This document shows, piece after piece, positions 1 to 64,000 of a DNA stretch of 64,000 nt. Each line of letters begins with the position of its first letter. Positions within the stretch are counted from its first letter, which is position 1. The translations under genes and the position numbers were made by a program. The stretch lies in NCBI RefSeq assembly GCF_020042285.1, contig NZ_CP083388.1, forward strand, positions 3,188,001-3,252,000, in the 5' to 3' direction. The stretch is from Ferruginibacter albus (lineage in GTDB: Bacteria; Bacteroidota; Bacteroidia; Chitinophagales; Chitinophagaceae). The notes under the pieces are model-generated. The model was given only the letters and a program-made list of their open reading frames with translations. It was not told where the DNA came from and made no database searches.

Positions 1-117
1 GTTCGCTTTGTCATCCGCCGCTTCCAAAGCAGTGCAAATAGCATTTTGCAGGTTATGAATATATTCTATCCACCTATTACGAAATTCTTTTGTTTGTATT
101 TTGTTTGTCTGAACCAT
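1..117 (-). CDS. hemF: Coproporphyrinogen III oxidase, N-terminal fragment
   Basis: Only the first 39 codons lie in the window; the gene continues past base 1. The ATG is at 117 on the minus strand. The visible peptide (RNRWIEYIHNLQNAICTALE and onward) fits the N-terminal helix of the oxygen-dependent coproporphyrinogen III oxidase, which converts coproporphyrinogen III to protoporphyrinogen IX. It lies 47 bp downstream of hemE on the same strand, so it is probably the last gene of the hemACDEF run. The catalytic part is not visible, so the name rests on the N-terminus and the context. Confidence 0.75.
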   Translation of the reverse strand, partial: MVQTNKIQTKEFRNRWIEYIHNLQNAICTALEAADDKAN

Positions 118-164
118 GATTTGTATGATTTACCTGATTCAACTGATTTTTAAAATTGTTACGA

Positions 165-1214
165 TTATCCTACTACTTCACTCTTAAGTTTATAACTTTC
201 TTCCTTAACCGTATCAACAAAAGCTTTGGCATGATCAACCGGAACATTTGGCAAAATACCATGACCTAAATTGGCAACATGAGATTGTCCACCGAAATTC
301 TTAAGCATTGCTTTCACTTCTTTCTTAATAACAGGTATTGGCGATAACAACTTTGCCGGATCAAAATTTCCCTGAAGCACCACATTATCTCCTGCAAATT
401 TTCTTGCCATTTGCGGCGTAATTGTCCAATCAATCCCTAAGCCATGAGCGCCTGTTGAAGCCATTTCTTTTAAACTATACCACGATCCTTTCGCAAACAC
501 GATCACCAATGTCTCCTCTTTCAATGCATTTACAATTTGGTTGATGTATGGCAGAGAAATGGTTTCGAAATCTTCTTTACTTAGTAAACCGCCCCAGCTA
601 TCAAAAATTTGCACAGTATCAACTCCTGCCTTTACTTGTCCTTTCAAATAAGCAATTGTAGTATCAGTAATCATTTGCAATAGTTGATGTGCTAATTCAG
701 GTTTCTGATAACAAAATGCTTTCGCTTCATCAAACGTTTTGCTGCCTTTGCCTTGCACCATGTAACAAAGCAATGTCCACGGAGCGCCGGCAAAACCAAT
801 TAAAGGAACTCTATCATTTAATTCCTGCTTTATTAATTTGATCGCATCAAATACATAACCTAATTTGTCCTCCACTTCGGGTATGCGTAACCGTTGAAAA
901 TCATTTTGCGTTTTGATCGGTTCCGGTAAAAAAGGTCCTTTGCTTTCTATCAATTGCACTTCCATGCCCATTGCCTGTGGCACTACCAAAATATCAGAAA
1001 ATAAAATGGCTGCATCTACTCCAACTATATCAACCGGCTGAATAGTTATTTCTGCTGCTAATGCAGGCGTCTGGCATCTTTCAAAGAAACCATATTTTTC
1101 ACGCAAAGCCATGTATTCAGGCAAATAACGTCCTGCCTGGCGCATCATCCAAACGGGTGTGCGTTCTGTTTGCTCTCCTCTCAATGTTCTTAATAATAGA
1201 TCGTTTTGTAGCAT
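165..1214 (-). CDS. hemE: Uroporphyrinogen decarboxylase
   Basis: This cytoplasmic enzyme of heme synthesis decarboxylates the four acetate side chains of uroporphyrinogen III to give coproporphyrinogen III. The 349-residue length is normal for the family. The N-terminal signature [10 protein letters not shown] (residues 25-34) supplies the substrate-binding arginines. The FSD motif with the catalytic aspartate is at residues 72-74, and the second family signature GFAGAPWTL is at 140-148. It lies between hemD (79 bp upstream) and hemF (47 bp downstream), all on the minus strand. The gap to hemD holds one copy of the dispersed 20-mer repeat. Confidence 0.97.
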
Positions 1215-1239
1215 TAAAAAAGTTTAATAATGATATGCT

Positions 1240-1259
1240 GTACAAGTGAGTGACACAAC
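1240..1259 (+). repeat. Dispersed 20-mer, copy 1
   Basis: Exact GTACAAGTGAGTGACACAAC in the hemD-hemE gap. It is preceded by TGATATGCT and followed by AATGATG. Copy 2 has nearly the same preceding bases. Confidence 0.8.
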
Positions 1260-1293
1260 AATGATGAATAAAGAACAATTGCCTGTTCCAAAA

Positions 1294-2010
1294 TCAATCC
1301 CCATGTTTCACTTGCTCATAATAATTTATTACCTGGTCTATCAATTGCTCTTGTCTTGGCCATTCGCTGGCATTTGTTTCATTGGATGCATAAGTTTCGA
1401 TAGTTGCTCCTGTTGTTTTACCAATCGCAAATAAAACCGTTTCAACAGGAATGGTATTAACAGAGAAAAAACTATGTACCGCACTCGGACTGAAAAACAA
1501 AATACCATCATATTCTTTCTCTATCAAAACAGGCGTCTCTACCGTATTATAAACAATTAACTCTTTAAAGTTTACACCGCCTGCTTTTAAAATATTAGGC
1601 AACCGATCCAGGCGATGATTGCTGCAAAAGAAAATAATCGGCATGGTAATATTTGCTCCAATTATTTTTTCTGCCAAATTTGCTGCATTACGTGCAGTAC
1701 GCTTAACACTTGCCTCGCCAAAAAAATTTATTACTGTATCTTTTGTTATTCCGCCAATGCAATAAATATCCCAGTCAGGTTTTATGGTAAGCGTTGATGT
1801 TAGTGCTTCTACTGCATTAACGCTGGTAAAGACTACTGTTATTTTTTGTTCTGCCAAAGCCTCAATATGCTCTAACAACTCAGCATCTTTTATTTTTTCT
1901 GTTTTGATAAAGGGTATAGTGGTAATGCGTATATTATTCTCAAATGCTTTAATGAGCAGCGTTTCGGGTAATTGACGAGTGCTTAAAATATTTATTCTAT
2001 TTGCCGGCAT
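1294..2010 (-). CDS. hemD: Uroporphyrinogen-III synthase
   Basis: This enzyme closes the linear tetrapyrrole hydroxymethylbilane with inversion of ring D, giving uroporphyrinogen III. HemD diverges strongly in sequence, and the identification leans on the 238-residue length, the two-lobed alternating alpha/beta pattern and the gene's position. A stretch typical of the family is IYCIGGITKDTVINFFG near residue 80, with a second near the C-terminus (VLFAIGKTTGATIE). Its start overlaps the end of hemC by 14 bp, which suggests translational coupling. Confidence 0.88.
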   Translation of the reverse strand: MPANRINILSTRQLPETLLIKAFENNIRITTIPFIKTEKIKDAELLEHIEALAEQKITVVFTSVNAVEALTSTLTIKPDWDIYCIGGITKDTVINFFGEASVKRTARNAANLAEKIIGANITMPIIFFCSNHRLDRLPNILKAGGVNFKELIVYNTVETPVLIEKEYDGILFFSPSAVHSFFSVNTIPVETVLFAIGKTTGATIETYASNETNASEWPRQEQLIDQVINYYEQVKHGD

Positions 2011-2923
2011 TTTGTATTTCTTTTATTAATTCGCTACCACCTTTTTGTAAAATTTCATCGGCAGCAATATTGCCTATATCACCTGCTTCATCTACTGCAA
2101 TTGTTTTTCCTATTTCAACTTTTTGAGATCCATTCAATGAACAAATGTTTCCTTTAAAATACACTGTATCATTTTCAATTGTTGCTAAAGCGCTTATTGG
2201 GGTTGAACATCCGCCCAATAATTTTCTTAAAAAGTCTCTTTCAATTTTTGCACATAATGCAGTTGATCCATCATTAAAATTTGCGCAAGCTGTTTTTGAA
2301 AATTCATCTTCTTCTTTACAAACCACCATTATGGCACCTTGTGCCGGCGCCGGCAACATCCAATCCAACTCAATACTATTTTCCGGGCGAAGTCCTATGC
2401 GTTCTAATCCTGCTGCAGCAAAGATGGCTCCGTGCCAATTGCTTTCATTCAATTTCTTCAACCGGGTATTTACATTGCCCCGCAGGTTTTCTATTGTTGA
2501 GTTTGGATAACGATGTAGCCATTGCGCTTTACGACGAATACTTGATGTTGCAATCGTGAAATGTGAATCATGAATTGTGAAATTGACGTTTGCCGATTTA
2601 CGACTCACGAAAATATCTTTGTAATTCGCTCGCTCCAACACAGCCGCTTGTACCACTCCTTTTGCTAATTGCGTTGGCACATCTTTCATTGAGTGAACTG
2701 CAATATCTATTTGGTCACTTAATAAAGCTGCATCCAATGCTTTGGTGAAAACTCCCTGCACACCTATTTCATATAACGGTGTTACCAGGTCAATATCACC
2801 ATCACTTTTTATATAAACCAGTTCACTTGTATACTTGTGTTGTGAAAGTAAGCGTTGTACTTCTTTTGCCTGCCAAACAGCCAACTGGCTTTCTCTTGTG
2901 CCGATGCGAATAATTTTTTCCAT
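1997..2923 (-). CDS. hemC: Porphobilinogen deaminase (hydroxymethylbilane synthase)
   Basis: This enzyme polymerises four porphobilinogens into hydroxymethylbilane on a dipyrromethane cofactor. Visible features are the N-terminal RIGTRESQLAVWQA (residues 6-19), the substrate-binding VHSMKDVP (76-83), TSSIRRKAQW (125-134) and the cofactor-anchoring cysteine C239 in LLGGCS. The 308-residue length is normal. Residues 113-124 (VNFTIHDSHFTI), just before the TSSIRR motif, are encoded by a GTGAA-rich simple repeat that elsewhere in the window is intergenic. This looks like repeat DNA absorbed into a surface loop. The gene starts 2 bp after hemA ends and overlaps hemD. Confidence 0.96.
   Translation of the reverse strand: MEKIIRIGTRESQLAVWQAKEVQRLLSQHKYTSELVYIKSDGDIDLVTPLYEIGVQGVFTKALDAALLSDQIDIAVHSMKDVPTQLAKGVVQAAVLERANYKDIFVSRKSANVNFTIHDSHFTIATSSIRRKAQWLHRYPNSTIENLRGNVNTRLKKLNESNWHGAIFAAAGLERIGLRPENSIELDWMLPAPAQGAIMVVCKEEDEFSKTACANFNDGSTALCAKIERDFLRKLLGGCSTPISALATIENDTVYFKGNICSLNGSQKVEIGKTIAVDEAGDIGNIAADEILQKGGSELIKEIQNAGK
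2554..2587. repeat. GTGAA-rich simple repeat inside hemC
   Basis: The plus-strand run TCGTGAAATGTGAA (2554-2567) recurs exactly at 47713-47726. The adjoining ATGAATTGTGAA (2570-2581) recurs exactly at 7782-7793. Both other sites are intergenic, while this copy lies inside the hemC reading frame. Confidence 0.7.
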
Positions 2924-2925
2924 GC

Positions 2926-4167
2926 TTAGGAATTGCTGCCGGAAGTGATGTAATCATTGATAGCTTCGATGTACTGACAACCTTTAGTGTTATTAGTGCG
3001 CAGCTTCACCGCCATATTATTTATTACTTTCTGAATGGTTTCTGTATTGTTGGCAACCGGAGTTAATAAAGGGGGATATTCATCATGGAAGAAATCACAT
3101 TGATTAATTTCCATTAATTTTTTCTTCACCGCTTTTAGCACCGGCACATGCCTGCGCATGTTATGCCAATCAATAAAATCATTTATGTGTTCTTCAATGA
3201 TCTGTTTTGCGTGAGGTACTTCTGCTTCACGTTTTTGAAGTGTTTCATCTTTTTGCTTTGCCAATTCGTCTACATTAATTAAAGTAACGTTTGGCAGCTC
3301 CACAACTACGGGATCAATATTATTAGGAATAGAAAGATCTATCAATATTTTAGGCGATGCTAAAGAAATATTTTCTTTAAGTATGATAGGCGCACTTGCA
3401 TTGGTTGAAACCAAAACAATGTCAGCTTTTTCTAATTCTGTATATAAATCACTGTAAGGCGCTTGATGAATATTTAATTCCTGCGCTAATTCAACAGCCG
3501 TTTCATCGGTACGATTTATAACAGTTATTTGCGAAGCACCAAAATGCGATACTAAATATTTGCAGGTATTACGACCAATTTTTCCGGCACCGATCAACAA
3601 AATATTTTTATTGCGTATATCCGTAACCGTATTGCGCAAAAATTGTACAGCTGCAAATGAAACTGAAACTGTTCCGCCACTCAGTTCTGTATTTGTTTTA
3701 ATTGATTTAGACGATTGCAGTACGCTATTGATCAACCGTTCAGAAAATGTTCCGATAAAATTTCTTTCTTTAGCAAACTTGGCAGCTTGCTTTAACTGCC
3801 CTACAATTTCATAATCTCCCAATATCTGTGAATCTAATCCTGCAGCAACGGAGAACAAATGTTCAACTGCGTCACTGCCTTTTTTAACGTATGCTAATTC
3901 ATTGAATGTATCTGTATTGCCTGTTGTTTCGTTGCAAAGTATTTCGATCAAATCGTTTGCTTCGTTGGCAACGCCATAAATTTCGGTGCGGTTACATGTA
4001 GATAAAACAAAGAGTTCGGTTAAACCTTTATCGGTAGCTTTTGAAAGTAAAGCATTGTATTGGTCTGTGTTGATCGCAAATTGTCCTCTAATGGAGACGT
4101 CGGTTTTTTTATAGTTGATACCTGCTATAAAAAAATGGTCAACGTCGGTTATCGCAGTTCCTGTCAT
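2926..4167 (-). CDS. hemA: Glutamyl-tRNA reductase
   Basis: This enzyme reduces glutamyl-tRNA(Glu) to glutamate-1-semialdehyde, the first committed step of the C5 route to 5-aminolevulinate. The catalytic cysteine C58 lies in LSTCNRTEIYG. The NADPH-binding Rossmann signature LLIGAGKIGRN is near residue 190, and a C-terminal helical dimerisation domain follows. The 413-residue length is typical. It is the first gene of the minus-strand hem run and diverges from hemH across 175 bp. A -7 element reading TAACTTTG on the minus strand (4196-4203) lies about 30 bp before the ATG. Confidence 0.97.
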   Translation of the reverse strand: MTGTAITDVDHFFIAGINYKKTDVSIRGQFAINTDQYNALLSKATDKGLTELFVLSTCNRTEIYGVANEANDLIEILCNETTGNTDTFNELAYVKKGSDAVEHLFSVAAGLDSQILGDYEIVGQLKQAAKFAKERNFIGTFSERLINSVLQSSKSIKTNTELSGGTVSVSFAAVQFLRNTVTDIRNKNILLIGAGKIGRNTCKYLVSHFGASQITVINRTDETAVELAQELNIHQAPYSDLYTELEKADIVLVSTNASAPIILKENISLASPKILIDLSIPNNIDPVVVELPNVTLINVDELAKQKDETLQKREAEVPHAKQIIEEHINDFIDWHNMRRHVPVLKAVKKKLMEINQCDFFHDEYPPLLTPVANNTETIQKVINNMAVKLRTNNTKGCQYIEAINDYITSGSNS

Positions 4168-4195
4168 TGAAAAATTTTCTTTTCTCGTCGTGCTG

Positions 4196-4203
4196 CAAAG
4201 TTA
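4196..4203 (-). promoter_or_regulatory. Putative -7 element for the hemA operon
   Basis: The minus strand reads TAACTTTG, matching the Bacteroidota -7 consensus TAnnTTTG. A TTG lies about 15 bp upstream, a slightly short spacing. The element is 28 bp before the hemA ATG. Confidence 0.5.
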
Positions 4204-4318
4204 GTTTCGCAAGCGCTGCAAGCGAATTATTTACGTCATTGGATTGTCATTTCTGAGTAAAAAAATAATGTGCATAATTTCATTTTTTATATGATAATTT
4301 TTCAGCACGCTTTTATCA

Positions 4319-4326
4319 TAGCTTTG
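4319..4326 (+). promoter_or_regulatory. Putative -7 element for hemH-hemJ
   Basis: TAGCTTTG matches TAnnTTTG and ends 16 bp before the hemH ATG. No clear upstream TTTG is seen at the expected distance. Confidence 0.5.
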
Positions 4327-4342
4327 CAAACATTTTAAGTGT

Positions 4343-5398
4343 ATGAAAAGAGGAATTATTTTAATGAATCTTGGCTCGCCTGATTCGCCGGAAGTAAGCG
4401 ATGTAAAGCGCTACCTGCGTGAGTTCTTAATGGATGGAAGAGTAATTGATGTTCCTTTTTTAATACGTAATTTTTTAGTGAAAGGAATTATTATTCCTGC
4501 CCGTGTAAAAAATTCTGCTGAAGCTTATAAAAGCATTTGGACAAAAGATGGTTCTCCGTTGGTTCATCTTACTAAACAATTACAAGAGCAGGTTCAGAAC
4601 GAATTTGAAGAGCTTGTTGAAATTGCGATGCGCTATGGCAATCCAACACCAAATGACGCATATAAAAAATTACTACAAAAAGTTCCCGGCTTAGATGAAG
4701 TAATTCTATTGCCTTTGTATCCTCATTACGCTATGAGCAGCTATGAAACGGCAGTAGAATACATGAAAGAAGTTCACAAAAAAAATAAGTATTCTTTTAA
4801 GCTTACTACAATACAGCCTTATTACAATAACGAAGAGTATATAAATGCATTGGCGGAAAGCATTCGTCCTTATATAGATAAACAATATGACCATTTATTG
4901 TTCAGCTATCATGGCATTCCCGAACGACATATTCATAAAAGCGATGTTACCCAATCTCATTGCTTATCATCTGATGCCTGTTGTGAAATAGATTCGCCGG
5001 CGCATGAATTTTGTTATCGCCATCAAGTACGACAAACAACGAAGCTGGTAACAGAAAAATTAAATTTACCTGCTAATAAATACAGCATTTCTTTTCAATC
5101 AAGATTAAATCAAAAATGGCTGAAGCCATTTACGGATGTACGTTTTCAGGAAATGCCCAAAGAAGGAGTAAAAAAACTATTGGTCGTTTGTCCTGCCTTT
5201 GTAAGTGATTGTTTGGAAACATTGGAAGAAATAGCAGAACGTGGTAAAAAAGAGTTTTTACATGCAGGTGGTGAAAGCTATGAAATGATCCCTTGCTTAA
5301 ATGTTCATCCGCTTTGGGTAAAAGCAATTGTTAAGTTGATCGAAAGTCAAGAGCTGGAAGTTGGAAGCCAGGCTTCGGAATTATCAAGCACCAATTAA
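4343..5398 (+). CDS. hemH: Ferrochelatase
   Basis: This enzyme inserts ferrous iron into protoporphyrin IX, the last step of heme b synthesis. Family features are MNLGSPDSPE (residues 8-17), LLPLYPHYAMSS (122-133), the catalytic histidine H190 in SYHGIPERH, and the metal-site glutamate region CLETLEEIAERG near residue 290. The 351-residue length is normal. After H190 comes a cysteine-rich stretch (CLSSDACCEID) that could bear on metal or cluster binding; this is not established here. It diverges from hemA and is followed 8 bp later by hemJ. Confidence 0.97.
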   Translation: MKRGIILMNLGSPDSPEVSDVKRYLREFLMDGRVIDVPFLIRNFLVKGIIIPARVKNSAEAYKSIWTKDGSPLVHLTKQLQEQVQNEFEELVEIAMRYGNPTPNDAYKKLLQKVPGLDEVILLPLYPHYAMSSYETAVEYMKEVHKKNKYSFKLTTIQPYYNNEEYINALAESIRPYIDKQYDHLLFSYHGIPERHIHKSDVTQSHCLSSDACCEIDSPAHEFCYRHQVRQTTKLVTEKLNLPANKYSISFQSRLNQKWLKPFTDVRFQEMPKEGVKKLLVVCPAFVSDCLETLEEIAERGKKEFLHAGGESYEMIPCLNVHPLWVKAIVKLIESQELEVGSQASELSSTN

Positions 5399-5406
5399 TA
5401 AACAGC

Positions 5407-5934
5407 ATGGAATACATACTCGCTCTACATATCATTTTCATTGTAACGTGGTTCAGCGGTATGTTCTATATTGTTCGTTTGTTTATTTACAATACTGAAG
5501 CGGGAGAAAAAGAAGAAACAGAAAAACAAATCCTTCGCAAACAGTTTACTATAATGATGAAACGCTTGTGGTACATCATTACATTACCATCTGCTATTCT
5601 TACATTAATATTTGGTCCATTGGTTTGGTATACCTACTATAATTTTTCTTTACCACAATGGCTGGCAATAAAACTGGTATTTGTTTTTTTGTTGTATGTA
5701 TATTTTATTACACTACATATAATTTTTAAGCAGCAGGTAAAAGGAGTTTTTAAATTCACTTCTCAACAACTTCGCATATGGAATGAGATCTCCACTATCT
5801 TTTTAATTGCTATTGTTATGTTGGCTGTAGTAAAGCAAGGCATCAGTGTTGTATGGGGATTAATTGGATTGGTATTATTTATTGTTGTGTTGATGAGTGC
5901 GGTTAAGATTTATAAATTACTAAGAAAAAATTGA
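5407..5934 (+). CDS. hemJ: HemJ-type protoporphyrinogen IX oxidase (CopD-like membrane protein)
   Basis: This 175-residue protein has four or five hydrophobic segments. Its N-terminal signature (HIIFIVTWFSGMFYIVRLF, residues 8-26) is typical of the UPF0093/HemJ family, whose conserved histidine lies in this first helix. HemJ oxidises protoporphyrinogen IX to protoporphyrin IX in bacteria that lack HemG and HemY. Its position 8 bp after ferrochelatase supports that role, because the product feeds directly into HemH. No other protoporphyrinogen oxidase gene is visible in the window. It converges with the SRPBCC gene at 5948. Confidence 0.85.
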   Translation: MEYILALHIIFIVTWFSGMFYIVRLFIYNTEAGEKEETEKQILRKQFTIMMKRLWYIITLPSAILTLIFGPLVWYTYYNFSLPQWLAIKLVFVFLLYVYFITLHIIFKQQVKGVFKFTSQQLRIWNEISTIFLIAIVMLAVVKQGISVVWGLIGLVLFIVVLMSAVKIYKLLRKN

Positions 5935-5947
5935 TCGCTGTATTTTA

Positions 5948-6424
5948 TTAATCTATCAAAAGCTTTCGCCATTCATTTCCTTCTGCTATTGATTTTAATT
6001 CCTCATTTCTAATCAAAAGAAACCTGGTCATATAATTTTTCAAGAATATTATTTCCGCTAATTTTCCTAAAATGCCTAACGGAGCTTTAAACTCGAAAGT
6101 ATCTGTCATTTTAGTTTTCCCATCAAGTTTTTCAAATTGATGCACATGATTCATAGATGAAAATGCACCTTTGATCATTTTATCTGCAAATAAATTTGGC
6201 CTGTCAAATTGCGTGATCTCTACCGTTAAGTTTTGATAGATACCTAAGTGTTTTGCTCTCCAGGTTACTGTTTCACCTAAATTAATTAACCCGGAAGTTC
6301 TTCCTGAAATGGCTTCTTCATTTGTTCCTTTTGTAGAAAGTTTGTGTAGGTCTATGCTTCTTGCTAAATCAAAAACTCTTTCAATGGGAGCATTTATAAA
6401 TGTTTCAAGATGAATTTTTGCCAT
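5948..6424 (-). CDS. SRPBCC-family protein
   Basis: This 158-residue protein has the helix-grip pattern of the SRPBCC (polyketide cyclase/START) superfamily. It opens with IHLETFINAPIERVFDLA, ends in a long amphipathic helix, and has a central strand run including MTDTFEFKAPLG. Such proteins bind hydrophobic ligands or act as cyclases; the substrate cannot be read from the sequence. It lies 18 bp downstream of ffh on the same strand and may be co-transcribed with it. Confidence 0.75.
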   Translation of the reverse strand: MAKIHLETFINAPIERVFDLARSIDLHKLSTKGTNEEAISGRTSGLINLGETVTWRAKHLGIYQNLTVEITQFDRPNLFADKMIKGAFSSMNHVHQFEKLDGKTKMTDTFEFKAPLGILGKLAEIIFLKNYMTRFLLIRNEELKSIAEGNEWRKLLID

Positions 6425-6442
6425 TTGAAAATTAGTAGCTTT

Positions 6443-7762
6443 TTATCTTCCAAATCCAGGCATTCTTCCCATTGGCATTTTGTTCATCATTTTCATCATG
6501 CTCTTCATTTGTTCAAATTGCTTTAGGAATTGATTTACTTCATTCATATCTCTTCCACTGCCTTTTGATATACGTGTCTTGCGGCTTGGACTTATCAGGT
6601 CTGGATTACGACGTTCTTCTAATGTCATAGAGTTTATGATCGCTTCAATTCCTTTAAACGCATCGTCTTTAATATCTACATCTTTCAATTGCTTGCCTAC
6701 GCCTGGAATCATTCCCATCAAGTCTTTCAGGTTTCCCATCTTTTTTATCTGCTGCAATTGCGTTTTAAAATCTTCAAAGTCGAATTGATTTTTACGGATC
6801 TTTTTTTCTAATTTTTTTGCTTCTGCTTCATCAAATTGTTCCTGCGCTTTTTCTACTAAACTCACAATATCTCCCATACCTAAGATACGTTGCGCCATAC
6901 GTTCGGGATAGAACACATCCAATGTTTCCATCTTTTCGCCACTGCTTACAAACTTGATCGGTTTCTTAACCGTGTATTTAATAGAAAGTGCCGCACCACC
7001 TCTTGTATCACCATCCAGCTTCGTTAATACAACGCCGGTAAAATCCAACTGTTCATTAAATGCAGCAGCAGTATTTACTGCATCCTGCCCTGTCATACTA
7101 TCTACTACAAATAATATTTCCTGTGGATTGATAGCAGCTTTAACGTTCGCAACCTCAGTCATCATCACTTCATCCACTGCTAAACGACCGGCAGTATCTA
7201 TAATAACCACGTTCTTATTTTTTGTCTTTGCTTCTTTTATAGCATTTAATGCAATGCTTACTGGGTCTTTATTTTCACGTTCGCTATAAACATCTACATT
7301 TATTTGTCCGCCCAATACTTCCAATTGATCGATCGCCGCAGGACGATAAATATCTGCAGCAACCAACAATGGCGATTTACCTTTTTTTGTTTTTAAATAA
7401 TTCGCCAGCTTACCGCTGAACGTTGTTTTACCACTACCTTGTAACCCTGCAATTAAAATAACAGCAGGATTACCTGTAATTGTAAAGCTGCTTTCTTCGC
7501 CGCCCATTAGTTCGGTTAGCTGATCCTGCACGATCTTCGTCATCAATTGCCCGGGACTAACCGCTGTTAATACTTTTTCGCCTAATGCTTTTTCTTTTAC
7601 AGTATCGGTAAACTCTTTGGCTATTTTATAGTTCACGTCCGCATCAACCAATGCACGACGAATATCTTTTACTGTATTGGCAATATTGAGTTCATTAATG
7701 CGGGCCTGACCTTTTATATTTTTAAAGGCTCTGTCTAATTTTTCACTTAAACTTTCGAACAT
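6443..7762 (-). CDS. ffh: Signal recognition particle protein Ffh
   Basis: This is the GTPase of the signal recognition particle, which binds signal sequences and SRP RNA and docks at FtsY. The order is an N-domain helical bundle, a G domain with the P-loop GLQGSGKTTF (near residue 107), DTAGR and TKLDGDTRGG, and a methionine-rich M domain ending in MNKMPMGRMPGFGR. The 439-residue length is normal. No SRP RNA gene was recognised next to it. The gap to rpoD holds a GTGAA-type inverted repeat and copy 2 of the dispersed 20-mer. Confidence 0.97.
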   Translation of the reverse strand: MFESLSEKLDRAFKNIKGQARINELNIANTVKDIRRALVDADVNYKIAKEFTDTVKEKALGEKVLTAVSPGQLMTKIVQDQLTELMGGEESSFTITGNPAVILIAGLQGSGKTTFSGKLANYLKTKKGKSPLLVAADIYRPAAIDQLEVLGGQINVDVYSERENKDPVSIALNAIKEAKTKNKNVVIIDTAGRLAVDEVMMTEVANVKAAINPQEILFVVDSMTGQDAVNTAAAFNEQLDFTGVVLTKLDGDTRGGAALSIKYTVKKPIKFVSSGEKMETLDVFYPERMAQRILGMGDIVSLVEKAQEQFDEAEAKKLEKKIRKNQFDFEDFKTQLQQIKKMGNLKDLMGMIPGVGKQLKDVDIKDDAFKGIEAIINSMTLEERRNPDLISPSRKTRISKGSGRDMNEVNQFLKQFEQMKSMMKMMNKMPMGRMPGFGR

Positions 7763-7772
7763 GATATTTAGT

Positions 7773-7858
7773 TTGTGAATAATGAATTGTGAATAGTGAA
7801 ATGTCGTCGGGTTTAAAATAAATCAACCTTATTTCACCATTGACTATTCATCATTAAC
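7773..7858. repeat. GTGAA-type simple repeat in inverted copies
   Basis: The left arm (about 7773-7800, GTGAATAATGAATTGTGAAT and onward) and the right arm (about 7832-7858, ending TATTCATCATTAAC) are imperfect reverse complements of roughly 26 bp. They lie between ffh and rpoD. The left arm shares ATGAATTGTGAA with the repeat inside hemC. Confidence 0.6.
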
Positions 7859-7878
7859 TTGATGAATATTGATATGCC

Positions 7879-7898
7879 GTACAAGTGAGTGACACAAC
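7879..7898 (+). repeat. Dispersed 20-mer, copy 2
   Basis: Exact GTACAAGTGAGTGACACAAC, followed by GATGTTG, in the rpoD-ffh gap. Confidence 0.8.
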
Positions 7899-7934
7899 GA
7901 TGTTGCTATCTGCACATCTGCCCGGACAATAATT

Positions 7935-7964
7935 AAAATAAAAAAGTGAACCGAAGTTCACTCT
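7935..7964 (-). terminator. Rho-independent terminator of rpoD
   Basis: On the minus strand a perfect 7-bp stem (AGTGAAC/GTTCACT) is closed by a TTCG tetraloop and followed by TTTTTTATTTT, starting about 30 bp after the rpoD stop codon. Confidence 0.9.
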
Positions 7965-7993
7965 ACTATTAAGTTTGCAAATGTATGAAAATC

Positions 7994-8863
7994 TTATGTT
8001 CCCAAATAAGTGCGCAATAACTTGCAGCGGGAAGTTGTACGCAGCTTGGTAATAGCCTTGTCTTTTATCTGGCGTACTCTTTCTCTTGTAAGATTAAAAC
8101 GCTCTCCGATATCTTCCAGACTCAGCGGATGATCTACACCAATACCGAAGAAGAAACGAATTACTTCTTTCTGGCGATCGGTTAATGTGCTTAATGAACG
8201 TTCTATTTCTGTTTTTAAAGAAGCTTTGAAATTAATATCCATGTCGGTGCTGTCAGCATTGGGATTTGCCAGCACATCAATTAATGTACTCTCTTCACCA
8301 TCACTTAATGGCTGATCCATACTTACGTGACGGGCAGATGCGCCTAATGTTGCGGCTACTTCTTCTGTTTCCAGGTCTAACAGTGTTGCTAATTCTTCAG
8401 CAGTCGGTTCACGTTCAAACTCCTGTTCTAATTGTGAAAACGCCTTGCTGATGCGGTTTGTAAGCCCTACTTTATTTAAAGGTAAACGTACAATTCTTGA
8501 TTGTTCTGCCAACGCTTGTAAAATACTTTGACGTATCCACCAAACAGCGTAAGAAATAAATTTGAACCCTTTGGTTTCATCAAAGCGTTGTGCAGCTTTT
8601 ATTAAGCCTAGATTTCCTTCGTTGATTAAGTCGGGAAGTGTTAATCCCTGGTTTTGATACTGCTTGGCAACAGATACTACAAAACGTAGATTGGCTTTGG
8701 TAAGACGGTCTAACGCGGACTGATCGCCTTGCTTGATACGAATAGCCAGTTTCACTTCCTCCTCGGGAGTAATCAATTCAACCTTGCCGATCTCTTGTAA
8801 ATATTTTTCAAGACTCTGGCTCTCACGATTAGTGATCGACTTCGTGATTTTGAGCTGACGCAT
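7994..8863 (-). CDS. rpoD: Primary sigma factor RpoD (sigma-70 family)
   Basis: This 289-residue primary sigma factor lacks region 1.1, as is usual in Bacteroidota. Visible parts are region 1.2 ([20 protein letters not shown]), the region 2 block ([11 protein letters not shown] through [12 protein letters not shown]), region 3 and the region 4.2 helix-turn-helix ([24 protein letters not shown]). It directs RNA polymerase to the TAnnTTTG promoters seen around the window. [11 protein letters not shown] is the typical family start, so the ATG at 8863 is preferred over the in-frame ATG two codons earlier (8869). It diverges from the START-domain gene at 9149. Confidence 0.96.
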
Positions 8864-9071
8864 ACTCATGGGTTGGTTGGTTTTGGTTTATTGTTAAGAT
8901 GATTATTTTAAAAAATATTCAGCAAATCGTTAGGCTTTTTAAAGCTCATCTCTACATTAACGTAATTTATATCATTTTAATATGTGACCAAAATTTTATT
9001 TTAACAAAAGTCAAATTTTTGGGGTAGGTATTTGGATGTTTAAGAAAAAACACATTGCCATTTAACAAAAA

Positions 9072-9103
9072 ATACTTGCTAAAAATATTTTGTTAGCAAG
9101 TAT
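9072..9103. promoter_or_regulatory. Perfect 11-bp inverted repeat upstream of the START-domain gene
   Basis: ATACTTGCTAA and TTAGCAAGTAT are separated by a 10-base AT loop, 46 bp before the ATG at 9149 and just upstream of a possible -7 element (TATTATTG, 9111-9118). It could be a dimeric repressor site or an RNA hairpin. No terminator role is obvious because no gene ends here. The rest of the 8864-9148 gap is AT-rich with no gene seen. Confidence 0.5.
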
Positions 9104-9148
9104 ATTTTCCTATTATTGCAGCATTCAAAGATTATTTAATTAAGTGGA

Positions 9149-9529
9149 ATGAGTAAAAAAGCGCTTTACACCCTGGAATACCCGGTTAGATGTTCGCCTG
9201 GAATATTGTATGATTTCTTAAGTACACCTGCCGGATTGCAAGAATGGTTTGCTGATAAAGTAAATGAAAGAGATGGTATTTTTAGTTTTTCGTGGAATGG
9301 CTCTGATGAACAAGCAGAATTATTGGAAAGTGAAGAAGACAATTTTGTACGTTTTCATTGGTTGCATGCACCTAAAGATGAATACTTCGAGTTCAGTATA
9401 GAAAAGTCGGAAGTTACCAATCAAACGATCCTTAAGATCAAGGATTTTGCAGATAAAAAAGATATTAAAGACTCCAGTCAACTTTGGGAATACCAGGTGA
9501 AAGACCTTTTCCATCGCCTAGGAAATTAA
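9149..9529 (+). CDS. START-like domain protein
   Basis: This 126-residue protein has the compact helix-grip fold pattern of the Bacteroidota START-like family. It begins KALYTLEYPVRCSPGILYDF and continues with an AHSA1-like segment (LQEWFADKV) and alternating strands. It is acidic, small and has no signal peptide, so it is likely cytoplasmic. Ligand and role are unknown. It diverges from rpoD and overlaps the convergent gene at 9526 by 4 bp. Confidence 0.75.
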   Translation: MSKKALYTLEYPVRCSPGILYDFLSTPAGLQEWFADKVNERDGIFSFSWNGSDEQAELLESEEDNFVRFHWLHAPKDEYFEFSIEKSEVTNQTILKIKDFADKKDIKDSSQLWEYQVKDLFHRLGN

Positions 9530-10140
9530 TTCTTCAGCAAGTTTATTAATTGCAAAAATGACTGCTTTATAAAAGCAGCTGTATCATTCCATTGTTCTAC
9601 CGGAATTTTTGCAGCAATTTTTAGAAAAGAGTAACTGTTAAGCATAACCGAAAACTGCTCGGCAGTAAACTCTTTTATGGGCCTGTAATTATCTTCCTCA
9701 AAATGATGCTCCCACGGGTCATTAGCAATGCATATCCAAAAATCATGTTGTTGTAACGATGAAAAGCTTTGTTGAATAGTGCTTAAGGTTTTTTCTTTTA
9801 TCTCTCCCGACAACTGTAAGTGAATGCTGAAAAAATTGCCCCACCAAAACATGGTGCGAATTGCCAAGGTTTTTTCTTTCTCAAAACAGCGGGGATAATC
9901 CAATATTACATAAGGCAGTAGCTTATAATTTTCTCCCTTGGATATTTTAGGACTCATTGCATATGCTTCTTCAGGAATTTTATCCTTTTCGTTGTTGATC
10001 CGGCTTTGCATCCATTCTGCCTCTTTTCCGAACAATGCATATACTTTATCAATTATAGCATGCTTAGTTAAAATCCAGTTGGTATTGCTTACTAATTCAA
10101 GTTCCTTATCAGAAAGAGTTATTTTTGTTTCCTGTTCCAT
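9526..10140 (-). CDS. Conserved hypothetical cytoplasmic protein
   Basis: This 204-residue protein was not assigned to a named family. It has no signal peptide or membrane segment. It is rich in aromatic residues, with a central block (FWWGNFFSIHLQLSG) and a short PWEHHFEEDNY motif. It overlaps the START-domain gene tail to tail by 4 bp and diverges from the LptF/LptG gene across about 43 bp. Its length, codon use and snug fit between neighbours support a real gene. Confidence 0.65.
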   Translation of the reverse strand: MEQETKITLSDKELELVSNTNWILTKHAIIDKVYALFGKEAEWMQSRINNEKDKIPEEAYAMSPKISKGENYKLLPYVILDYPRCFEKEKTLAIRTMFWWGNFFSIHLQLSGEIKEKTLSTIQQSFSSLQQHDFWICIANDPWEHHFEEDNYRPIKEFTAEQFSVMLNSYSFLKIAAKIPVEQWNDTAAFIKQSFLQLINLLKN

Positions 10141-10183
10141 TTATTAAAGATACCACGATAGTGGAATTTGGAATATAAGCATC

Positions 10184-11632
10184 GTGATAAAAAAATTAGA
10201 TAAACTTATTCTTAAAGCCTTCATCGGACCATTCCTCGCAACATTCTTTATTGCGTTTGTTGTGTTAGTAATGCAAAACCTTTGGAAGTATATTGATGAC
10301 CTGGTTGGAAAAGGGCTTGACTTCATTACCATTGGAAAATTTTTGTGGTATGCCGGCGCTACGCTGCTCACTTTATCCATGCCGATCGCTATTCTCATTT
10401 CTTCTATAATGACGTTTGGTAATTTGGGCGAAAGCTTTGAATTGGTTGCTATTAAATCATCGGGCATTTCGTTGTTACGCTTTATGCGACCCATCATTTG
10501 GGTGTCTGTTCTTCTCTGCTTTATCACTTTTTTATTTGCCAACTATGCTATTCCTTATGCTAACCTGAAATTCAAAACACTCTATTACGATATTAAATAC
10601 AAACGACCGGCACTGGATCTGCAGGAAGGAACTTTTTTTACTGCCATTCCTAACTATGCTATTAAAGTAGGCAAAAAAGAAAAAGACGGTAAAACCATCC
10701 ATGATGTAGTAATCTTTGAACAACAAAATTCTTTACGTGATAACAGTATTATTGCCAAGCAAGGTGTAATGAAGATCTCTGATGACCAGCGTTTCCTTGA
10801 ATTTATTTTACAAAATGGCACCCGTTACCAGGAACGTGGTAATTTGTATGATACAAGTACGGAATTCATTATCACTCAATTTAAGGAATACAAAAAATTA
10901 TTCGATCTCTCATCACTTGCATTAGCTAAAACATCCGACAGTATTTTTAAGAATGATTCAAAAATGCGCAGCGTTCGGCAATTGGGATATATAATTGATT
11001 CGGTAAAAAAAATAAATGACAGTTTAAGTGCAAGAGGAGCCAGAGAGGTTGACCGAAACTTTCATTACTTAAAAAATCCGGCAGATCCTATTTGGAAAAA
11101 ATATCCTGCTATTGCTTCATCTACTAAGAACATCAAACTTTTTCCCGATTCCCTGGAAGAAAAAGTTTACTACAATGCAAGCTATCGAGCCAACAGCATA
11201 AAAAGTTCTTTGCAGTACTATGCCTCCGAAGGAAAGTCCAATGATAATGAACTGCGGTCTGACCATGTGGAATGGCATAGAAAATTTTCTCTATCCTTTG
11301 CCTGCCTGGTGTTGTTTTTTATCGGTGCTCCGTTAGGCTCCATCATTCGCAAAGGAGGCTTTGGTATGCCGTTGGTGTTTGCCATTATCTTTTTTTTAGT
11401 GTTCCACTTGTTAAATATGTTTGGCGAAAAATTTGCACGGGAAGGCATATTACCCGTATATGCAGGCATGTGGTTGCCGGTGCTGGTGTTAAGTCCTGTC
11501 GGAATTTTTCTTACGTATAAAGCCATGCACGACTCCCAATTATTTAATAAAGAATTCTACAATCGTTTACTAAAGAGGCTGAAAGCATTTTTAACATCCC
11601 GCAATAAAAATACAGCGCCGGAAAGCCGGTAA
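10184..11632 (+). CDS. LptF/LptG family lipopolysaccharide export permease
   Basis: This is an inner-membrane component of the ABC transporter that extracts lipopolysaccharide and passes it to the Lpt bridge. The 482 residues have three N-terminal membrane helices (about residues 15-35, 52-75 and 100-122), a long periplasmic beta-jellyroll region (about 130-370) and three C-terminal helices. The start is a GTG at 10184 (VIKKLDKLILKAF); the region before it offers no better ATG. LptF and LptG cannot be told apart here. The LptB ATPase is not nearby. Confidence 0.9.
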   Translation: MIKKLDKLILKAFIGPFLATFFIAFVVLVMQNLWKYIDDLVGKGLDFITIGKFLWYAGATLLTLSMPIAILISSIMTFGNLGESFELVAIKSSGISLLRFMRPIIWVSVLLCFITFLFANYAIPYANLKFKTLYYDIKYKRPALDLQEGTFFTAIPNYAIKVGKKEKDGKTIHDVVIFEQQNSLRDNSIIAKQGVMKISDDQRFLEFILQNGTRYQERGNLYDTSTEFIITQFKEYKKLFDLSSLALAKTSDSIFKNDSKMRSVRQLGYIIDSVKKINDSLSARGAREVDRNFHYLKNPADPIWKKYPAIASSTKNIKLFPDSLEEKVYYNASYRANSIKSSLQYYASEGKSNDNELRSDHVEWHRKFSLSFACLVLFFIGAPLGSIIRKGGFGMPLVFAIIFFLVFHLLNMFGEKFAREGILPVYAGMWLPVLVLSPVGIFLTYKAMHDSQLFNKEFYNRLLKRLKAFLTSRNKNTAPESR

Positions 11633-11712
11633 GAGGTTTGGTATTTTATTTATTATTCTTAAGGTCTTCCCGGCAAATTTTCTGCGTACATTTATGTTCT
11701 AAACACATTTGT

Positions 11713-12462
11713 ATGAAACCTTCATCTCGCAGAAAATTTTTAAGCGATAGTACCAAGATCGGGTTGGGTTCTTTACTTATTTCTCCAACGATCGTATCAG
11801 CTTTAAACAATACTTCTTTTTCTAAAAAAGATATTTATTTTTTGCCAACAACAGGATTTAAACAAGAGCCTTTATCATATGCCTACAATGCATTAGAGCC
11901 TTATATTGATGCGCTTACAATGGATATTCACTATAACAAGCATGCATCGGCATATTGTAAAAATTTAAATGATGCAACCATTGCAGAAAAGGTGGATGTC
12001 ACTAAACCGGTAGAAGATCTGTTAGCTACTATTTCAAAATATTCTGCAAAAATGTTGAACAATGCCGGCGGTCATTACAATCATGAATTGTTCTGGAAAT
12101 TATTATCTCCTAAAGGCGAAACAAAACCAACCGGAACATTATTAGCTGCTATTGAAAAAGACTTTTCTTCCTTCGATAGTTTTAAAACAAAGTTTGCAGA
12201 TGCAGCAAAAGCAAGATTTGGGAGCGGTTGGGCATGGCTGATCATCAACAGCGACAAGACGCTTGTCATTACTTCAACTCCTAATCAAAACAATACTTTA
12301 ATGGATAATGCCGAAGTAAAAGGTTTTCCTTTATTAGGTCTGGATGTTTGGGAACATGCCTATTACCTGCATTATCAAAATAAACGTGCAGATTACATTG
12401 ACAGCTTTTGGAAGATCCTTAACTGGGATTATGTACAGCAACGATTTGATTCAATTAAATAA
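11713..12462 (+). CDS. Fe/Mn superoxide dismutase, possibly Tat-exported
   Basis: This enzyme dismutates superoxide to oxygen and hydrogen peroxide. Metal ligands fit the family: the His in MDIHYNKH, the second His of GGHYNHELFW, and the Asp and His of LDVWEHAYY. FGSGWAWL is also typical. The ATG at 11713 (249 residues) is preferred over an upstream TTG at 11638. It gives an N-terminus MKPSSRRKFLSDSTKIGLGS with a twin-arginine motif followed by a hydrophobic stretch ending near ALNN. The protein may therefore be folded in the cytoplasm and exported by Tat; this export is an inference. Confidence 0.93.
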   Translation: MKPSSRRKFLSDSTKIGLGSLLISPTIVSALNNTSFSKKDIYFLPTTGFKQEPLSYAYNALEPYIDALTMDIHYNKHASAYCKNLNDATIAEKVDVTKPVEDLLATISKYSAKMLNNAGGHYNHELFWKLLSPKGETKPTGTLLAAIEKDFSSFDSFKTKFADAAKARFGSGWAWLIINSDKTLVITSTPNQNNTLMDNAEVKGFPLLGLDVWEHAYYLHYQNKRADYIDSFWKILNWDYVQQRFDSIK

Positions 12463-12521
12463 TTATAACATGGAGAATTTGTATTAAAAAGATACTCATT
12501 ATAAATTCTTCTCTACTCATT

Positions 12522-12529
12522 TATCTTCG
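12522..12529 (+). promoter_or_regulatory. Putative -7 element for the M20 peptidase gene
   Basis: TATCTTCG is one mismatch from TAnnTTTG and ends 14 bp before the ATG at 12544. Confidence 0.35.
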
Positions 12530-12543
12530 TAAAAAATTATATT

Positions 12544-13911
12544 ATGCAGGTTTGGAAAGATTACCAGGAAAAAAATAAGGATCGGTTTTTAAATGAACTA
12601 TTGGAGTTATTAAAGATACCAAGCATCAGCGCTAAGAGTGAACACAAAGATGATATGCAAAGATGTGCTGAAGCAGTTAAGCTACGTTTATTAGAAGCCG
12701 GTGCAGACAAAGTAGAAATTTTTCCTACAGATGGGCATCCTGTTGTTTATGCAGAAAAAATTATTGATGCTACAAAACCAACTGTATTGGTATATGGGCA
12801 TTACGATGTGCAACCTGCAGAACCTTTGGAACTTTGGCACAGCGGACCTTTTGAGCCCGTTATAAAAGACGGTAAAATATTTGCCCGTGGCAGTTGTGAT
12901 GATAAAGGACAAGTGTACATGCATGTAAAAGCATTGGAAACCCTGGTAAAAACAAACACGCTTACCAGCAATATTAAATTTTGTATTGAAGGAGAAGAAG
13001 AAGTTGGCTCTCCTAATTTGGGAAAATTTGTTTCATCACATAAAGAATTATTAAAAGCTGATTGCATTCTAATAAGCGACAGCTCGATGCTTAGTTTGGA
13101 TACGCCAAGCATTGATATAGGTGTGCGTGGGCTAAGCTATATTGAAGTAGAAGTAACAGGACCAAATCGAGATCTGCATAGTGGCGTGTATGGCGGTGCA
13201 GTAGCAAATCCAATTACTATTTTGTCAAAGATGATCGCAAGTTGTCATGATGAAAACAATCATATAACTATACCGGGTTTTTATGATGATGTTTTGGTAG
13301 CAACTGATGAAGAAAGAAAATTAATGGCTGCAGCGCCGTTTGATGCAAAAGAATATGCAGCTGATCTTGGTGTAAAAGAATTGTTGGGAGAAAAAGATTT
13401 TACTACTAATGAAAGAACAGGCATTCGTCCAACATTAGAACTGAATGGCATTTGGGGTGGCTACCAGGGAGAAGGCGCGAAAACAGTTTTGCCATCAAAA
13501 GCCACTGCAAAAATCTCTGCCCGTTTGGTTCCCAATCAATCTTCAGAAAAAATAACAAAAATGCTTTTAGATTATTTTAAAAGCATTGCGCCACCGTACG
13601 TTACCGTTAGTGCATTTGAACATCATGGCGGTGAACCTTATATCACACCTATTGACAGCAAAGCTTATCAAGCTGCTGCAAAAGCAATTGAGTCTACATT
13701 TAATAAAAAACCTATTCCTGTTCGTGGCGGCGGCAGCATTCCCATCTGTGCTTTATTTGAAAAAGAATTGGGAGTAAAAATCGTTTTCATGGGTTTTGGC
13801 TTGGATAGCGATAATCTTCATAGTCCGAATGAAAAATTCAATGTAGAGAATTTTTATAAAGGCATTGAAACCATTCCTTATTTCCACAAATATTTTGCAG
13901 AGATAAAATAG
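12544..13911 (+). CDS. M20 family dipeptidase
   Basis: This zinc metallopeptidase has 455 residues and the CNDP/PepV-like layout. The first metal ligand is in VYGHYDVQPAEP (near residue 82), followed by ARGSCDDKGQ and the catalytic glutamate motif EGEEEVGSPN. An inserted dimerisation domain follows (near 190-340), and the C-terminal lobe carries RGGGSIPI and DNLHSPNEKF with the last histidine. It has no signal peptide, so it probably cleaves dipeptides in the cytoplasm. Substrate range is not readable. Confidence 0.93.
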   Translation: MQVWKDYQEKNKDRFLNELLELLKIPSISAKSEHKDDMQRCAEAVKLRLLEAGADKVEIFPTDGHPVVYAEKIIDATKPTVLVYGHYDVQPAEPLELWHSGPFEPVIKDGKIFARGSCDDKGQVYMHVKALETLVKTNTLTSNIKFCIEGEEEVGSPNLGKFVSSHKELLKADCILISDSSMLSLDTPSIDIGVRGLSYIEVEVTGPNRDLHSGVYGGAVANPITILSKMIASCHDENNHITIPGFYDDVLVATDEERKLMAAAPFDAKEYAADLGVKELLGEKDFTTNERTGIRPTLELNGIWGGYQGEGAKTVLPSKATAKISARLVPNQSSEKITKMLLDYFKSIAPPYVTVSAFEHHGGEPYITPIDSKAYQAAAKAIESTFNKKPIPVRGGGSIPICALFEKELGVKIVFMGFGLDSDNLHSPNEKFNVENFYKGIETIPYFHKYFAEIK

Positions 13912-14337
13912 TAGATTTTTTTATCGTTTTCAACGTAAAATCTCGATGTTTCATCATCGTAGTTTTACTTTTTTACGCTTAAAACCGTTAATACACATTT
14001 AACATTGCACCTTTGGGTATAATTATTTTAATCCTCTAAAACCCTTTACACCAAAGGGTTTTAAAATTCATAAATCGTTCTTAGCGTCCAAAAAACAAGC
14101 GAATTATAAATTTATCCGCCATACGCTTCGGTATATCTTTGCGTTATAATTACACGATGACAGTTGAAAAATACTGTTACTTATAAAAGAAAAGTAGAAT
14201 CCGACAACGCCTTTTACACTCTACCTTATAAGTTGCTCACATAGATAGCAACGTTGTTTTCCATAAAAATTTTTGGTTTAAAGCTTTAACCTGAAACAAG
14301 AAACAAGAGTATATCATTTTTTAAAAACATTTCAATT
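13912..14337 (+). promoter_or_regulatory. 426-bp gene-free region with promoter and long leader
   Basis: This stretch holds a perfect stem-loop at 14037-14063 (TAAAACCCTTT/AAAGGGTTTTA, 5-base loop) that could end transcription from 12544. A good -7 element, TATCTTTG, is at 14134-14141. If the promoter is used, the mRNA of the secreted-protein gene at 14338 has a leader of about 190 nt. That leader contains short self-complementary runs (TTGCT...AGCAA near 14230). No gene was seen in it. Confidence 0.45.
14037..14063. terminator. Palindromic stem-loop after the M20 peptidase
   Basis: The perfect 11-bp stem has core CCCTTT/AAAGGG and loop ACACC. The arms end in TTTTA rather than a long T-run, so it may be a palindromic intergenic repeat rather than a true terminator. 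Confidence 0.45.
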
Positions 14338-14742
14338 ATGAAAAAAACAATTAACCGCTTTGTAGCAATAGTAGCTTCTATTGTTCTTAGCATTCCTGCA
14401 ACATCTTCTGCATTTGCAGCAGGCAAAGATTCAACAACTGTAACAACAGCTCCTGCAGCTTTGGAATTTGTTGGAAAAGTAGACAATCAACCGGTTTTCC
14501 GTGTTAAAGTATTGGACAGCGCCAATCCTGCTAACATAACCGTTACTGTTACAGACGACAATGGAACCGTATTAACAGAAAACACGCTGAAATCAACTTC
14601 TATTCGCTTTGTTTTATCAGACGATGTAAGAAATGTGCCTTTGCATTTTTCTATTTATGATAGAGCAACAAAAGCAACTTCGGTTTACAATGTAAACCCA
14701 AGATTTAAAATGGATGAAAACTTTGATGTAACAAAACTTTAA
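14338..14742 (+). CDS. Small secreted protein of unknown function
   Basis: This 134-residue protein has a clear signal peptide (MKKTINRFVAIVASIVLSIP, cleavage likely after AFA near residue 22). The mature part is about 110 residues, rich in Val and Thr, with an Ig-like strand pattern (VFRVKVLDSANPANITVTVT). No family was recognised. A good promoter and long leader precede it and a strong terminator follows, so it is probably a monocistronic, well-expressed envelope protein. Confidence 0.8.
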   Translation: MKKTINRFVAIVASIVLSIPATSSAFAAGKDSTTVTTAPAALEFVGKVDNQPVFRVKVLDSANPANITVTVTDDNGTVLTENTLKSTSIRFVLSDDVRNVPLHFSIYDRATKATSVYNVNPRFKMDENFDVTKL

Positions 14743-14788
14743 AACAGTGAGCTAATGCTTAGCACATTTGTTTGTCAAAGAAAAAAAT

Positions 14789-14825
14789 AGCGCAAAGACA
14801 ATTGATTATTCGTCTTTGCGCTTTA
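14789..14825. terminator. Bidirectional terminator between convergent genes
   Basis: An 11-bp perfect stem (AGCGCAAAGAC/GTCTTTGCGCT) with a 12-base loop. The minus strand has TATTTTTTTC after the stem, so it serves the minus-strand gene at 14850 well and the plus-strand gene at 14338 less strongly. Confidence 0.85.
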
Positions 14826-14849
14826 TAAAAATTGAAGAATATTTAAGAA

Positions 14850-15275
14850 TTAGTCGCTCTTTTTATCAGACGACTTTTTATTGTCTTCGTCCATTATCTT
14901 TTTAAGCTCATTCGGGTCTTGTATCACTTTGGTCATTAACTGCATAAAAGCAGGACATTTCATTGCCAATTCAATTCCCAGGCTTTTGCCCCATTGCTCC
15001 ATCTTCTCATTGTCTGTCATATCTATTCCTGCTGCGGTTGCATACTCCATCATAAGCGTCATGCCGTCCGATACAAAGCATTGCAAAAAGGCAGATTGTG
15101 CATCTTCAGTTGTTTTTATCGTGCTTTTATCGATCTTGCTGATACAGGTACAAATCGTATCCAGCAATTGCTTTCTTAATACTTTGGCTTTGGCTGAATC
15201 TACCTGCGCAAATGCGCTATTTGCAGAAAGCACAACAGTTAAAAGAAAGAAAATTTTTACAGTTAGCTTTTTCAT
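14850..15275 (-). CDS. Small secreted protein, unknown function
   Basis: This 141-residue protein has a signal peptide (MKKLTVKIFFLLTVVLSANS, cleavage after AFA near residue 23). The mature part is helical with four cysteines (CTC near residue 43, C68 and C107) and a charged Lys/Asp/Ser-rich tail. The cysteine pattern suggests disulfides in the periplasm. No family was recognised. It converges with the secreted protein at 14338 and lies upstream of the DPP-IV gene's far end. Confidence 0.75.
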   Translation of the reverse strand: MKKLTVKIFFLLTVVLSANSAFAQVDSAKAKVLRKQLLDTICTCISKIDKSTIKTTEDAQSAFLQCFVSDGMTLMMEYATAAGIDMTDNEKMEQWGKSLGIELAMKCPAFMQLMTKVIQDPNELKKIMDEDNKKSSDKKSD

Positions 15276-15371
15276 CTTATAATTTTTTACAAAGAAAAGG
15301 GTTTTTATTGATTGATGAAAAATATGACAATAAGGATATTTTACTATTATTTTTCCGAAAGGCTTTACCCT

Positions 15372-17558
15372 TTATTTAGCACCGGGCAAACAATGGGTAC
15401 GCAAATAATTCGAGTATAATGTGGAAAGATGTTGTCGCGTTCCTATCCCTTCGCTAATGCTATGCGTACGATTGGGGTATTCCATAAACTGGAATTGCTT
15501 ATTGTACTTGATCAATTCATTCAACAAAGCTTCCGCATTATCGTAATGCACATTATCATCACCCGAACCATGTACGTATAACAAATTTCCCTGCAGGTTT
15601 TTTACATACGTTAAAGGAGATGTTTTTACGTAATCTTCCATATTTTCCTGCGGCAGCCCCATGTAGCGCTCTGTATAAATATTATCGTAAAACAATTCAT
15701 TGGTAATAGCAGAGATGGCGATACCTGTTTTAAAAATTTGCGGATATTGGCATAACAGGTTCAAGGTAGAAGCCGCGCCACCACTCCATCCCCAAACAGC
15801 CACACGATCTTTGTCAAAGTAAGGACGTTCCAATAATTTCTTTGTAGCCATCGCCATATCCCTGATATTTACGATGCCTATTTTGCGATAAATTGACCTT
15901 CGCCATGCCGATCCTTTTAAGGTTGGCGTACCCCTGTTATCTACTCCAATCTGTATATATCCGTCTGCACCCATGTCACCATCATATAAAAAATTTTGCT
16001 GATTTCCATAGCTGTCATCTACGGTAGAAGCACCCGGCTCTCCATAAACATACAGCACTACAGGGTATTTTTTTGTGCTGTCAAAATTCAGAGGCTTATT
16101 TATCCATACATCCACTGTAATGCCATCTTCCGTAGTAACTTTTGCATACTCAATATTTACAGCAGTATCAATCGTTTCATTTTTTTCTATGCTGTTCATT
16201 TCATCAACCGGTTTGCCATCGGGTAAGGTTACCCATTCTCCAATAGGGTTAACATTATGACTGCTGAACTCATGTTCAGCAAATTTTCCATTAGAGGATA
16301 TGTAGTAATCATGCACTCCCTTCATACCTGCCGGCGATACCAATACTGCTTTACTCTTACCATCCATTTTTACACGATACAAATACAATTGGGTGGCATT
16401 ATCGGGCGAAGCCATAAAATAAATTGTATTGCTTGCTTCATCAACGGCTTTGATATTAGCAATATCATATTGTCCATTGGTGAGCAATGTCTCCGTTTTA
16501 CCATCCCTGCTTACTTTATAAATATGACGCCATCCATCTTTTTCACTTACCCAGATAAACTCCTTCCCGTTATTTATCCAATCCCAGCCTGTCGGATCAT
16601 CATCATCCCAACGGCTTTTAATATCGATCCACGCATTATCATTTTCTTTATAAAACGTAGTACTGCTTCCGCTTGCAGCATCGCAATATATTAGTTTACT
16701 CTCCTGCTGTTTACGATTTAATTGTTGCACTACTAATGTATTTGCATCTGCCCATTCCATGCGAGGCAAATAATGTTGACGTGGGTCGCCTTCGATATTC
16801 ATCCATTGTGTTGCGCCACCACTGGCATTTACAACACCAATACGAACAGGTGACGGCGATTCGCCTACTTTTGGATATTCCACCGGGATAACCTTTGAAT
16901 AAACCGAGTCCGTTGTATTCAGCATATAATAATCTCTTATCTGTGTTGCATCCACCTGCCAATATGCGATCTTCTTTCCATCAGGGCTCCAGCGAAAGCC
17001 ATCTCTGCAGCCAAACTCTTCTTCATACACCCAATCAAAAGTCCCGTTGATCAATTTTCGTGTACCGTCAAACGTTAGTTGTACCGAAGTACCGGTTGCA
17101 ATATCTTCTGTAAATAAGTTATGTTCGCTTACATATGCTACACTTTTCCCATCAGGAGAGATCTTTGCAAACATCAACGACTGCGCAGGCTTACCTTTTC
17201 CAACCTGGGTCAATTTTTTTTGTGCAATATTTAATACCCAGTAATCGCCTTTGGTGCGATAGCGCCATACTTTTGCCGAGTTGGTAAATAATAACACTGT
17301 ATTATCATCATAAAAACTAAACCGCTCTACTTTTAATGCAGTGGTACTTCCCGCAGGAATTAATAATTGTTTGGAAACAAACGTAACAGGCTCCCCTGTC
17401 TTAATATCGATCTTATCAATTTCATTTTGGTTAAGATGATAAAAACTATTACCATCTTTTGTCCAATTGATCGCTTTACGTGGATATTGTGCAACAACTG
17501 CGTTGGTAATTATAAAGAATACAAACGCTAGAATAAAACGTACTATTTTACAACTCAT
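15372..17558 (-). CDS. Dipeptidyl-peptidase IV-like serine peptidase (S9 family)
   Basis: This 728-residue exported peptidase has a signal peptide ending near VVA in the first 23 residues, an N-terminal eight-bladed beta-propeller (DPPIV_N, about residues 100-450), and a C-terminal alpha/beta hydrolase domain. The nucleophile is the serine of WGWSGGAAS; the acid is the aspartate in HGSGDDNVHYDNA and the base the histidine in NRTHSISEG. The pair of glutamates in WVYEEEFG fits the N-terminus-binding glutamates of true DPP-IV. It probably removes X-Pro dipeptides in the periplasm. Confidence 0.93.
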   Translation of the reverse strand: MSCKIVRFILAFVFFIITNAVVAQYPRKAINWTKDGNSFYHLNQNEIDKIDIKTGEPVTFVSKQLLIPAGSTTALKVERFSFYDDNTVLLFTNSAKVWRYRTKGDYWVLNIAQKKLTQVGKGKPAQSLMFAKISPDGKSVAYVSEHNLFTEDIATGTSVQLTFDGTRKLINGTFDWVYEEEFGCRDGFRWSPDGKKIAYWQVDATQIRDYYMLNTTDSVYSKVIPVEYPKVGESPSPVRIGVVNASGGATQWMNIEGDPRQHYLPRMEWADANTLVVQQLNRKQQESKLIYCDAASGSSTTFYKENDNAWIDIKSRWDDDDPTGWDWINNGKEFIWVSEKDGWRHIYKVSRDGKTETLLTNGQYDIANIKAVDEASNTIYFMASPDNATQLYLYRVKMDGKSKAVLVSPAGMKGVHDYYISSNGKFAEHEFSSHNVNPIGEWVTLPDGKPVDEMNSIEKNETIDTAVNIEYAKVTTEDGITVDVWINKPLNFDSTKKYPVVLYVYGEPGASTVDDSYGNQQNFLYDGDMGADGYIQIGVDNRGTPTLKGSAWRRSIYRKIGIVNIRDMAMATKKLLERPYFDKDRVAVWGWSGGAASTLNLLCQYPQIFKTGIAISAITNELFYDNIYTERYMGLPQENMEDYVKTSPLTYVKNLQGNLLYVHGSGDDNVHYDNAEALLNELIKYNKQFQFMEYPNRTHSISEGIGTRQHLSTLYSNYLRTHCLPGAK

Positions 17559-17628
17559 AAAGGCGGTTTTTAAGAACTAAATTAAGTAAATACACCAACT
17601 GCAGCGTTACCGTTGGTATAAAAGCTTT

Positions 17629-17636
17629 TATTTTTG
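17629..17636 (+). promoter_or_regulatory. -7 element placing the trmD start at or near the ATG
   Basis: TATTTTTG matches TAnnTTTG and is only 4 bp from the trmD ATG. With usual Bacteroidota spacing, transcription would begin at or next to the ATG, giving a leaderless mRNA. Confidence 0.5.
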
Positions 17637-17640
17637 TGCA

Positions 17641-18315
17641 ATGAAGATCGATATCATCAGCGTAGTACCGGGATTGCTGGAAAGCCCTTTTGCGCATTCC
17701 ATTATGAAACGTGCAAGGGACAAGGGTTTACTGGAGGTAACCTGTTATAATTTGAGGGATTATACCAATTACCCCCGTGCACAGGTGGATGATTACCAGT
17801 TTGGCGGCGGGGCAGGAATGGTGATGATGATAGAACCGCTGGTAAATGCTATTGAGAGCCTGCAGGCAAAAACAAACTATGATGAAATAATTTATTTAAC
17901 GCCCGACGGTGAACGACTGAACCAGAAAACAGCGAATCAACTTTCATTAAAGAATAATTTATTGCTGATCTGCGGGCATTATAAAGGTATTGACGAGAGA
18001 GTACGGGAACATTTTATTACCAAGGAAATTTCTATCGGCGATTACGTATTGAGTGGCGGAGAGTTAGCCGCCGCCGTTATGGTAGATGCTATCGGCAGGT
18101 TGATACCCGGTGTATTGAACGATGAAACATCTGCATTGACAGATTCTTTCCAGGATAATTTATTAGCACCGCCGGTTTACACTCGCCCCGAAGTTTTCCG
18201 CGACTGGAAAGTGCCGGATATATTATTAAGCGGCAACCATGCAAAGGTTGAAGAATGGCGACAGGAACAGGCTTTGCAACGTACAAAAGAAAGACGTCCG
18301 GACTTATTGGATTAG
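17641..18315 (+). CDS. trmD: tRNA (guanine-N1)-methyltransferase TrmD
   Basis: This enzyme methylates G37 next to the anticodon using S-adenosylmethionine and prevents frameshifting. The 224-residue SPOUT protein has the N-terminal [26 protein letters not shown] (about residues 57-68), and the trefoil-knot SAM site [17 protein letters not shown] (about residues 130-146). It is not in the usual rpsP-rimM-trmD-rplS order; neighbours are a peptidase and tRNA-Glu. Confidence 0.97.
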
Positions 18316-18327
18316 TTTGAGAAATAT

Positions 18328-18358
18328 TTTGCAGGTAAGTTGCACAATGCTATCTTTG
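18328..18358 (+). promoter_or_regulatory. Promoter of tRNA-Glu
   Basis: TTTG (18328-18331), a 19-bp spacer and TATCTTTG (18351-18358) match the Bacteroidota promoter consensus well, 14 bp before the tRNA. Confidence 0.7.
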
Positions 18359-18372
18359 CCGTCCGAAAAAAT

Positions 18373-18444
18373 GCCGCGTTGGTCAAGGGGTTAAGACGCC
18401 TCCCTTTCACGGAGGAATCACGGGTTCGAATCCCGTACGTGGTA
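18373..18444 (+). tRNA. tRNA-Glu (anticodon TTC)
   Basis: A full cloverleaf is visible: the 7-bp acceptor stem GCCGCGT/ACGTGGT (with two G-T pairs), anticodon stem CCTCC/GGAGG with loop CTTTCAC, T stem ACGGG/CCCGT with loop TTCGAAT, and discriminator A. CCA is not encoded. This is also the substrate tRNA for HemA, whose gene is in the same window. Confidence 0.97.
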
Positions 18445-18446
18445 CT

Positions 18447-18475
18447 AAAAGCCTGTTAGCAATAACAGGCTTTTT
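18447..18475. terminator. Terminator of tRNA-Glu, also serving the minus-strand gene at 18479
   Basis: The 11-bp stem AAAGCCTGTTA/TAACAGGCTTT has a GCAA tetraloop and is followed by TT on the plus strand. The minus strand also carries a T-run (CTTTTAG), so it can act both ways. Confidence 0.88.
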
Positions 18476-18478
18476 CAT

Positions 18479-19180
18479 TTATCCCAAATGCCCGTAATTA
18501 AATATAAAAACCTTTCGTAAAGACCCCTTATAATACAGCTCTAGGATCACCCGATGAAGCTCTACATAAGATTGCTGTAAAACTTCCTCAGCATGATGCT
18601 TGAATGAACGATATTCTCTATACATGGCATTTTTTGCAATATCTGGTACATAATCTAAGCTAAGGTTTTCACCTATCGCCCGTTCATAAGCTTTATAAAA
18701 GCTCAATGTATCAAAGGCAGGAAATTTACTTCGCTCTGCTTCGGGAACAGAATCTATTAAGAATCCACCAAGCTTATTATCGTAACGAAGCGTATCATAC
18801 GGAGAATTATACAATATCCAGTCTGTTAATAACGGATCGGGGCCCATACTTGAAACACAATACCTGTTTTGATGCTTCATTAATATATAGAAAGTTGAGT
18901 CGCATTCAGGATAATCAATTTTTAATAGCCGCTTCTGAATATCTCCTGAAGCCGGTCCATGAAGATCGATGATCACAGTATCATCTGCTATTGACATATC
19001 GCTGCAATTGCAACTATCAATATCAAACGAAAAACTCTCATTAGACATTTCACATTTAGGAAACCATGCAGTATCATTTTTAGCAGTATTAGCAGTAGTT
19101 ACCCCCAAGACTTTATCCTTTGCTTTGCGTGAGCAGGCTGTTAAACCCGCAAGAATAAATAGTACAATGAATGTTCTCAT
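18479..19180 (-). CDS. Lipoprotein of unknown function
   Basis: This 233-residue protein has a lipoprotein signal (MRTFIVLFILAGLTACSRKA; lipobox LTAC, lipidated Cys16). The mature part has paired cysteines (CNCSDMS near residue 57) and ends in a helical segment of about 60 residues. No family was recognised. It is the last of three codirectional genes for exported proteins (18479, 19202, 20012) of similar size; it stops 3 bp after the shared terminator. Confidence 0.75.
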   Translation of the reverse strand: MRTFIVLFILAGLTACSRKAKDKVLGVTTANTAKNDTAWFPKCEMSNESFSFDIDSCNCSDMSIADDTVIIDLHGPASGDIQKRLLKIDYPECDSTFYILMKHQNRYCVSSMGPDPLLTDWILYNSPYDTLRYDNKLGGFLIDSVPEAERSKFPAFDTLSFYKAYERAIGENLSLDYVPDIAKNAMYREYRSFKHHAEEVLQQSYVELHRVILELYYKGSLRKVFIFNYGHLG

Positions 19181-19201
19181 GTTGTCAGTCAGTAAAAAAA
19201 A

Positions 19202-19945
19202 TTATTCAAAGTATTCGATACGTCGATAAATGGTATAGGAGATCAATTCAGGATCTTTGTATTCTTTATTTTTAATGAACTGTCGCGCCAGCCAATTGCC
19301 ATTTTTATCATATTGAAGATAATTAACAGAATACATTAAAACAGAATCATTATTCGGTCGTCGTAAATAGATCAAACTGTCATAACCGTTTTGATTTTTA
19401 ATGACAGCATACTGTTGTTCATCATAAATTTGACTTGGATTAATTCCTTCAAGAAAGGCATTCATTAAATAGTTTTTTCCGTTTTTAACAGAAACATATT
19501 TTTTATACTTTTCCAAAGTAAAGTGATTCTCGTCGTCGATTATTTTATTGTACACTACCTCGCTTAACGTATCCCCTGCTTTATAATAGGTTCTTGCATA
19601 TTTTTCTTTGGATGATGTTTGGGTTATGGTCAATGAATCTTCATCTCTTTTAAAATTAATTTCAGAACCATCCATTGCATATGGTGATGGATTAATATTT
19701 TCGATCTTTATTAACTCTCCTGCTTCGTTAAAAGTATGCTCGTGATAATTAGTGTTTTGCTTTGCGAAGGTTTCGAAAGTAGCCGTTGCACTTAAGCCTA
19801 TGCCAACGTTTATCTCAGCAAAGGTTTTTACTTTACCGTGAAGACCAAAAAAGCTTAGATCACTACTGGAATATTTTTTCTTCTTTTGGCTGCAGCTTAT
19901 TACACCGATCATAAGTGGCAATAGAAGGATATATCTTGTTTTCAT
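19202..19945 (-). CDS. Lipoprotein with YD-repeat-like segments
   Basis: This 247-residue protein has a lipoprotein signal (MKTRYILLLPLMIGVISCSQ, Cys18). The mature part follows a pattern common in Bacteroidota surface lipoproteins: an opening GLHGKVKTFAE, then FNEAGELIKIE, then YDKNGNWLARQFI, ending in a YRRIEYFE strand. These resemble isolated YD/RHS-like hairpins. Function is unknown. It lies 21 bp upstream of the next lipoprotein gene. Confidence 0.75.
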   Translation of the reverse strand: MKTRYILLLPLMIGVISCSQKKKKYSSSDLSFFGLHGKVKTFAEINVGIGLSATATFETFAKQNTNYHEHTFNEAGELIKIENINPSPYAMDGSEINFKRDEDSLTITQTSSKEKYARTYYKAGDTLSEVVYNKIIDDENHFTLEKYKKYVSVKNGKNYLMNAFLEGINPSQIYDEQQYAVIKNQNGYDSLIYLRRPNNDSVLMYSVNYLQYDKNGNWLARQFIKNKEYKDPELISYTIYRRIEYFE

Positions 19946-20011
19946 GTTTGTTGATGCTTAGTTGATATGATAAACTTTTATGAAGATAATGCTCCATAAA
20001 AGTATTACGAT

Positions 20012-20824
20012 CTATTTTACAACGACTGTTTCCCAGCCATCATAATCTCCGTTACACTTTTCTGCTTGCTTGCGAAGCTTTAATGTTAATTGGCTGATAG
20101 AATCAATATCTATTTTATCTATTCTTGACACCTGTAAAGAATATGGCATAGAACCGGACTTCCCTTTGTCTTTAGCTTCTATTTTGAAATTATTTTGTTT
20201 GGCATATTCTTCAAAGCAATTTCTGTCTGCCACTGTTTTAAAATAGATCCAATGGTCTACTTTTCTTTCTTTAATTAGTTCATCTCCCTGCTCCTGCAGT
20301 TTCATAATAACTTTTTGGTTTAGCATGTATTCATAAGTTTCTTCGTTTGGATAAAGAAATTGCAGGTATGCTTCCCAACTGCTGTCTGTTTTAATAGTAA
20401 TATAAGGCTGATAGGTTTTAAACTGCCGGCTGTACATTTTTTGCAGCTTATCCCGTATTGTAAGTGTATCGTTCACATAATAATACTCAAGACGTTGGCA
20501 TTGATAGGTAAACGTGCCGACGATTTCATTCTTCACCGTCCTGTTCATTATAGCTTGTACAGAATCAGAGATGTTATACAACGCACTAAATTGTTCACCG
20601 GTAGGAAAGCCTTCACTGGTACAATCACTAAAGGTGACTCCTGTTATCACCACATAAGGCAAGCTATGGACCGGAGCTTTTTCTTTAGCGCTGATATTGA
20701 TCGTGGTAGAGCCTGCGCCTTTTTCATATTGCGCCAGGTAAACATCCCACTTGTCTACTTGTGCATGCACTATGGTGAAACAAATTAAAAGAACAGCAAA
20801 AAGAAAAATGATTTTGTATTTCAT
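20012..20824 (-). CDS. Exported DUF695 plus RraB-like protein
   Basis: This 270-residue protein has a signal peptide (MKYKIIFLFAVLLICFTIVH, cleavage after HAQ). An N-terminal DUF695-like half (WDVYLAQYEKG through TYQPYITIKTDSSW) is followed by a C-terminal half that looks like the RraB fold (DHWIYFKTVADRNCFEEYAK ... GDYDGWETVV). RraB is a cytoplasmic inhibitor of RNase E in Escherichia coli, so a signal peptide on this domain argues for a different, envelope role here. The domain calls come from pattern recognition. Confidence 0.7.
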   Translation of the reverse strand: MKYKIIFLFAVLLICFTIVHAQVDKWDVYLAQYEKGAGSTTINISAKEKAPVHSLPYVVITGVTFSDCTSEGFPTGEQFSALYNISDSVQAIMNRTVKNEIVGTFTYQCQRLEYYYVNDTLTIRDKLQKMYSRQFKTYQPYITIKTDSSWEAYLQFLYPNEETYEYMLNQKVIMKLQEQGDELIKERKVDHWIYFKTVADRNCFEEYAKQNNFKIEAKDKGKSGSMPYSLQVSRIDKIDIDSISQLTLKLRKQAEKCNGDYDGWETVVVK

Positions 20825-20916
20825 ATTGAGTAAAAGCTAATATAGATTGATTTTTAGTTGTATCCAACAAATGATTTAAAAGCCAACCTAACGATCTCAT
20901 GTGTAGTTTTTATAGC

Positions 20917-21126
20917 AAAAGTCGTAGAGTTTGATGTTAGAATCGTGGAGTTTATCGATAGAAACTACGATTTTATCTATTACGGTGGGAATTTGATAGC
21001 AAGAATTGACGGTTTTGATGATAGAATCGACGACTTTGACCATGAAATCGGTGTTTTTGACGATGAAGTCGACGACTTTAATGATAGAAACGGCATTTTG
21101 ATCGTTAGAATCTACGTTTATTGTAT
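20917..21126. repeat. Degenerate 21-bp tandem array, ten units
   Basis: Ten consecutive units start at 20917, 20938, 20959, 20980, 21001, 21022, 21043, 21064, 21085 and 21106. A common core is TAGAATCGACGA-TTTTGA. The 21-bp period is seven codons. The array is free of stops in one frame on each strand, giving heptad-like peptides (RIDDFDH/EIGVFDD/EVDDFND on plus, VKVVDSI/IKTVNSC on minus). No signal or start context marks either frame as a gene. Confidence 0.75.
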
Positions 21127-21135
21127 ACAAACTGC

Positions 21136-21399
21136 AATTATTGTTAGTTATTATGGCAACTTGTTTTTGTAAGCGCAGGAATCTGTCCTGTGTTTATGTG
21201 TTATTGAACTAACAATTTTTGCTAAGTAACGTAGCGGCACAGGACGGAGTCCTGCGCCTAAAGGAGTAATTATTGTTAGTTATTATGGCAACTTGCTTTT
21301 GTAAGCGCAGGATTCTGTCCTGTGTTTATGTGTTATTGAACTAACGATTTTGCTAAGTAACGAAGTGGCAGAGGACGGAGTTCTGCGCTTAAAAGGGTG
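21136..21399. repeat. Duplicated 132-bp unit with REP-like inverted arms
   Basis: Two direct copies start at 21136 and 21268 (period 132 bp) with few differences. Each unit contains a left arm around GCGCAGGA-TCTGTCCTGTG and a right arm around CACAGGACGGAGTCCTGCGC, which are imperfect inverted repeats of about 23 bp separated by about 45 bp. Each arm is itself a small GGAC/GTCC palindrome, as in REP sequences. No transposase or RAYT gene is next to it. Confidence 0.75.
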
Positions 21400-21400
21400 G

Positions 21401-22198
21401 TTATTTCCGTATATTAATTAAACATTCTCTATTAATTGGTTCTTTTACTAAGCTAACTTCAACAATCGATGCCTCATGTATTTCATTAATGCATTTGATA
21501 TTATTATAAATATCTCCAGCAAAATGATTACATTCAACATAGTTCGATTTGCAAATTGAGCAAACTGATTTTGTTGCTATTCCGGTTAAACTGGCACCTT
21601 TTATCTTACCTTCTCTAATTTTCCTTTTAACCGAATTGTCTAAAATGATTGCATCATCAAATTCTAATGTTGAATAAGTAGCCTTTAATCTACACCATCC
21701 AATAACTTTCGGCTTGTGATTAATAAATATAGGAGTAGGTAAGTTTATATAAGGACTTTTGAGAGAGAAACATTTATCAAAATCTTCTTTGACTTTTTCG
21801 CTCTTTTTCTTTTTGTCTTTTATTTCGCTTTTACTAATTATCTGTTGGTTTAAATTTATTATTATTGAATTATCTACTATGATAATATTATTTTTAATGT
21901 CTTCTGTTTGATTCCATTTGTCTATTACTTTTTGAATATAGTTGCTCAAAATATTAACAATAATACCCGTTGGAATACCTATTAAAAATGTATAAACTGG
22001 ATTATCAAAGAATTCATGGAAGCCTTTTTTATAGAGGTATTCAATTGGCTGATCGTTTTCAGGAGTTACAATTATCTCATAACCATTTAATCTTAATTCT
22101 TTGATAAGTTCTAACGTACCCTTAGTAACCAGCTTTCTATTTGGAAATCTTGTTTCATAAGGATTGAAAGATTCAATTTTAATTTTTTGTGTCATCAC
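21401..22198 (-). CDS. Orphan protein with a membrane-like segment and Cys/His cluster
   Basis: This 265-residue protein was not assigned with certainty. Residues 1-60 are a small alpha/beta region. A hydrophobic segment (VYTFLIGIPTGIIVNILSN, about residues 67-85) could be a membrane helix. A lysine-rich linker is followed by a C-terminal domain with CSICKSNYVECNH and then EVSLVKEPINRECLI. The order of a C-x2-C-x5-C-x-H knuckle and a terminal EVSLV-x-x-P strand recalls phage prohead proteases, without other phage genes nearby. Low GC and flanking repeats suggest accessory DNA. Confidence 0.6.
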   Translation of the reverse strand: MMTQKIKIESFNPYETRFPNRKLVTKGTLELIKELRLNGYEIIVTPENDQPIEYLYKKGFHEFFDNPVYTFLIGIPTGIIVNILSNYIQKVIDKWNQTEDIKNNIIIVDNSIIINLNQQIISKSEIKDKKKKSEKVKEDFDKCFSLKSPYINLPTPIFINHKPKVIGWCRLKATYSTLEFDDAIILDNSVKRKIREGKIKGASLTGIATKSVCSICKSNYVECNHFAGDIYNNIKCINEIHEASIVEVSLVKEPINRECLINIRK

Positions 22199-22339
22199 AT
22201 ATTTCGATTTATTGGCTTAGCAATAGCTATAATTTACTACTAAAGTTTATATTAAGCGACTAAACTATATCACACTACCAATATAGTATCATTTGCATAA
22301 TTAGCATAATCGCAAATAAGTTTAATAGAGTTACATACT

Positions 22340-22359
22340 GTACAAGTGAGTGACACAAC
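22340..22359 (+). repeat. Dispersed 20-mer, copy 3
   Basis: Exact GTACAAGTGAGTGACACAAC in the spacer behind ftsZ; the following bases (TCTGC) differ from the usual GATG. Confidence 0.75.
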
Positions 22360-22445
22360 TCTGCTTAATTAAAATATATAAACCCGTTACAAAATATTCA
22401 ATAAACAATGCTCAATATTCAATGTTCAAGTATATAAAACACAAA

Positions 22446-22466
22446 CCCCCTTTTCTGCAAAGGGGG
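22446..22466. repeat. CCCCCTTT palindrome
   Basis: The 8-bp perfect stem CCCCCTTT/AAAGGGGG has loop TCTGC. There is no T-run on either side, so it is more likely a palindromic intergenic repeat than a terminator. Confidence 0.5.
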
Positions 22467-22514
22467 CCATACAACCTATAATTACCAAACACAAACAACA
22501 ATTCAACTTTTAAA

Positions 22515-22547
22515 AAGAAAAATCCATACAGAGCTATCTGTATGGAT
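22515..22547 (-). terminator. Terminator of the dcw cluster (after ftsZ)
   Basis: A perfect 11-bp stem (ATCCATACAGA/TCTGTATGGAT) closes on a 4-base loop. On the minus strand it is followed by TTTTTCTTTTT, a few bases after the ftsZ stop codon. Confidence 0.92.
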
Positions 22548-22553
22548 CGTGTA

Positions 22554-24500
22554 TTAGTCGGGTTTTTTACCTTCTAAAAAAGTATTGATGCTGCTGATCT
22601 CTGCCTGGTTATTATTATCTGTTTTTACGGTATAGTTACTGTAGAAACTTTCTACATCAGCAATCTGATTATGAATTTCCATATTGCGGCGAAGATAAGC
22701 CGGTACCGTTTCAAACTCATTATTCGGATCGGCTGCGTTGATGTTGAATGACAAATTACGCAACTTCGCTATGCGTTCTATAGCCCGGCGCCTAAGCTCC
22801 TCTGTTTCGTCCTGCATCGCAGGCTCCTCAACATTGGACATCAAGATGGGCTGAGTCTGTTGCATTGGCTCTTGCTCCGCCGCTTCATGGGATTCTTTAA
22901 CCACCAACTGCAATTCAGCCTCCGGTTCGTCTTCCTTCAGCGTCAACTGCATGGCGGCTGGTTCCTCCACAGTCTTCTTGGATTCATGTGCTGGTTTGTC
23001 CTCCGCATATATGTTCGAAGGCTTCACCAAATATCCACCTGCAGACGACGCAGATGTGCTAGCTTCTTTATTCGTTATGGAAACTTCTTCTTTACGGGAG
23101 TTTTCTACGGGTTGAGGCTTTTCGGAAGGGATGGGAATTGTAGGTATATCAAAATGTACTACGGGTACCTGATCTTGTGCCGAAGATATCTCAAAAAACA
23201 CAGGTTCGTCCTGCGATTTTTCCACAGTAGTTTTACTAAGTAATTCTACTTTCTCTGTTTCATCATTTTTTATTATCTGGGCTTCGGGCTCAGTTACGGC
23301 AGCTGGCGCCTGCTCTTGTGGTTGCAGAGAGAATACTTCTTTTGTTTCCACTGCCGTTTCCTGAATTGCCTCTACTTTATTTTCAATAACCGGTTCTTCT
23401 GTTTTTTCATCAAACAATAAGACCGGTTGAGGTTCTTCTTGCTTTTTGATTGATTCCTTAGCAGGCATCTCCAAGGTCATTACGATCTTATCGTCTTTTA
23501 CTTCTTCCTTAGCTGCTGCTTTATTAAACGGATCTTTATGTTCAAAGCCTGTTGCTATTAATGTAATACCAATGTGATTGCCTAATGTATTATCATAACC
23601 TAAGCCTAATATCACATCTGTATCTTCTCCTGCCTGGCTTAGTAAATAATTTTGAATCACTTCTACTTCATCCATGGTGAATTCAGTTTCGCCTTCGGCA
23701 GAATTGATATTAATAAGTATCCAACGTGCACCTTTAATATCATTGTCGTTCAGCAATGGCGAGTTCAATGCATTTTCAATTGCCATTTGCGCCCTGTTTT
23801 CGCCTTCGGCAGATGCATTACCAAGAATAGCCACGCCACCGTTTTTCATCACCGTGCATACATCCGCAAAGTCAACATTAATTTGACCGGTGCTGCCAAT
23901 AACATCCGTGATACATTTTGCTGCCGTTGCCAATACATTATCTGCTTTGCCAAACGCTTCTTTCATTTTTAAATTACCGAATTGATGACGCAGCTTATCA
24001 TTGCTGATAACCAACAACGTATCTACATGGTTCTTTAATGAAAGGATGCCTTCTTCTGCCTGCGCCAATCTTTTCTTTCCTTCATAAGAAAAAGGAGTGG
24101 TAACAATACCAACTGTTAGTATGCCTAAGTCTTTACAAATTTTTGCAAGGATAGGCGCACCACCTGTTCCGGTTCCACCACCCATACCGGCAGTGATGAA
24201 AGCCATCTTGGTATTTACTTCTAATATGCGTTTGATCTCTTCCAGGCTTTCTTCCATTGCCTGCCTGCCGATAGAAGGATTGGCACCGGCTCCCAGTCCT
24301 TGCGTTAAGTGTGGCCCTAACTGAATTTTGTTAGGCACTTTACTTTGTGCAATTGCCTGCGCATCGGTATTGCAGATAATAAAATTTACACCTTCTATGT
24401 TTTGTGAAAACATGTGGTTTACCGCATTGCTTCCACCACCACCAACACCAATTACTTTGATGATGGAGGATTGTTCTTTGGGCAAATCAAAATGTATCAT
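22554..24500 (-). CDS. ftsZ: Cell division GTPase FtsZ with long C-terminal extension
   Basis: This tubulin homologue forms the division ring. The GTPase core spans about residues 12-320, with the tubulin signature GGGTGTG at 107-113 and the T7 loop NVDFADV. The protein has 648 residues against about 350-400 in many bacteria. The extra length is a Glu/Pro/Gln-rich linker of roughly 270 residues. The conserved C-terminal peptide that binds FtsA (VPAYLRR, 599-605) is not at the end: 43 further residues follow. It is the last gene of the dcw cluster and lies 89 bp after ftsA. Confidence 0.97.
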   Translation of the reverse strand: MIHFDLPKEQSSIIKVIGVGGGGSNAVNHMFSQNIEGVNFIICNTDAQAIAQSKVPNKIQLGPHLTQGLGAGANPSIGRQAMEESLEEIKRILEVNTKMAFITAGMGGGTGTGGAPILAKICKDLGILTVGIVTTPFSYEGKKRLAQAEEGILSLKNHVDTLLVISNDKLRHQFGNLKMKEAFGKADNVLATAAKCITDVIGSTGQINVDFADVCTVMKNGGVAILGNASAEGENRAQMAIENALNSPLLNDNDIKGARWILININSAEGETEFTMDEVEVIQNYLLSQAGEDTDVILGLGYDNTLGNHIGITLIATGFEHKDPFNKAAAKEEVKDDKIVMTLEMPAKESIKKQEEPQPVLLFDEKTEEPVIENKVEAIQETAVETKEVFSLQPQEQAPAAVTEPEAQIIKNDETEKVELLSKTTVEKSQDEPVFFEISSAQDQVPVVHFDIPTIPIPSEKPQPVENSRKEEVSITNKEASTSASSAGGYLVKPSNIYAEDKPAHESKKTVEEPAAMQLTLKEDEPEAELQLVVKESHEAAEQEPMQQTQPILMSNVEEPAMQDETEELRRRAIERIAKLRNLSFNINAADPNNEFETVPAYLRRNMEIHNQIADVESFYSNYTVKTDNNNQAEISSINTFLEGKKPD

Positions 24501-24561
24501 GTGCTTGTTATTTGTGGGTTAGTATAGTAAAAAGAACTTTGTATAATTGACCTCTTCAAAG

Positions 24562-24579
24562 CCTCTCCTTCAGGAGAGG
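24562..24579. repeat. CCTCTCC palindrome between ftsA and ftsZ
   Basis: CCTCTCC-TTCA-GGAGAGG, a 7-bp perfect stem with a tetraloop and no T-run after it on the minus strand. It could partially attenuate ftsZ transcription or be a palindromic repeat. Confidence 0.45.
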
Positions 24580-24589
24580 TTTGGCATGC

Positions 24590-25963
24590 TTATAATTGTG
24601 CATCTTCTTCTTCCTTGAACATATCTATTAAACCGTTCTTGAAAGAATCCATGAAACCTTTTAATGTTTTACGTTGCTTTACTTTTACAACTCTTTCTTC
24701 CTGTACAGGCGTGTCGATCACTTCATCAACAGGTTGTTGTTGTAATTCTTTTGGCACTTCAATTTTGATGAACGATTCTTCAAACTGCTGATTATTGTTT
24801 TCGTAATCGTTGTAGCCTTTTAATATTAAGCCGATACAGGTGCTGTACATTGGTTTGGCTAATTCATCAATATGTCCTGATGCCAGGTGTTCATTAGGAA
24901 AGCCGATGCGTGCATTTAACCCTGTAACATATTCTGTTAACTGGATCAAATGTTTTAATTGTGAGCCACCGCCTGTTAGGATGATACCACCATTCAACAT
25001 GCGACTATCCAAACCAACTTGTTTTAAGTGATAAGAAACGAAATCCATTATCTCGCTCATTCTTGCCTGAATGATATTAGCCAGATTCTTTACAGAGATT
25101 TCTTTGGGTGCCATTCCACGTAAACCGGGAATAGTAATAAATGCATTTGCTTTTGCTTCATCGCTTAATGCACTACCAAACTGAACTTTCATTTGTTCTG
25201 CCTGTGTTTTTAAAACACCTAAGCCTGTTTTAATATCGTTGGTAATGTTTTCACCACCGAAAGGAATAACAGCTGTATGTTTTAAAATGCCTTCATAAAA
25301 AACAGCCAGGTCAGTTGTACCGCCACCGATATCAACGATGGCAACGCCTGCTTCCAGATCCTGGTCACACATAACAGCAGCAGCACTTGCCAATGGTTGC
25401 AACACCAGGTCTTTTGTTGCCAAGCCTGATTTTTCTACACTGCGATTGATATTGCGGATAGCATTTTTATCGCCGGTGATGATGTGAAAGTTTGCTCCCA
25501 CTTTTACTCCGCTGTACCCGATCGGGTTTGGTATGTTTTGAAAATTATCTACGGTGAATTCCTGTGGAATTACATCGATGATCTGATCGCCTGCAGGAAT
25601 GTAGGTTCTGTATTGATCTGCCACTAAGCGATCAATTTCATCCTGCTTAATTTCTTCTTCTACATTTTGACGAACGATATCGCCACGTGTTTGTAAGCTT
25701 TTAATGTGGTGTCCCGCTATACCAACGTACACATCATTAATAGTAAGACTTGGATTGGATGCATAACAGTTTTCCAAAGCCTGTTGAATTGCCTTAATCG
25801 TTTGGTCGATATTTAATACCATACCATGTTGAACACCGTTGCTATTGGCTCTCCCAAAGCCCAGTATTTCCAATTTTCCGAATTCATTTTTACGACCGGC
25901 AATGGCCGCAATTTTTGTAGTTCCTATATCGAGGCCTACAATAATGGGTTGTTCCTGGTTCAT
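24590..25963 (-). CDS. ftsA: Cell division protein FtsA
   Basis: This actin-like ATPase tethers FtsZ to the membrane and recruits the late division proteins. Features are the phosphate-1 loop VGLDIGTTKI (residues 9-18), the SHS2/1C domain, the phosphate-2 loop VDIGGGTTDLAV (near residue 210) and the adenosine motif ILTGGGSQLK. The C-terminus carries an amphipathic helix (GFMDSFKNGLIDMFKEE) that fits the membrane-targeting sequence. At 457 residues it is somewhat longer than average because of a charged linker before that helix. Confidence 0.96.
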   Translation of the reverse strand: MNQEQPIIVGLDIGTTKIAAIAGRKNEFGKLEILGFGRANSNGVQHGMVLNIDQTIKAIQQALENCYASNPSLTINDVYVGIAGHHIKSLQTRGDIVRQNVEEEIKQDEIDRLVADQYRTYIPAGDQIIDVIPQEFTVDNFQNIPNPIGYSGVKVGANFHIITGDKNAIRNINRSVEKSGLATKDLVLQPLASAAAVMCDQDLEAGVAIVDIGGGTTDLAVFYEGILKHTAVIPFGGENITNDIKTGLGVLKTQAEQMKVQFGSALSDEAKANAFITIPGLRGMAPKEISVKNLANIIQARMSEIMDFVSYHLKQVGLDSRMLNGGIILTGGGSQLKHLIQLTEYVTGLNARIGFPNEHLASGHIDELAKPMYSTCIGLILKGYNDYENNNQQFEESFIKIEVPKELQQQPVDEVIDTPVQEERVVKVKQRKTLKGFMDSFKNGLIDMFKEEEDAQL

Positions 25964-26012
25964 AGTTGTATGTTTTGTGTTTGTGTTTTAATGGTGGTTA
26001 CTATGTGTTTGT

Positions 26013-27308
26013 TTAATAATCGTTGTTGGGTTTTGTTGTTTGTTTTTTGGGTTCCTTGATCATTGGTTTATTAGTAGCTGCAGGTTTTGGTTTGTCAACA
26101 GGTTTGGGATTTGAAATAGTAGTCTTTGGTTGTTGTGTATAAGGTTTAGTATCCGCTGCTTTATCTTTTATAACAGGTGGTGTTGTTTTTACAGGTTTCG
26201 GATTGGTTGATTTTGGTTTTACAACTGCTTTAACCGCAGGCTTTGTAACTGTTGCCGGCTTTGGCTTTTCTACAGGAGCTGATTTTGGTTTCTCAACAGG
26301 AGTTGGCTTAATCTCTACCGGTTTAGGAACCCACGCTGAGGGCAATTGAGCACCATTACTTTCTTCATCATCTCTTTGCATCGATTGCTGAATCAAATTT
26401 TCATCTGTAGTATTATTCTCATTATCAGCTGCAAAAGTTTGCAATGAATCATTTGCTGCCCGTTCTGCATTTGCAGCAATTTGTTGCATCATTTGTATAG
26501 TATGCAACGAGTCAACACTCTTATCATCTGCGCCACGCTTTTTAGCAACTATTTCATTTTTATATTGAACATTTACCTGGCTATAATAATTCCATCCCGC
26601 TTGCGGCATTACCTGCTGATAAAATACTTTCAGCTTTCTTAATTTTTCAGCTGCATCTGTTGCGTCGCCAAATACAATGGTCGTATTACCGATCTTAGGT
26701 ACCATGTCAAAAGTCTTTTGCGGCGTGATGTCTACCTGATCGATCATTGCCATGCAAAAAGCATTTTGCTGTAATGCAAGGCTGATCGTTTGTATATCCT
26801 TTAATAAATTGCTATCTGCTTTTGAACGGGCTTTATCTGTAGGAAACCCTGTAAACACAGGCAATCTTGCAGAAAACTTTTCACTTAATGGCAATATTGC
26901 GTTGGATGTATCAATGTAAAAGGTTGTTTCATTGTTGGCAAAAATTCTTGCTACCGGCTCTCGCTCAGTGATCTTTATTTGCAGCACATCATTATTATCA
27001 AAGAACAGCTCAGCTTTTTTAACCCATACATTTTTCTTCAATTTCGTTTCCATTATCTGCAGATCAAAACTGCTGATGCCTTTACCCACGGGATCTTCTC
27101 CTTCCAATACTTTAAGTGAATCCAGGATATCCTTTTTATCTACAAAACAATTATTCTGTACATCTTTAATAGTTATGTTCACGCCTTTACAACGTTGCGT
27201 ATTTTTTTTCTGAACTGCAGCAACCAACAATACCAGCGTGCCGGCGCCAATACACACCCACAGTGTGGTTAACATCCATTTGATCGCTATTTGTTTTTTA
27301 ATTGCCAC
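26013..27308 (-). CDS. ftsQ: Cell division protein FtsQ/DivIB with Lys/Pro-rich tail
   Basis: This bitopic protein links the divisome's cytoplasmic and periplasmic parts with FtsL and FtsB. It has a short cytoplasmic N-terminus, one membrane helix (about residues 10-30), a POTRA-like domain (GVNITIKDVQNNCFVDKKDI and after) and a beta domain to about residue 245. From about residue 328 to the end (about 100 residues) the protein is dominated by Lys-Pro-Val-Thr repeats, a tail absent from well-studied FtsQ. It lies 1 bp after murC. Confidence 0.88.
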   Translation of the reverse strand: MAIKKQIAIKWMLTTLWVCIGAGTLVLLVAAVQKKNTQRCKGVNITIKDVQNNCFVDKKDILDSLKVLEGEDPVGKGISSFDLQIMETKLKKNVWVKKAELFFDNNDVLQIKITEREPVARIFANNETTFYIDTSNAILPLSEKFSARLPVFTGFPTDKARSKADSNLLKDIQTISLALQQNAFCMAMIDQVDITPQKTFDMVPKIGNTTIVFGDATDAAEKLRKLKVFYQQVMPQAGWNYYSQVNVQYKNEIVAKKRGADDKSVDSLHTIQMMQQIAANAERAANDSLQTFAADNENNTTDENLIQQSMQRDDEESNGAQLPSAWVPKPVEIKPTPVEKPKSAPVEKPKPATVTKPAVKAVVKPKSTNPKPVKTTPPVIKDKAADTKPYTQQPKTTISNPKPVDKPKPAATNKPMIKEPKKQTTKPNNDY

Positions 27309-27309
27309 C

Positions 27310-28668
27310 TTAATTTTTTAGTAGTTGTTTTATTGGTTCAACTAACGTATCAATATCTCCTGCTCCTGCTGTTATTACTAATTCTCTTTTATTATTTTTT
27401 ACCCAATCCAATAATTCTTCTTTTGATTTGACACTTTTGTTTGCTTTCGCAATTTTATTTACGATCATTTCACTGTTCACTCCTTCTATTGGCAATTCTC
27501 TTGCAGGATAAATTGGCAAAAGAATCACTTCATCCGCTAATGCCAGCACTTCTGAAAACTCATTGGCGAAATCTCTTGTTCGTGTATATAAATGCGGTTG
27601 AAATATTACCGTACATTTTTTATCCTTGAACAAAGAAGTGGCACCGCTTAATAATGCTCTCAACTCTTCGGGATGATGTGCGTAATCATCAATGAAGATT
27701 GTAGAATCATTTTTAAGGATATACTCAAACCTTCTTTTTACTCCTTTAAAAGAACTTACAGCTGCTTTTATTTTTTCATCATCAATTTTAAGATGATGCG
27801 CTACTGTTATAGCTGCTGTTACATTTTCGATGTTGTGCATACCGCCCATGTTTAGCACCACATCTTTAAAAGTCCATTCTTTCATTACTACATCAAACCG
27901 ATAACTTCCGTTTTCTATTTTAATGTTAGTTGCACATACATCGGCATTATTTTCATTTACGCCATAATGTAAATGCTGGCTTCCCTTTAGTTCATTGCCT
28001 CTTGATAATCCAAACTTGCTTACCAATAAACCACCGGGCTTTATTTTACTGCTGAAATCTATGAACGCTTGTTCAACTGATTCTGCTGTTCCATAAATAT
28101 CCAAATGGTCTGCATCCATTGCTGTTATTATCGCAACATCAGGGCTTAATTTCAAAAAACTTCTATCGTACTCATCAGCTTCTACTACACATACATTGTT
28201 TTCGCTGCTCCAAAAGTTACTGTTATAGTTAGCTGCAATTCCTCCTAAAAAAGCATTGCAACCGTAGCCACTATCTCTTAAGATATGTGCCACCATTGTG
28301 CTGGTAGTAGTTTTGCCATGCGTGCCGGCCACACATATATTAAAAGAACTTGTTGTTATTGCTCCTAAAACATCACTGCGCTTTACCACCTCATACTTAT
28401 TATCCCTGTAATAATTTAATTCTTTATGATCTGCAGGAACAGCAGGTGTGTAAACAACTAACTGCGCCTCTTTATCAATCAACCCAACATTGTCTTCGTA
28501 GTGTACTTTGATTCCTTCTTTGCTTAATTGCTCAGTAAGTATTGTTGCTGTTTTATCGTAACCACTTACTACAACTCCCTTTGAATTAAAATATCTTGCT
28601 AAAGCACTCATTCCAATTCCACCGATACCAACAAAATAAATCCGCTTTATAGTAGTTATGTCCATCAC
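27310..28668 (-). CDS. murC: UDP-N-acetylmuramate--L-alanine ligase
   Basis: This ATP-dependent ligase adds L-alanine to UDP-MurNAc, the first amino-acid step of the peptidoglycan precursor. The N-terminal Rossmann motif is FVGIGGIGMSALA (residues 12-24), the Mur ligase P-loop GTHGKTTT is at 115-122, and DDYAHHPEE with the C-terminal domain follows. The 452-residue length is normal. Its start overlaps the end of murG by 4 bp, so the two are probably translationally coupled. Confidence 0.97.
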   Translation of the reverse strand: MMDITTIKRIYFVGIGGIGMSALARYFNSKGVVVSGYDKTATILTEQLSKEGIKVHYEDNVGLIDKEAQLVVYTPAVPADHKELNYYRDNKYEVVKRSDVLGAITTSSFNICVAGTHGKTTTSTMVAHILRDSGYGCNAFLGGIAANYNSNFWSSENNVCVVEADEYDRSFLKLSPDVAIITAMDADHLDIYGTAESVEQAFIDFSSKIKPGGLLVSKFGLSRGNELKGSQHLHYGVNENNADVCATNIKIENGSYRFDVVMKEWTFKDVVLNMGGMHNIENVTAAITVAHHLKIDDEKIKAAVSSFKGVKRRFEYILKNDSTIFIDDYAHHPEELRALLSGATSLFKDKKCTVIFQPHLYTRTRDFANEFSEVLALADEVILLPIYPARELPIEGVNSEMIVNKIAKANKSVKSKEELLDWVKNNKRELVITAGAGDIDTLVEPIKQLLKN

Positions 28669-29762
28669 TTTATTGTATTCAAAATTTCGTTGGCAATAAT
28701 TTCGTCTGCGTTTGTTATTGCCAGCTTGCTGATATTTGCTTTTAATTCTTTTTGTTGCTGTTCATCTTTTGCCAAATGGATCACCGTTGAAACAAGCTTA
28801 TCTTTTGCTTCGTTATCTTTTATGATCAATGCTGCATGCTTATTAACCAGGTTCATTGCGTTGGCAGTCTGATGATCCTCTGCTGCGAATGGAAAAGGAA
28901 CAAATACAACCGGCTTTTTCATTACACACAATTCAGCAATTGACATAGCACCGCTTCTACTTATCACTACATCGCCCGCTGCATAAGCATAATCCATCTG
29001 CGTTATAAAATCATTTACCCACACATTGCTTTTATTTTCTCCAACTGCTTTGTATTGCGCTGCTGTTGTTTTTCCCGTTTGCCAGATCAATTGAAAATTA
29101 TTTTTTTCAAATTCATCCAGATGTATTGCCAAGCCTTCGTTAATGCTTCTTGCTCCCAGGCTACCTCCAATTGAAAGGATGGTTTTTTTATTTACATCCA
29201 ATCCAAAAAATTTAATCGCTTCTTCTCTTGTTACATTATTATTTGAAATGTTGGTACGAACAGGGTTTCCCGTGATCACGATTTTATCCTTCGGAAAAAA
29301 TTTTTCCATTCCATCACTGGCAACAAATATTTTATTGGCTTTTTTTCCTAACAGCATGTTGCTTTTACCTGCAAAAGAATTGCTCTCATGTATAAAAGTC
29401 GCAATGCCTTTAGTTTGCGCCAATTTCAATACCGGATAGGTTGAATAACCGCCTACACCGATAACTGCTGTTGGATCAAACTGCTTAAATATTTTTCTTA
29501 CCTGTATAAAACTTTTAAGCAACTTAACCGGCAAGCCAACATTTTTTATCAAAGAACTTCTATTAAAGCCTGCTATATCCAATCCTTCTATCTTGTAACC
29601 TGCTTGTGGTACTTTTTCCATTTCCATTTTTCCTTTTGCACCAACAAATAGTATCTCAGTTTGTGGCTGCAATTTTTTAATTGCATTGGCAATTGCAATT
29701 GCAGGAAAAATATGTCCGCCTGTTCCACCGCCTGCTATAATTATTCTGTTCGTCATGCTCAA
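28665..29762 (-). CDS. murG: UDP-GlcNAc:lipid I N-acetylglucosaminyltransferase MurG
   Basis: This GT-B enzyme on the inner face of the membrane turns lipid I into lipid II. The N-terminal lipid-binding loop GGGTGGH is at residues 11-17. The C-terminal nucleotide site has SRSGAMSIAELCVMKKP and PFPFAAEDHQTANA. The 365-residue length is normal. The gap to ftsW holds copy 4 of the dispersed repeat. Confidence 0.97.
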   Translation of the reverse strand: MSMTNRIIIAGGGTGGHIFPAIAIANAIKKLQPQTEILFVGAKGKMEMEKVPQAGYKIEGLDIAGFNRSSLIKNVGLPVKLLKSFIQVRKIFKQFDPTAVIGVGGYSTYPVLKLAQTKGIATFIHESNSFAGKSNMLLGKKANKIFVASDGMEKFFPKDKIVITGNPVRTNISNNNVTREEAIKFFGLDVNKKTILSIGGSLGARSINEGLAIHLDEFEKNNFQLIWQTGKTTAAQYKAVGENKSNVWVNDFITQMDYAYAAGDVVISRSGAMSIAELCVMKKPVVFVPFPFAAEDHQTANAMNLVNKHAALIIKDNEAKDKLVSTVIHLAKDEQQQKELKANISKLAITNADEIIANEILNTIK

Positions 29763-29778
29763 TTCGTTGTTGCTGCTG

Positions 29779-29798
29779 AAGTGAGTGACACAACGATG
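29779..29798 (+). repeat. Dispersed 20-mer, copy 4 (5' truncated)
   Basis: AAGTGAGTGACACAACGATG matches the inner part of the 20-mer and its GATG extension, but lacks the leading GTAC. It lies between murG and ftsW. Confidence 0.7.
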
Positions 29799-29831
29799 TT
29801 GAATAATGATATATCGCTCACTACAAAAAAA

Positions 29832-31127
29832 CTAATTAGCACCTACAACTGCTGCTTCAACAACAGGTTGTGCTTGCTCTCCTTCTAATTGCTCCACGTT
29901 TCTTGCTACACTTAATATAATACCGATAGATAAACAAGTGAATAAGAAGCTACTTCCTCCCATACTTACTAACGGCAACGTAACTCCCGTATTTGGAAAA
30001 AGCCCAACGTTAACGCCCATGTTGGCAATGGCTTGTATCACCAGCGTAAAACTCAATGCCAGCGCCAGGAATGCACCAAATGCATACGGGCACTTTCGAT
30101 AAACACGGATACATCTATACAAAAACAACAGGTATATTAATACGATAATTATACCGCCGATCAATCCATACTCTTCCAATATGATGGCATAAATAAAATC
30201 GTTATAAGCTTGCGGCAAATAATTTCTTGCCTGGCTATGTCCCGGACCTAAACCAAAAAAGCTTCCATTAGCGATAGCAATTTTTGCCTGGTTTATCTGG
30301 TACATTTTTTCGTTCTGATCTTCCTTACTACTGTATAAAAATGTTTGTATGCGACCTATCCAGGTTGGCACACGACCGGCCGCTAATATTGCGGGCAGAT
30401 CCTTTTGCTTATGCTGCTCTTTGTCGTAGTATTTTACTGCGATCATTATCAATAACACAACAGGTATCAATGCAATACCCATTGTTGCCAATATATGCTT
30501 GGTACTTACCCTGCCGATAAACATAAGCATGAAACTTGTTCCTCCTACTAATAACGCCGTTGATAAGTTTGCCGGGGCAATCAATAAAACAATTGATGCA
30601 ACAGGTATTAAAACCGGCAAGAATCCTTTTTTAAAATCTTTGATTACATTTTGCTTGCGACTTAATTGTCGGCTGAGATACATGAATAGCGCCAGCTTCG
30701 CTAAATCAGAAGTCTGGAATGTCATATTAATGACAGGTAATTTTATCCAACGGCTTCCTGCATTCAATTGCACACCAAACAATAATGTATACAGTAACAA
30801 TGGAATGGAGATCAGAAATAATATCAATGCTACTCTTGAATAAATAGTATAGTTTACTCTATGTGCAAAGTAGATTATTACTACTCCCAAAATGATAAAG
30901 CCTAACTGCTTGAATAAATAGCTTTCGGTACTCTTACTATATTTATATGCCAATGAACCGGTACTGCTATACACTACCAACAAACTCACCAATGTAAGTA
31001 ATACTACTACTGCCCAGATAACACGATCGCCCTTGGTTTTATTAACCAGCTTATTACTAACATTGATGCCGCTTAAATTACGTAGCGGAGAATCTGCAGA
31101 TGGTGATATAATACTTTTAAATGTCAT
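29832..31127 (-). CDS. ftsW: Septal peptidoglycan polymerase FtsW (SEDS family)
   Basis: This membrane glycosyltransferase polymerises lipid II at the septum with its partner FtsI. The 431 residues have about ten membrane helices and the SEDS signatures NAGSRWIKL and NTGVTLPLVSMGGSS near the C-terminus. The position between murD and murG in a division cluster favours FtsW over RodA. A cytoplasmic N-terminal extension of about 40 residues precedes the first helix. Confidence 0.94.
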   Translation of the reverse strand: MTFKSIISPSADSPLRNLSGINVSNKLVNKTKGDRVIWAVVVLLTLVSLLVVYSSTGSLAYKYSKSTESYLFKQLGFIILGVVIIYFAHRVNYTIYSRVALILFLISIPLLLYTLLFGVQLNAGSRWIKLPVINMTFQTSDLAKLALFMYLSRQLSRKQNVIKDFKKGFLPVLIPVASIVLLIAPANLSTALLVGGTSFMLMFIGRVSTKHILATMGIALIPVVLLIMIAVKYYDKEQHKQKDLPAILAAGRVPTWIGRIQTFLYSSKEDQNEKMYQINQAKIAIANGSFFGLGPGHSQARNYLPQAYNDFIYAIILEEYGLIGGIIIVLIYLLFLYRCIRVYRKCPYAFGAFLALALSFTLVIQAIANMGVNVGLFPNTGVTLPLVSMGGSSFLFTCLSIGIILSVARNVEQLEGEQAQPVVEAAVVGAN

Positions 31128-31142
31128 TCGCCTTTTTCGATA

Positions 31143-32486
31143 TTATAATTCTTTTACTGCTTGTTTGAATTGCTTGCCTCTATCCTCATAATTCTTAAAT
31201 AAATCAAAACTTGCGCAGGCAGGACTTAATAGAACAACATCTCCTTTGTTTGCAAAATGAAATGCTGCCTGTACTGCTTCTTGCGCACTACCTGTATTTA
31301 CAATTAAGGAAACCGTTTCGCCGAAAGCTTCGTGTATCTTTCTATTATCAATTCCCATGCAAACAATTGCTTTCACTTTTTCTTTAACCAAATCTTTTAA
31401 TAATGTATAATCATTACCCTTGTCAACGCCGCCCAATATTAATATAGTTGGCTTTTCCATGCTCTCTAACGCAAACCAGGTACTGTTTACGTTCGTTGCT
31501 TTGCTATCATTAATAAACTCTACGCCTTTGATAGTAGCTACCGGTTCCATGCGATGCTCTAAACTTTGAAATGTTTGCAATGCATCACGTATGGCTTCTT
31601 TTCGTATATCCACTACCGTTGCAGCCAGGCTTGCTGCCATGCTGTTGTAGTTGTTATGTTTTCCTTTGATGGCGAAGTCAGAAATGTTCATTTGCATTTC
31701 TTCGCTTTTCCATTTAAGGTGCAATTTTGCATTCGTTAAGTACGCTCCCTGTGGCAGTGATTTGTTGTTCATGGTAAATGGGGCTAGAGTTGATTTAATG
31801 GGAAAACCGGGCATGGCTTTCATAGTTATTTCATCATCCAGGCAGTAAATGAAAACATCTGCTGCCTGCTGATTCATGGTGATACGGAATTTGCTGTCGA
31901 TATAGTTTTGCATCTTGTAGTCATACCTGTCCAAATGATCTTCTGTAATATTGGTAAGTATCGCTACGTCGGGACGAAATGTTTTAATGTCATCTAATTG
32001 AAAAGAACTTATCTCTGCCACATACAATTCTTTGGGATCTTCTGCAATTTGCTTGGCGAATGAATAACCAATGTTGCCTACCATTGCACAATCAGCACCC
32101 CCGGTTTTACATATATGATAGGTTAATGCAGTAGTAGTGCTTTTACCGTTACTACCGGTTATTGCAATTATTTTGCTATTGCCTTTATAACGAAATGCGA
32201 ATTCGATCTCGCTTATAACAGGAATACCTTTTGCTCTTATTTTCTTTACTAATTCAGTTTTTTCAGGAATACCGGGACTCTTCATTACTTCATCCGCATT
32301 TAAAATCTCCGCTTCGCTGTGCTGCGCTTCTTCAAAACGGATATTATTTTCCGTTAGTTCCTTTTTGTAATTTTCTTTCACAGTTCCGCCATCACTTACA
32401 AAAACGTCGTACCCTTGCTGTTTAGCCAACAAGGCAGTGCCAATTCCACTTTCACCTGCACCTAATATGACGATTCTGTTGCTCAT
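31143..32486 (-). CDS. murD: UDP-N-acetylmuramoylalanine--D-glutamate ligase
   Basis: This enzyme adds D-glutamate to UDP-MurNAc-L-Ala. It starts with a Rossmann motif (IVILGAGESGIGTALLA). The Mur ligase P-loop GSNGKSTTT is at residues 111-119, with NITEDHLDR and NDSKATNVNST further on. The 447-residue length is normal. It follows mraY after an unusually long spacer of 265 bp and is 15 bp ahead of ftsW. Confidence 0.97.
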   Translation of the reverse strand: MSNRIVILGAGESGIGTALLAKQQGYDVFVSDGGTVKENYKKELTENNIRFEEAQHSEAEILNADEVMKSPGIPEKTELVKKIRAKGIPVISEIEFAFRYKGNSKIIAITGSNGKSTTTALTYHICKTGGADCAMVGNIGYSFAKQIAEDPKELYVAEISSFQLDDIKTFRPDVAILTNITEDHLDRYDYKMQNYIDSKFRITMNQQAADVFIYCLDDEITMKAMPGFPIKSTLAPFTMNNKSLPQGAYLTNAKLHLKWKSEEMQMNISDFAIKGKHNNYNSMAASLAATVVDIRKEAIRDALQTFQSLEHRMEPVATIKGVEFINDSKATNVNSTWFALESMEKPTILILGGVDKGNDYTLLKDLVKEKVKAIVCMGIDNRKIHEAFGETVSLIVNTGSAQEAVQAAFHFANKGDVVLLSPACASFDLFKNYEDRGKQFKQAVKEL

Positions 32487-32524
32487 GCTTTCTTTTTTGT
32501 GACAAACATTGGTTCATTGTTCAT

Positions 32525-32548
32525 CATCCTTGTGTCACTCTCTTGTAC
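32525..32548 (-). repeat. Dispersed 20-mer, copy 5 (reverse orientation)
   Basis: The minus strand reads GTACAAGAGAGTGACACAAG then GATG, two differences from the consensus. It lies in the mraY-murD spacer. Confidence 0.75.
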
Positions 32549-32564
32549 GACATAACACTTGTCG

Positions 32565-32675
32565 TCATTTATCACGTAACGTGATAAAAAATTGGTTCTT
32601 CAACAGCATAGAATTTAACAGGTCATTGGTGTTCTCCACAGCAGTACGGTACTTTTCATAATATTGGCTATTCAT
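32565..32675 (-). CDS. Possible 36-codon small ORF between mraY and murD
   Basis: An ATG at 32675 opens a short frame (MNSQYYEKYRTAVENTNDLL and onward) that ends in TGA at 32565. It would be a hydrophilic, mostly helical peptide. There is no clear signal or ribosome binding site, and frames this short arise by chance. It is kept because it fills the middle of an oddly long gap in an otherwise tight cluster. The spacer's palindrome at 32569-32587 covers its last codons. Confidence 0.25.
   Translation of the reverse strand: MNSQYYEKYRTAVENTNDLLNSMLLKNQFFITLRDK
32569..32587. promoter_or_regulatory. Perfect palindrome in the mraY-murD spacer
   Basis: TTATCACG-TAA-CGTGATAA, 8-bp arms about a 3-base centre. 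On the minus strand no T-run follows, so it is unlikely to end mraY transcription; a protein-binding site is possible. Confidence 0.4.
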
Positions 32676-32751
32676 TGAAAAACTTAGTCAGTTTTCTGGG
32701 CTACTTTGGTTTTTCAACTATTTTCAACAATTCAAAAGAATCGCAATTGTT

Positions 32752-34065
32752 TTATCTCAACTTTAATGTAACAATAGCAGATATCACACACAATATTGTA
32801 ACTATCCAAAACCTTACTGCTATCTTGCTTTCGTGATACCCGAGCTTTTGATAGTGATGATGCAGCGGACTCATTAAAAATATCCTTCTGCCTTCTCCAT
32901 ACTTTTTCTTAGTGTATTTGAAATAACTCACCTGGATCACTACGCTCAAATTCTCTACTAAAAACACTAAACAAAAGATCGGTATCAATAATTCCTTACG
33001 AACAATAATTGCCAGCGCTGCAATAATTCCACCCAATGCCAGGCTCCCTGTATCTCCCATAAAAACCTGTGCCGGGTAAGCATTGTACCATAAGAACCCG
33101 ATGCATGCTCCTACAAACGCCGCAATAAAAATCGACAGCTCTCCTAAATTGGGTATGTACATTATATTCAAATATTCCGCTAATCTTATATTGCCACTAA
33201 CGTAAGCGAATATCCCAAGAGAAATACCTATTATCGCACTTACTCCTGTTGCCAATCCATCCAGCCCATCCGTAATATTTGCCCCATTTGAAACGGCCGT
33301 TACTATAAATATTACAATAATGATATAGAGTATGTATGCATAATCCGTCCAGCTTTTAGGCAACAACTTTGCATAATTGAATTCGTGGTTCTTTACAAAA
33401 GGAATAGTAGTGATCGGCGTTTTTACTTTTACAAAAAAATGCTGCTTGCCATCTACCATTACCATACTTACCGAATCATTCACTAGTCTTTCTCCACGAC
33501 TCAATACAGAATCTTTACTTGGAGTGCTCATCGGATTATACTCACGCATCACTACTACATTTTGGTTGAAGTAAAGCGTAGCGCCCACTATAATTCCCAA
33601 CATCACCTGCCCGAATATTTTAAACTTACCCGCCAGCCCGTCACTATCGCTTTTCTTATACGATACTCCTTTTTCCTGTGCTTTTCTTTTAGCTCTTATC
33701 TTTAAAAGATCATCGGTAAAACCAATAGCACCCAGCCATACGGTACATAAGATCATCAATCGTATGTAAACTTTATGCAGGTCTGCCAGCAATAAGGTGG
33801 GTATCAAAATACTTAGGATGATTATGATGCCGCCCATGGTTGGCGTTCCTTTCTTCTGTTGCTCTCCTGCCAAACCCAGGTCTCTAACACTTTCGCCTAA
33901 CTGTTTTCTTTGTAAAAACTTGATCAGCTTTTTACCAAACACAGATACTATCACTAAACTTAAAATAACGGCTAACATCACCCTGAACGTAATGAACTGG
34001 AACAATCCACTGCCCGGGAATTTTATCCCATTTTTTGTTAACCAATCAAATAAGTAATACAGCAT
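32752..34065 (-). CDS. mraY: Phospho-MurNAc-pentapeptide transferase MraY
   Basis: This polytopic membrane enzyme transfers phospho-MurNAc-pentapeptide to undecaprenyl phosphate, forming lipid I. Signatures are [44 protein letters not shown] and [12 protein letters not shown]. The protein has 437 residues against about 360 in Escherichia coli. The excess is an insertion of roughly 70 residues (about 178-245) that would sit between two membrane helices. Similar insertions are known in Bacteroidota MraY. Confidence 0.97.
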
Positions 34066-34160
34066 CGTTTCAATTTACTAATTCGATAATGCGCTAATAC
34101 GTATCGAACAGTTTTCAAAATCTTGTTTATTCTTTGTGTACTAAAAATTAGCACATCAAT

Positions 34161-35621
34161 CTATTTATCTAATAGTTCAAATACTTCGCTTAATACTTTC
34201 TTGTCGTCAAAATCATGTTTCACTCCTTTTATCTCCTGGTATTTTTCGTGCCCTTTTCCAGCGATCAAAACAATATCTTCTTTAGCACTAAGGCTCACAG
34301 CCGCTTTGATCGCTTCTCTTCTATCGGTTATAGAGATATATTTTTTTCTTGCAACCACGCTTACACCTGCTTCCATATCTTTTATAATCTGTTCAGGCTC
34401 TTCACTACGTGGATTATCAGAGGTAAACACTACTCTATCACTGTATTCACAAGCAACTTCTGCCATTATCGGCCGCTTGGTTTTATCTCTGTCTCCACCA
34501 CATCCCACCACAGTTATTATATGCTCATATCCTTGTCTTAATTTTTTTATAGTTGCCAGTACATTTAATAAAGCATCCGGTGTATGTGCATAATCAACAA
34601 TTCCGATGACCTTATCATTTTTACTTACCATGTAATCAAATCTTCCTTCTGCACCGGTAAGCGTACTTAATACCTGCAACACTTCATTCTTATCCTGTCC
34701 TAAACAAACTGCGGCACCATATACTGCTAATAAATTATAGGCGTTGAATTCACCGATCAAACGGAAATACACTTCCGTTTCATTCAGCATCATGTGCAAA
34801 CCTGCGAGTGAATTATCCAAAATCTTTCCTTTAAAATCAGCCATTGTTTTAAGGCTATAGAAATATTTTTTTGCACTCGTATTCTGTAACATCACCGCTC
34901 CCCTTTTATCATCAGCATTGCTTATTGCAAAAGCGGATAAAGGCAAGCTATCAAACCACGATTTTTTTACCCGGATGTATTCATCAAATGTTTGATGATA
35001 ATCCAAATGGTCGTGCGTAATGTTACTGAACAATGCGCCTGCAAAATGTAATCCTGCTATTCGATGCTGATGAATCGCATGACTACTGCATTCCATAAAC
35101 ACATATTCGCAACCACTATCAAGCATCTGCTTCAATAAAGCATTTATACTTACCGCATCGGGAGTTGTATGTGTAGCCGGTAACACTACATCTCCGATCT
35201 GGTTTTGAACTGTACTCATCAATCCACATTTGTAACCCAGCGCTGAAAACAACTTCCACAATAAGGTAGCAATAGTTGTTTTTCCATTAGTGCCTGTTAC
35301 ACCGATGAGCTTTAATTTAAAAGTTGGTTCTTCAAAGAAATTATGACTTACAACTCCGGCTGCGATGGCAGAATTCTCTACCTCGATATAGGTTATATTG
35401 TTTTTTATAGTAGCGGGAAGCGTTTCGCAAATAATTCCGATTGCTCCGTTTTCAATTGCTTTTTCAATGAACTGATGACCATCTGCTGCGTGACCTTTTA
35501 TAGCTATGAAACAACTACCTGTACTCACTTTCCGGGAATCTATCTGCAAATCCCTGATCTCGATAGCAGCACTACCTGTTATAGAGCGGATATTTGCTTT
35601 ATATAAAATGTCTTGCAACAT
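34161..35621 (-). CDS. murE: UDP-MurNAc-tripeptide ligase MurE (meso-diaminopimelate type)
   Basis: This ligase adds the third stem residue to UDP-MurNAc-L-Ala-D-Glu. The P-loop TGTNGKTT is at residues 109-116. The motif DNPRSEEP (near residue 400) fits enzymes that add meso-diaminopimelate rather than lysine. The 486-residue length is normal. It follows the FtsI-like gene directly (1 bp between). No murF is present in this cluster. Confidence 0.96.
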   Translation of the reverse strand: MLQDILYKANIRSITGSAAIEIRDLQIDSRKVSTGSCFIAIKGHAADGHQFIEKAIENGAIGIICETLPATIKNNITYIEVENSAIAAGVVSHNFFEEPTFKLKLIGVTGTNGKTTIATLLWKLFSALGYKCGLMSTVQNQIGDVVLPATHTTPDAVSINALLKQMLDSGCEYVFMECSSHAIHQHRIAGLHFAGALFSNITHDHLDYHQTFDEYIRVKKSWFDSLPLSAFAISNADDKRGAVMLQNTSAKKYFYSLKTMADFKGKILDNSLAGLHMMLNETEVYFRLIGEFNAYNLLAVYGAAVCLGQDKNEVLQVLSTLTGAEGRFDYMVSKNDKVIGIVDYAHTPDALLNVLATIKKLRQGYEHIITVVGCGGDRDKTKRPIMAEVACEYSDRVVFTSDNPRSEEPEQIIKDMEAGVSVVARKKYISITDRREAIKAAVSLSAKEDIVLIAGKGHEKYQEIKGVKHDFDDKKVLSEVFELLDK

Positions 35622-35622
35622 G

Positions 35623-37746
35623 TTAGTTTAATACTAATGCAATCGGTTGACCTTTTTTAAATGCTGTTCCGGCTATGGGTAATTGGTTCACAACTTTTCC
35701 CTTACCCGAAATCGTTACTTTAAACCCTTTATTCTCCAATAAATACACTGCATCTTTTAAACCCATACCAATTACGTTTGGCGTAATAGGAGTAGAATTA
35801 GAAAAATATACGGGCGTATTTAATACCGTTGAATTACTTTTCATATTTGCCGTGCGCCAGTAACCACCTACTGCAGAATCCATAAACGGCATTTTCAAAT
35901 CGCTGTAGATCGAATTCAATTCGTTCTTTAAACCGTAATAATTATAATTACTTGTATCAGCCTTTGAAGGCGCTATATATTTACCTGTACCAACAAAACG
36001 TGAATAAATCCGATCGCTTATTTCTTTAAAGACTGTTCCCGATACATCTGCACCATAGATCAATTTTGATTCATTACTATTTTGAATTACTACAGCTATC
36101 GTGTACAGAGGTTTTTCTGCAGGAAAGAAGCCAATGAATGATGCCTGGTAAATTTTATTCCCTTTGTTATATCCTTTGTTATTCAAAGCTGTTACTGCTG
36201 TTCCTGTTTTGCCTGCAATAGAGTATAAGCTGTCGTAAATCTTATGCGCTGTACCATGAGCACTATCCACTACTGCGATCATACAAGCTTTTAATTGTGC
36301 CAATGTTTCATCGCTGCATATTTTTTCTACTACTACTTCCGGTTGAAATGTTTTCACATCGATGCCGTATTCACGAATTGAATTCACGAGATAAGGCTTC
36401 ATCATCTTTCCATTATTAGCAATGGCATTGTACACCATTAACATATTCAACGGCGTCTCCAGCACTTCATATCCATGTGCCATAAACGGAATTGTTGTAC
36501 CACTCCACGTTTTGCTGTTTGCTTTCTTTACTATCGGAAAGCCGGAAGATGCAGTAATATCTACACCGGTCAATGTATCTAACCTTAAACGGTGTATATG
36601 TTCAATGAACTTGGCGGGTTGATCATGATAATACTGATCAGCGAGTTTTGCAAAAGCCACATTGCTACTGCGTGCAAACGCATCCTGAACCGTTATCACT
36701 CCTGTACCCAAATGTGAATCTGCAATACGCAAGCCGTGAAAATATTTTACACCTCCTTCGCAATCCACCTTTGTATTTATATCTACATATTTATCTTCCA
36801 GCAAACTCATTAACGTAACTGCTTTAAAGATCGAACCTGGCTCTGTACGCTTTCCGATCCCGTAGTTCAGATCTTCCGTATAAGTTCCATCCGGTTGTTT
36901 GCCCAGGTTAGCAATGGCTTTTATTTTACCTGTTGCTGTTTCCATTATAATAGCTGTACCATGCAAGGAATTGTTGCCTGCCACCATTCTCATCAATGCA
37001 TTTTCTGCCACGTCCTGCATGTAAGTATCTAATGTTGTAATAATATCTTTACCATTTTCAGGTTCCAGCTCTGCGCCTTCAACAGGCATATACGAACCCG
37101 CTACATAACGCATCAAACGCTCACCGGTAGTGCCTCGTAAAAAGCTGTCATAGCTTTGTTCCAGTCCAACATTTTTTGAGCTGTTCAATCTTGATAAGCC
37201 AACTGTTCTGTTTGCTAATAATATGTAAGGATTAATTCTTTTATCACGAGGGTCGATAATAAAACCGCTTTTATTTTTTCCTAATCTCACCAGAGGAAAA
37301 TCTCTTAGCTGTTGATATTGGTCGAATGATATTTTTTTCTTTAATGCATAATACCTGTCTTCATTCTTATAAGCCAATTGCAATTCTTTTTTGTATTCAT
37401 TGGCTGTTTTATCCTGGAATAAATTTGCCAAGCATATACTTAAGGAATCTACATTTTCTTTAAATCGTTTACCTTCTTTCTCTCTTAATCCGTCTGCTAA
37501 AAAATCAATATAGATATCAAATATGGGAACAGATGTGCTAAGCATATTCCCGTCTTCGCTATAAATAGTTCCTCTTTCTGCATCCACAGCCATGTATTTT
37601 AAATGCATGCTATCTCCCATGCCTTTAAAATATTTTCCCTGCACCCGCTGAATATAGAAAGCCTTGCCCACTACTACCGTTCCCAGTATTATTATCCCTA
37701 TAAAACAGAGATAAACACGCCACAATATGTCTTTCTTTATTTCCAT
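35623..37746 (-). CDS. ftsI: Septal transpeptidase FtsI (PBP3-like) with a PASTA domain
   Basis: This class B penicillin-binding protein crosslinks septal peptidoglycan with FtsW. It has one N-terminal membrane helix (about residues 9-31), a pedestal domain, and a transpeptidase domain with the acylated serine S305 in GSIFK, then SSN in ARSSNVAF, then KTGT in IAGKTGTAV. A single C-terminal PASTA domain (about residues 650-707, TPNVIGMGLKDAVYLLENKG) is an addition not found in Escherichia coli FtsI. It lies between ftsL and murE. Confidence 0.95.
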   Translation of the reverse strand: MEIKKDILWRVYLCFIGIIILGTVVVGKAFYIQRVQGKYFKGMGDSMHLKYMAVDAERGTIYSEDGNMLSTSVPIFDIYIDFLADGLREKEGKRFKENVDSLSICLANLFQDKTANEYKKELQLAYKNEDRYYALKKKISFDQYQQLRDFPLVRLGKNKSGFIIDPRDKRINPYILLANRTVGLSRLNSSKNVGLEQSYDSFLRGTTGERLMRYVAGSYMPVEGAELEPENGKDIITTLDTYMQDVAENALMRMVAGNNSLHGTAIIMETATGKIKAIANLGKQPDGTYTEDLNYGIGKRTEPGSIFKAVTLMSLLEDKYVDINTKVDCEGGVKYFHGLRIADSHLGTGVITVQDAFARSSNVAFAKLADQYYHDQPAKFIEHIHRLRLDTLTGVDITASSGFPIVKKANSKTWSGTTIPFMAHGYEVLETPLNMLMVYNAIANNGKMMKPYLVNSIREYGIDVKTFQPEVVVEKICSDETLAQLKACMIAVVDSAHGTAHKIYDSLYSIAGKTGTAVTALNNKGYNKGNKIYQASFIGFFPAEKPLYTIAVVIQNSNESKLIYGADVSGTVFKEISDRIYSRFVGTGKYIAPSKADTSNYNYYGLKNELNSIYSDLKMPFMDSAVGGYWRTANMKSNSTVLNTPVYFSNSTPITPNVIGMGLKDAVYLLENKGFKVTISGKGKVVNQLPIAGTAFKKGQPIALVLN

Positions 37747-37825
37747 TTTTTATTCTGCGGACAGAATACAAATTTTCGTATAACCGTATATGTTATTGGT
37801 AAATCAATTTTCATAGGTAGCAGTA

Positions 37826-38185
37826 TTAATTGTTATTGGTTTCTGAAGCTGAATCTGTTTTCAATGTTACGGGAGGGCGTGTCATTCCTTTTAATCCCAG
37901 CGGCTCAACCACTCTTTCCAATTCACTTGCCTTGCTTCTGAATATTACTTCGCTCTTTACTGTTTTATAATCGTACTCCAATTCCTTAATATGTTTTTCC
38001 GTTGTTGCAATATTTCTTGCCAGCTTATCAGAATAATGCCCATTATAGATATATAGAACAGCCAGTATTGCCAGAAAAAAGAAGAAAGGAATGTTCTTTA
38101 CTACCCATTGGGAGTTTAACCATTTTTTCCAATCAATCTTTTGTGATGATTGATTCGCTCCTTGTATTGTTTCCTCTTTGTTCAT
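37826..38185 (-). CDS. ftsL: FtsL-like division protein
   Basis: This 119-residue bitopic protein has a cytoplasmic N-terminus of about 35 residues, one membrane helix (FFFFLAILAVLYIYNGHY) and a periplasmic coiled-coil stretch (about residues 55-100). FtsL varies too much for motif recognition. The call rests on topology, size and position between rsmH and ftsI, where ftsL usually sits. It lies 6 bp after rsmH. Confidence 0.8.
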   Translation of the reverse strand: MNKEETIQGANQSSQKIDWKKWLNSQWVVKNIPFFFFLAILAVLYIYNGHYSDKLARNIATTEKHIKELEYDYKTVKSEVIFRSKASELERVVEPLGLKGMTRPPVTLKTDSASETNNN

Positions 38186-38191
38186 TTATAT

Positions 38192-39097
38192 TTATAGTTG
38201 CTCAGCAACTCTTAGTTTAGCACTTCTTGCTCTTGAGTTATTTTTAATTTCTTCTGCTGTTGGCACCACCGGTTTTTTTGTAATGATCTTAAACGGGCTT
38301 TCTGTTTTGGTACCATACACTTCATCCACCTCCGTTTCGGAAAATGTTCCGCTACGAAAAAAATTCTTAACTATCCTGTCTTCCAGTGAATGGAATGTGA
38401 TAATGGCGACCCTGCCGCCGGGCTTTAATGTTGCAGGTATTTGTTGCAGTAATTCTTTCAAAACTCCCAGTTCGTCATTTACTTCAATACGCAGTGCCTG
38501 GAATACCTGGGCAAAATACTTTTGGGGATTCCCTTTCACCGCTGAACTAACTGCTTGCTTAAATTCATCAATTGTTTGAAAAGCAGTCAGGCGCCTTTGT
38601 TCAACAATTGTTTTAGCCAGTGTTTTTGAATTGGTTACTTCGCCATATTGTTCAAACATCTTATGCAATTGCTGTTCAGTAGAGTTTTTTAGGATGTCCG
38701 CTGCCGTTATTTGCTGCTGCTGATTCATACGCATATCTAAGCTGGCATTAAAACGAATAGAAAAACCTCTTTCCGCTGCATCAAACTGGTGACTTGAAAC
38801 ACCCAGGTCCGCTAATATTCCATCCACCTTAGTTATTTTATGCAAGCGCAAAAAGCGCTGCAGGTGGCGAAAGTTTTGCGGAACAAAAATGATTCGTTCA
38901 TCTTTCGGCAAATTTCTTTCAGCATCCTTATCCTGGTCAAAACCGATAAGCTTACCCTGTTCGTTTAATTGTTGTAATATGGCCCGGCTATGTCCGCCGC
39001 CGCCAAACGTGCAATCAACATAAACACCATCAGGTTTAATGTTTAAACTTTCTATGGCTTCCTTTAGTAAAACCGGTATGTGATAATTGCTTTCCAT
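38192..39097 (-). CDS. rsmH: 16S rRNA m4C1402 methyltransferase RsmH (MraW)
   Basis: This enzyme methylates N4 of C1402 in the decoding centre of 16S rRNA. The N-terminal HIPVLLKEAIESL and the SAM-binding DCTFGGGGHS (about residues 28-37) are typical, as are DLGVSSHQFD and ITFHSLEDRIVK. The 301-residue length is normal. It lies 13 bp after mraZ at the head of the dcw cluster. Confidence 0.97.
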   Translation of the reverse strand: MESNYHIPVLLKEAIESLNIKPDGVYVDCTFGGGGHSRAILQQLNEQGKLIGFDQDKDAERNLPKDERIIFVPQNFRHLQRFLRLHKITKVDGILADLGVSSHQFDAAERGFSIRFNASLDMRMNQQQQITAADILKNSTEQQLHKMFEQYGEVTNSKTLAKTIVEQRRLTAFQTIDEFKQAVSSAVKGNPQKYFAQVFQALRIEVNDELGVLKELLQQIPATLKPGGRVAIITFHSLEDRIVKNFFRSGTFSETEVDEVYGTKTESPFKIITKKPVVPTAEEIKNNSRARSAKLRVAEQL

Positions 39098-39110
39098 TAA
39101 TCGATTAAGA

Positions 39111-39569
39111 TTAATTAGTATTCGCTTTATTCATCACTTCATTTGCCAGCTTACTAAAGTCTTCCGGTGAAAAAGATTCAAAGAACTGTTTATACTTACT
39201 TGTATCCCAGATTTCAATTTTATTTACCGCTGAAACCAACACGATGTCTTTTTCCAAACCGGCGTATTCCGCCAGGTTTTTAGGAATCAGCAATCTTCCG
39301 GCAGAATCCAACTCTAATTGAGTAGCTCCGTTCAAAAAAGAACGGCGAAACTCTCTTACTTTTGGGTCAAAATCATTCAACTTGCTGATGTCGGAAAATA
39401 TAGGCTCCCAACTCTGGATTGGGTATAAACTGAGGCATTTTTCCATTCCCCGGTTTATCACAAATTGGCTTGAAGCATTTTCGGGTAGCTGTTTTTTGAA
39501 GCCAACAGGCAGCAAAAAGCGCCCCTTAGCATCCAGCGTAACCTCGTATTCTCCAAGAAAACCAATCAT
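39111..39569 (-). CDS. mraZ: Transcriptional regulator MraZ
   Basis: This 152-residue protein has two tandem SpoVT/AbrB-like halves: GEYEVTLDAKGRFLLP (residues 6-21) and ATQLELDSAGRLLIP (in the second half). MraZ forms a ring and binds short direct repeats before its own gene, controlling the dcw cluster. It is the first gene of the cluster. GTG boxes at a 10-bp period lie 35-68 bp before its ATG, which supports autoregulation. Confidence 0.95.
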   Translation of the reverse strand: MIGFLGEYEVTLDAKGRFLLPVGFKKQLPENASSQFVINRGMEKCLSLYPIQSWEPIFSDISKLNDFDPKVREFRRSFLNGATQLELDSAGRLLIPKNLAEYAGLEKDIVLVSAVNKIEIWDTSKYKQFFESFSPEDFSKLANEVMNKANTN

Positions 39570-39603
39570 TTACAGAGTTTTGTTTCTAAAAAGATAAATA
39601 TTT

Positions 39604-39637
39604 CACACAAAATAACACTTTTTCCCACTTTTCCTAC
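39604..39637 (-). promoter_or_regulatory. Candidate MraZ operator: phased GTG boxes
   Basis: On the minus strand, reading toward mraZ, GTAGG (39633-39637), GTGGG (39624-39628), GTGTT (39614-39618) and GTGTG (39604-39608) are spaced 9, 10 and 10 bp, each followed by an A/T tract. MraZ binds such repeats (TGGGN in Escherichia coli, AAAGTG-type in Mollicutes) at about one helical turn. Confidence 0.65.
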
Positions 39638-39656
39638 AAAAAAAGTCAAAAATTCT

Positions 39657-39773
39657 TTATCCACAGCCTAAAAAGTGCTATAGAATTAGATTCAGAAAGA
39701 TTTTAAGCAAATCTTCTGTGAATGAAATGTAGATTAAATGTGGATTGTGGTGGATTACTGTGGATTATTCACA
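39657..39773. promoter_or_regulatory. Cluster of DnaA-box-like 9-mers, partly helically phased
   Basis: A perfect TTATCCACA is at 39657-39665 and TTATTCACA at 39765-39773. Between them TGTGAATGA, TGTAGATTA, TGTGGATTG, GGTGGATTA and TGTGGATTA start at 39717, 39728, 39739, 39749 and 39759, that is every 10-11 bp. The array overlaps the stop codon of the histidine kinase. It could bind DnaA or a response regulator. Confidence 0.45.
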
Positions 39774-41095
39774 GATTCTGCCAAAGGAAGCAGGAGTGTA
39801 AAAATGCTTCCTTTACCCAAAGTACTTTCGGTTTTGATGGTTCCATTATGGGCATCAATGATCGTTTTTACATAACTCAGTCCTAACCCAAAGCCTTTAA
39901 CATTGTGCACATTACCGGTATGTGCCCGATAAAATTTTTCGAAAATATGATGCAATGTTTCTTTGCTCATACCAATTCCATTATCAGAAATGATAACGCA
40001 AAATTCTGTGCCTAAATTTTTAGTGGTAAGTTCTATATTGAGTTCTTCTTTTGAATATTTAACGGCATTGTCCAGGAGATTGTTGATCATATTGGTAAAA
40101 TGCACTTCATCTGCCATTATCCAGTCATTCTCTGCATCGAAATGAATTCCCAGTTTACCTTGTTTTTCTGCAACCTGTAACGAAATATTATTAATAGCGC
40201 TTTCAATCATTGTATGCGCATGTAATTTTTTTAAATTGAGTTGAACTTCCTGCTTATCCAATAATGCTGCCTGCAAAATAGTCTCCACCTGCTTGTTCAT
40301 GCGCCTGTTTTCCTCTTTGATCACTTCCATAAAGTAGTGCATTTTATTCCTGTCCTGCTCTACCTTTTCATTACGCAATGCATCTACCGCCAGGGAAATA
40401 GTGGCCAGCGGTGTTTTAAATTCATGCGTCATATTATTAATAAAATCAGACTTTATTTCACTTAACTTCTTTTGCTTTAATAATGCCCTTATTGTAATAA
40501 AGAAAGTAGCAATGATGATAAGTGTAAATAGCACAGACACTACAATAAGCCATGTCATTGACTTTAATATAAAGCTTTTAACATGAGGCACGATTACCAT
40601 CAGTACTTCCTGTGGCTCTGCATTTTCTGATAAATTATCTGATTGATATTCTAAAGGAGCTATCTGCACTTTATTGTTTACAGTATCGGTATAAAGCTTA
40701 AAAAAATTATCCGATACCAGTTCTGTACCTGTAATGGACAAAGAGCTGACTGCAAACTCGAAGGGAACTTTATGAAGATTTTCTTTATCAAAAGCTTTGC
40801 GAACTATTTGTTGTATCTCATCTTTATTAAATCGCTGTACAACTGTGGGCCGAAAAAACTCGGATTGCAGCTTGTCGGTACCAAAAAGCGGATTAACCTT
40901 ACGTTCGATAGGATATAAGCCTTTGCTTTCTTCCATCAGGTCTTCCGACGCATGATAGGTAGCCATTATTAAATGTTCATCAAACTTTTGCTCTTCCGAT
41001 CTTAAGGAGCCACGTATCCATAATACCTGAAAAAAAATGAGCCCCAACAACGAAAGCAATATCAAAACTGTTATGATGGGGAAAATTTTTTTCAT
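39755..41095 (-). CDS. Orphan sensor histidine kinase
   Basis: This 446-residue membrane kinase has a membrane helix at about residues 5-25, a periplasmic sensor of about 145 residues and a second helix near residue 180-200. HisKA follows with the phosphorylated histidine in NNMTHEFKTPLA, then HATPase_c with NLLDNAVKYS (N box), ISDNGIGM (G1) and GFGLGLSYV (G2). No response-regulator gene lies within the window, so its partner is unknown. The -7 element at 41100-41107 is 4 bp from its ATG. Confidence 0.92.
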   Translation of the reverse strand: MKKIFPIITVLILLSLLGLIFFQVLWIRGSLRSEEQKFDEHLIMATYHASEDLMEESKGLYPIERKVNPLFGTDKLQSEFFRPTVVQRFNKDEIQQIVRKAFDKENLHKVPFEFAVSSLSITGTELVSDNFFKLYTDTVNNKVQIAPLEYQSDNLSENAEPQEVLMVIVPHVKSFILKSMTWLIVVSVLFTLIIIATFFITIRALLKQKKLSEIKSDFINNMTHEFKTPLATISLAVDALRNEKVEQDRNKMHYFMEVIKEENRRMNKQVETILQAALLDKQEVQLNLKKLHAHTMIESAINNISLQVAEKQGKLGIHFDAENDWIMADEVHFTNMINNLLDNAVKYSKEELNIELTTKNLGTEFCVIISDNGIGMSKETLHHIFEKFYRAHTGNVHNVKGFGLGLSYVKTIIDAHNGTIKTESTLGKGSIFTLLLPLAESVNNPQ

Positions 41096-41099
41096 TCTG

Positions 41100-41107
41100 C
41101 AAAAATA
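41100..41107 (-). promoter_or_regulatory. -7 element placing the kinase start at or near the ATG
   Basis: The minus strand reads TATTTTTG with 4 bp to the ATG at 41095, the same spacing as before trmD; the mRNA may be leaderless. Confidence 0.5.
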
Positions 41108-41243
41108 ACCTCGTTCTATTTTAAGTGCCTAAGATAAAACAATTGCGATATAAATTTAACTAAGGTTTAGAAGTTCTCCATATCACACAAAAAAATAAGC
41201 TGTAATATTAGTTCAGAAAAAAATAAACGATTATTTTAGAAAT

Positions 41244-41795
41244 ATGATTCAACCTGCAGCAGGCATATTATTGATAGCTGATCCGTTCTTAAAAGACCCC
41301 AACTTTATGCGCACGGTGGTATTTCTGTGCGAACACCAGACAGAAGGCACTTTTGGCTTTGTGCTGAATAAATTGGTTGACCAGACATTGGACGAATTAC
41401 TGGCTGATTTTGATGGATTTACCATTCCGGTATATTACGGAGGCCCGGTACAAATGGATACTTTACATTTTTTGCATCAATACCCCGAAGAAATACCCGG
41501 TGGCAGTGAAGTGATGAAAGGCGTTTTTTGGGGCGGTGATTTCGATATTCTTTCTTCTCTTATCAGAAACAAAGCGATCGACTTGAACAAGATACGTTTT
41601 TTTATTGGCTACAGCGGCTGGAGTAACGGACAGTTAGACGATGAGATGAAAGAAAAAACCTGGCTAACGACAACGGCAACACGAAGACTTATCTTTCATG
41701 AAAATCCTGACGAAGTATGGAAAGACAGCCTGAAACATTTAGGTGGTGATTATGAGATGATGATAAACTTTCCGATCGATCCGCAATTGAATTAA
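41244..41795 (+). CDS. YqgE/AlgH family protein
   Basis: This 183-residue protein has the UPF0301 pattern: PAAGILLIADPFLKDPNFMRTVVFLCEH at the N-terminus, GTFGFVLNKL, YYGGPV, FIGYSGWSNGQLDDEM, and a C-terminal LGGDYEMM. The family is widespread, with unclear molecular function; AlgH was linked to alginate regulation in Pseudomonas. It diverges from the kinase and is followed 24 bp later by the acyltransferase gene. Confidence 0.93.
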   Translation: MIQPAAGILLIADPFLKDPNFMRTVVFLCEHQTEGTFGFVLNKLVDQTLDELLADFDGFTIPVYYGGPVQMDTLHFLHQYPEEIPGGSEVMKGVFWGGDFDILSSLIRNKAIDLNKIRFFIGYSGWSNGQLDDEMKEKTWLTTTATRRLIFHENPDEVWKDSLKHLGGDYEMMINFPIDPQLN

Positions 41796-41819
41796 AATAT
41801 ATAAACAGCTTTATCCCAA

Positions 41820-42782
41820 TTGGTACTTTATCGTTTATTGAAAATTCCGGCAAGAATTGCTTTTCGTATTTATTGCAAACAGCTTGTGATAAATAAAAAA
41901 GAAGTTTTGCGATATAAAGGACCATTATTGATCGCCGCCAACCACTCCAACTCATTTTTAGATGCAGTTATTTTAGCTACTCTTTTTGAACAACCTATTT
42001 ATTCGTTGGCAAGAGGAGATGTTTTTGTCAATTCGTTTTATACCAAACTATTGACCTCTGTAAATATTTTACCTGTATATAGAATCAGCGAAGGTGCCGA
42101 AAACCTACATCGAAACTACAGCACATTCAATGCCTGCGAGAAGATCTTTCAACATAACGGTATTGTGCTTATTTTCAGTGAAGGCAGTTGTAGTAATGAA
42201 TGGCATTTGCGACCGTTAAAAAAAGGAACAGCAAGATTGGCTTTGCAATGCTGGGAAGCTGGTATCCCATTAAAGGTTTTGCCAACTGGTATCAATTATA
42301 ATTCGTTTACTACTTTCGGAAAAATTATTGAGCTGGATTTTGGTAATATTATTACTGAAAAAGATATTGATACAGACAACTCCCATGGCAAAAGCATTGC
42401 TTCTTTTAATACTATACTTCAAACCGAATTACAACCAGCCGTTATAGAAATAAGTACTACAGACAAAGCAAGTATAAAAAAATATTTTTCTTATAAAGTA
42501 TCTTTATTAAAGAAGATCATATTGGCAATTCCGGCTTTGTTAGGATTTATTGCTCATGCTCCTTTATATTTTCCGATAAAAAAAATTGCTTATAATAAAG
42601 GTAAAGCTACACATCCGGATCATTATGATTCCTTTTTAGTTTTTCTTTTATTTTTCTCTTATCCATTTTACTTAGTGTTAATTGGTTTGTTGGTTTATTG
42701 GATCGTTGGTGGCGTTTGGTGTATAAGTGTTTTATTATTACCTTTTTTTGCATGGAGTTGCCTGCAATTGAAAAATAATTAA
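41820..42782 (+). CDS. PlsC-like 1-acylglycerol-phosphate acyltransferase
   Basis: This 320-residue membrane enzyme transfers acyl chains to a glycerophospholipid precursor. The acyltransferase motif I reads ANHSNSFLDA, with five residues between the catalytic histidine and aspartate instead of the classic four. FSEGSCSNEWHLRPLKKGTARLAL carries motif III. Two or three membrane helices follow at the C-terminus. The start is a TTG at 41820; no nearby ATG keeps the whole domain. The exact acceptor cannot be read. Confidence 0.85.
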   Translation: MVLYRLLKIPARIAFRIYCKQLVINKKEVLRYKGPLLIAANHSNSFLDAVILATLFEQPIYSLARGDVFVNSFYTKLLTSVNILPVYRISEGAENLHRNYSTFNACEKIFQHNGIVLIFSEGSCSNEWHLRPLKKGTARLALQCWEAGIPLKVLPTGINYNSFTTFGKIIELDFGNIITEKDIDTDNSHGKSIASFNTILQTELQPAVIEISTTDKASIKKYFSYKVSLLKKIILAIPALLGFIAHAPLYFPIKKIAYNKGKATHPDHYDSFLVFLLFFSYPFYLVLIGLLVYWIVGGVWCISVLLLPFFAWSCLQLKNN

Positions 42783-42785
42783 TTC

Positions 42786-43448
42786 ATGATAAGGAACTTA
42801 TGCTATTGTATTTTATTGAGTTCTGTATTTCTTTCCGCATGTAAATACAAACAAAACAAAGAAACGCTTTGTAAAAAAAAGTTCATTAAGTATCCTGTTG
42901 AAAAAATTGATAATAACCAAAATAGACTTTTTAATCTTACGGATATAGATAATGGTATAAACGACTCATTGGAGATCCGTATTTGGCCATATCAACATCT
43001 TAGTTATGATGCCCGAATGATCGATATCAAAATTGGTAACGATTCTGTTTACTCTGCCTGGGTTTACTACACTAAAAAATGTGTTCAATTATTGAATGAT
43101 GGTAGCAGCATAGCTCCCGACGGGACTATATCATATGAAAAAGTCAGCTTTCAAAGCAGGCAATTATTTCCTGTTTCCGGGTGGAAGGTTTTTTATGATT
43201 CTTTAAATAGATCCGGAATTATGCAACTACCTACCCAGGATTCAATTAAAAACCACCCTCATAATGGCGGCGTATTGGGAGAATCTTATGTAATTGAATT
43301 TGCTACAAAAAATAGTTTCCGGAGAATACATTACTATATTTTTGGTGCCGATGAGACGCATCCCGAATGTTGGAAAGTATTTAATTTCATAGCCTTTCTG
43401 CAAAAACAATTTCGTGAAGATTATTGGTGGCCACAACCTATTGATTAA
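42786..43448 (+). CDS. Lipoprotein of unknown function
   Basis: This 220-residue protein has a lipoprotein signal (MIRNLCYCILLSSVFLSACK, lipobox LSAC, Cys19). The mature part is a mixed alpha/beta domain with many aromatic residues and ends in a WWPQPID tail. No family was recognised. It begins 3 bp after the acyltransferase gene ends and is probably co-transcribed. A strong bidirectional terminator follows. Confidence 0.78.
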   Translation: MIRNLCYCILLSSVFLSACKYKQNKETLCKKKFIKYPVEKIDNNQNRLFNLTDIDNGINDSLEIRIWPYQHLSYDARMIDIKIGNDSVYSAWVYYTKKCVQLLNDGSSIAPDGTISYEKVSFQSRQLFPVSGWKVFYDSLNRSGIMQLPTQDSIKNHPHNGGVLGESYVIEFATKNSFRRIHYYIFGADETHPECWKVFNFIAFLQKQFREDYWWPQPID

Positions 43449-43451
43449 TAA

Positions 43452-43480
43452 AAAAGCCTGCGCAATGTGCAGGCTTTTCT
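43452..43480. terminator. Bidirectional terminator between the lipoprotein gene and atpC
   Basis: AAAAGCCTGC/GCAGGCTTTT with a 7-base centre; T-runs follow on both strands, fitting two convergent operons. Confidence 0.9.
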
Positions 43481-43495
43481 TTAAAAAATATTTAT

Positions 43496-43747
43496 CTACG
43501 CTTCGTTTGCCCCTTCTACTAATACGGTAGTTTTATTATTCAATACCTCAGCAAAACCACTTTGAATAGAATAAGAAACAGTTGAATGTTTATCTTTCAA
43601 TATTTTTAATGTTCCGGTTTTTAAAGCACTTACCAGCGGAGCATGTTTGTCCAATACTTCAAACAACCCGTCAATGCCCGGCAATTGTACGCCGTATACA
43701 TCGCCACTGAATAATTTACGTTCCGGAGTTAATATTTCTAAAGTCAT
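43496..43747 (-). CDS. atpC: ATP synthase F1 epsilon subunit
   Basis: This 83-residue protein consists of the N-terminal beta-sandwich of the epsilon subunit only (MTLEILTPERKLFSGDVYGV, then GLFEVLDKHAPLVSAL). The C-terminal helical hairpin that inhibits ATP hydrolysis in Escherichia coli is absent, as is usual in Bacteroidota. It lies 2 bp after atpD. The other ATP synthase genes are elsewhere. Confidence 0.95.
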   Translation of the reverse strand: MTLEILTPERKLFSGDVYGVQLPGIDGLFEVLDKHAPLVSALKTGTLKILKDKHSTVSYSIQSGFAEVLNNKTTVLVEGANEA

Positions 43748-43749
43748 AA

Positions 43750-45426
<1,677 letters not shown>

Positions 45427-45587
45427 TTAATACACAAACAAAACAGCAATAATAATTGTAATATAATAGATGCCTGTAGAACGTACTCTCATTCAATTAA
45501 TGAATTAGTTTAAGATTGATCCCGGCAACATGGCCGATGTTTTAGTTTTTTATAAAAGCAGGTAATCATACAAATCATAAAAAGATC

Positions 45588-47708
45588 ATGGTTCAAACAA
45601 AAAAAATAGAATGGAAGGTGGAAGGAATGGATTGTAATAATTGTGCCATTACCATTTCAAAATATTTGAAGAAAGAAGGGTTACAAAACGTTACCGTAAA
45701 CTTTATTGGCGGCGATGTAAGTTTTGACCTGGATGACAAAACCTCCACGGATAAAATAAAGAACGGAATAGAAGATCTGGGCTACCACGTAGCACATCAT
45801 CACGAAGCAGCTGTTGAAAACAAAAGATCATTTTTTAAAAATCATTTTCAACGGTTTCTTTTTTGCTTACCGTTTACAGCAGTGTTGCTCTTGCACATGC
45901 TTCCATGGCATATTCATTTTTTAATGAACGGCTGGATACAAATGCTCATATGCTTACCGGTATTCCTTTTAGGAATGAGCTATTTCGGAACAAGCGCTTA
46001 TCGTAGCTTAAGTAAAGGTGTTCCCAATATGAATGTGTTAATTGCAATGGGCGCTTTGGCGGCATTTGTATATAGTTTTATCGGAACTGTTGCTAATTGG
46101 GGCATGGATTATTTCTTTTACGAAACAACTGCTACTATTATCACTTTGGTTTTTTTAGGAGAATGGATCGAACATAAATCTTTACAAATAACACAAAAGG
46201 AATTAAACAAATTAGCCGGTCAGCAAAAAGTAATGGCAAACATGATCGCTTTTGATGGCGACCATAAAGAATTAATTTTTCCTGTAGAGAATACACAGTT
46301 GCATGTTGGTGATCTTATCTTAATTAAAAATGGCGAGCAGGTACCTACTGATTGTAAAATTTTATGGGGAAGTGTACATGCTAACGAAGCGCTGTTAACC
46401 GGCGAAAACAAGCCTGTACAAAAAGGAATTAAAGATCCGTTGATCGGTGGCAGCATTATTATTGAAGGTACTGTTAAAGCGCAGGTAACTGCCGTTGGAA
46501 AGGATACCGTGCTAAGTAATATTTTAAACCTGGTAAAACAAGCGCAGCATGAAAAACCTCCCATGCAACAATTGGCGGATAAGATAAGCGCTGTGTTTGT
46601 GCCTTTGGTTATAGGCATTTCAATAGCCGCATTTGTGTTGAATTATTTTATTCTGCATGTAGATGTATCGCATTCGTTGATGCGTAGTATAGCCGTACTC
46701 GTTATATCTTGTCCTTGTGCAATGGGATTGGCAACACCGGCAGCTATTGCAGTAGGCTTGGGAAGAGCAGCACGCAACGGTATATTATTTCGTAATGCTA
46801 AAAGCTTAGAGCTGTTTAAAAACATAAGCATGGTAGTATTTGACAAAACAGGAACACTAACGAAAGGTGAACTAAAAATTTCCGGCTTCGAAACTTCTGT
46901 TTTAAAGGAAGATGAATTTAAAAGAGTGGTTTTTTCTTTAGAAAAATATTCCAATCACCCTATTGCTAAAGCAGTAGCAAACGAATGGAAAACAAATAAT
47001 ATTATCAACTGGAAAAATGTAGAAGAAGTAAAAGGTGTTGGTATTAAAGCAGAAGATAAAGAAGGCAATAGCTATCTATTGGGTTCTCATAAAGTAGCAA
47101 ACGTTATTGGTGATACTAAACATACTTCTTACTTATTAAAAAATGATGAACAGATCGGCTGGTTTGATGTAGAAGATGAAATAAGAACAGAGGCAAAAGA
47201 AGTGGTTAGCTATCTTCATTCAAAAAAAATAAAAACATATTTATTAAGTGGAGATAATGAAAGCGCCTGTAAAAAAGTTGCTGCTGCCTTAGGTATTGAA
47301 AATATTTTTGCAGAGAGATCTCCTGAAGAAAAATTAAAGATCATCGAGCAATTGAATAAAGAAGGTTCGACAGCAATGGTGGGTGATGGCATTAATGATG
47401 CACCTGCTTTGGCAAAAGCTACTATTGGTATTTCTATGAGTGAAGCTACCCAAGTAGCTGTACAAACTGCGCAGGTAGTTTTGATGAACAAAGGCATTCA
47501 GAATTTACCATTGGCATTAGGATTAGGAAAACACACATTCGGCACTATTAAAGAAAATTTATTTTGGGCATTTATTTATAATATAGTTGCCATCCCGGTT
47601 GCTATTTTAGGTTTGTTACAACCCGGTGTTGCTGCTTTAGCGATGGGCTTTAGCGACGTTGTGCTGGCAGCAAATTCTGTTCGTCTTAATTACAGGAAAG
47701 TGGTTTAA
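45588..47708 (+). CDS. copA: Copper-exporting P1B-type ATPase
   Basis: This 706-residue membrane pump has one N-terminal metal-binding HMA domain with the CxxC pair in MDCNNC (residues 14-19). Helices carry the transport motif SCPCAMGLATPAAI (CPC); the phosphorylation site is DKTGTLTKG, the ATP-binding signature is SNHPIAKAV and the hinge is MVGDGINDAPAL. CPC with a CxxC domain fits Cu(I) export, though silver would also be possible. No copper regulator or chaperone is adjacent. Confidence 0.94.
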   Translation: MVQTKKIEWKVEGMDCNNCAITISKYLKKEGLQNVTVNFIGGDVSFDLDDKTSTDKIKNGIEDLGYHVAHHHEAAVENKRSFFKNHFQRFLFCLPFTAVLLLHMLPWHIHFLMNGWIQMLICLPVFLLGMSYFGTSAYRSLSKGVPNMNVLIAMGALAAFVYSFIGTVANWGMDYFFYETTATIITLVFLGEWIEHKSLQITQKELNKLAGQQKVMANMIAFDGDHKELIFPVENTQLHVGDLILIKNGEQVPTDCKILWGSVHANEALLTGENKPVQKGIKDPLIGGSIIIEGTVKAQVTAVGKDTVLSNILNLVKQAQHEKPPMQQLADKISAVFVPLVIGISIAAFVLNYFILHVDVSHSLMRSIAVLVISCPCAMGLATPAAIAVGLGRAARNGILFRNAKSLELFKNISMVVFDKTGTLTKGELKISGFETSVLKEDEFKRVVFSLEKYSNHPIAKAVANEWKTNNIINWKNVEEVKGVGIKAEDKEGNSYLLGSHKVANVIGDTKHTSYLLKNDEQIGWFDVEDEIRTEAKEVVSYLHSKKIKTYLLSGDNESACKKVAAALGIENIFAERSPEEKLKIIEQLNKEGSTAMVGDGINDAPALAKATIGISMSEATQVAVQTAQVVLMNKGIQNLPLALGLGKHTFGTIKENLFWAFIYNIVAIPVAILGLLQPGVAALAMGFSDVVLAANSVRLNYRKVV

Positions 47709-47711
47709 CAA

Positions 47712-47741
47712 GTCGTGAAATGTGAAGCGTGAGACGTGAAG
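47712..47741. repeat. GTGAA-rich simple repeat upstream of the four-helix-bundle gene
   Basis: GTCGTGAAATGTGAAGCGTG and following bases. The exact 14-mer TCGTGAAATGTGAA (47713-47726) is shared with the repeat inside hemC. Confidence 0.65.
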
Positions 47742-47767
47742 CCAAAACTGTATATTTATAAAAATTT

Positions 47768-48116
47768 ATGCTACTTGGCTTAAAGCACAAGCAACTTGTT
47801 CTTTACAAAACTGCAGGGCAATTAATTAAAGAAGTATAGGTTAACAATGCTCTTGCCTGATTCGGAAAAATTCAACTTGGTTTCACAAGTTAGAAGAGCA
47901 GCATTATCAGTGAAATTAAATCTGGCTGAAGGTTCCTCCAGAAAATCTAAAGTAGAAAGAAATCGTTTCTATGAAATAGCAAGAGGTTCTGTTGTAGAAA
48001 TTGATGCGGCGGCTGAAGTTATGCTGGATCTGGAATTTCTCACTCCCGATAATATTGAATTGTTGGGCGAATTATTAAACAGGTGTTTCAGCATGCTTAG
48101 TAAACTCATAAATTAG
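47768..48116 (+). pseudogene. Frameshifted four-helix-bundle (S23/IVS-type) protein gene
   Basis: The family usually runs about 115-125 residues. Frame 1 starts at the ATG at 47768 (MLLGLKHKQLVLYKTAGQLI) and stops at TAG 47837-47839 after KEV. The other frame continues seamlessly with YRLTMLLPDSEKFNLVSQVR, RAALSVKLNLAEG and GSVVEIDAAAEVM to 48116. Joining them needs a one-base loss or two-base gain near 47834-47839. The downstream ATG at 47847 (89 residues) would miss the first helix. Such genes sit in 23S rRNA intervening sequences and as stand-alone copies. Confidence 0.8.
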
Positions 48117-48130
48117 CATTCTTTTCATTC

Positions 48131-48155
48131 TCGTTTCACGACTGACGTTTGACGA
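48131..48155. repeat. GTGAA-type repeat, reverse orientation, downstream copy
   Basis: TCGTTTCACGACTGACGTTT then GACG. Its reverse complement shares GTCGTGAAA with the upstream copy at 47712, so the four-helix-bundle gene lies between inverted simple repeats. Confidence 0.55.
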
Positions 48156-48167
48156 ACATTCTTTATT

Positions 48168-50075
48168 ATGCAGGATATACATTCCATTCTAAAACAATAT
48201 TGGGGTTATGATTCTTTTCGCTCTATGCAGGAAGATATCATTAATGCCGTATTGGAAGAGAAGGACGTATTGGCATTGTTACCAACCGGTGGCGGAAAAT
48301 CTATCTGTTTCCAGGTGCCGGCTATATTGAAAGATGGCATATGCTTGGTCGTTAGTCCTTTGATCGCACTAATGAAAGACCAGGTAGAAAATCTAAAAAA
48401 AAGAGGAATACCTGCACTGGCAATTTACTCAGGCATGAGTTACGTAGCGCTAAAGAAAACATTGGAAAACGCAGCGTATGGTAATTATAAATTCCTTTAT
48501 GTTTCGCCCGAAAGACTAGAGACTGAATTATTTTTAGAATATCTTCCTGCCATCAATATTAACCTAATTGCTGTTGACGAAGCACATTGTGTATCACAAT
48601 GGGGATATGATTTCCGTCCTCCTTACTTGCGAATTGCCGCTTTACGGGAGCATATCCCTGATGTGCCTATACTGGCGCTAACAGCATCTGCTACACTCAA
48701 AGTTCAAAATGATATTTGCGAAAAATTATTATTTAAAAAAGATCAACAACGTTTTCAAAAGTCATTTGAGCGGCCGAATCTTTCTTATAGTGTTTTCAAC
48801 ATTGCATCCAAGCAAAATAAATTAATTGAGATACTTACCAATGTAAAAGGCAGCGCCATTGTTTACTGCAAAAGCCGAAAGCATACCAAAGAGGTTGCTG
48901 ATCTTTTAAAACTTAATAGTATTAATGCAGATCATTATCATGCGGGACTTACAGCTGATGAACGCAATTCAAAACAAGAAAACTGGATCAACAATAAAAT
49001 AAGAGTAATTGCCTGTACCAATGCATTTGGAATGGGTATTGACAAACCGGATGTAAGAGTAGTTATACATTATGATATGCCGGATAGTTTAGAGAATTAT
49101 TACCAGGAGGCAGGCAGGGCTGGTCGTGATGAAAGAAGAGCTTATGCTGTGTTACTATACAGTGCAAAAGAAACACAGGAATTATCAGAACAAGGCAGCA
49201 TACGTTTTCCTGCTACAGAAACAATCAAGACTGTTTATACTGCTATAATGAATCATTTACAGGTTGCAGCAGGTGTAGGAGAAGGACTTAGTTTTGATTT
49301 TGACCTGATGACATTTTCCAATGCGTTCAAGCTTAATGTACTTACTGCTACTTATGCTATTAAAACGTTGGAACAGGAAAATGTGTTAACCTTTAATGAG
49401 ATTTTCTTCAAACCTTCTACTTTGGTATTTACTGCTACCAAAGAGCAGTTGAATGAATTGCAAAATACTCATCCTGAATTATCAGAAATCTCCAAAGGTT
49501 TATTACGAACTTATGAAGGCATATTCGATTTCCCCACGTCTATTAACGAAAGGCAATTAGCCACTTTCTTAAAAAAGCCTATTACAATGATCTATGCGAA
49601 ACTGAAAGAGTTAAGCAGATCAGGTTTTGTAGATTATACACCACAGAAAGATAAACTCCAGCTTACCCTGCTGCAAAACAGAATGTATGCCGACAACTTT
49701 CACTTGAACCTGGGAAATTATGCGGAACGCAAGAACAATTTTGAACAACGTGCAAAGACGATGATCAGCTATGTTGCGGATAATAAAACTTGCCGCAGTC
49801 AATCAATTGCTGTTTATTTTAATGATCTATCCGTAAAGGAATGTGGCGTTTGCGATACCTGCATCAATAAAAAAACGGTAGAAATAACTAAAGAAGAGTT
49901 TGAAAAAATCGCCGGTCAAATTTTACAATCTATCAATCAGCAGCCATCACAGGCAAAAGATCTATTGAATAATAACCCTACGATTAAAAAAGATAAGTTC
50001 TGGAAAGTAATAAGCTACTTACAATCTGAAAGAAAGGTGGTGGTTGATAGCGAAGGATATATCAGGAAAGGATAA
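48168..50075 (+). CDS. recQ: ATP-dependent DNA helicase RecQ
   Basis: This 3'-5' SF2 helicase acts in recombination and fork repair. Walker A is GGGKS (residues 41-45) in LLPTGGGKSICFQ; the DExH box is VDEAHCVSQWGYDFRP and motif VI is QEAGRAGRDE. The RecQ-Ct zinc site has C-x(n)-CGVCDTC, near residue 560. The C-terminal extension (QAKDLLNNNPTIKKDKFWKV) is short and does not show a clear HRDC domain. The 635-residue length fits Bacteroidota RecQ. Confidence 0.96.
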   Translation: MQDIHSILKQYWGYDSFRSMQEDIINAVLEEKDVLALLPTGGGKSICFQVPAILKDGICLVVSPLIALMKDQVENLKKRGIPALAIYSGMSYVALKKTLENAAYGNYKFLYVSPERLETELFLEYLPAININLIAVDEAHCVSQWGYDFRPPYLRIAALREHIPDVPILALTASATLKVQNDICEKLLFKKDQQRFQKSFERPNLSYSVFNIASKQNKLIEILTNVKGSAIVYCKSRKHTKEVADLLKLNSINADHYHAGLTADERNSKQENWINNKIRVIACTNAFGMGIDKPDVRVVIHYDMPDSLENYYQEAGRAGRDERRAYAVLLYSAKETQELSEQGSIRFPATETIKTVYTAIMNHLQVAAGVGEGLSFDFDLMTFSNAFKLNVLTATYAIKTLEQENVLTFNEIFFKPSTLVFTATKEQLNELQNTHPELSEISKGLLRTYEGIFDFPTSINERQLATFLKKPITMIYAKLKELSRSGFVDYTPQKDKLQLTLLQNRMYADNFHLNLGNYAERKNNFEQRAKTMISYVADNKTCRSQSIAVYFNDLSVKECGVCDTCINKKTVEITKEEFEKIAGQILQSINQQPSQAKDLLNNNPTIKKDKFWKVISYLQSERKVVVDSEGYIRKG

Positions 50076-50085
50076 AAATAAAAAA

Positions 50086-50110
50086 GGGACCAAGATAGAA
50101 ATCTAGTCCC
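50086..50110 (+). terminator. Stem-loop after recQ
   Basis: GGGAC/GTCCC, then an inner AGAT/ATCT around AGAA, 11 bp after the recQ stop. The stem is interrupted and the T-run that follows is short (GCTTT), so termination strength is uncertain. Confidence 0.55.
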
Positions 50111-50284
50111 GCTTTAAAATCCAATATCCTATGAAAAACCGAAACGAAGATAAAGCAGAAATCGGGATTGTGCAAGAATATTTACTAATAATTTATAAAA
50201 ATTTGACTTTTGAACGGCTTTTACACATCTACTATTTCAGATTAAACTACTGACAATCAACGATTTAAATGTTTGCGGTTTTGT

Positions 50285-51820
50285 TTAAAAGAAACTTTTT
50301 TTACTTTTTCCACCTAAGCCCAAAGAGCCCAATAAAGATCTGACTATAGTATTTCCTGCGGTGCGGGCCATACTTTTTACCACGCTATTATCTAATATTT
50401 TTTCTACCATAGAGGGTTCTTCTTTTTGCGCTTTGCCTCCAGTAGTGGGTGGAGGATTATCTGCCGCCTGCTGTAATTTAGCAGTAAGCATTTCATAAGC
50501 GCTTTGACTATCTATTACCTGGCTATATTTAGCTACAAGCTTTGATCTACTTACGATTGTATTTATTTCCACATCCGTTAATACGTCCATTCTGCTGCGT
50601 GGCGCACATAGCATAACCTGCACTAATGGTGTTGGAACACCGGATTCATTCAACATCGTTACTAATGCTTCTCCAATACCTAATTGAGTGATAAGATCTT
50701 CTGTTTTATAAAATGTTGTTTCAGGATAGTTTTCAGCTGTTTGTTTAATTGTTTTTCTGTCTGCAGCTGTAAATGCACGCAAGGCATGTTGCACTTTTAA
50801 ACCCAACTGACCTAATACACTTGCAGGAACATCCATTGGGTTTTGTGTACAAAAGAAAATACCAATACCTTTTGAACGTATCAATTTTATAATTGTCTCT
50901 ATCTGCTCCAATAAGGCCTGGCTCGCTTCATTAAAAATCAAATGAGCCTCGTCAATAAACATTACCAGCTTAGGCTTATCTAAATCGCCTGCTTCAGGGC
51001 AACTGGCATATAATTCTGCCAGTAATTGCAACATAAAGGTTGAAAACAACTTAGGCTTGTCCTGCAAATCGGTAACCCTTAATATGTTGATCATCCCATG
51101 CCCGTCATCGCTTATGCGCATAAGATCATCCACTTCAAAACTTTTCTCTCCAAAGAAAAGATCAGCACCTTGTTGCTGTAATTCTATCACTTTACGTAAA
51201 ATAGTACCTGTGCTGGTGGTAGAGACGTTACCGTATGTTTTTTTCAATTCATCTTTTCCCTCGTCGGTTACGTATTGCAATACTTTAATAAAGTCTTTCA
51301 GATCCAACAAGGGCAATTTGTTGTCATCGCAATATTTAAAGATCATTGCCACTACTCCTTCCTGCGTATCATTCAACTCCAATATTTTACTTAATAAAAC
51401 CGGGCCAAACTCACTAACGGTAGCACGCAAACGAACTCCAGGCTGATTGCTTAAACTCAATAGTTCAGCAGGAAATTGAGACGGCTTATATTCCATGTTC
51501 AATTGCTGATAACGTTCCTTTACCTTATCATTAACCGTACCCATTGCAGCAATCCCACTTAGATCACCTTTAATATCGAGCAGCAATGTAGAAACACTGG
51601 AATCGCTCAGGTATTCGCTTATCATTTGCAGGGTTTTGGTTTTACCTGTTCCCGTAGCACCGGCAATCAATCCATGCCGATTCATTGTTTTCAATGGAAG
51701 ATTTACAGGCGTATCTGCAAGCACTTGTCCATCCAGCATTGCATTGCCTATTCTTACCGATTCGCCTTTAAACGTGTAACCCTTATTGATCAACTCTGTA
51801 AAATCATTCTTGTTAGCCAT
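50285..51820 (-). CDS. HerA-like helicase (DUF853/YjgR family)
   Basis: This 511-residue cytoplasmic ATPase has Walker A GATGTGKTKTLQ near residue 70, a Walker B with MFIDEAHLIFNEA, and CTQNPMDVPASVLGQLGLKVQHALRAF, which identify the DUF853/YjgR family of the HerA-FtsK superfamily. A charged, Gly-rich C-terminus (SLGLGGKSKKSFF) follows. DNA-pumping relatives act with NurA nucleases, but no NurA is nearby. The ATG at 51820 (MANKNDFTELI) is preferred over an upstream in-frame start at 51847. Confidence 0.88.
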   Translation of the reverse strand: MANKNDFTELINKGYTFKGESVRIGNAMLDGQVLADTPVNLPLKTMNRHGLIAGATGTGKTKTLQMISEYLSDSSVSTLLLDIKGDLSGIAAMGTVNDKVKERYQQLNMEYKPSQFPAELLSLSNQPGVRLRATVSEFGPVLLSKILELNDTQEGVVAMIFKYCDDNKLPLLDLKDFIKVLQYVTDEGKDELKKTYGNVSTTSTGTILRKVIELQQQGADLFFGEKSFEVDDLMRISDDGHGMINILRVTDLQDKPKLFSTFMLQLLAELYASCPEAGDLDKPKLVMFIDEAHLIFNEASQALLEQIETIIKLIRSKGIGIFFCTQNPMDVPASVLGQLGLKVQHALRAFTAADRKTIKQTAENYPETTFYKTEDLITQLGIGEALVTMLNESGVPTPLVQVMLCAPRSRMDVLTDVEINTIVSRSKLVAKYSQVIDSQSAYEMLTAKLQQAADNPPPTTGGKAQKEEPSMVEKILDNSVVKSMARTAGNTIVRSLLGSLGLGGKSKKSFF

Positions 51821-51911
51821 ACTAAAAATATTTACCGAAAGATACAATGTTTAGAAATTCACTTGTTGTTTTTTATGCGTCCATTCCTCTTGTCCAATAT
51901 GATGATAAAAC

Positions 51912-51939
51912 AGAGCCCGGCGAAAATTCACCGGGCTCT
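51912..51939 (-). terminator. Terminator after the PQQ-type dehydrogenase
   Basis: The 9-bp stem AGAGCCCGG/CCGGGCTCT has a 10-base loop. On the minus strand TGTTTTATC follows, about 20 bp after the stop codon of the gene at 51960. Confidence 0.8.
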
Positions 51940-51959
51940 ATAAGTCTTATTTCTTGTTT

Positions 51960-53666
51960 TTATCTTATTATTACTTTATCTGTAAAAGAAGCGCCTCTAT
52001 CCGAAAAAAGCTTTACTACATACATTCCTTTAGCCATGCTTGGCGGCAATCGTACCTCCAGGTAAGATTGATTTAAAGTAACTTCTTTTTCAAAAACAAT
52101 ATTTCCGCTTACGTTTATTACGGTTACGGCTCGTATATTTTCAGCAGAATAAATATGCAATACATTGTCTTGTATAACGGTTGGGTAAATTAACCTGCCA
52201 TTATAGCCTGTATTATTCAATTTAACTACAGGAGACAAGGTGTAATTGCCATCATTCTGTATTATTTTAAGCCTAAAATAATTTTCATTTGAGTTGATGA
52301 TACTCTTATCATCATTAGAATAAGTATAATTATTTTCAGCATTATTATTGGCAGGTATGGCAGCAATGGATGTAAATTGTACTCCATTAAAGCTTTGTTC
52401 TATTTCAAAGGATGAAGTGTTTATTTCATTAGTGGTAGTCCAATTAAAATTTATTTTATCAATTTGCTTGTCGGCTGTAAAGCTCAATAATTTTACAGGA
52501 AGTGCGCCATCCACACCGATCTTATAAATAGTTCCGTTTAAAGAAGTTAAATACAGGTCTCCATTAGTGTCTTCGCCAAAGCTGCTTGCGGGTGAAGGCC
52601 AATGGGTTTGCCGGGTAAAAAACCAACCACCGCTACCATCAGATTTTGCCAACCAGCCGTTTGCCGAAGTGTAATCTGTAAACAAATAATATCCCTGCAA
52701 TGCATCAATATTACCCCGGTAAAAATAACCGCCCACAATGGCTATACCTCCGGTATCATTATGAGGGTATTGAAATATAGGAAATACATAATTGCCCATT
52801 GCCCCGCAACCGGAAGTATTGTAAGTGCTGTTGCCTTCATAGCATCTCCAACCATAATTCAAGCCACCTGTATTATTTGCAGCCGTACGAAAATTCACTT
52901 CTTCCCAAACACTTTGACCCACATCAGGCAACCATAGATCGCCGGTCTGTTTATCAAAGCTCCAACGCCATGGATTACGTAATCCCAAAGCCCATATCTC
53001 TTTCTTAACATTCACATCTGTACTGCTTGCATAAGGATTGTCTTCCGGAATAGTATAGTAGGGCGGCGTGGAAAAAGCATCTACATTAATGCGTATCAAT
53101 TTCCCCAATAATGAATTCAGGCTTTGGGCTGTATTTTCAGGATTGCCTCCGCTGCCACCATCGCCGGTGCCGAAATACAAATCACCATCTTTCCCAAAGT
53201 TCAATTTGCCGCCATTGTGATTGGCGTAAGGTTTTGTAATGGTCAACAATATTACACCGCTTGACGCATCTGCAATATTCGCATCTCCTTCACTTACTCT
53301 ATATCGGGCTATTGTAATTGAACCGGAGGTATTGGTGTAGTAAATAAAAAAATAACCATTAGTACTGTATTGCGGATGAAATGCAATGCTTAACAGTCCA
53401 CGCTCTCCGTTACTGGGATCATAATCTGTTAAGGAAGCAACATTTAAAAAAGGGGTAGATAAAACACTTCCATTTTGCAATATCCGAACAGTGCCTGTTT
53501 GTTCTACAATGAACAACCTACCTGTTCCATCATTAGCAGATACAATATCAACAGGCTGCGATAAACTCGTAGCAACTGAAGTGAACTTGATAATGGGAGC
53601 TTGTGCAAAAAGTCCAAGGTTTGTAAAAAGCAATGTAAAGTATAGGACGTAAATTTTGATATTCAT
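51960..53666 (-). CDS. PQQ-type glucose/sorbosone dehydrogenase with T9SS sorting domain
   Basis: This 568-residue exported enzyme has a signal peptide (MNIKIYVLYFTLLFTNLGLF, cleavage after FAQ), a GSDH six-bladed propeller (about residues 35-375, with NGERGLLSIAFHP, YANHNGGKLNFGKDGDLYFGTGDG and WALGLRNPWRWSFD), and a C-terminal Por-type sorting domain ending SFTDKVIIR. It probably oxidises sugars at the surface after type IX secretion. PQQ dependence is inferred from the family. The ATG at 53666 is preferred over one 12 codons upstream, which would place charged residues before the signal. Confidence 0.9.
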   Translation of the reverse strand: MNIKIYVLYFTLLFTNLGLFAQAPIIKFTSVATSLSQPVDIVSANDGTGRLFIVEQTGTVRILQNGSVLSTPFLNVASLTDYDPSNGERGLLSIAFHPQYSTNGYFFIYYTNTSGSITIARYRVSEGDANIADASSGVILLTITKPYANHNGGKLNFGKDGDLYFGTGDGGSGGNPENTAQSLNSLLGKLIRINVDAFSTPPYYTIPEDNPYASSTDVNVKKEIWALGLRNPWRWSFDKQTGDLWLPDVGQSVWEEVNFRTAANNTGGLNYGWRCYEGNSTYNTSGCGAMGNYVFPIFQYPHNDTGGIAIVGGYFYRGNIDALQGYYLFTDYTSANGWLAKSDGSGGWFFTRQTHWPSPASSFGEDTNGDLYLTSLNGTIYKIGVDGALPVKLLSFTADKQIDKINFNWTTTNEINTSSFEIEQSFNGVQFTSIAAIPANNNAENNYTYSNDDKSIINSNENYFRLKIIQNDGNYTLSPVVKLNNTGYNGRLIYPTVIQDNVLHIYSAENIRAVTVINVSGNIVFEKEVTLNQSYLEVRLPPSMAKGMYVVKLFSDRGASFTDKVIIR

Positions 53667-53743
53667 ATCGTTGAATTTATACCTTGTAAAGTACAAATTC
53701 AATGCCCGAAATCTACGTCCTACCTGTAATTCACTTCGTTGAG

Positions 53744-54733
53744 TTAACTTAATATTTTTTCAATAGCTGATAGCTCATCTTTTGTAAAGCTCAGTTGATT
53801 CAGGCAATCTAAATTATCATCCAGTTGTTTAACCGAACTTGCGCCGATCAATACAGAGCTAATTCTTTTATCTTTCAGCAGCCACGCTATTGCCATTTGT
53901 GCTAATGATTGCCTTCTATTTGTTGCTATTTCATTAAGCTGAGTAATTTGTTTTAATCTTTCCTCTGTTATTTCCGATGCCTGCAAATAACCGGAGGCTT
54001 TTGCTGCTCTTGAATCAGCCGGAATCCCTTTTAAATATTTATTGGTTAACATTCCCTGCGCCAATGGTGAAAATGGAATACAACCAATCCCCTCTTGCTC
54101 CAATACATCCAGCAGGCCATCTTCTACCCAACGGTCAAACATGGAGTATCTTGGCTGATGAATGATACAAGGTGTTCCTAATTGTTTTAAAATATCAACA
54201 GCTCTTTTTGTATCTGCAGGCGAATAGCTGGAGATGCCCACATACAAAGCTTTTCCGCTTCTTACTGTATGATCCAATGCCATCATGGTTTCTTCCAACG
54301 GCGTATCAGGATCAAAACGATGCGAATAAAAAATATCTACATAATCTATTTGCATACGTTTCAAACTTTGGTCTAAGCTTGACAATAAATATTTACGGGA
54401 ACCCCACTCGCCGTATGGACCGGGCCACATATTATAACCGGCTTTGGTGGAAATAATTAATTCATCTCTTAGATAATTAGTAAAATCTCTTTTTAAGATC
54501 TTACCAAAATTTTCTTCGGCGCTACCGGCTTCAGGGCCATAATTATTAGCGAGGTCAAAATGGGTAATACCTTTGTCAAACGCCCGGTGAATAATGCTTC
54601 TGCCATTATCAAAAACATCTACCGAACCGAAATTGTGCCATAATCCCAATGAAATTATCGGCAATAGTAAACCGCTTTTGCCACAGCGATTGTAAGTCAT
54701 TGAATCGTACCTTGAAGGGGAAGGCGTGTACAT
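53744..54733 (-). CDS. Aldo/keto reductase, L-glyceraldehyde-3-phosphate reductase type
   Basis: This 329-residue TIM-barrel enzyme uses NADPH. DLANNYGPEAGSAEENFG carries the catalytic Tyr and nearby Asp, KAGYNMWPGPYGEWGSRKYL is typical of the YghZ/Gpr subgroup, and YVDIFYSHRFD with CIIHQPRYSMFDR follows. YghZ-type enzymes reduce L-glyceraldehyde 3-phosphate and detoxify methylglyoxal in Escherichia coli. The actual substrate here is unknown. Confidence 0.9.
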   Translation of the reverse strand: MYTPSPSRYDSMTYNRCGKSGLLLPIISLGLWHNFGSVDVFDNGRSIIHRAFDKGITHFDLANNYGPEAGSAEENFGKILKRDFTNYLRDELIISTKAGYNMWPGPYGEWGSRKYLLSSLDQSLKRMQIDYVDIFYSHRFDPDTPLEETMMALDHTVRSGKALYVGISSYSPADTKRAVDILKQLGTPCIIHQPRYSMFDRWVEDGLLDVLEQEGIGCIPFSPLAQGMLTNKYLKGIPADSRAAKASGYLQASEITEERLKQITQLNEIATNRRQSLAQMAIAWLLKDKRISSVLIGASSVKQLDDNLDCLNQLSFTKDELSAIEKILS

Positions 54734-54767
54734 AGTTTATTTGTTTATTGATTTAGTGATTTATAGT

Positions 54768-55202
54768 TTACCAGGCTGGCAATTCGTCTATCGCTTGAAA
54801 TCGATCATCTATTTTTTCAAATCCAAAACAATAACTGCCGTTTGTAATAATTAAAAATTTTACCGGCAACGCAATGTGATAACGCAATATTTGCTGCAAT
54901 ACTTTTTCATTCAACGTCACATTCATTTCCTTACATTCTATGATCATCCATGCATTGGTATTTGCATCGTACACTACAATATCAGTTCGTTTCTTTAACT
55001 CTCCGAGTAACAGCCCTTTTTCAATTGCAATTAACGATGCAGGATATTTTTTTACTTTCGTCAGGTATTGCAAAAAATTTTGTCTCACCCATTCTTCCGG
55101 CGTTAGTACTATCCATTGCCTGCGTATCTCATCAAATATTAATTCCTTGTTATCTTCTTTTTTTATTTTAGGTTGATATGCAGGATATTCGATCTTGATC
55201 AT
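54768..55202 (-). CDS. Stand-alone HsdR N-terminal-like PD-(D/E)XK protein
   Basis: This 144-residue protein matches the HSDR_N-type nuclease domain alone. The nuclease core reads RTDIVVYD ... WMIIECKE, with the Asp and the Glu-x-Lys of PD-(D/E)XK. There is no helicase part, and no HsdM or HsdS gene is nearby, so it is not a type I restriction system. Similar single-domain proteins are common in Bacteroidota and have no settled function. It diverges from the AMP nucleosidase gene. Confidence 0.82.
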   Translation of the reverse strand: MIKIEYPAYQPKIKKEDNKELIFDEIRRQWIVLTPEEWVRQNFLQYLTKVKKYPASLIAIEKGLLLGELKKRTDIVVYDANTNAWMIIECKEMNVTLNEKVLQQILRYHIALPVKFLIITNGSYCFGFEKIDDRFQAIDELPAW

Positions 55203-55262
55203 TCTAACACGATGGAAATTATTGTATATTTATAAATAACAAATAAACGAATAAAGTTTCGC

Positions 55263-56033
55263 ATGAAGACAAAAGAAGAGATAGTTAATAATTGGCTGCC
55301 CCGCTACACAGGAGAGAAATTAACCAACTTTGGCAAATATATACTACTAACAAATTTTTCCAATTATGTAGACTTGTTTGCGCAATGGAATAATGTAGAG
55401 GTAGTGGGTGCGGGTAAGCCTATGCAATGTGCTACTGCGGGCGATATTACTATTATTAACTTCGGAATGGGCAGCCCTACTGCAGCTACCGTAATGGATT
55501 TGTTGACTGCTATAGAACCTAAAGCGGCTTTGTTTTTGGGTAAATGTGGCGGACTTAAAAGACGTAATAAAATCGGCGATCTTATATTGCCTATCGCAGC
55601 AATAAGAGGAGAAGGTACAAGCAACGATTATTTTCCTCCGGAGGTTCCGGCATTGCCGGCGTTCATGATGCAGAAAGCCATTTCAACAACTATTCGTGAT
55701 TATGAATGTGATTACTGGACAGGCACTGTTTACACTACCAACCGCCGTGTTTGGGAACACGATGAAGTGTTTAAAGAATATTTACAAAAAATTCGTGCAT
55801 ACGCCATTGATATGGAAACAGCTACCATTTTTACGGTAGGTTTTTATAATAAAATTCCAACGGGCGCTTTATTGCTTGTAAGTGATAGCCCAATGATCCC
55901 GGAAGGTGTAAAAACTGAAGAAAGCGATAAAAAAGTAACCGCACAATTTGTAGAGCGTCATTTAAAGATTGGCATTGATTCATTAAAGCAGCTCATCAAC
56001 AACGGACTTACAGTAAGACATTTACAGTTTTAA
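55263..56033 (+). CDS. amn: AMP nucleosidase
   Basis: This 256-residue enzyme splits AMP into adenine and ribose 5-phosphate. It shows the phosphorylase fold: INFGMGSPTAATVMDLL, LFLGKCGGLKRRNKIGDLILP, and the substrate-binding AIDMETATIFTVGFY, followed by LLVSDSP. The short Bacteroidota form lacks the N-terminal regulatory domain of the Escherichia coli enzyme. A related purine or methylthioadenosine nucleosidase cannot be wholly excluded. It is followed by copy 6 of the dispersed repeat. Confidence 0.88.
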   Translation: MKTKEEIVNNWLPRYTGEKLTNFGKYILLTNFSNYVDLFAQWNNVEVVGAGKPMQCATAGDITIINFGMGSPTAATVMDLLTAIEPKAALFLGKCGGLKRRNKIGDLILPIAAIRGEGTSNDYFPPEVPALPAFMMQKAISTTIRDYECDYWTGTVYTTNRRVWEHDEVFKEYLQKIRAYAIDMETATIFTVGFYNKIPTGALLLVSDSPMIPEGVKTEESDKKVTAQFVERHLKIGIDSLKQLINNGLTVRHLQF

Positions 56034-56065
56034 TTTTGGCACTTAGCTGTAGTACTGTAATTAAG

Positions 56066-56089
56066 CATCGTTGTGTCACTCTCTTGTAC
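56066..56089 (-). repeat. Dispersed 20-mer, copy 6 (reverse orientation)
   Basis: The minus strand reads GTACAAGAGAGTGACACAAC followed by GATG, one difference from the consensus, between the AMP nucleosidase and a lipoprotein gene. Confidence 0.8.
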
Positions 56090-56205
56090 TGAATAATCTT
56101 TATTCATCTACCTTAATAGACAATAATTTATTTAATCTACAGACAACAATAAGAGAGAAGTTTGTCTCTATACTCTTATATTCATCACATTTCAAAATCT
56201 CCAAC

Positions 56206-56661
56206 ATGAAAAAATTACTTTTAGGGTCTTTTATTTTACTATTTTTTGCTGCAGCCTTAGCTATCGTAGAAGTTAGTTGTTCAAAAAACAATGTTTATGG
56301 TGATCCAATAACTCCAAGCCATAGTACAACTATTTTATTTGCCAAATTTGCATATTCAGTGCAAGGAATTGATACTACATATAGTGGATCTAACCTATTT
56401 GTTTGTAATAGCGATGGAAGTAATGTAAGACAAATTCCTATCCCTTTACCTGCCTCTTCAATAATAACCCCATTCATAAGTGGTATTGGAATACCTCCAC
56501 ATCTAACTCCTAACGGAGATAGTGTCATCTTTCAGGCAAGCAGTGGCAATCCTTATTACTTTTCAATATACAAATGCGCATTGGATGGAACAGGATTGAT
56601 AACTATTGCTAGTGGGACAGGAAGCAAAGCTGAAATGCCAATACTTTGTGACGTTAAATAA
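56206..56661 (+). CDS. Small PD40-type lipoprotein
   Basis: This 151-residue protein has a hydrophobic signal (MKKLLLGSFILLFFAAALAI) ending VEVSC, a weak lipobox with lipidation likely at Cys25. The mature part has two short beta-propeller blades resembling TolB/WD40-like PD40 repeats (LFVCNSDGSNVRQIP and IYKCALDGTGLITIA), too few for a full propeller. It may be a truncated or ancillary copy. The ATG at 56206 is preferred because the upstream frame from 56071 adds 45 residues with no signal. Confidence 0.7.
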   Translation: MKKLLLGSFILLFFAAALAIVEVSCSKNNVYGDPITPSHSTTILFAKFAYSVQGIDTTYSGSNLFVCNSDGSNVRQIPIPLPASSIITPFISGIGIPPHLTPNGDSVIFQASSGNPYYFSIYKCALDGTGLITIASGTGSKAEMPILCDVK

Positions 56662-56733
56662 TTTATAGCAGAAATATCAATCGCTATCATAATTGCCTAT
56701 CATTAAATGATAGACAATTTTTACATTTGCCAA

Positions 56734-57810
56734 ATGCACAAAAAATTCTCTTATCAAGATTTATACAATTTCTCTAAAAATATATTCCTAAAGATCGGTT
56801 GCAATGAAACAGATGCAACAACAGCTACTAAAGTTTTACTGTCTGCCGATTTACGTGGTGTAGATAGTCATGGTATTGCACGGTTAAGCGGTTATGTACG
56901 TTTATGGGAAGTAAAAAGAATCAATGCATCACCCAAAATAAAAATAGTACATGAAACACCTTCTACTGCTGTTGTAGATGGCGACAGTGGATTAGGATTA
57001 GTAGTAGCCCCTGTTGCCATGCAAATAGCTATTGACAAAGCAAAAATTGCCGGCACGGGTTGGGTAAGTGTAAAAAACAGTAATCACTATGGTATTGCCG
57101 GTTATCATGCTATGATGGCTTTGGAAAATGATATGATCGGCATGTCAATGACGAACGCCTCTGCTTTGGTTGCTCCAACATTTTCTGTTGAACGTTTATT
57201 AGGAACAAACCCGATTGCTGTTGCAATCCCTGCCGGTAAAGAACAACCTTTTGTTGCTGACTTTGCAACAACAACGGCCGCCAACGGCAAGCTGGAAATC
57301 TTACAAAGAAAAAACTTAGATGCGCCTAGCGGTTGGGTACAAACGAAAGATGGTTTACCATCCAACAATGCCAACGAATTAAAAAACGGTGGTGCATTAT
57401 TGCCATTGGGTGGCGATAAAGAACATGGCAGTCATAAAGGATACATGCTGGGTTCGATAGTAGATATTTTTTCTGCCGTATTAAGCGGCGCTAATTATGG
57501 TCCTTGGGTTCCTCCTTTTCCTGCGTATGTTCCCATGCCGGAGAATATGCCGGGTGAAGGGATTGGGCATTTCTTTGGCGCCATGCGAATAGATGCATTT
57601 CGCCCGGCGGAAGAATTTAAAGCCAATATGGATCAATGGATCCAACGTTTCAGCAGTGCTAAAACTTCTGAAGGTCATGAAAAAGTGATCATACCCGGCG
57701 AACCGGAAAGAGAAATGGAAGCAGATAGAATGCAGAATGGCATTGAATTATTACAACCTGTAATTGATGACCTTACTACACTTGGAAAAAAATTCGAGAT
57801 CGAGTTTTAA
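56734..57810 (+). CDS. Malate/L-lactate dehydrogenase family (Ldh_2) oxidoreductase
   Basis: This 358-residue NAD(P)-dependent enzyme belongs to the fold shared by ureidoglycolate dehydrogenase and MDH2. Signatures are DLRGVDSHGIARLSGYV, VKNSNHYGIAGYHAM (catalytic His), MTNASALVAPTFS and LGTNPIAVAIPAG. It reduces a 2-oxo acid or oxidises a 2-hydroxy acid; the exact substrate is open. The ATG at 56734 (MHKKFSYQDLYNF) fits family starts better than the in-frame ATG at 56707. Confidence 0.87.
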   Translation: MHKKFSYQDLYNFSKNIFLKIGCNETDATTATKVLLSADLRGVDSHGIARLSGYVRLWEVKRINASPKIKIVHETPSTAVVDGDSGLGLVVAPVAMQIAIDKAKIAGTGWVSVKNSNHYGIAGYHAMMALENDMIGMSMTNASALVAPTFSVERLLGTNPIAVAIPAGKEQPFVADFATTTAANGKLEILQRKNLDAPSGWVQTKDGLPSNNANELKNGGALLPLGGDKEHGSHKGYMLGSIVDIFSAVLSGANYGPWVPPFPAYVPMPENMPGEGIGHFFGAMRIDAFRPAEEFKANMDQWIQRFSSAKTSEGHEKVIIPGEPEREMEADRMQNGIELLQPVIDDLTTLGKKFEIEF

Positions 57811-57818
57811 ATAAAACA

Positions 57819-57850
57819 AAAGTGCCGCTTCAATTAAGAAACGGCACTTC
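57819..57850. terminator. Bidirectional terminator before iscA
   Basis: AAGTGCCG/CGGCACTT, an 8-bp stem with a 14-base loop between the convergent dehydrogenase and iscA genes. A T-rich tail (CTTTC / GTTTTAT) follows on each side. Confidence 0.75.
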
Positions 57851-57874
57851 TTTCATCAAACAAAAATAAAAATT

Positions 57875-58225
57875 TTATACGGCAAAGCTTTCTCCACAAC
57901 CACAACTTCTGCTGGCGTTGGGGTTATTAAAATAAAACCCTTTACCATTCAATCCATCACTGAATTCTAATTTAGTATTAACGAGGTATAAAAAGCTTTT
58001 TAGATCGCAAACGATCTTTATTCCATTGTCTTCAAAAACGTGGTCGCCTGCTTTTTGTTCGTTATCAAAATCCATTTTATAACTCAACCCACTGCAACCG
58101 CCTCCTACTACTCCTACACGTAAAAAATAAGTAGGGTCATTTGCAACACCTGCATCCTGCATCAAAGCAATTACTTTTTCTTTTGCTTTTTCACTGATGT
58201 ATATTCCGTTTTCTGCGTCTACCAT
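57875..58225 (-). CDS. iscA: IscA/HesB-family iron-sulfur carrier
   Basis: This 116-residue A-type carrier passes iron-sulfur clusters to target proteins. The three conserved cysteines are one in VGGGCSGLSYKMDF and two in SRSCGCGESFAV at the C-terminus. It is the last gene of iscS-iscU-iscA, 49 bp after iscU. SufA or ErpA naming would be equally possible on sequence alone; the isc context favours IscA. Confidence 0.9.
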   Translation of the reverse strand: MVDAENGIYISEKAKEKVIALMQDAGVANDPTYFLRVGVVGGGCSGLSYKMDFDNEQKAGDHVFEDNGIKIVCDLKSFLYLVNTKLEFSDGLNGKGFYFNNPNASRSCGCGESFAV

Positions 58226-58274
58226 GTCAATAAAGTTTTACAATTATTATATAACGCTTTAAATTGGTTTTTGT

Positions 58275-58691
58275 TTAGTGCACCACACTCTCATCAAACT
58301 GAATAGCTTCCATTCCGTTTTTAGTACGATAATCGTTGATAGCAGCTTTGATCGCATCTTCTGCCAAAACAGAGCAATGTATTTTTACCGGAGGAAGGTT
58401 TAACTCTTCCACGATATCCATGTTATCTATTTTTAAGGCCTGATCAACACTTTTTCCTTTTAACCATTCTGTAGCTAAAGATGAAGATGCAATAGCAGAC
58501 CCGCAACCAAATGTTTTAAATTTTGCATCGGTGATCATGCCATCAGCATTTACTTCAATTTGCAAGCGCATAACATCGCCACATTCCGGCGCTCCCACTA
58601 ATCCTGTTCCTACGTTTTTTTGATTCTTATCCAATGTTCCAACATTCTTTGGATTTTGATAATGATCTATTACTTTTTCTGAATAAGCCAT
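58275..58691 (-). CDS. iscU: Iron-sulfur cluster scaffold IscU
   Basis: This 138-residue scaffold assembles a [2Fe-2S] cluster from IscS-delivered sulfur. Its ligands are visible: Cys in APECGDVM, Cys in FGCGSAIASSS and Cys in KIHCSVLAEDAIK. It starts MAYSEKVIDHYQNPKNVGTL, typical of the family. HscA, HscB and ferredoxin genes are not in the cluster, unlike in Escherichia coli. A 115-bp spacer lies between it and iscS. Confidence 0.96.
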   Translation of the reverse strand: MAYSEKVIDHYQNPKNVGTLDKNQKNVGTGLVGAPECGDVMRLQIEVNADGMITDAKFKTFGCGSAIASSSLATEWLKGKSVDQALKIDNMDIVEELNLPPVKIHCSVLAEDAIKAAINDYRTKNGMEAIQFDESVVH

Positions 58692-58806
58692 TTTTTATTT
58701 GCCCCAACCCCTAAAGGGCTTTTGTCTCTGCGGGTGCAAGCAGATTTTACATTTATAAATAATTCTCAAAGTTGCTTAAGCCAGGTTTCCTTTAATGGGC
58801 GAAAGG

Positions 58807-60024
58807 TTAATGATGTGCCCATTCAATTGTGTTCAGATCAATTCCTTCTTTATACATTTCCCATAAAGGACTCATTTCTCTTAACTTTAAAACTGTATCA
58901 CTTATTGCCTTAATGGTATAATCAATTTGCTCTTCGGTAGTGAAACGTCCTAAACCAAAACGCAAAGACGAATGTGCTAAATCATCACCCAAACCCAATG
59001 CCTTTAAAACATAGCTTGGTTCTAAAGAAGCCGATGTACAGGCAGAGCCTGAACTTAAGGCAATGTTTTTATTAAAGCCCATCATTAACCCTTCTCCTTC
59101 TACATATTTAAATGAAATATTGCTTACATGCGGCAAACGCTGTTGACGGCTTCCATTTACATATGCTTCTTCCAATTTCAATAATTCTGTTTCCAGTTTA
59201 TCTCTTAGTTTACTGATGCGTTTTATTTCTTCTTCCATTTCCAAACGACACAATTCGCAGGCTTTACCAAACCCTACAATACCGGGTACATTCAACGTCC
59301 CGCTGCGCATTCCTCTTTCATGCCCACCTCCATCAATTTGCGCTGTAACTTTTACTCTTGGGTTTTTACGACGAACATACAAAGCACCGATCCCTTTTGG
59401 TCCGTACATTTTATGTGCGCTGAAAGCCATTATATCAATGCCATCCTGCAATACATTCACCGGAATTTTTCCAACTGCCTGCGTAGCATCTGTAAAAAAC
59501 AATGCTCCGTGTTTTTTTGCAATAGCGCTTATCTCTTTAACAGGTTGAATGGTTCCTGTTTCATTATTTGCATACATCACGGCTACTAAAATAGTGGTTG
59601 GTTTCATCGCTGCTTCTAACTCCTGCAGATCGATCAATCCTTCTGAGTTTACAGACAAGTAAGTAATTTCTGCGCCCAGTTTTTCCAGGTGCTTACAGGT
59701 ATCCAACACTGCTTTGTGTTCCGTTGTAACAGTTATAATATGATTGCCTTTGCTGGCATACATTTCAAATACACCTTTTATTGCCAGGTTATCCGCTTCG
59801 GTAGCGCCGGAAGTAAAAATTATTTCTTTTGCATCAGCACCGATCAACTTTGCTACCTGTTCACGAGCCATATCCACAGCGCCTTCTGCCTCCCAGCCAA
59901 AAGCATGATTGCGACTGGCGGCATTTCCAAAATGTTCCAGGAAAAAAGGGGTCATTGTCTCCAAAACTCTTGGGTCCATAGGAGTAGTAGCATTGTTATC
60001 CAAATAAATCGGCAGTTTCAACAT
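58807..60024 (-). CDS. iscS: Cysteine desulfurase IscS
   Basis: This PLP enzyme takes sulfur from cysteine to supply iron-sulfur cluster and thio-modification pathways. The PLP lysine lies in [28 protein letters not shown] precedes it, and the mobile-loop cysteine is in [17 protein letters not shown]. The extended loop form fits IscS rather than SufS. The 405-residue length is normal. The -7 element at 60047-60054 is 22 bp before its ATG. Confidence 0.96.
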
Positions 60025-60046
60025 AAATCTTGCTTAATTTAAAGTG

Positions 60047-60054
60047 CAAAAGTA
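60047..60054 (-). promoter_or_regulatory. Putative -7 element for iscSUA
   Basis: The minus strand reads TACTTTTG, matching TAnnTTTG, 22 bp before the iscS ATG. Confidence 0.5.
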
Positions 60055-60137
60055 TTACAAAACATTCTATTTTAGCTTAGAAAACGAAGAATAAGCGGGG
60101 CTTTTCCCTATTTCGTAACATTTTTTAATATATTTCG

Positions 60138-60539
60138 ATGACGAATACTGAACATATTGGAATAGCCGTGAAAAGCCTGGATGTTTCTATTCCTTTATTT
60201 GAAAAATTGTTGAATACGACGTGTTATAAAACCGAAGTTGTAACATCGGAAAATGTGAATACCGCTTTTTTTAAGATGGGAGAAACCAAGATCGAATTAT
60301 TAGAAAGTATGGTGCAGGATGGCGTTATTTCAAAATTTATAGAAAAGAAAGGGGAAGGACTTCATCATATTGCATTTGAAGTTGCAGATATTAAGTCCGA
60401 AATGGAACGATTAAAAAAGGAAGGTTTTATTCTATTGAATGAGGAACCTAAAAAAGGCGCCGACAATAAGCTGGTTTGCTTTGTTCATCCAAAGAGCAGC
60501 AATGGGGTTTTGGTGGAGTTGTGCCAAACGATACGCTGA
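60138..60539 (+). CDS. mce: Methylmalonyl-CoA epimerase
   Basis: This 133-residue VOC-fold enzyme interconverts (R)- and (S)-methylmalonyl-CoA in propionate metabolism. It begins TEHIGIAVKSLDVSIPLFE and shows the metal-binding HHIAFEV and NGVLVELCQ with a final Glu ligand. The mutase subunits are not in the window. It diverges from iscS and its stop is directly followed (no gap) by the convergent gene at 60540. Confidence 0.9.
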   Translation: MTNTEHIGIAVKSLDVSIPLFEKLLNTTCYKTEVVTSENVNTAFFKMGETKIELLESMVQDGVISKFIEKKGEGLHHIAFEVADIKSEMERLKKEGFILLNEEPKKGADNKLVCFVHPKSSNGVLVELCQTIR

Positions 60540-60914
60540 TTAATCAAACTGCAATATTGCTTCTTCATTACTTAGTTTTCTGGTGTGCTCAATTAAAATA
60601 ATATGCGCTGCACCTGCTTGTTCAGCAACATCTCTCAAAGCTCGCTTTTCTATTTCAACCAACCCTCCTTCTACCGGCTCCATTTGTTGAATTAAAGCTT
60701 TTAGTGAATGCTGAAAAATGCCCCCTTTTCCATTCAGTTCTTTTAATATATCTCTTATCACTAACTCCAGCACATTAAAATCAGCTATAACTACTCGTTT
60801 TGTCGAAAACCCTTGCTCAGAAATTTTTGAAACAGTTTTGCCTGTTACAAGATTGGTGATCTCAACTTTATTGAAATATATTTTTATGTAGATCGGTATT
60901 CTTTTAAACAGCAT
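60540..60914 (-). CDS. Small protein resembling part of MreB
   Basis: This 124-residue protein shares a pattern with the rod-shape protein MreB (IYFNKVEITNLVTGKTVSKI, then VEIEKRALRDVAEQAGAAHI) but lacks the nucleotide-binding loops. It is too short to be an actin-like ATPase by itself. It may be a conserved Bacteroidota protein derived from that fold, or a shortened copy. Function is unknown. It converges with mce and follows the MBL gene by 15 bp. Confidence 0.6.
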   Translation of the reverse strand: MLFKRIPIYIKIYFNKVEITNLVTGKTVSKISEQGFSTKRVVIADFNVLELVIRDILKELNGKGGIFQHSLKALIQQMEPVEGGLVEIEKRALRDVAEQAGAAHIILIEHTRKLSNEEAILQFD

Positions 60915-60929
60915 TTCATTTAAAAATTA

Positions 60930-61568
60930 CTACTGCAAATATGGATTATACTTTTTCTCTTCTTTTATTGTTGTAACATCTCCATGCCCGCTGTACACTT
61001 TAGTTTCATCAGGCAATACAAATAATTGGGTGCATATGCTGTTTATTAATGTTTGATGGTCGCCTCCCGGCAGATCTGTTCTACCAACACTTTGCTGAAA
61101 CAACACATCGCCGCTGATAACAAAATTTTGCTTCGCACAATAAAAACTTACACTCCCCGGCGAATGACCCGGAGTAAATAATATCTGTAATTCATCTTCG
61201 CCAAACGTGATAGTAGTTCCTTCTTTTAAAAAGGCTAGTTCACCTGCATAATTGTCAAAAGGCATGTTATACAGTAAACCCGATGCAGGCGCAAATTCCA
61301 GTAATTGCTTTTCTTTTTCATGTATATGAAGCGTTAGCTTCCATGTTTCTGCAGCAAATTTATTCCCGAATACATGATCGAGGTGACAATGCGTATTCAA
61401 TAATAATTTTGGATTCAGGTTGTTTTCTTCGATGAAATTTTTTAACGTTTCCTTTTCATCGTCAAAATAACATCCGGGATCTATAATGATGCAATCCTTT
61501 TCATCATTGTATAAAACATAGGTATTTTCCTCTATAGGGCTAAATACAAAGCTTTTAATATGTAACAT
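60930..61568 (-). CDS. Metallo-beta-lactamase-fold hydrolase (glyoxalase II-like)
   Basis: This 212-residue dinuclear metal enzyme has the THCHLDHVFGN motif (HxHxDH), the bridging Asp in FTPGHSPGSVSFYC and ISGDVLFQQSVGRTD, and the terminal His in VYSGHGDVTTI. It fits the YcbL/GloB-like subgroup that hydrolyses thioesters such as S-lactoylglutathione or related adducts. The C-terminal helical domain of true GloB is absent. It diverges from the large exported gene at 61651. Confidence 0.9.
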   Translation of the reverse strand: MLHIKSFVFSPIEENTYVLYNDEKDCIIIDPGCYFDDEKETLKNFIEENNLNPKLLLNTHCHLDHVFGNKFAAETWKLTLHIHEKEKQLLEFAPASGLLYNMPFDNYAGELAFLKEGTTITFGEDELQILFTPGHSPGSVSFYCAKQNFVISGDVLFQQSVGRTDLPGGDHQTLINSICTQLFVLPDETKVYSGHGDVTTIKEEKKYNPYLQ

Positions 61569-61650
61569 TTTCCAAAGTTTGGCTGATTAAACCAATATTT
61601 TTACGATTGATTTGAATCAAGTAATTTTAGTATCAAATATCAAAGATAGC

Positions 61651-64000
61651 ATGGGTAAATACATCAGAATATTTTTTCTAATATCCTCCCTCATATTTAT
61701 TTCCTCTCAGTCATATGCACAGGTAAGTTCGGTTACGTTTGGAAAAAACAGGGTTCAATTCAAAAAATTCAAATGGCAATACTATCAAACTAAAAATTTC
61801 AACATCTATTTTACTCAAAACGGACAAGAGCTGGCAAAGTTTGCCGCACAAGTGGCAGAAGAAGAATTACCTGCAATTGAAACTTTCGTTGAATATTCTT
61901 TGCAACGCCGGGTTACCATTGTTGTTTATAACGAATATGCCGATATGCAGCAATCTAATATTGGATTAGGAAACGATTGGCAAAGCACCAATGGCGTAAC
62001 CAAATTGGTAAATAATAAAATGGTTGTGTATTTCAATGGCGACCATTCCAATCTTCGCAAGCAAATAAAAGAAGGCATTGCGCAGGTACTAACAGAAAAT
62101 GTTTTGTTTGGTGAGGACCTTGGCGAAGTAGTAGGCAATCAAACGCTATTGGATCTGCCAAAATGGTTTACCGATGGATACATTGCTTTTACCGCACAAA
62201 ACTGGAGCACCCAATTAGATGATGAACTAAAAAGTGAAATACTCAGCGATAAATACAAAAACTTTTATGCGTTTGCCTTTGAAAACCCTGACCTGGCAGG
62301 ACATGCGTTTTGGTACTACGTGCAGGAAAAATACAAAAAAGAAAATGTTACTTACCTGCTTTATTTATGCCGCGTATATAAAAATGTAAATAAGGCTTTT
62401 AAACAGGTATGCAAGAAAAAATTCAAGTACGTATTGGCAGATTTCATGCAATACGAAAATGAGAAATATGAAAACGATATCAATAAACGCAAAGCTTATC
62501 CAAAAGGAACTTCTGTTGAAAGCTTCAACATTAATAAACGTCATGATTATTATCGCATCAACGTAAACCCTAATAAACGCAATAATTCTTATGCGTACAT
62601 CGAATATAAAAAAGGAATCACCCGTTTAAAATATTACGATGATGATGAAGGAAAAACAACCGTATTATTAAAGTATGGTGTATTAAGCTATCAAAACCAG
62701 GTTAACCCTAATTATCCGTTAATGGCGTGGGATCCTAAAGGAACAAGATTAGCATTTATTTATTTGGAAAAGGGGAAACCGACATTAATTGTATACGATG
62801 TAGTTACAAAGAACAGGGGCTTTTTGGTAAATCTTAGTAATGAGTTTGATCAGATACAGGATGTAAAATACATGCTTGATAGTAAGACACTTTTATTGAG
62901 CGCTGTTAAAAACGGGCATACAGATATTTTCACTTATAACATCGATAATCAAAAAGTAACACAAATTACTAACGACGTGTACGACGACCTGGATGCAAGT
63001 TTTGTGGCATTTCCTAACAAAACAGGAATTCTATTTGCAAGCAATCGCCCGAGCCCTTATGCTAAAACTGCCGACACTGTTTTGCCAAGCAAGAACCGTT
63101 ACAATATTTTTCTGATCACCAACTTTGGCTCTAAACCTGAATTAAACCAGATAACCCAATTATCTGATCTAAAATATGGCGATGCACGTTATCCAACACA
63201 ATACAACGAAAGTCATTTTACTTTTATAAGTGATGAGAACGGTGTGGCTAATCGTTACGCAGGTTTTTTCACTACCAAAAAAGCAGGGCTGGATACATTA
63301 GTGCTGATCAATGACGACATCCTCCGAAACCCTTCTGTTACAGAAGTGGATAGCGCATTGCGTGCCAATAAAAAAACGGATGTTGATTCTATTGCAGTAA
63401 TAAGTGTATCGGATGATTCTGCTTATACATTTCCTCTGACCAATTATGAAAGCAGCGTGGTAGAAACAAGAATTGCAGGAACTAACCGGCAAGTAAGCGA
63501 GGTAACAAGAGATGGTGACGAAAAGACTTTGTATAAATTAAAGATCGATGAGAACACCTTACATCGTCGCAACGTAACTGTTCCGCCTACTACTTATATG
63601 AAGGAGATCATAATGGCAGACAAGGTTGTTGAAACAAAAATTGATTCTGCACTATTGCCAACTGTTGATACCACCAAAAAGAAAGCAGATATTTTTCAAA
63701 GTGAATTTGAAGACGAAAAACAGGATAGCAGTAAAGCAGGAGCGGGTAATCTATTTTCAGAAGAAAAGCCGGTTACAGAAAACGTATTAAAAACTGCCAA
63801 GCTATTTACCTACAAACCCGTTAAATTTTATGTAGACAATACCGATGTTGGGTTTGATAATACTTTATTAGGTCCACGTTTTCAGCCATACACCAACGGT
63901 TCCGGGCCAATTTATTCTAACACAAGCAGCGTATTCAATCTACTAACAAAAATCGGCACCAGCGAATTACTGGAAGATCAAAAAGTAACCGGCGCCTATC
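61651..64000 (+). CDS. Large exported propeller/barrel-type protein, 3' end outside window
   Basis: The frame is open from the ATG at 61651 to the window end (783 codons). A signal peptide (MGKYIRIFFLISSLIFISSQ, cleavage after SYAQ) is followed by a DUF1570-like peptidase-type region with LPKWFTDGYIAF (about residues 173-184) and no clear HExxH. TolB/WD40-like blades (for example MAWDPKGTRLAFIYLEK) occupy about 340-560, then a charged linker. The last visible residues (KVTGAY) look like the start of an outer-membrane barrel. It is probably an outer-membrane protein of unknown role. Confidence 0.8.
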   Translation, partial: MGKYIRIFFLISSLIFISSQSYAQVSSVTFGKNRVQFKKFKWQYYQTKNFNIYFTQNGQELAKFAAQVAEEELPAIETFVEYSLQRRVTIVVYNEYADMQQSNIGLGNDWQSTNGVTKLVNNKMVVYFNGDHSNLRKQIKEGIAQVLTENVLFGEDLGEVVGNQTLLDLPKWFTDGYIAFTAQNWSTQLDDELKSEILSDKYKNFYAFAFENPDLAGHAFWYYVQEKYKKENVTYLLYLCRVYKNVNKAFKQVCKKKFKYVLADFMQYENEKYENDINKRKAYPKGTSVESFNINKRHDYYRINVNPNKRNNSYAYIEYKKGITRLKYYDDDEGKTTVLLKYGVLSYQNQVNPNYPLMAWDPKGTRLAFIYLEKGKPTLIVYDVVTKNRGFLVNLSNEFDQIQDVKYMLDSKTLLLSAVKNGHTDIFTYNIDNQKVTQITNDVYDDLDASFVAFPNKTGILFASNRPSPYAKTADTVLPSKNRYNIFLITNFGSKPELNQITQLSDLKYGDARYPTQYNESHFTFISDENGVANRYAGFFTTKKAGLDTLVLINDDILRNPSVTEVDSALRANKKTDVDSIAVISVSDDSAYTFPLTNYESSVVETRIAGTNRQVSEVTRDGDEKTLYKLKIDENTLHRRNVTVPPTTYMKEIIMADKVVETKIDSALLPTVDTTKKKADIFQSEFEDEKQDSSKAGAGNLFSEEKPVTENVLKTAKLFTYKPVKFYVDNTDVGFDNTLLGPRFQPYTNGSGPIYSNTSSVFNLLTKIGTSELLEDQKVTGAY

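Follow-up and report, generated by a model that had tools for sequence, protein, structure and literature searches.

A cellular relative of phage prohead proteases, fused to an A-type module, in Ferruginibacter albus

What might a protein that resembles a phage prohead protease be doing in a region of housekeeping genes of Ferruginibacter albus? The initial annotation of the 64,000-nucleotide stretch of DNA that we analyzed (hereafter the window) singled out one open reading frame (ORF), P0001, for its motif CSICKSNYVECNH, a terminal EVSLVKEP, and a hydrophobic segment, all of which we found in the sequence where it had placed them. We therefore examined where this gene lies, what its two halves are related to, and which roles could account for them.

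P0001 is an accessory gene downstream of ftsZ

21401..22195, minus strand: gene P0001, 264 residues, from the ATG at 22195 to the stop at 21401-21403 (ORF listed as 21401-22198)

The P0001 ORF is plain and intact on the minus strand. The listed GTG sits one codon upstream of the likely start, ATG 22195, which corresponds to the start in full-length P0001 relatives (by alignment, at least three relatives). The gene occupies the stretch downstream of ftsZ and, as first described, lies between repeats and the end of the dcw cluster, with 132-nt repeats (21136-21405) on one side and ftsZ/ftsA on the other. When the ORFs were read by eye, the rest of the 64 kb proved to consist of heme synthesis genes, the dcw cluster, and other housekeeping genes. 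The same reading showed no capsid, portal, or terminase gene in the 64-kb window, in agreement with the initial annotation, and no portal-protease-capsid cluster around P0001; no defense gene adjoins P0001 in the window either.

In other genomes of the genus, where this stretch is readable, it contains other genes without P0001, and a kup-like transporter gene often adjoins ftsZ. P0001 is absent from all the other searched genomes of the genus and from 394 other sampled genomes of the phylum, and a four-sequence profile also found no P0001 in these samples. The matches obtained by tblastn (60 and 395 genomes) were weak, short, or frame-broken and were taken as chance rather than as relatives. 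Because of this absence from the genus and phylum samples, the variable site, and a low G+C content (27% vs. 37% for the window), P0001 displays the pattern of an accessory, transferred gene, and we conclude that it is an accessory gene.

The DNA beside P0001 has peculiarities of its own. The repeats at 21136-21405 are a tandem duplication of a 132-nt unit, with parts 96% and 84% identical, which ends at the P0001 stop and holds an internal inverted repeat around CGCAGGA..TCCTGCG. A search of the genome found these repeats at 21136-21405 only; they look like a local tandem duplication and give no hint of a transposable unit. Imperfect repeats with a 21-nt period, of the GACGGTTTTGATGATAGAATCG type, fill the intergenic stretch 20924-21092, and a 104-residue ORF with 7-residue repeats that overlaps them is probably no gene. 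Further along (18479-20824), three consecutive minus-strand genes encode small lipoprotein- or signal peptide-bearing proteins of unknown function, and in the relatives that were read these genes do not occur in the stretch behind ftsZ.

We then sought relatives by scanning viral and genome contigs for a DNA pattern encoding C-[ST]-[IV]-C-x3-Y-x2-C-x-H-x2-G-x2-Y, which was derived from the weak matches of P0001 described below; the counts from genome contigs are lower bounds. The matches listed fall into three groups: 1) many phage head proteases, 2) the C-terminal part of a protein that we call B, and 3) full-length P0001 relatives. There are at least three of the latter, in Chryseobacterium caseinilyticum (53% identity), Hymenobacter nivis (40%), and an Acidobacteriota metagenome-assembled genome (MAG; 28%), and those listed are single genes with no adjacent phage genes. 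The description of P0001 as an orphan fails outside the genus, where it has at least three true relatives, although none of the further genomes sampled from its genus and phylum carries it. Since the C-terminal motif block is invariant among the full-length relatives listed, which come from other genera and the Acidobacteriota MAG, and since a profile of B proteins built without P0001 picks P0001 out of its own genome (E 4.8e-13), we regard the gene as real rather than as a chance reading frame.

P0001 on its own gave only weak matches. One, with E 3e-6, is a Moorella phage gene flanked by those for portal and major capsid, and two Bacillus-type phage-plasmids have matching genes in a similar position. 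The others are proteins labeled "CxxC" or hypothetical, from a Rhizobium plasmid, a plasmid of a haloarchaeon, and a pleolipovirus. Its closest phage genes are those sited between portal and major capsid genes. A single-sequence search of PDB and viral_contigs with P0001 returned nothing. The family relationship of P0001 is well supported.

The prohead protease-like domain and its knuckle

21404..21748, minus strand: prohead protease/assemblin-like domain, residues 150-264 (Foldseek BFVD, VIA-align, PF04586 match of an orthologue)
21716..21718, minus strand: His160, putative catalytic histidine (TPIFINH), invariant in 25 sequences
21590..21592, minus strand: Ser202, putative nucleophile (KGASLTG), invariant in 25 sequences
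21491..21562, minus strand: knuckle C212-x2-C215-x6-C222-x-H224-x10-C235, between the Ser and Glu strands (alignment)
21458..21460, minus strand: Glu246 (EVSLV), putative third catalytic residue, invariant in 25 sequences
21437..21460, minus strand: terminal strand EVSLVKEP, residues 246-253 (alignment of 25 sequences, and model)

The AlphaFold2 model of P0001 (pLDDT 79, pTM 0.72), in which the protease part is mostly near 90, is of the prohead protease/assemblin type. Among viral structures it matched largely prohead proteases (Foldseek against BFVD, with E down to 1e-6 and a probability of 1.00). The PDB entries that it resembles most in VIA-align are the pseudorabies and KSHV assemblins and T4 gp21, with Z scores of up to 4.7 for the herpes assemblins and 3.8 for gp21, values under 5 that are consistent rather than conclusive. 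A Pfam search with P0001 itself matched no family. Its Hymenobacter orthologue (L176) matched most of the PF04586 domain (E 0.0016, profile 53-153), with a score of 19.0 bits that is just below the curated cut-off of 21, and TIGR01543 with an E of 0.02. As modeled, residues ~150-264 are thus well supported as a whole assemblin/prohead protease-type domain, and the resemblance to prohead proteases first proposed for the C terminus is borne out over the entire protease core.

In an alignment of 25 sequences, H160, S202, E246, C212, C215, C222, and H224 are invariant, as are G196, G227, S248, V250, and P253, and H160 and S202 align invariantly with 21 phage proteases. We take His-Ser-Glu, with Glu as the third member, to be the catalytic set, as in HK97 gp4, and this putative site is apparently intact in P0001. 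The spacing between Ser and Glu is longer in P0001 because the knuckle lies between them.

The knuckle itself reads C-x2-C-x6-C-x-H-x2-G-x2-Y, followed by E-x-S-x-V-x3-P. Whether its cysteines persist among homologs was, next to the predicted fold, one of two points on which the initial annotation could have failed; it failed on neither, and the same alignment shows that the cysteines persist, which makes C212, C215, C222, and H224 four conserved candidate zinc ligands; C235 is replaced in some phage proteases. In a tree of the knuckle region, built from few columns and showing long branches, P0001 and its relatives group as a single clade (99/88). This clade falls, with B and the Moorella and Bacillus-type phage proteases, into a set with 99/99 support; the tree gives no direction of transfer. 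A 128-residue protein of Hadesarchaea (L119, 3521-3907, minus strand), with a Ser strand, knuckle, terminal strand, and little else, is a minimal free-standing version.

The N-terminal module and the A-B gene pair

21764..22195, minus strand: alpha/beta module of the N terminus (residues 1-144), kin to protein A (hhalign, shuffles, topology)
21914..22000, minus strand: hydrophobic stretch/helix, residues 66-94, possible membrane segment (model pLDDT about 40)

Among the matches listed, B genes occur in many phyla outside phages and carry the knuckle domain in their C-terminal part. Where the contig shows it, a gene of about 160 residues, A, overlaps or adjoins B, mostly just before it. Such A-B cassettes are found in both bacteria and archaea as well as in a pleolipovirus, and no Pfam, PADLOC, or NCBIfam model recognizes them. 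In B, a helical domain replaces the protease barrel, the matching His is missing, and Glu is sometimes missing, so B is probably not a protease; Ser, the knuckle, and the terminal strand are kept.

It is protein A to which the other half of P0001 is related. A profile of 15 A sequences matched the first 150 residues of P0001 family members with a probability of 86.8% (hhalign, P 4e-6) and a score of 41.9; no score above 27.7 came up in 400 shuffles of columns or blocks. Adding two A proteins to the profile raised the match to the N-terminal half to 94% (P 1.4e-7). In the model of protein A (pLDDT 86, pTM 0.82), residues 42-158 run strand-helix-strand-strand-long helix-strand-strand-helix, an order identical to that of residues 21-144 in the P0001 model. 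Thioredoxin-like and tautomerase-like PDB matches of both A and the N-terminal half of P0001 (Z 2-4) were not believed. The hydrophobic stretch (mean Kyte-Doolittle 1.59 over residues 66-84; 1.68-1.99 in orthologues) would make a borderline membrane helix, and model confidence is lowest there. Matches of P0001 to PHROGs holins were set aside, since they are confined to this stretch and what follows it.

Since its N-terminal half matches A and its knuckle is common to B, P0001 looks like an A/B-type fusion in which the protease core has been kept, and this fusion suggests that A and B work together. A search of the literature, in open-license texts whose silence proves little, found no description of the P0001/A-B family. 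Examples of the pair come from Halorubrum virus Humcor2 (QRG24098/QRG24097), a Rhizobium jaguaris plasmid, and Parabacteroides goldsteinii (L124). Both arrangements have an A-type module and a knuckle domain; the pair consists of two genes, usually overlapping, with a helical N-terminal domain and no protease His in B, whereas P0001 is one gene with a full protease core. In the pleolipovirus Humcor2 the pair (L009, 3973-5381) is cargo between the Rep gene and the structural genes. In two further pairs, from Pseudoalteromonas (L241, 7202-8483) and Acinetobacter (L242, 8403-9720), B has an added SEC-C-like cysteine motif near its C terminus, and one of these is annotated "zinc chelation protein SecC."

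How does P0001 compare with known systems? HK97-type prohead proteases, or Peptidase_S78 (PF04586, TIGR01543), share with it the assemblin-type fold and the His/Ser/Glu positions, and knuckle-bearing ones such as Moorella phage MTATph1 WPA89493.1 also have the knuckle between the Ser and Glu strands and E-x-S-x-V-x3-P. Unlike Peptidase_S78, P0001 is fused to an A-type module, stands alone on a bacterial chromosome with no head genes near, and is not recognized by Pfam. Although fold and residues are present, it falls outside PF04586 in the strict sense because its score and gene setting do not fit. Assemblin-like peptidases have been described in polyvalent proteins, large phage- or plasmid-borne multidomain proteins in which they are thought to process virion proteins (PMC5512222); there, as in P0001, the peptidase is a C-terminal domain outside the standard head-gene setting. 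A similar layout is found in EACC1 systems, predicted membrane sensors made up of a small alpha/beta-plus-TM protein and a caspase (Kaur et al. 2020, PMC7159879). EACC1 (PF19953) systems and P0001 both combine a small part with an alpha/beta fold and a hydrophobic helix to a peptidase, which is a caspase in EACC1 and assemblin-like in P0001. We liken them by layout alone and claim no kinship, and PF19953 has no match in P0001, the A proteins, or the P0001 genome. The most fitting description of P0001 is that of a cellular prohead protease relative that is also related, in fused form, to the A-B family.

Genomic setting and possible roles

Several A-B cassettes lie in mobile or defense islands. 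In Obscuribacterales (L165/L270), genes for a SMODS cyclase and a SLATT effector come immediately before one pair, and the surroundings also hold AbiEi/AbiEii, a relaxase, and another cyclase-like gene. The pair from Parabacteroides adjoins an integrase and a DUF5712 protein resembling a mobilization protein, and others lie beside a type IIG-like methylase, an AbiEii-like gene, or a Gabija/OLD-like ATPase. On viral contigs, one pair is beside a trypsin-like peptidase and another, on a different contig, is beside a terminase-like gene. Among the P0001 relatives, the Chryseobacterium one comes after an XRE-type regulator gene and before Mrr-type endonuclease, PIN, and helicase genes; downstream of the Hymenobacter relative come an unknown gene whose product has an RCAAAH motif and then a Fic gene; and a YoeB-like toxin gene is 2 kb from the Acidobacteriota relative. 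PADLOC, which has no model for P0001, detected 63 families in 74 neighbor proteins versus 8 in 87 proteins of a paired control (E 1e-10), an excess that we keep as a hint rather than as proof of defense since one locus supplies most of it. Overall, an association with defense is likely for the A-B cassette and plausible for P0001.

The Obscuribacterales row (L165, 4457-7250; L270, 9957-12750) consists of SMODS CD-NTase, SLATT_4 effector, A, and B on one strand and may be a CBASS operon to which A-B have been added. The RCAAAH gene encodes a 289-residue protein (L267, 10395-11261), possibly with a HEPN Rx4H motif, that has no Pfam or PADLOC match.

Our preferred, if tentative, reading is that P0001 is a membrane-associated serine protease of the capsid protease type, or a protease-shaped sensor, used in conflict with phages. 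The computation itself shows the ORF, the type of fold, the conserved residues, the family, the relation to A-B, and the setting outside phage genes; from these we infer membrane contact, zinc binding, protease activity, a trigger, a target, and a defense role. Its A-type module with the hydrophobic helix would probably dock it at the membrane, where it would rest until infection. Infection would then set it off, perhaps via capsid assembly proteins that a capsid protease fold could recognize, and the triggered enzyme would cleave a phage or host protein. According to Richmond-Buccola 2024 (cited in PMC11312562), a type I CBASS cyclase is activated by a phage prohead protease, and a host copy of the fold could therefore meet the same partners.

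That report also fits the main rival to a triggered protease, a pseudo-protease. P0001 would then be a non-cutting binding or decoy module for phage head assembly proteins or a host partner, and its N-terminal module would pass the signal on. What B keeps seems to be the binding face, since it retains the knuckle, Ser, and terminal strand while helices replace the barrel and His, and one A-B cassette directly follows a CBASS cyclase-effector pair. However, the joint invariance of His160, Ser202, and Glu246 in the P0001 family goes beyond what binding needs, and we consider this explanation rather doubtful. A membrane-associated stress or housekeeping protease, present in few bacteria and outside any phage conflict, would agree with relatives that, as listed, are all single genes and with a window of housekeeping neighbors that has no adjoining defense gene. 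It is unlikely in view of the absence of P0001 from every further genome sampled in the genus and phylum, its variable site downstream of ftsZ and deviant G+C (27% vs. 37%), and the presence of cassette kin on mobile elements. A decaying protease gene left by a lost prophage, which the phage head protease type of the C-terminal domain might suggest, is largely refuted and highly improbable, since at least three relatives, which belong to other families and in one case to a different phylum, have the N-terminal half as well, frame and key residues are all intact, and no phage gene was seen by eye in 64 kb.

To return to the triggered protease or sensor, a broader version of it, possible but less likely than not, would be that cells and mobile elements have turned the capsid protease domain of phages into the component that senses or cuts in an anti-phage system not yet described. 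This system would comprise the widespread A-B pair and the fused P0001 form that still has the protease site, and would turn the fold of the phage against it to detect or sabotage head assembly.

P0001 provides a concrete case of a virus assembly enzyme fold in cellular genomes, outside any virus, and links it to a widespread gene pair that none of the family libraries used recognizes. It would give the A-B cassettes, now annotated as hypothetical proteins, their first structural explanation. With phage head proteases and capsids being reported triggers of bacterial immunity, P0001, a host protein of that very fold, lends itself directly to tests of whether it senses capsid assembly, acts as a decoy in it, or sabotages it, and it may be a virus part that cells have reused against viruses.
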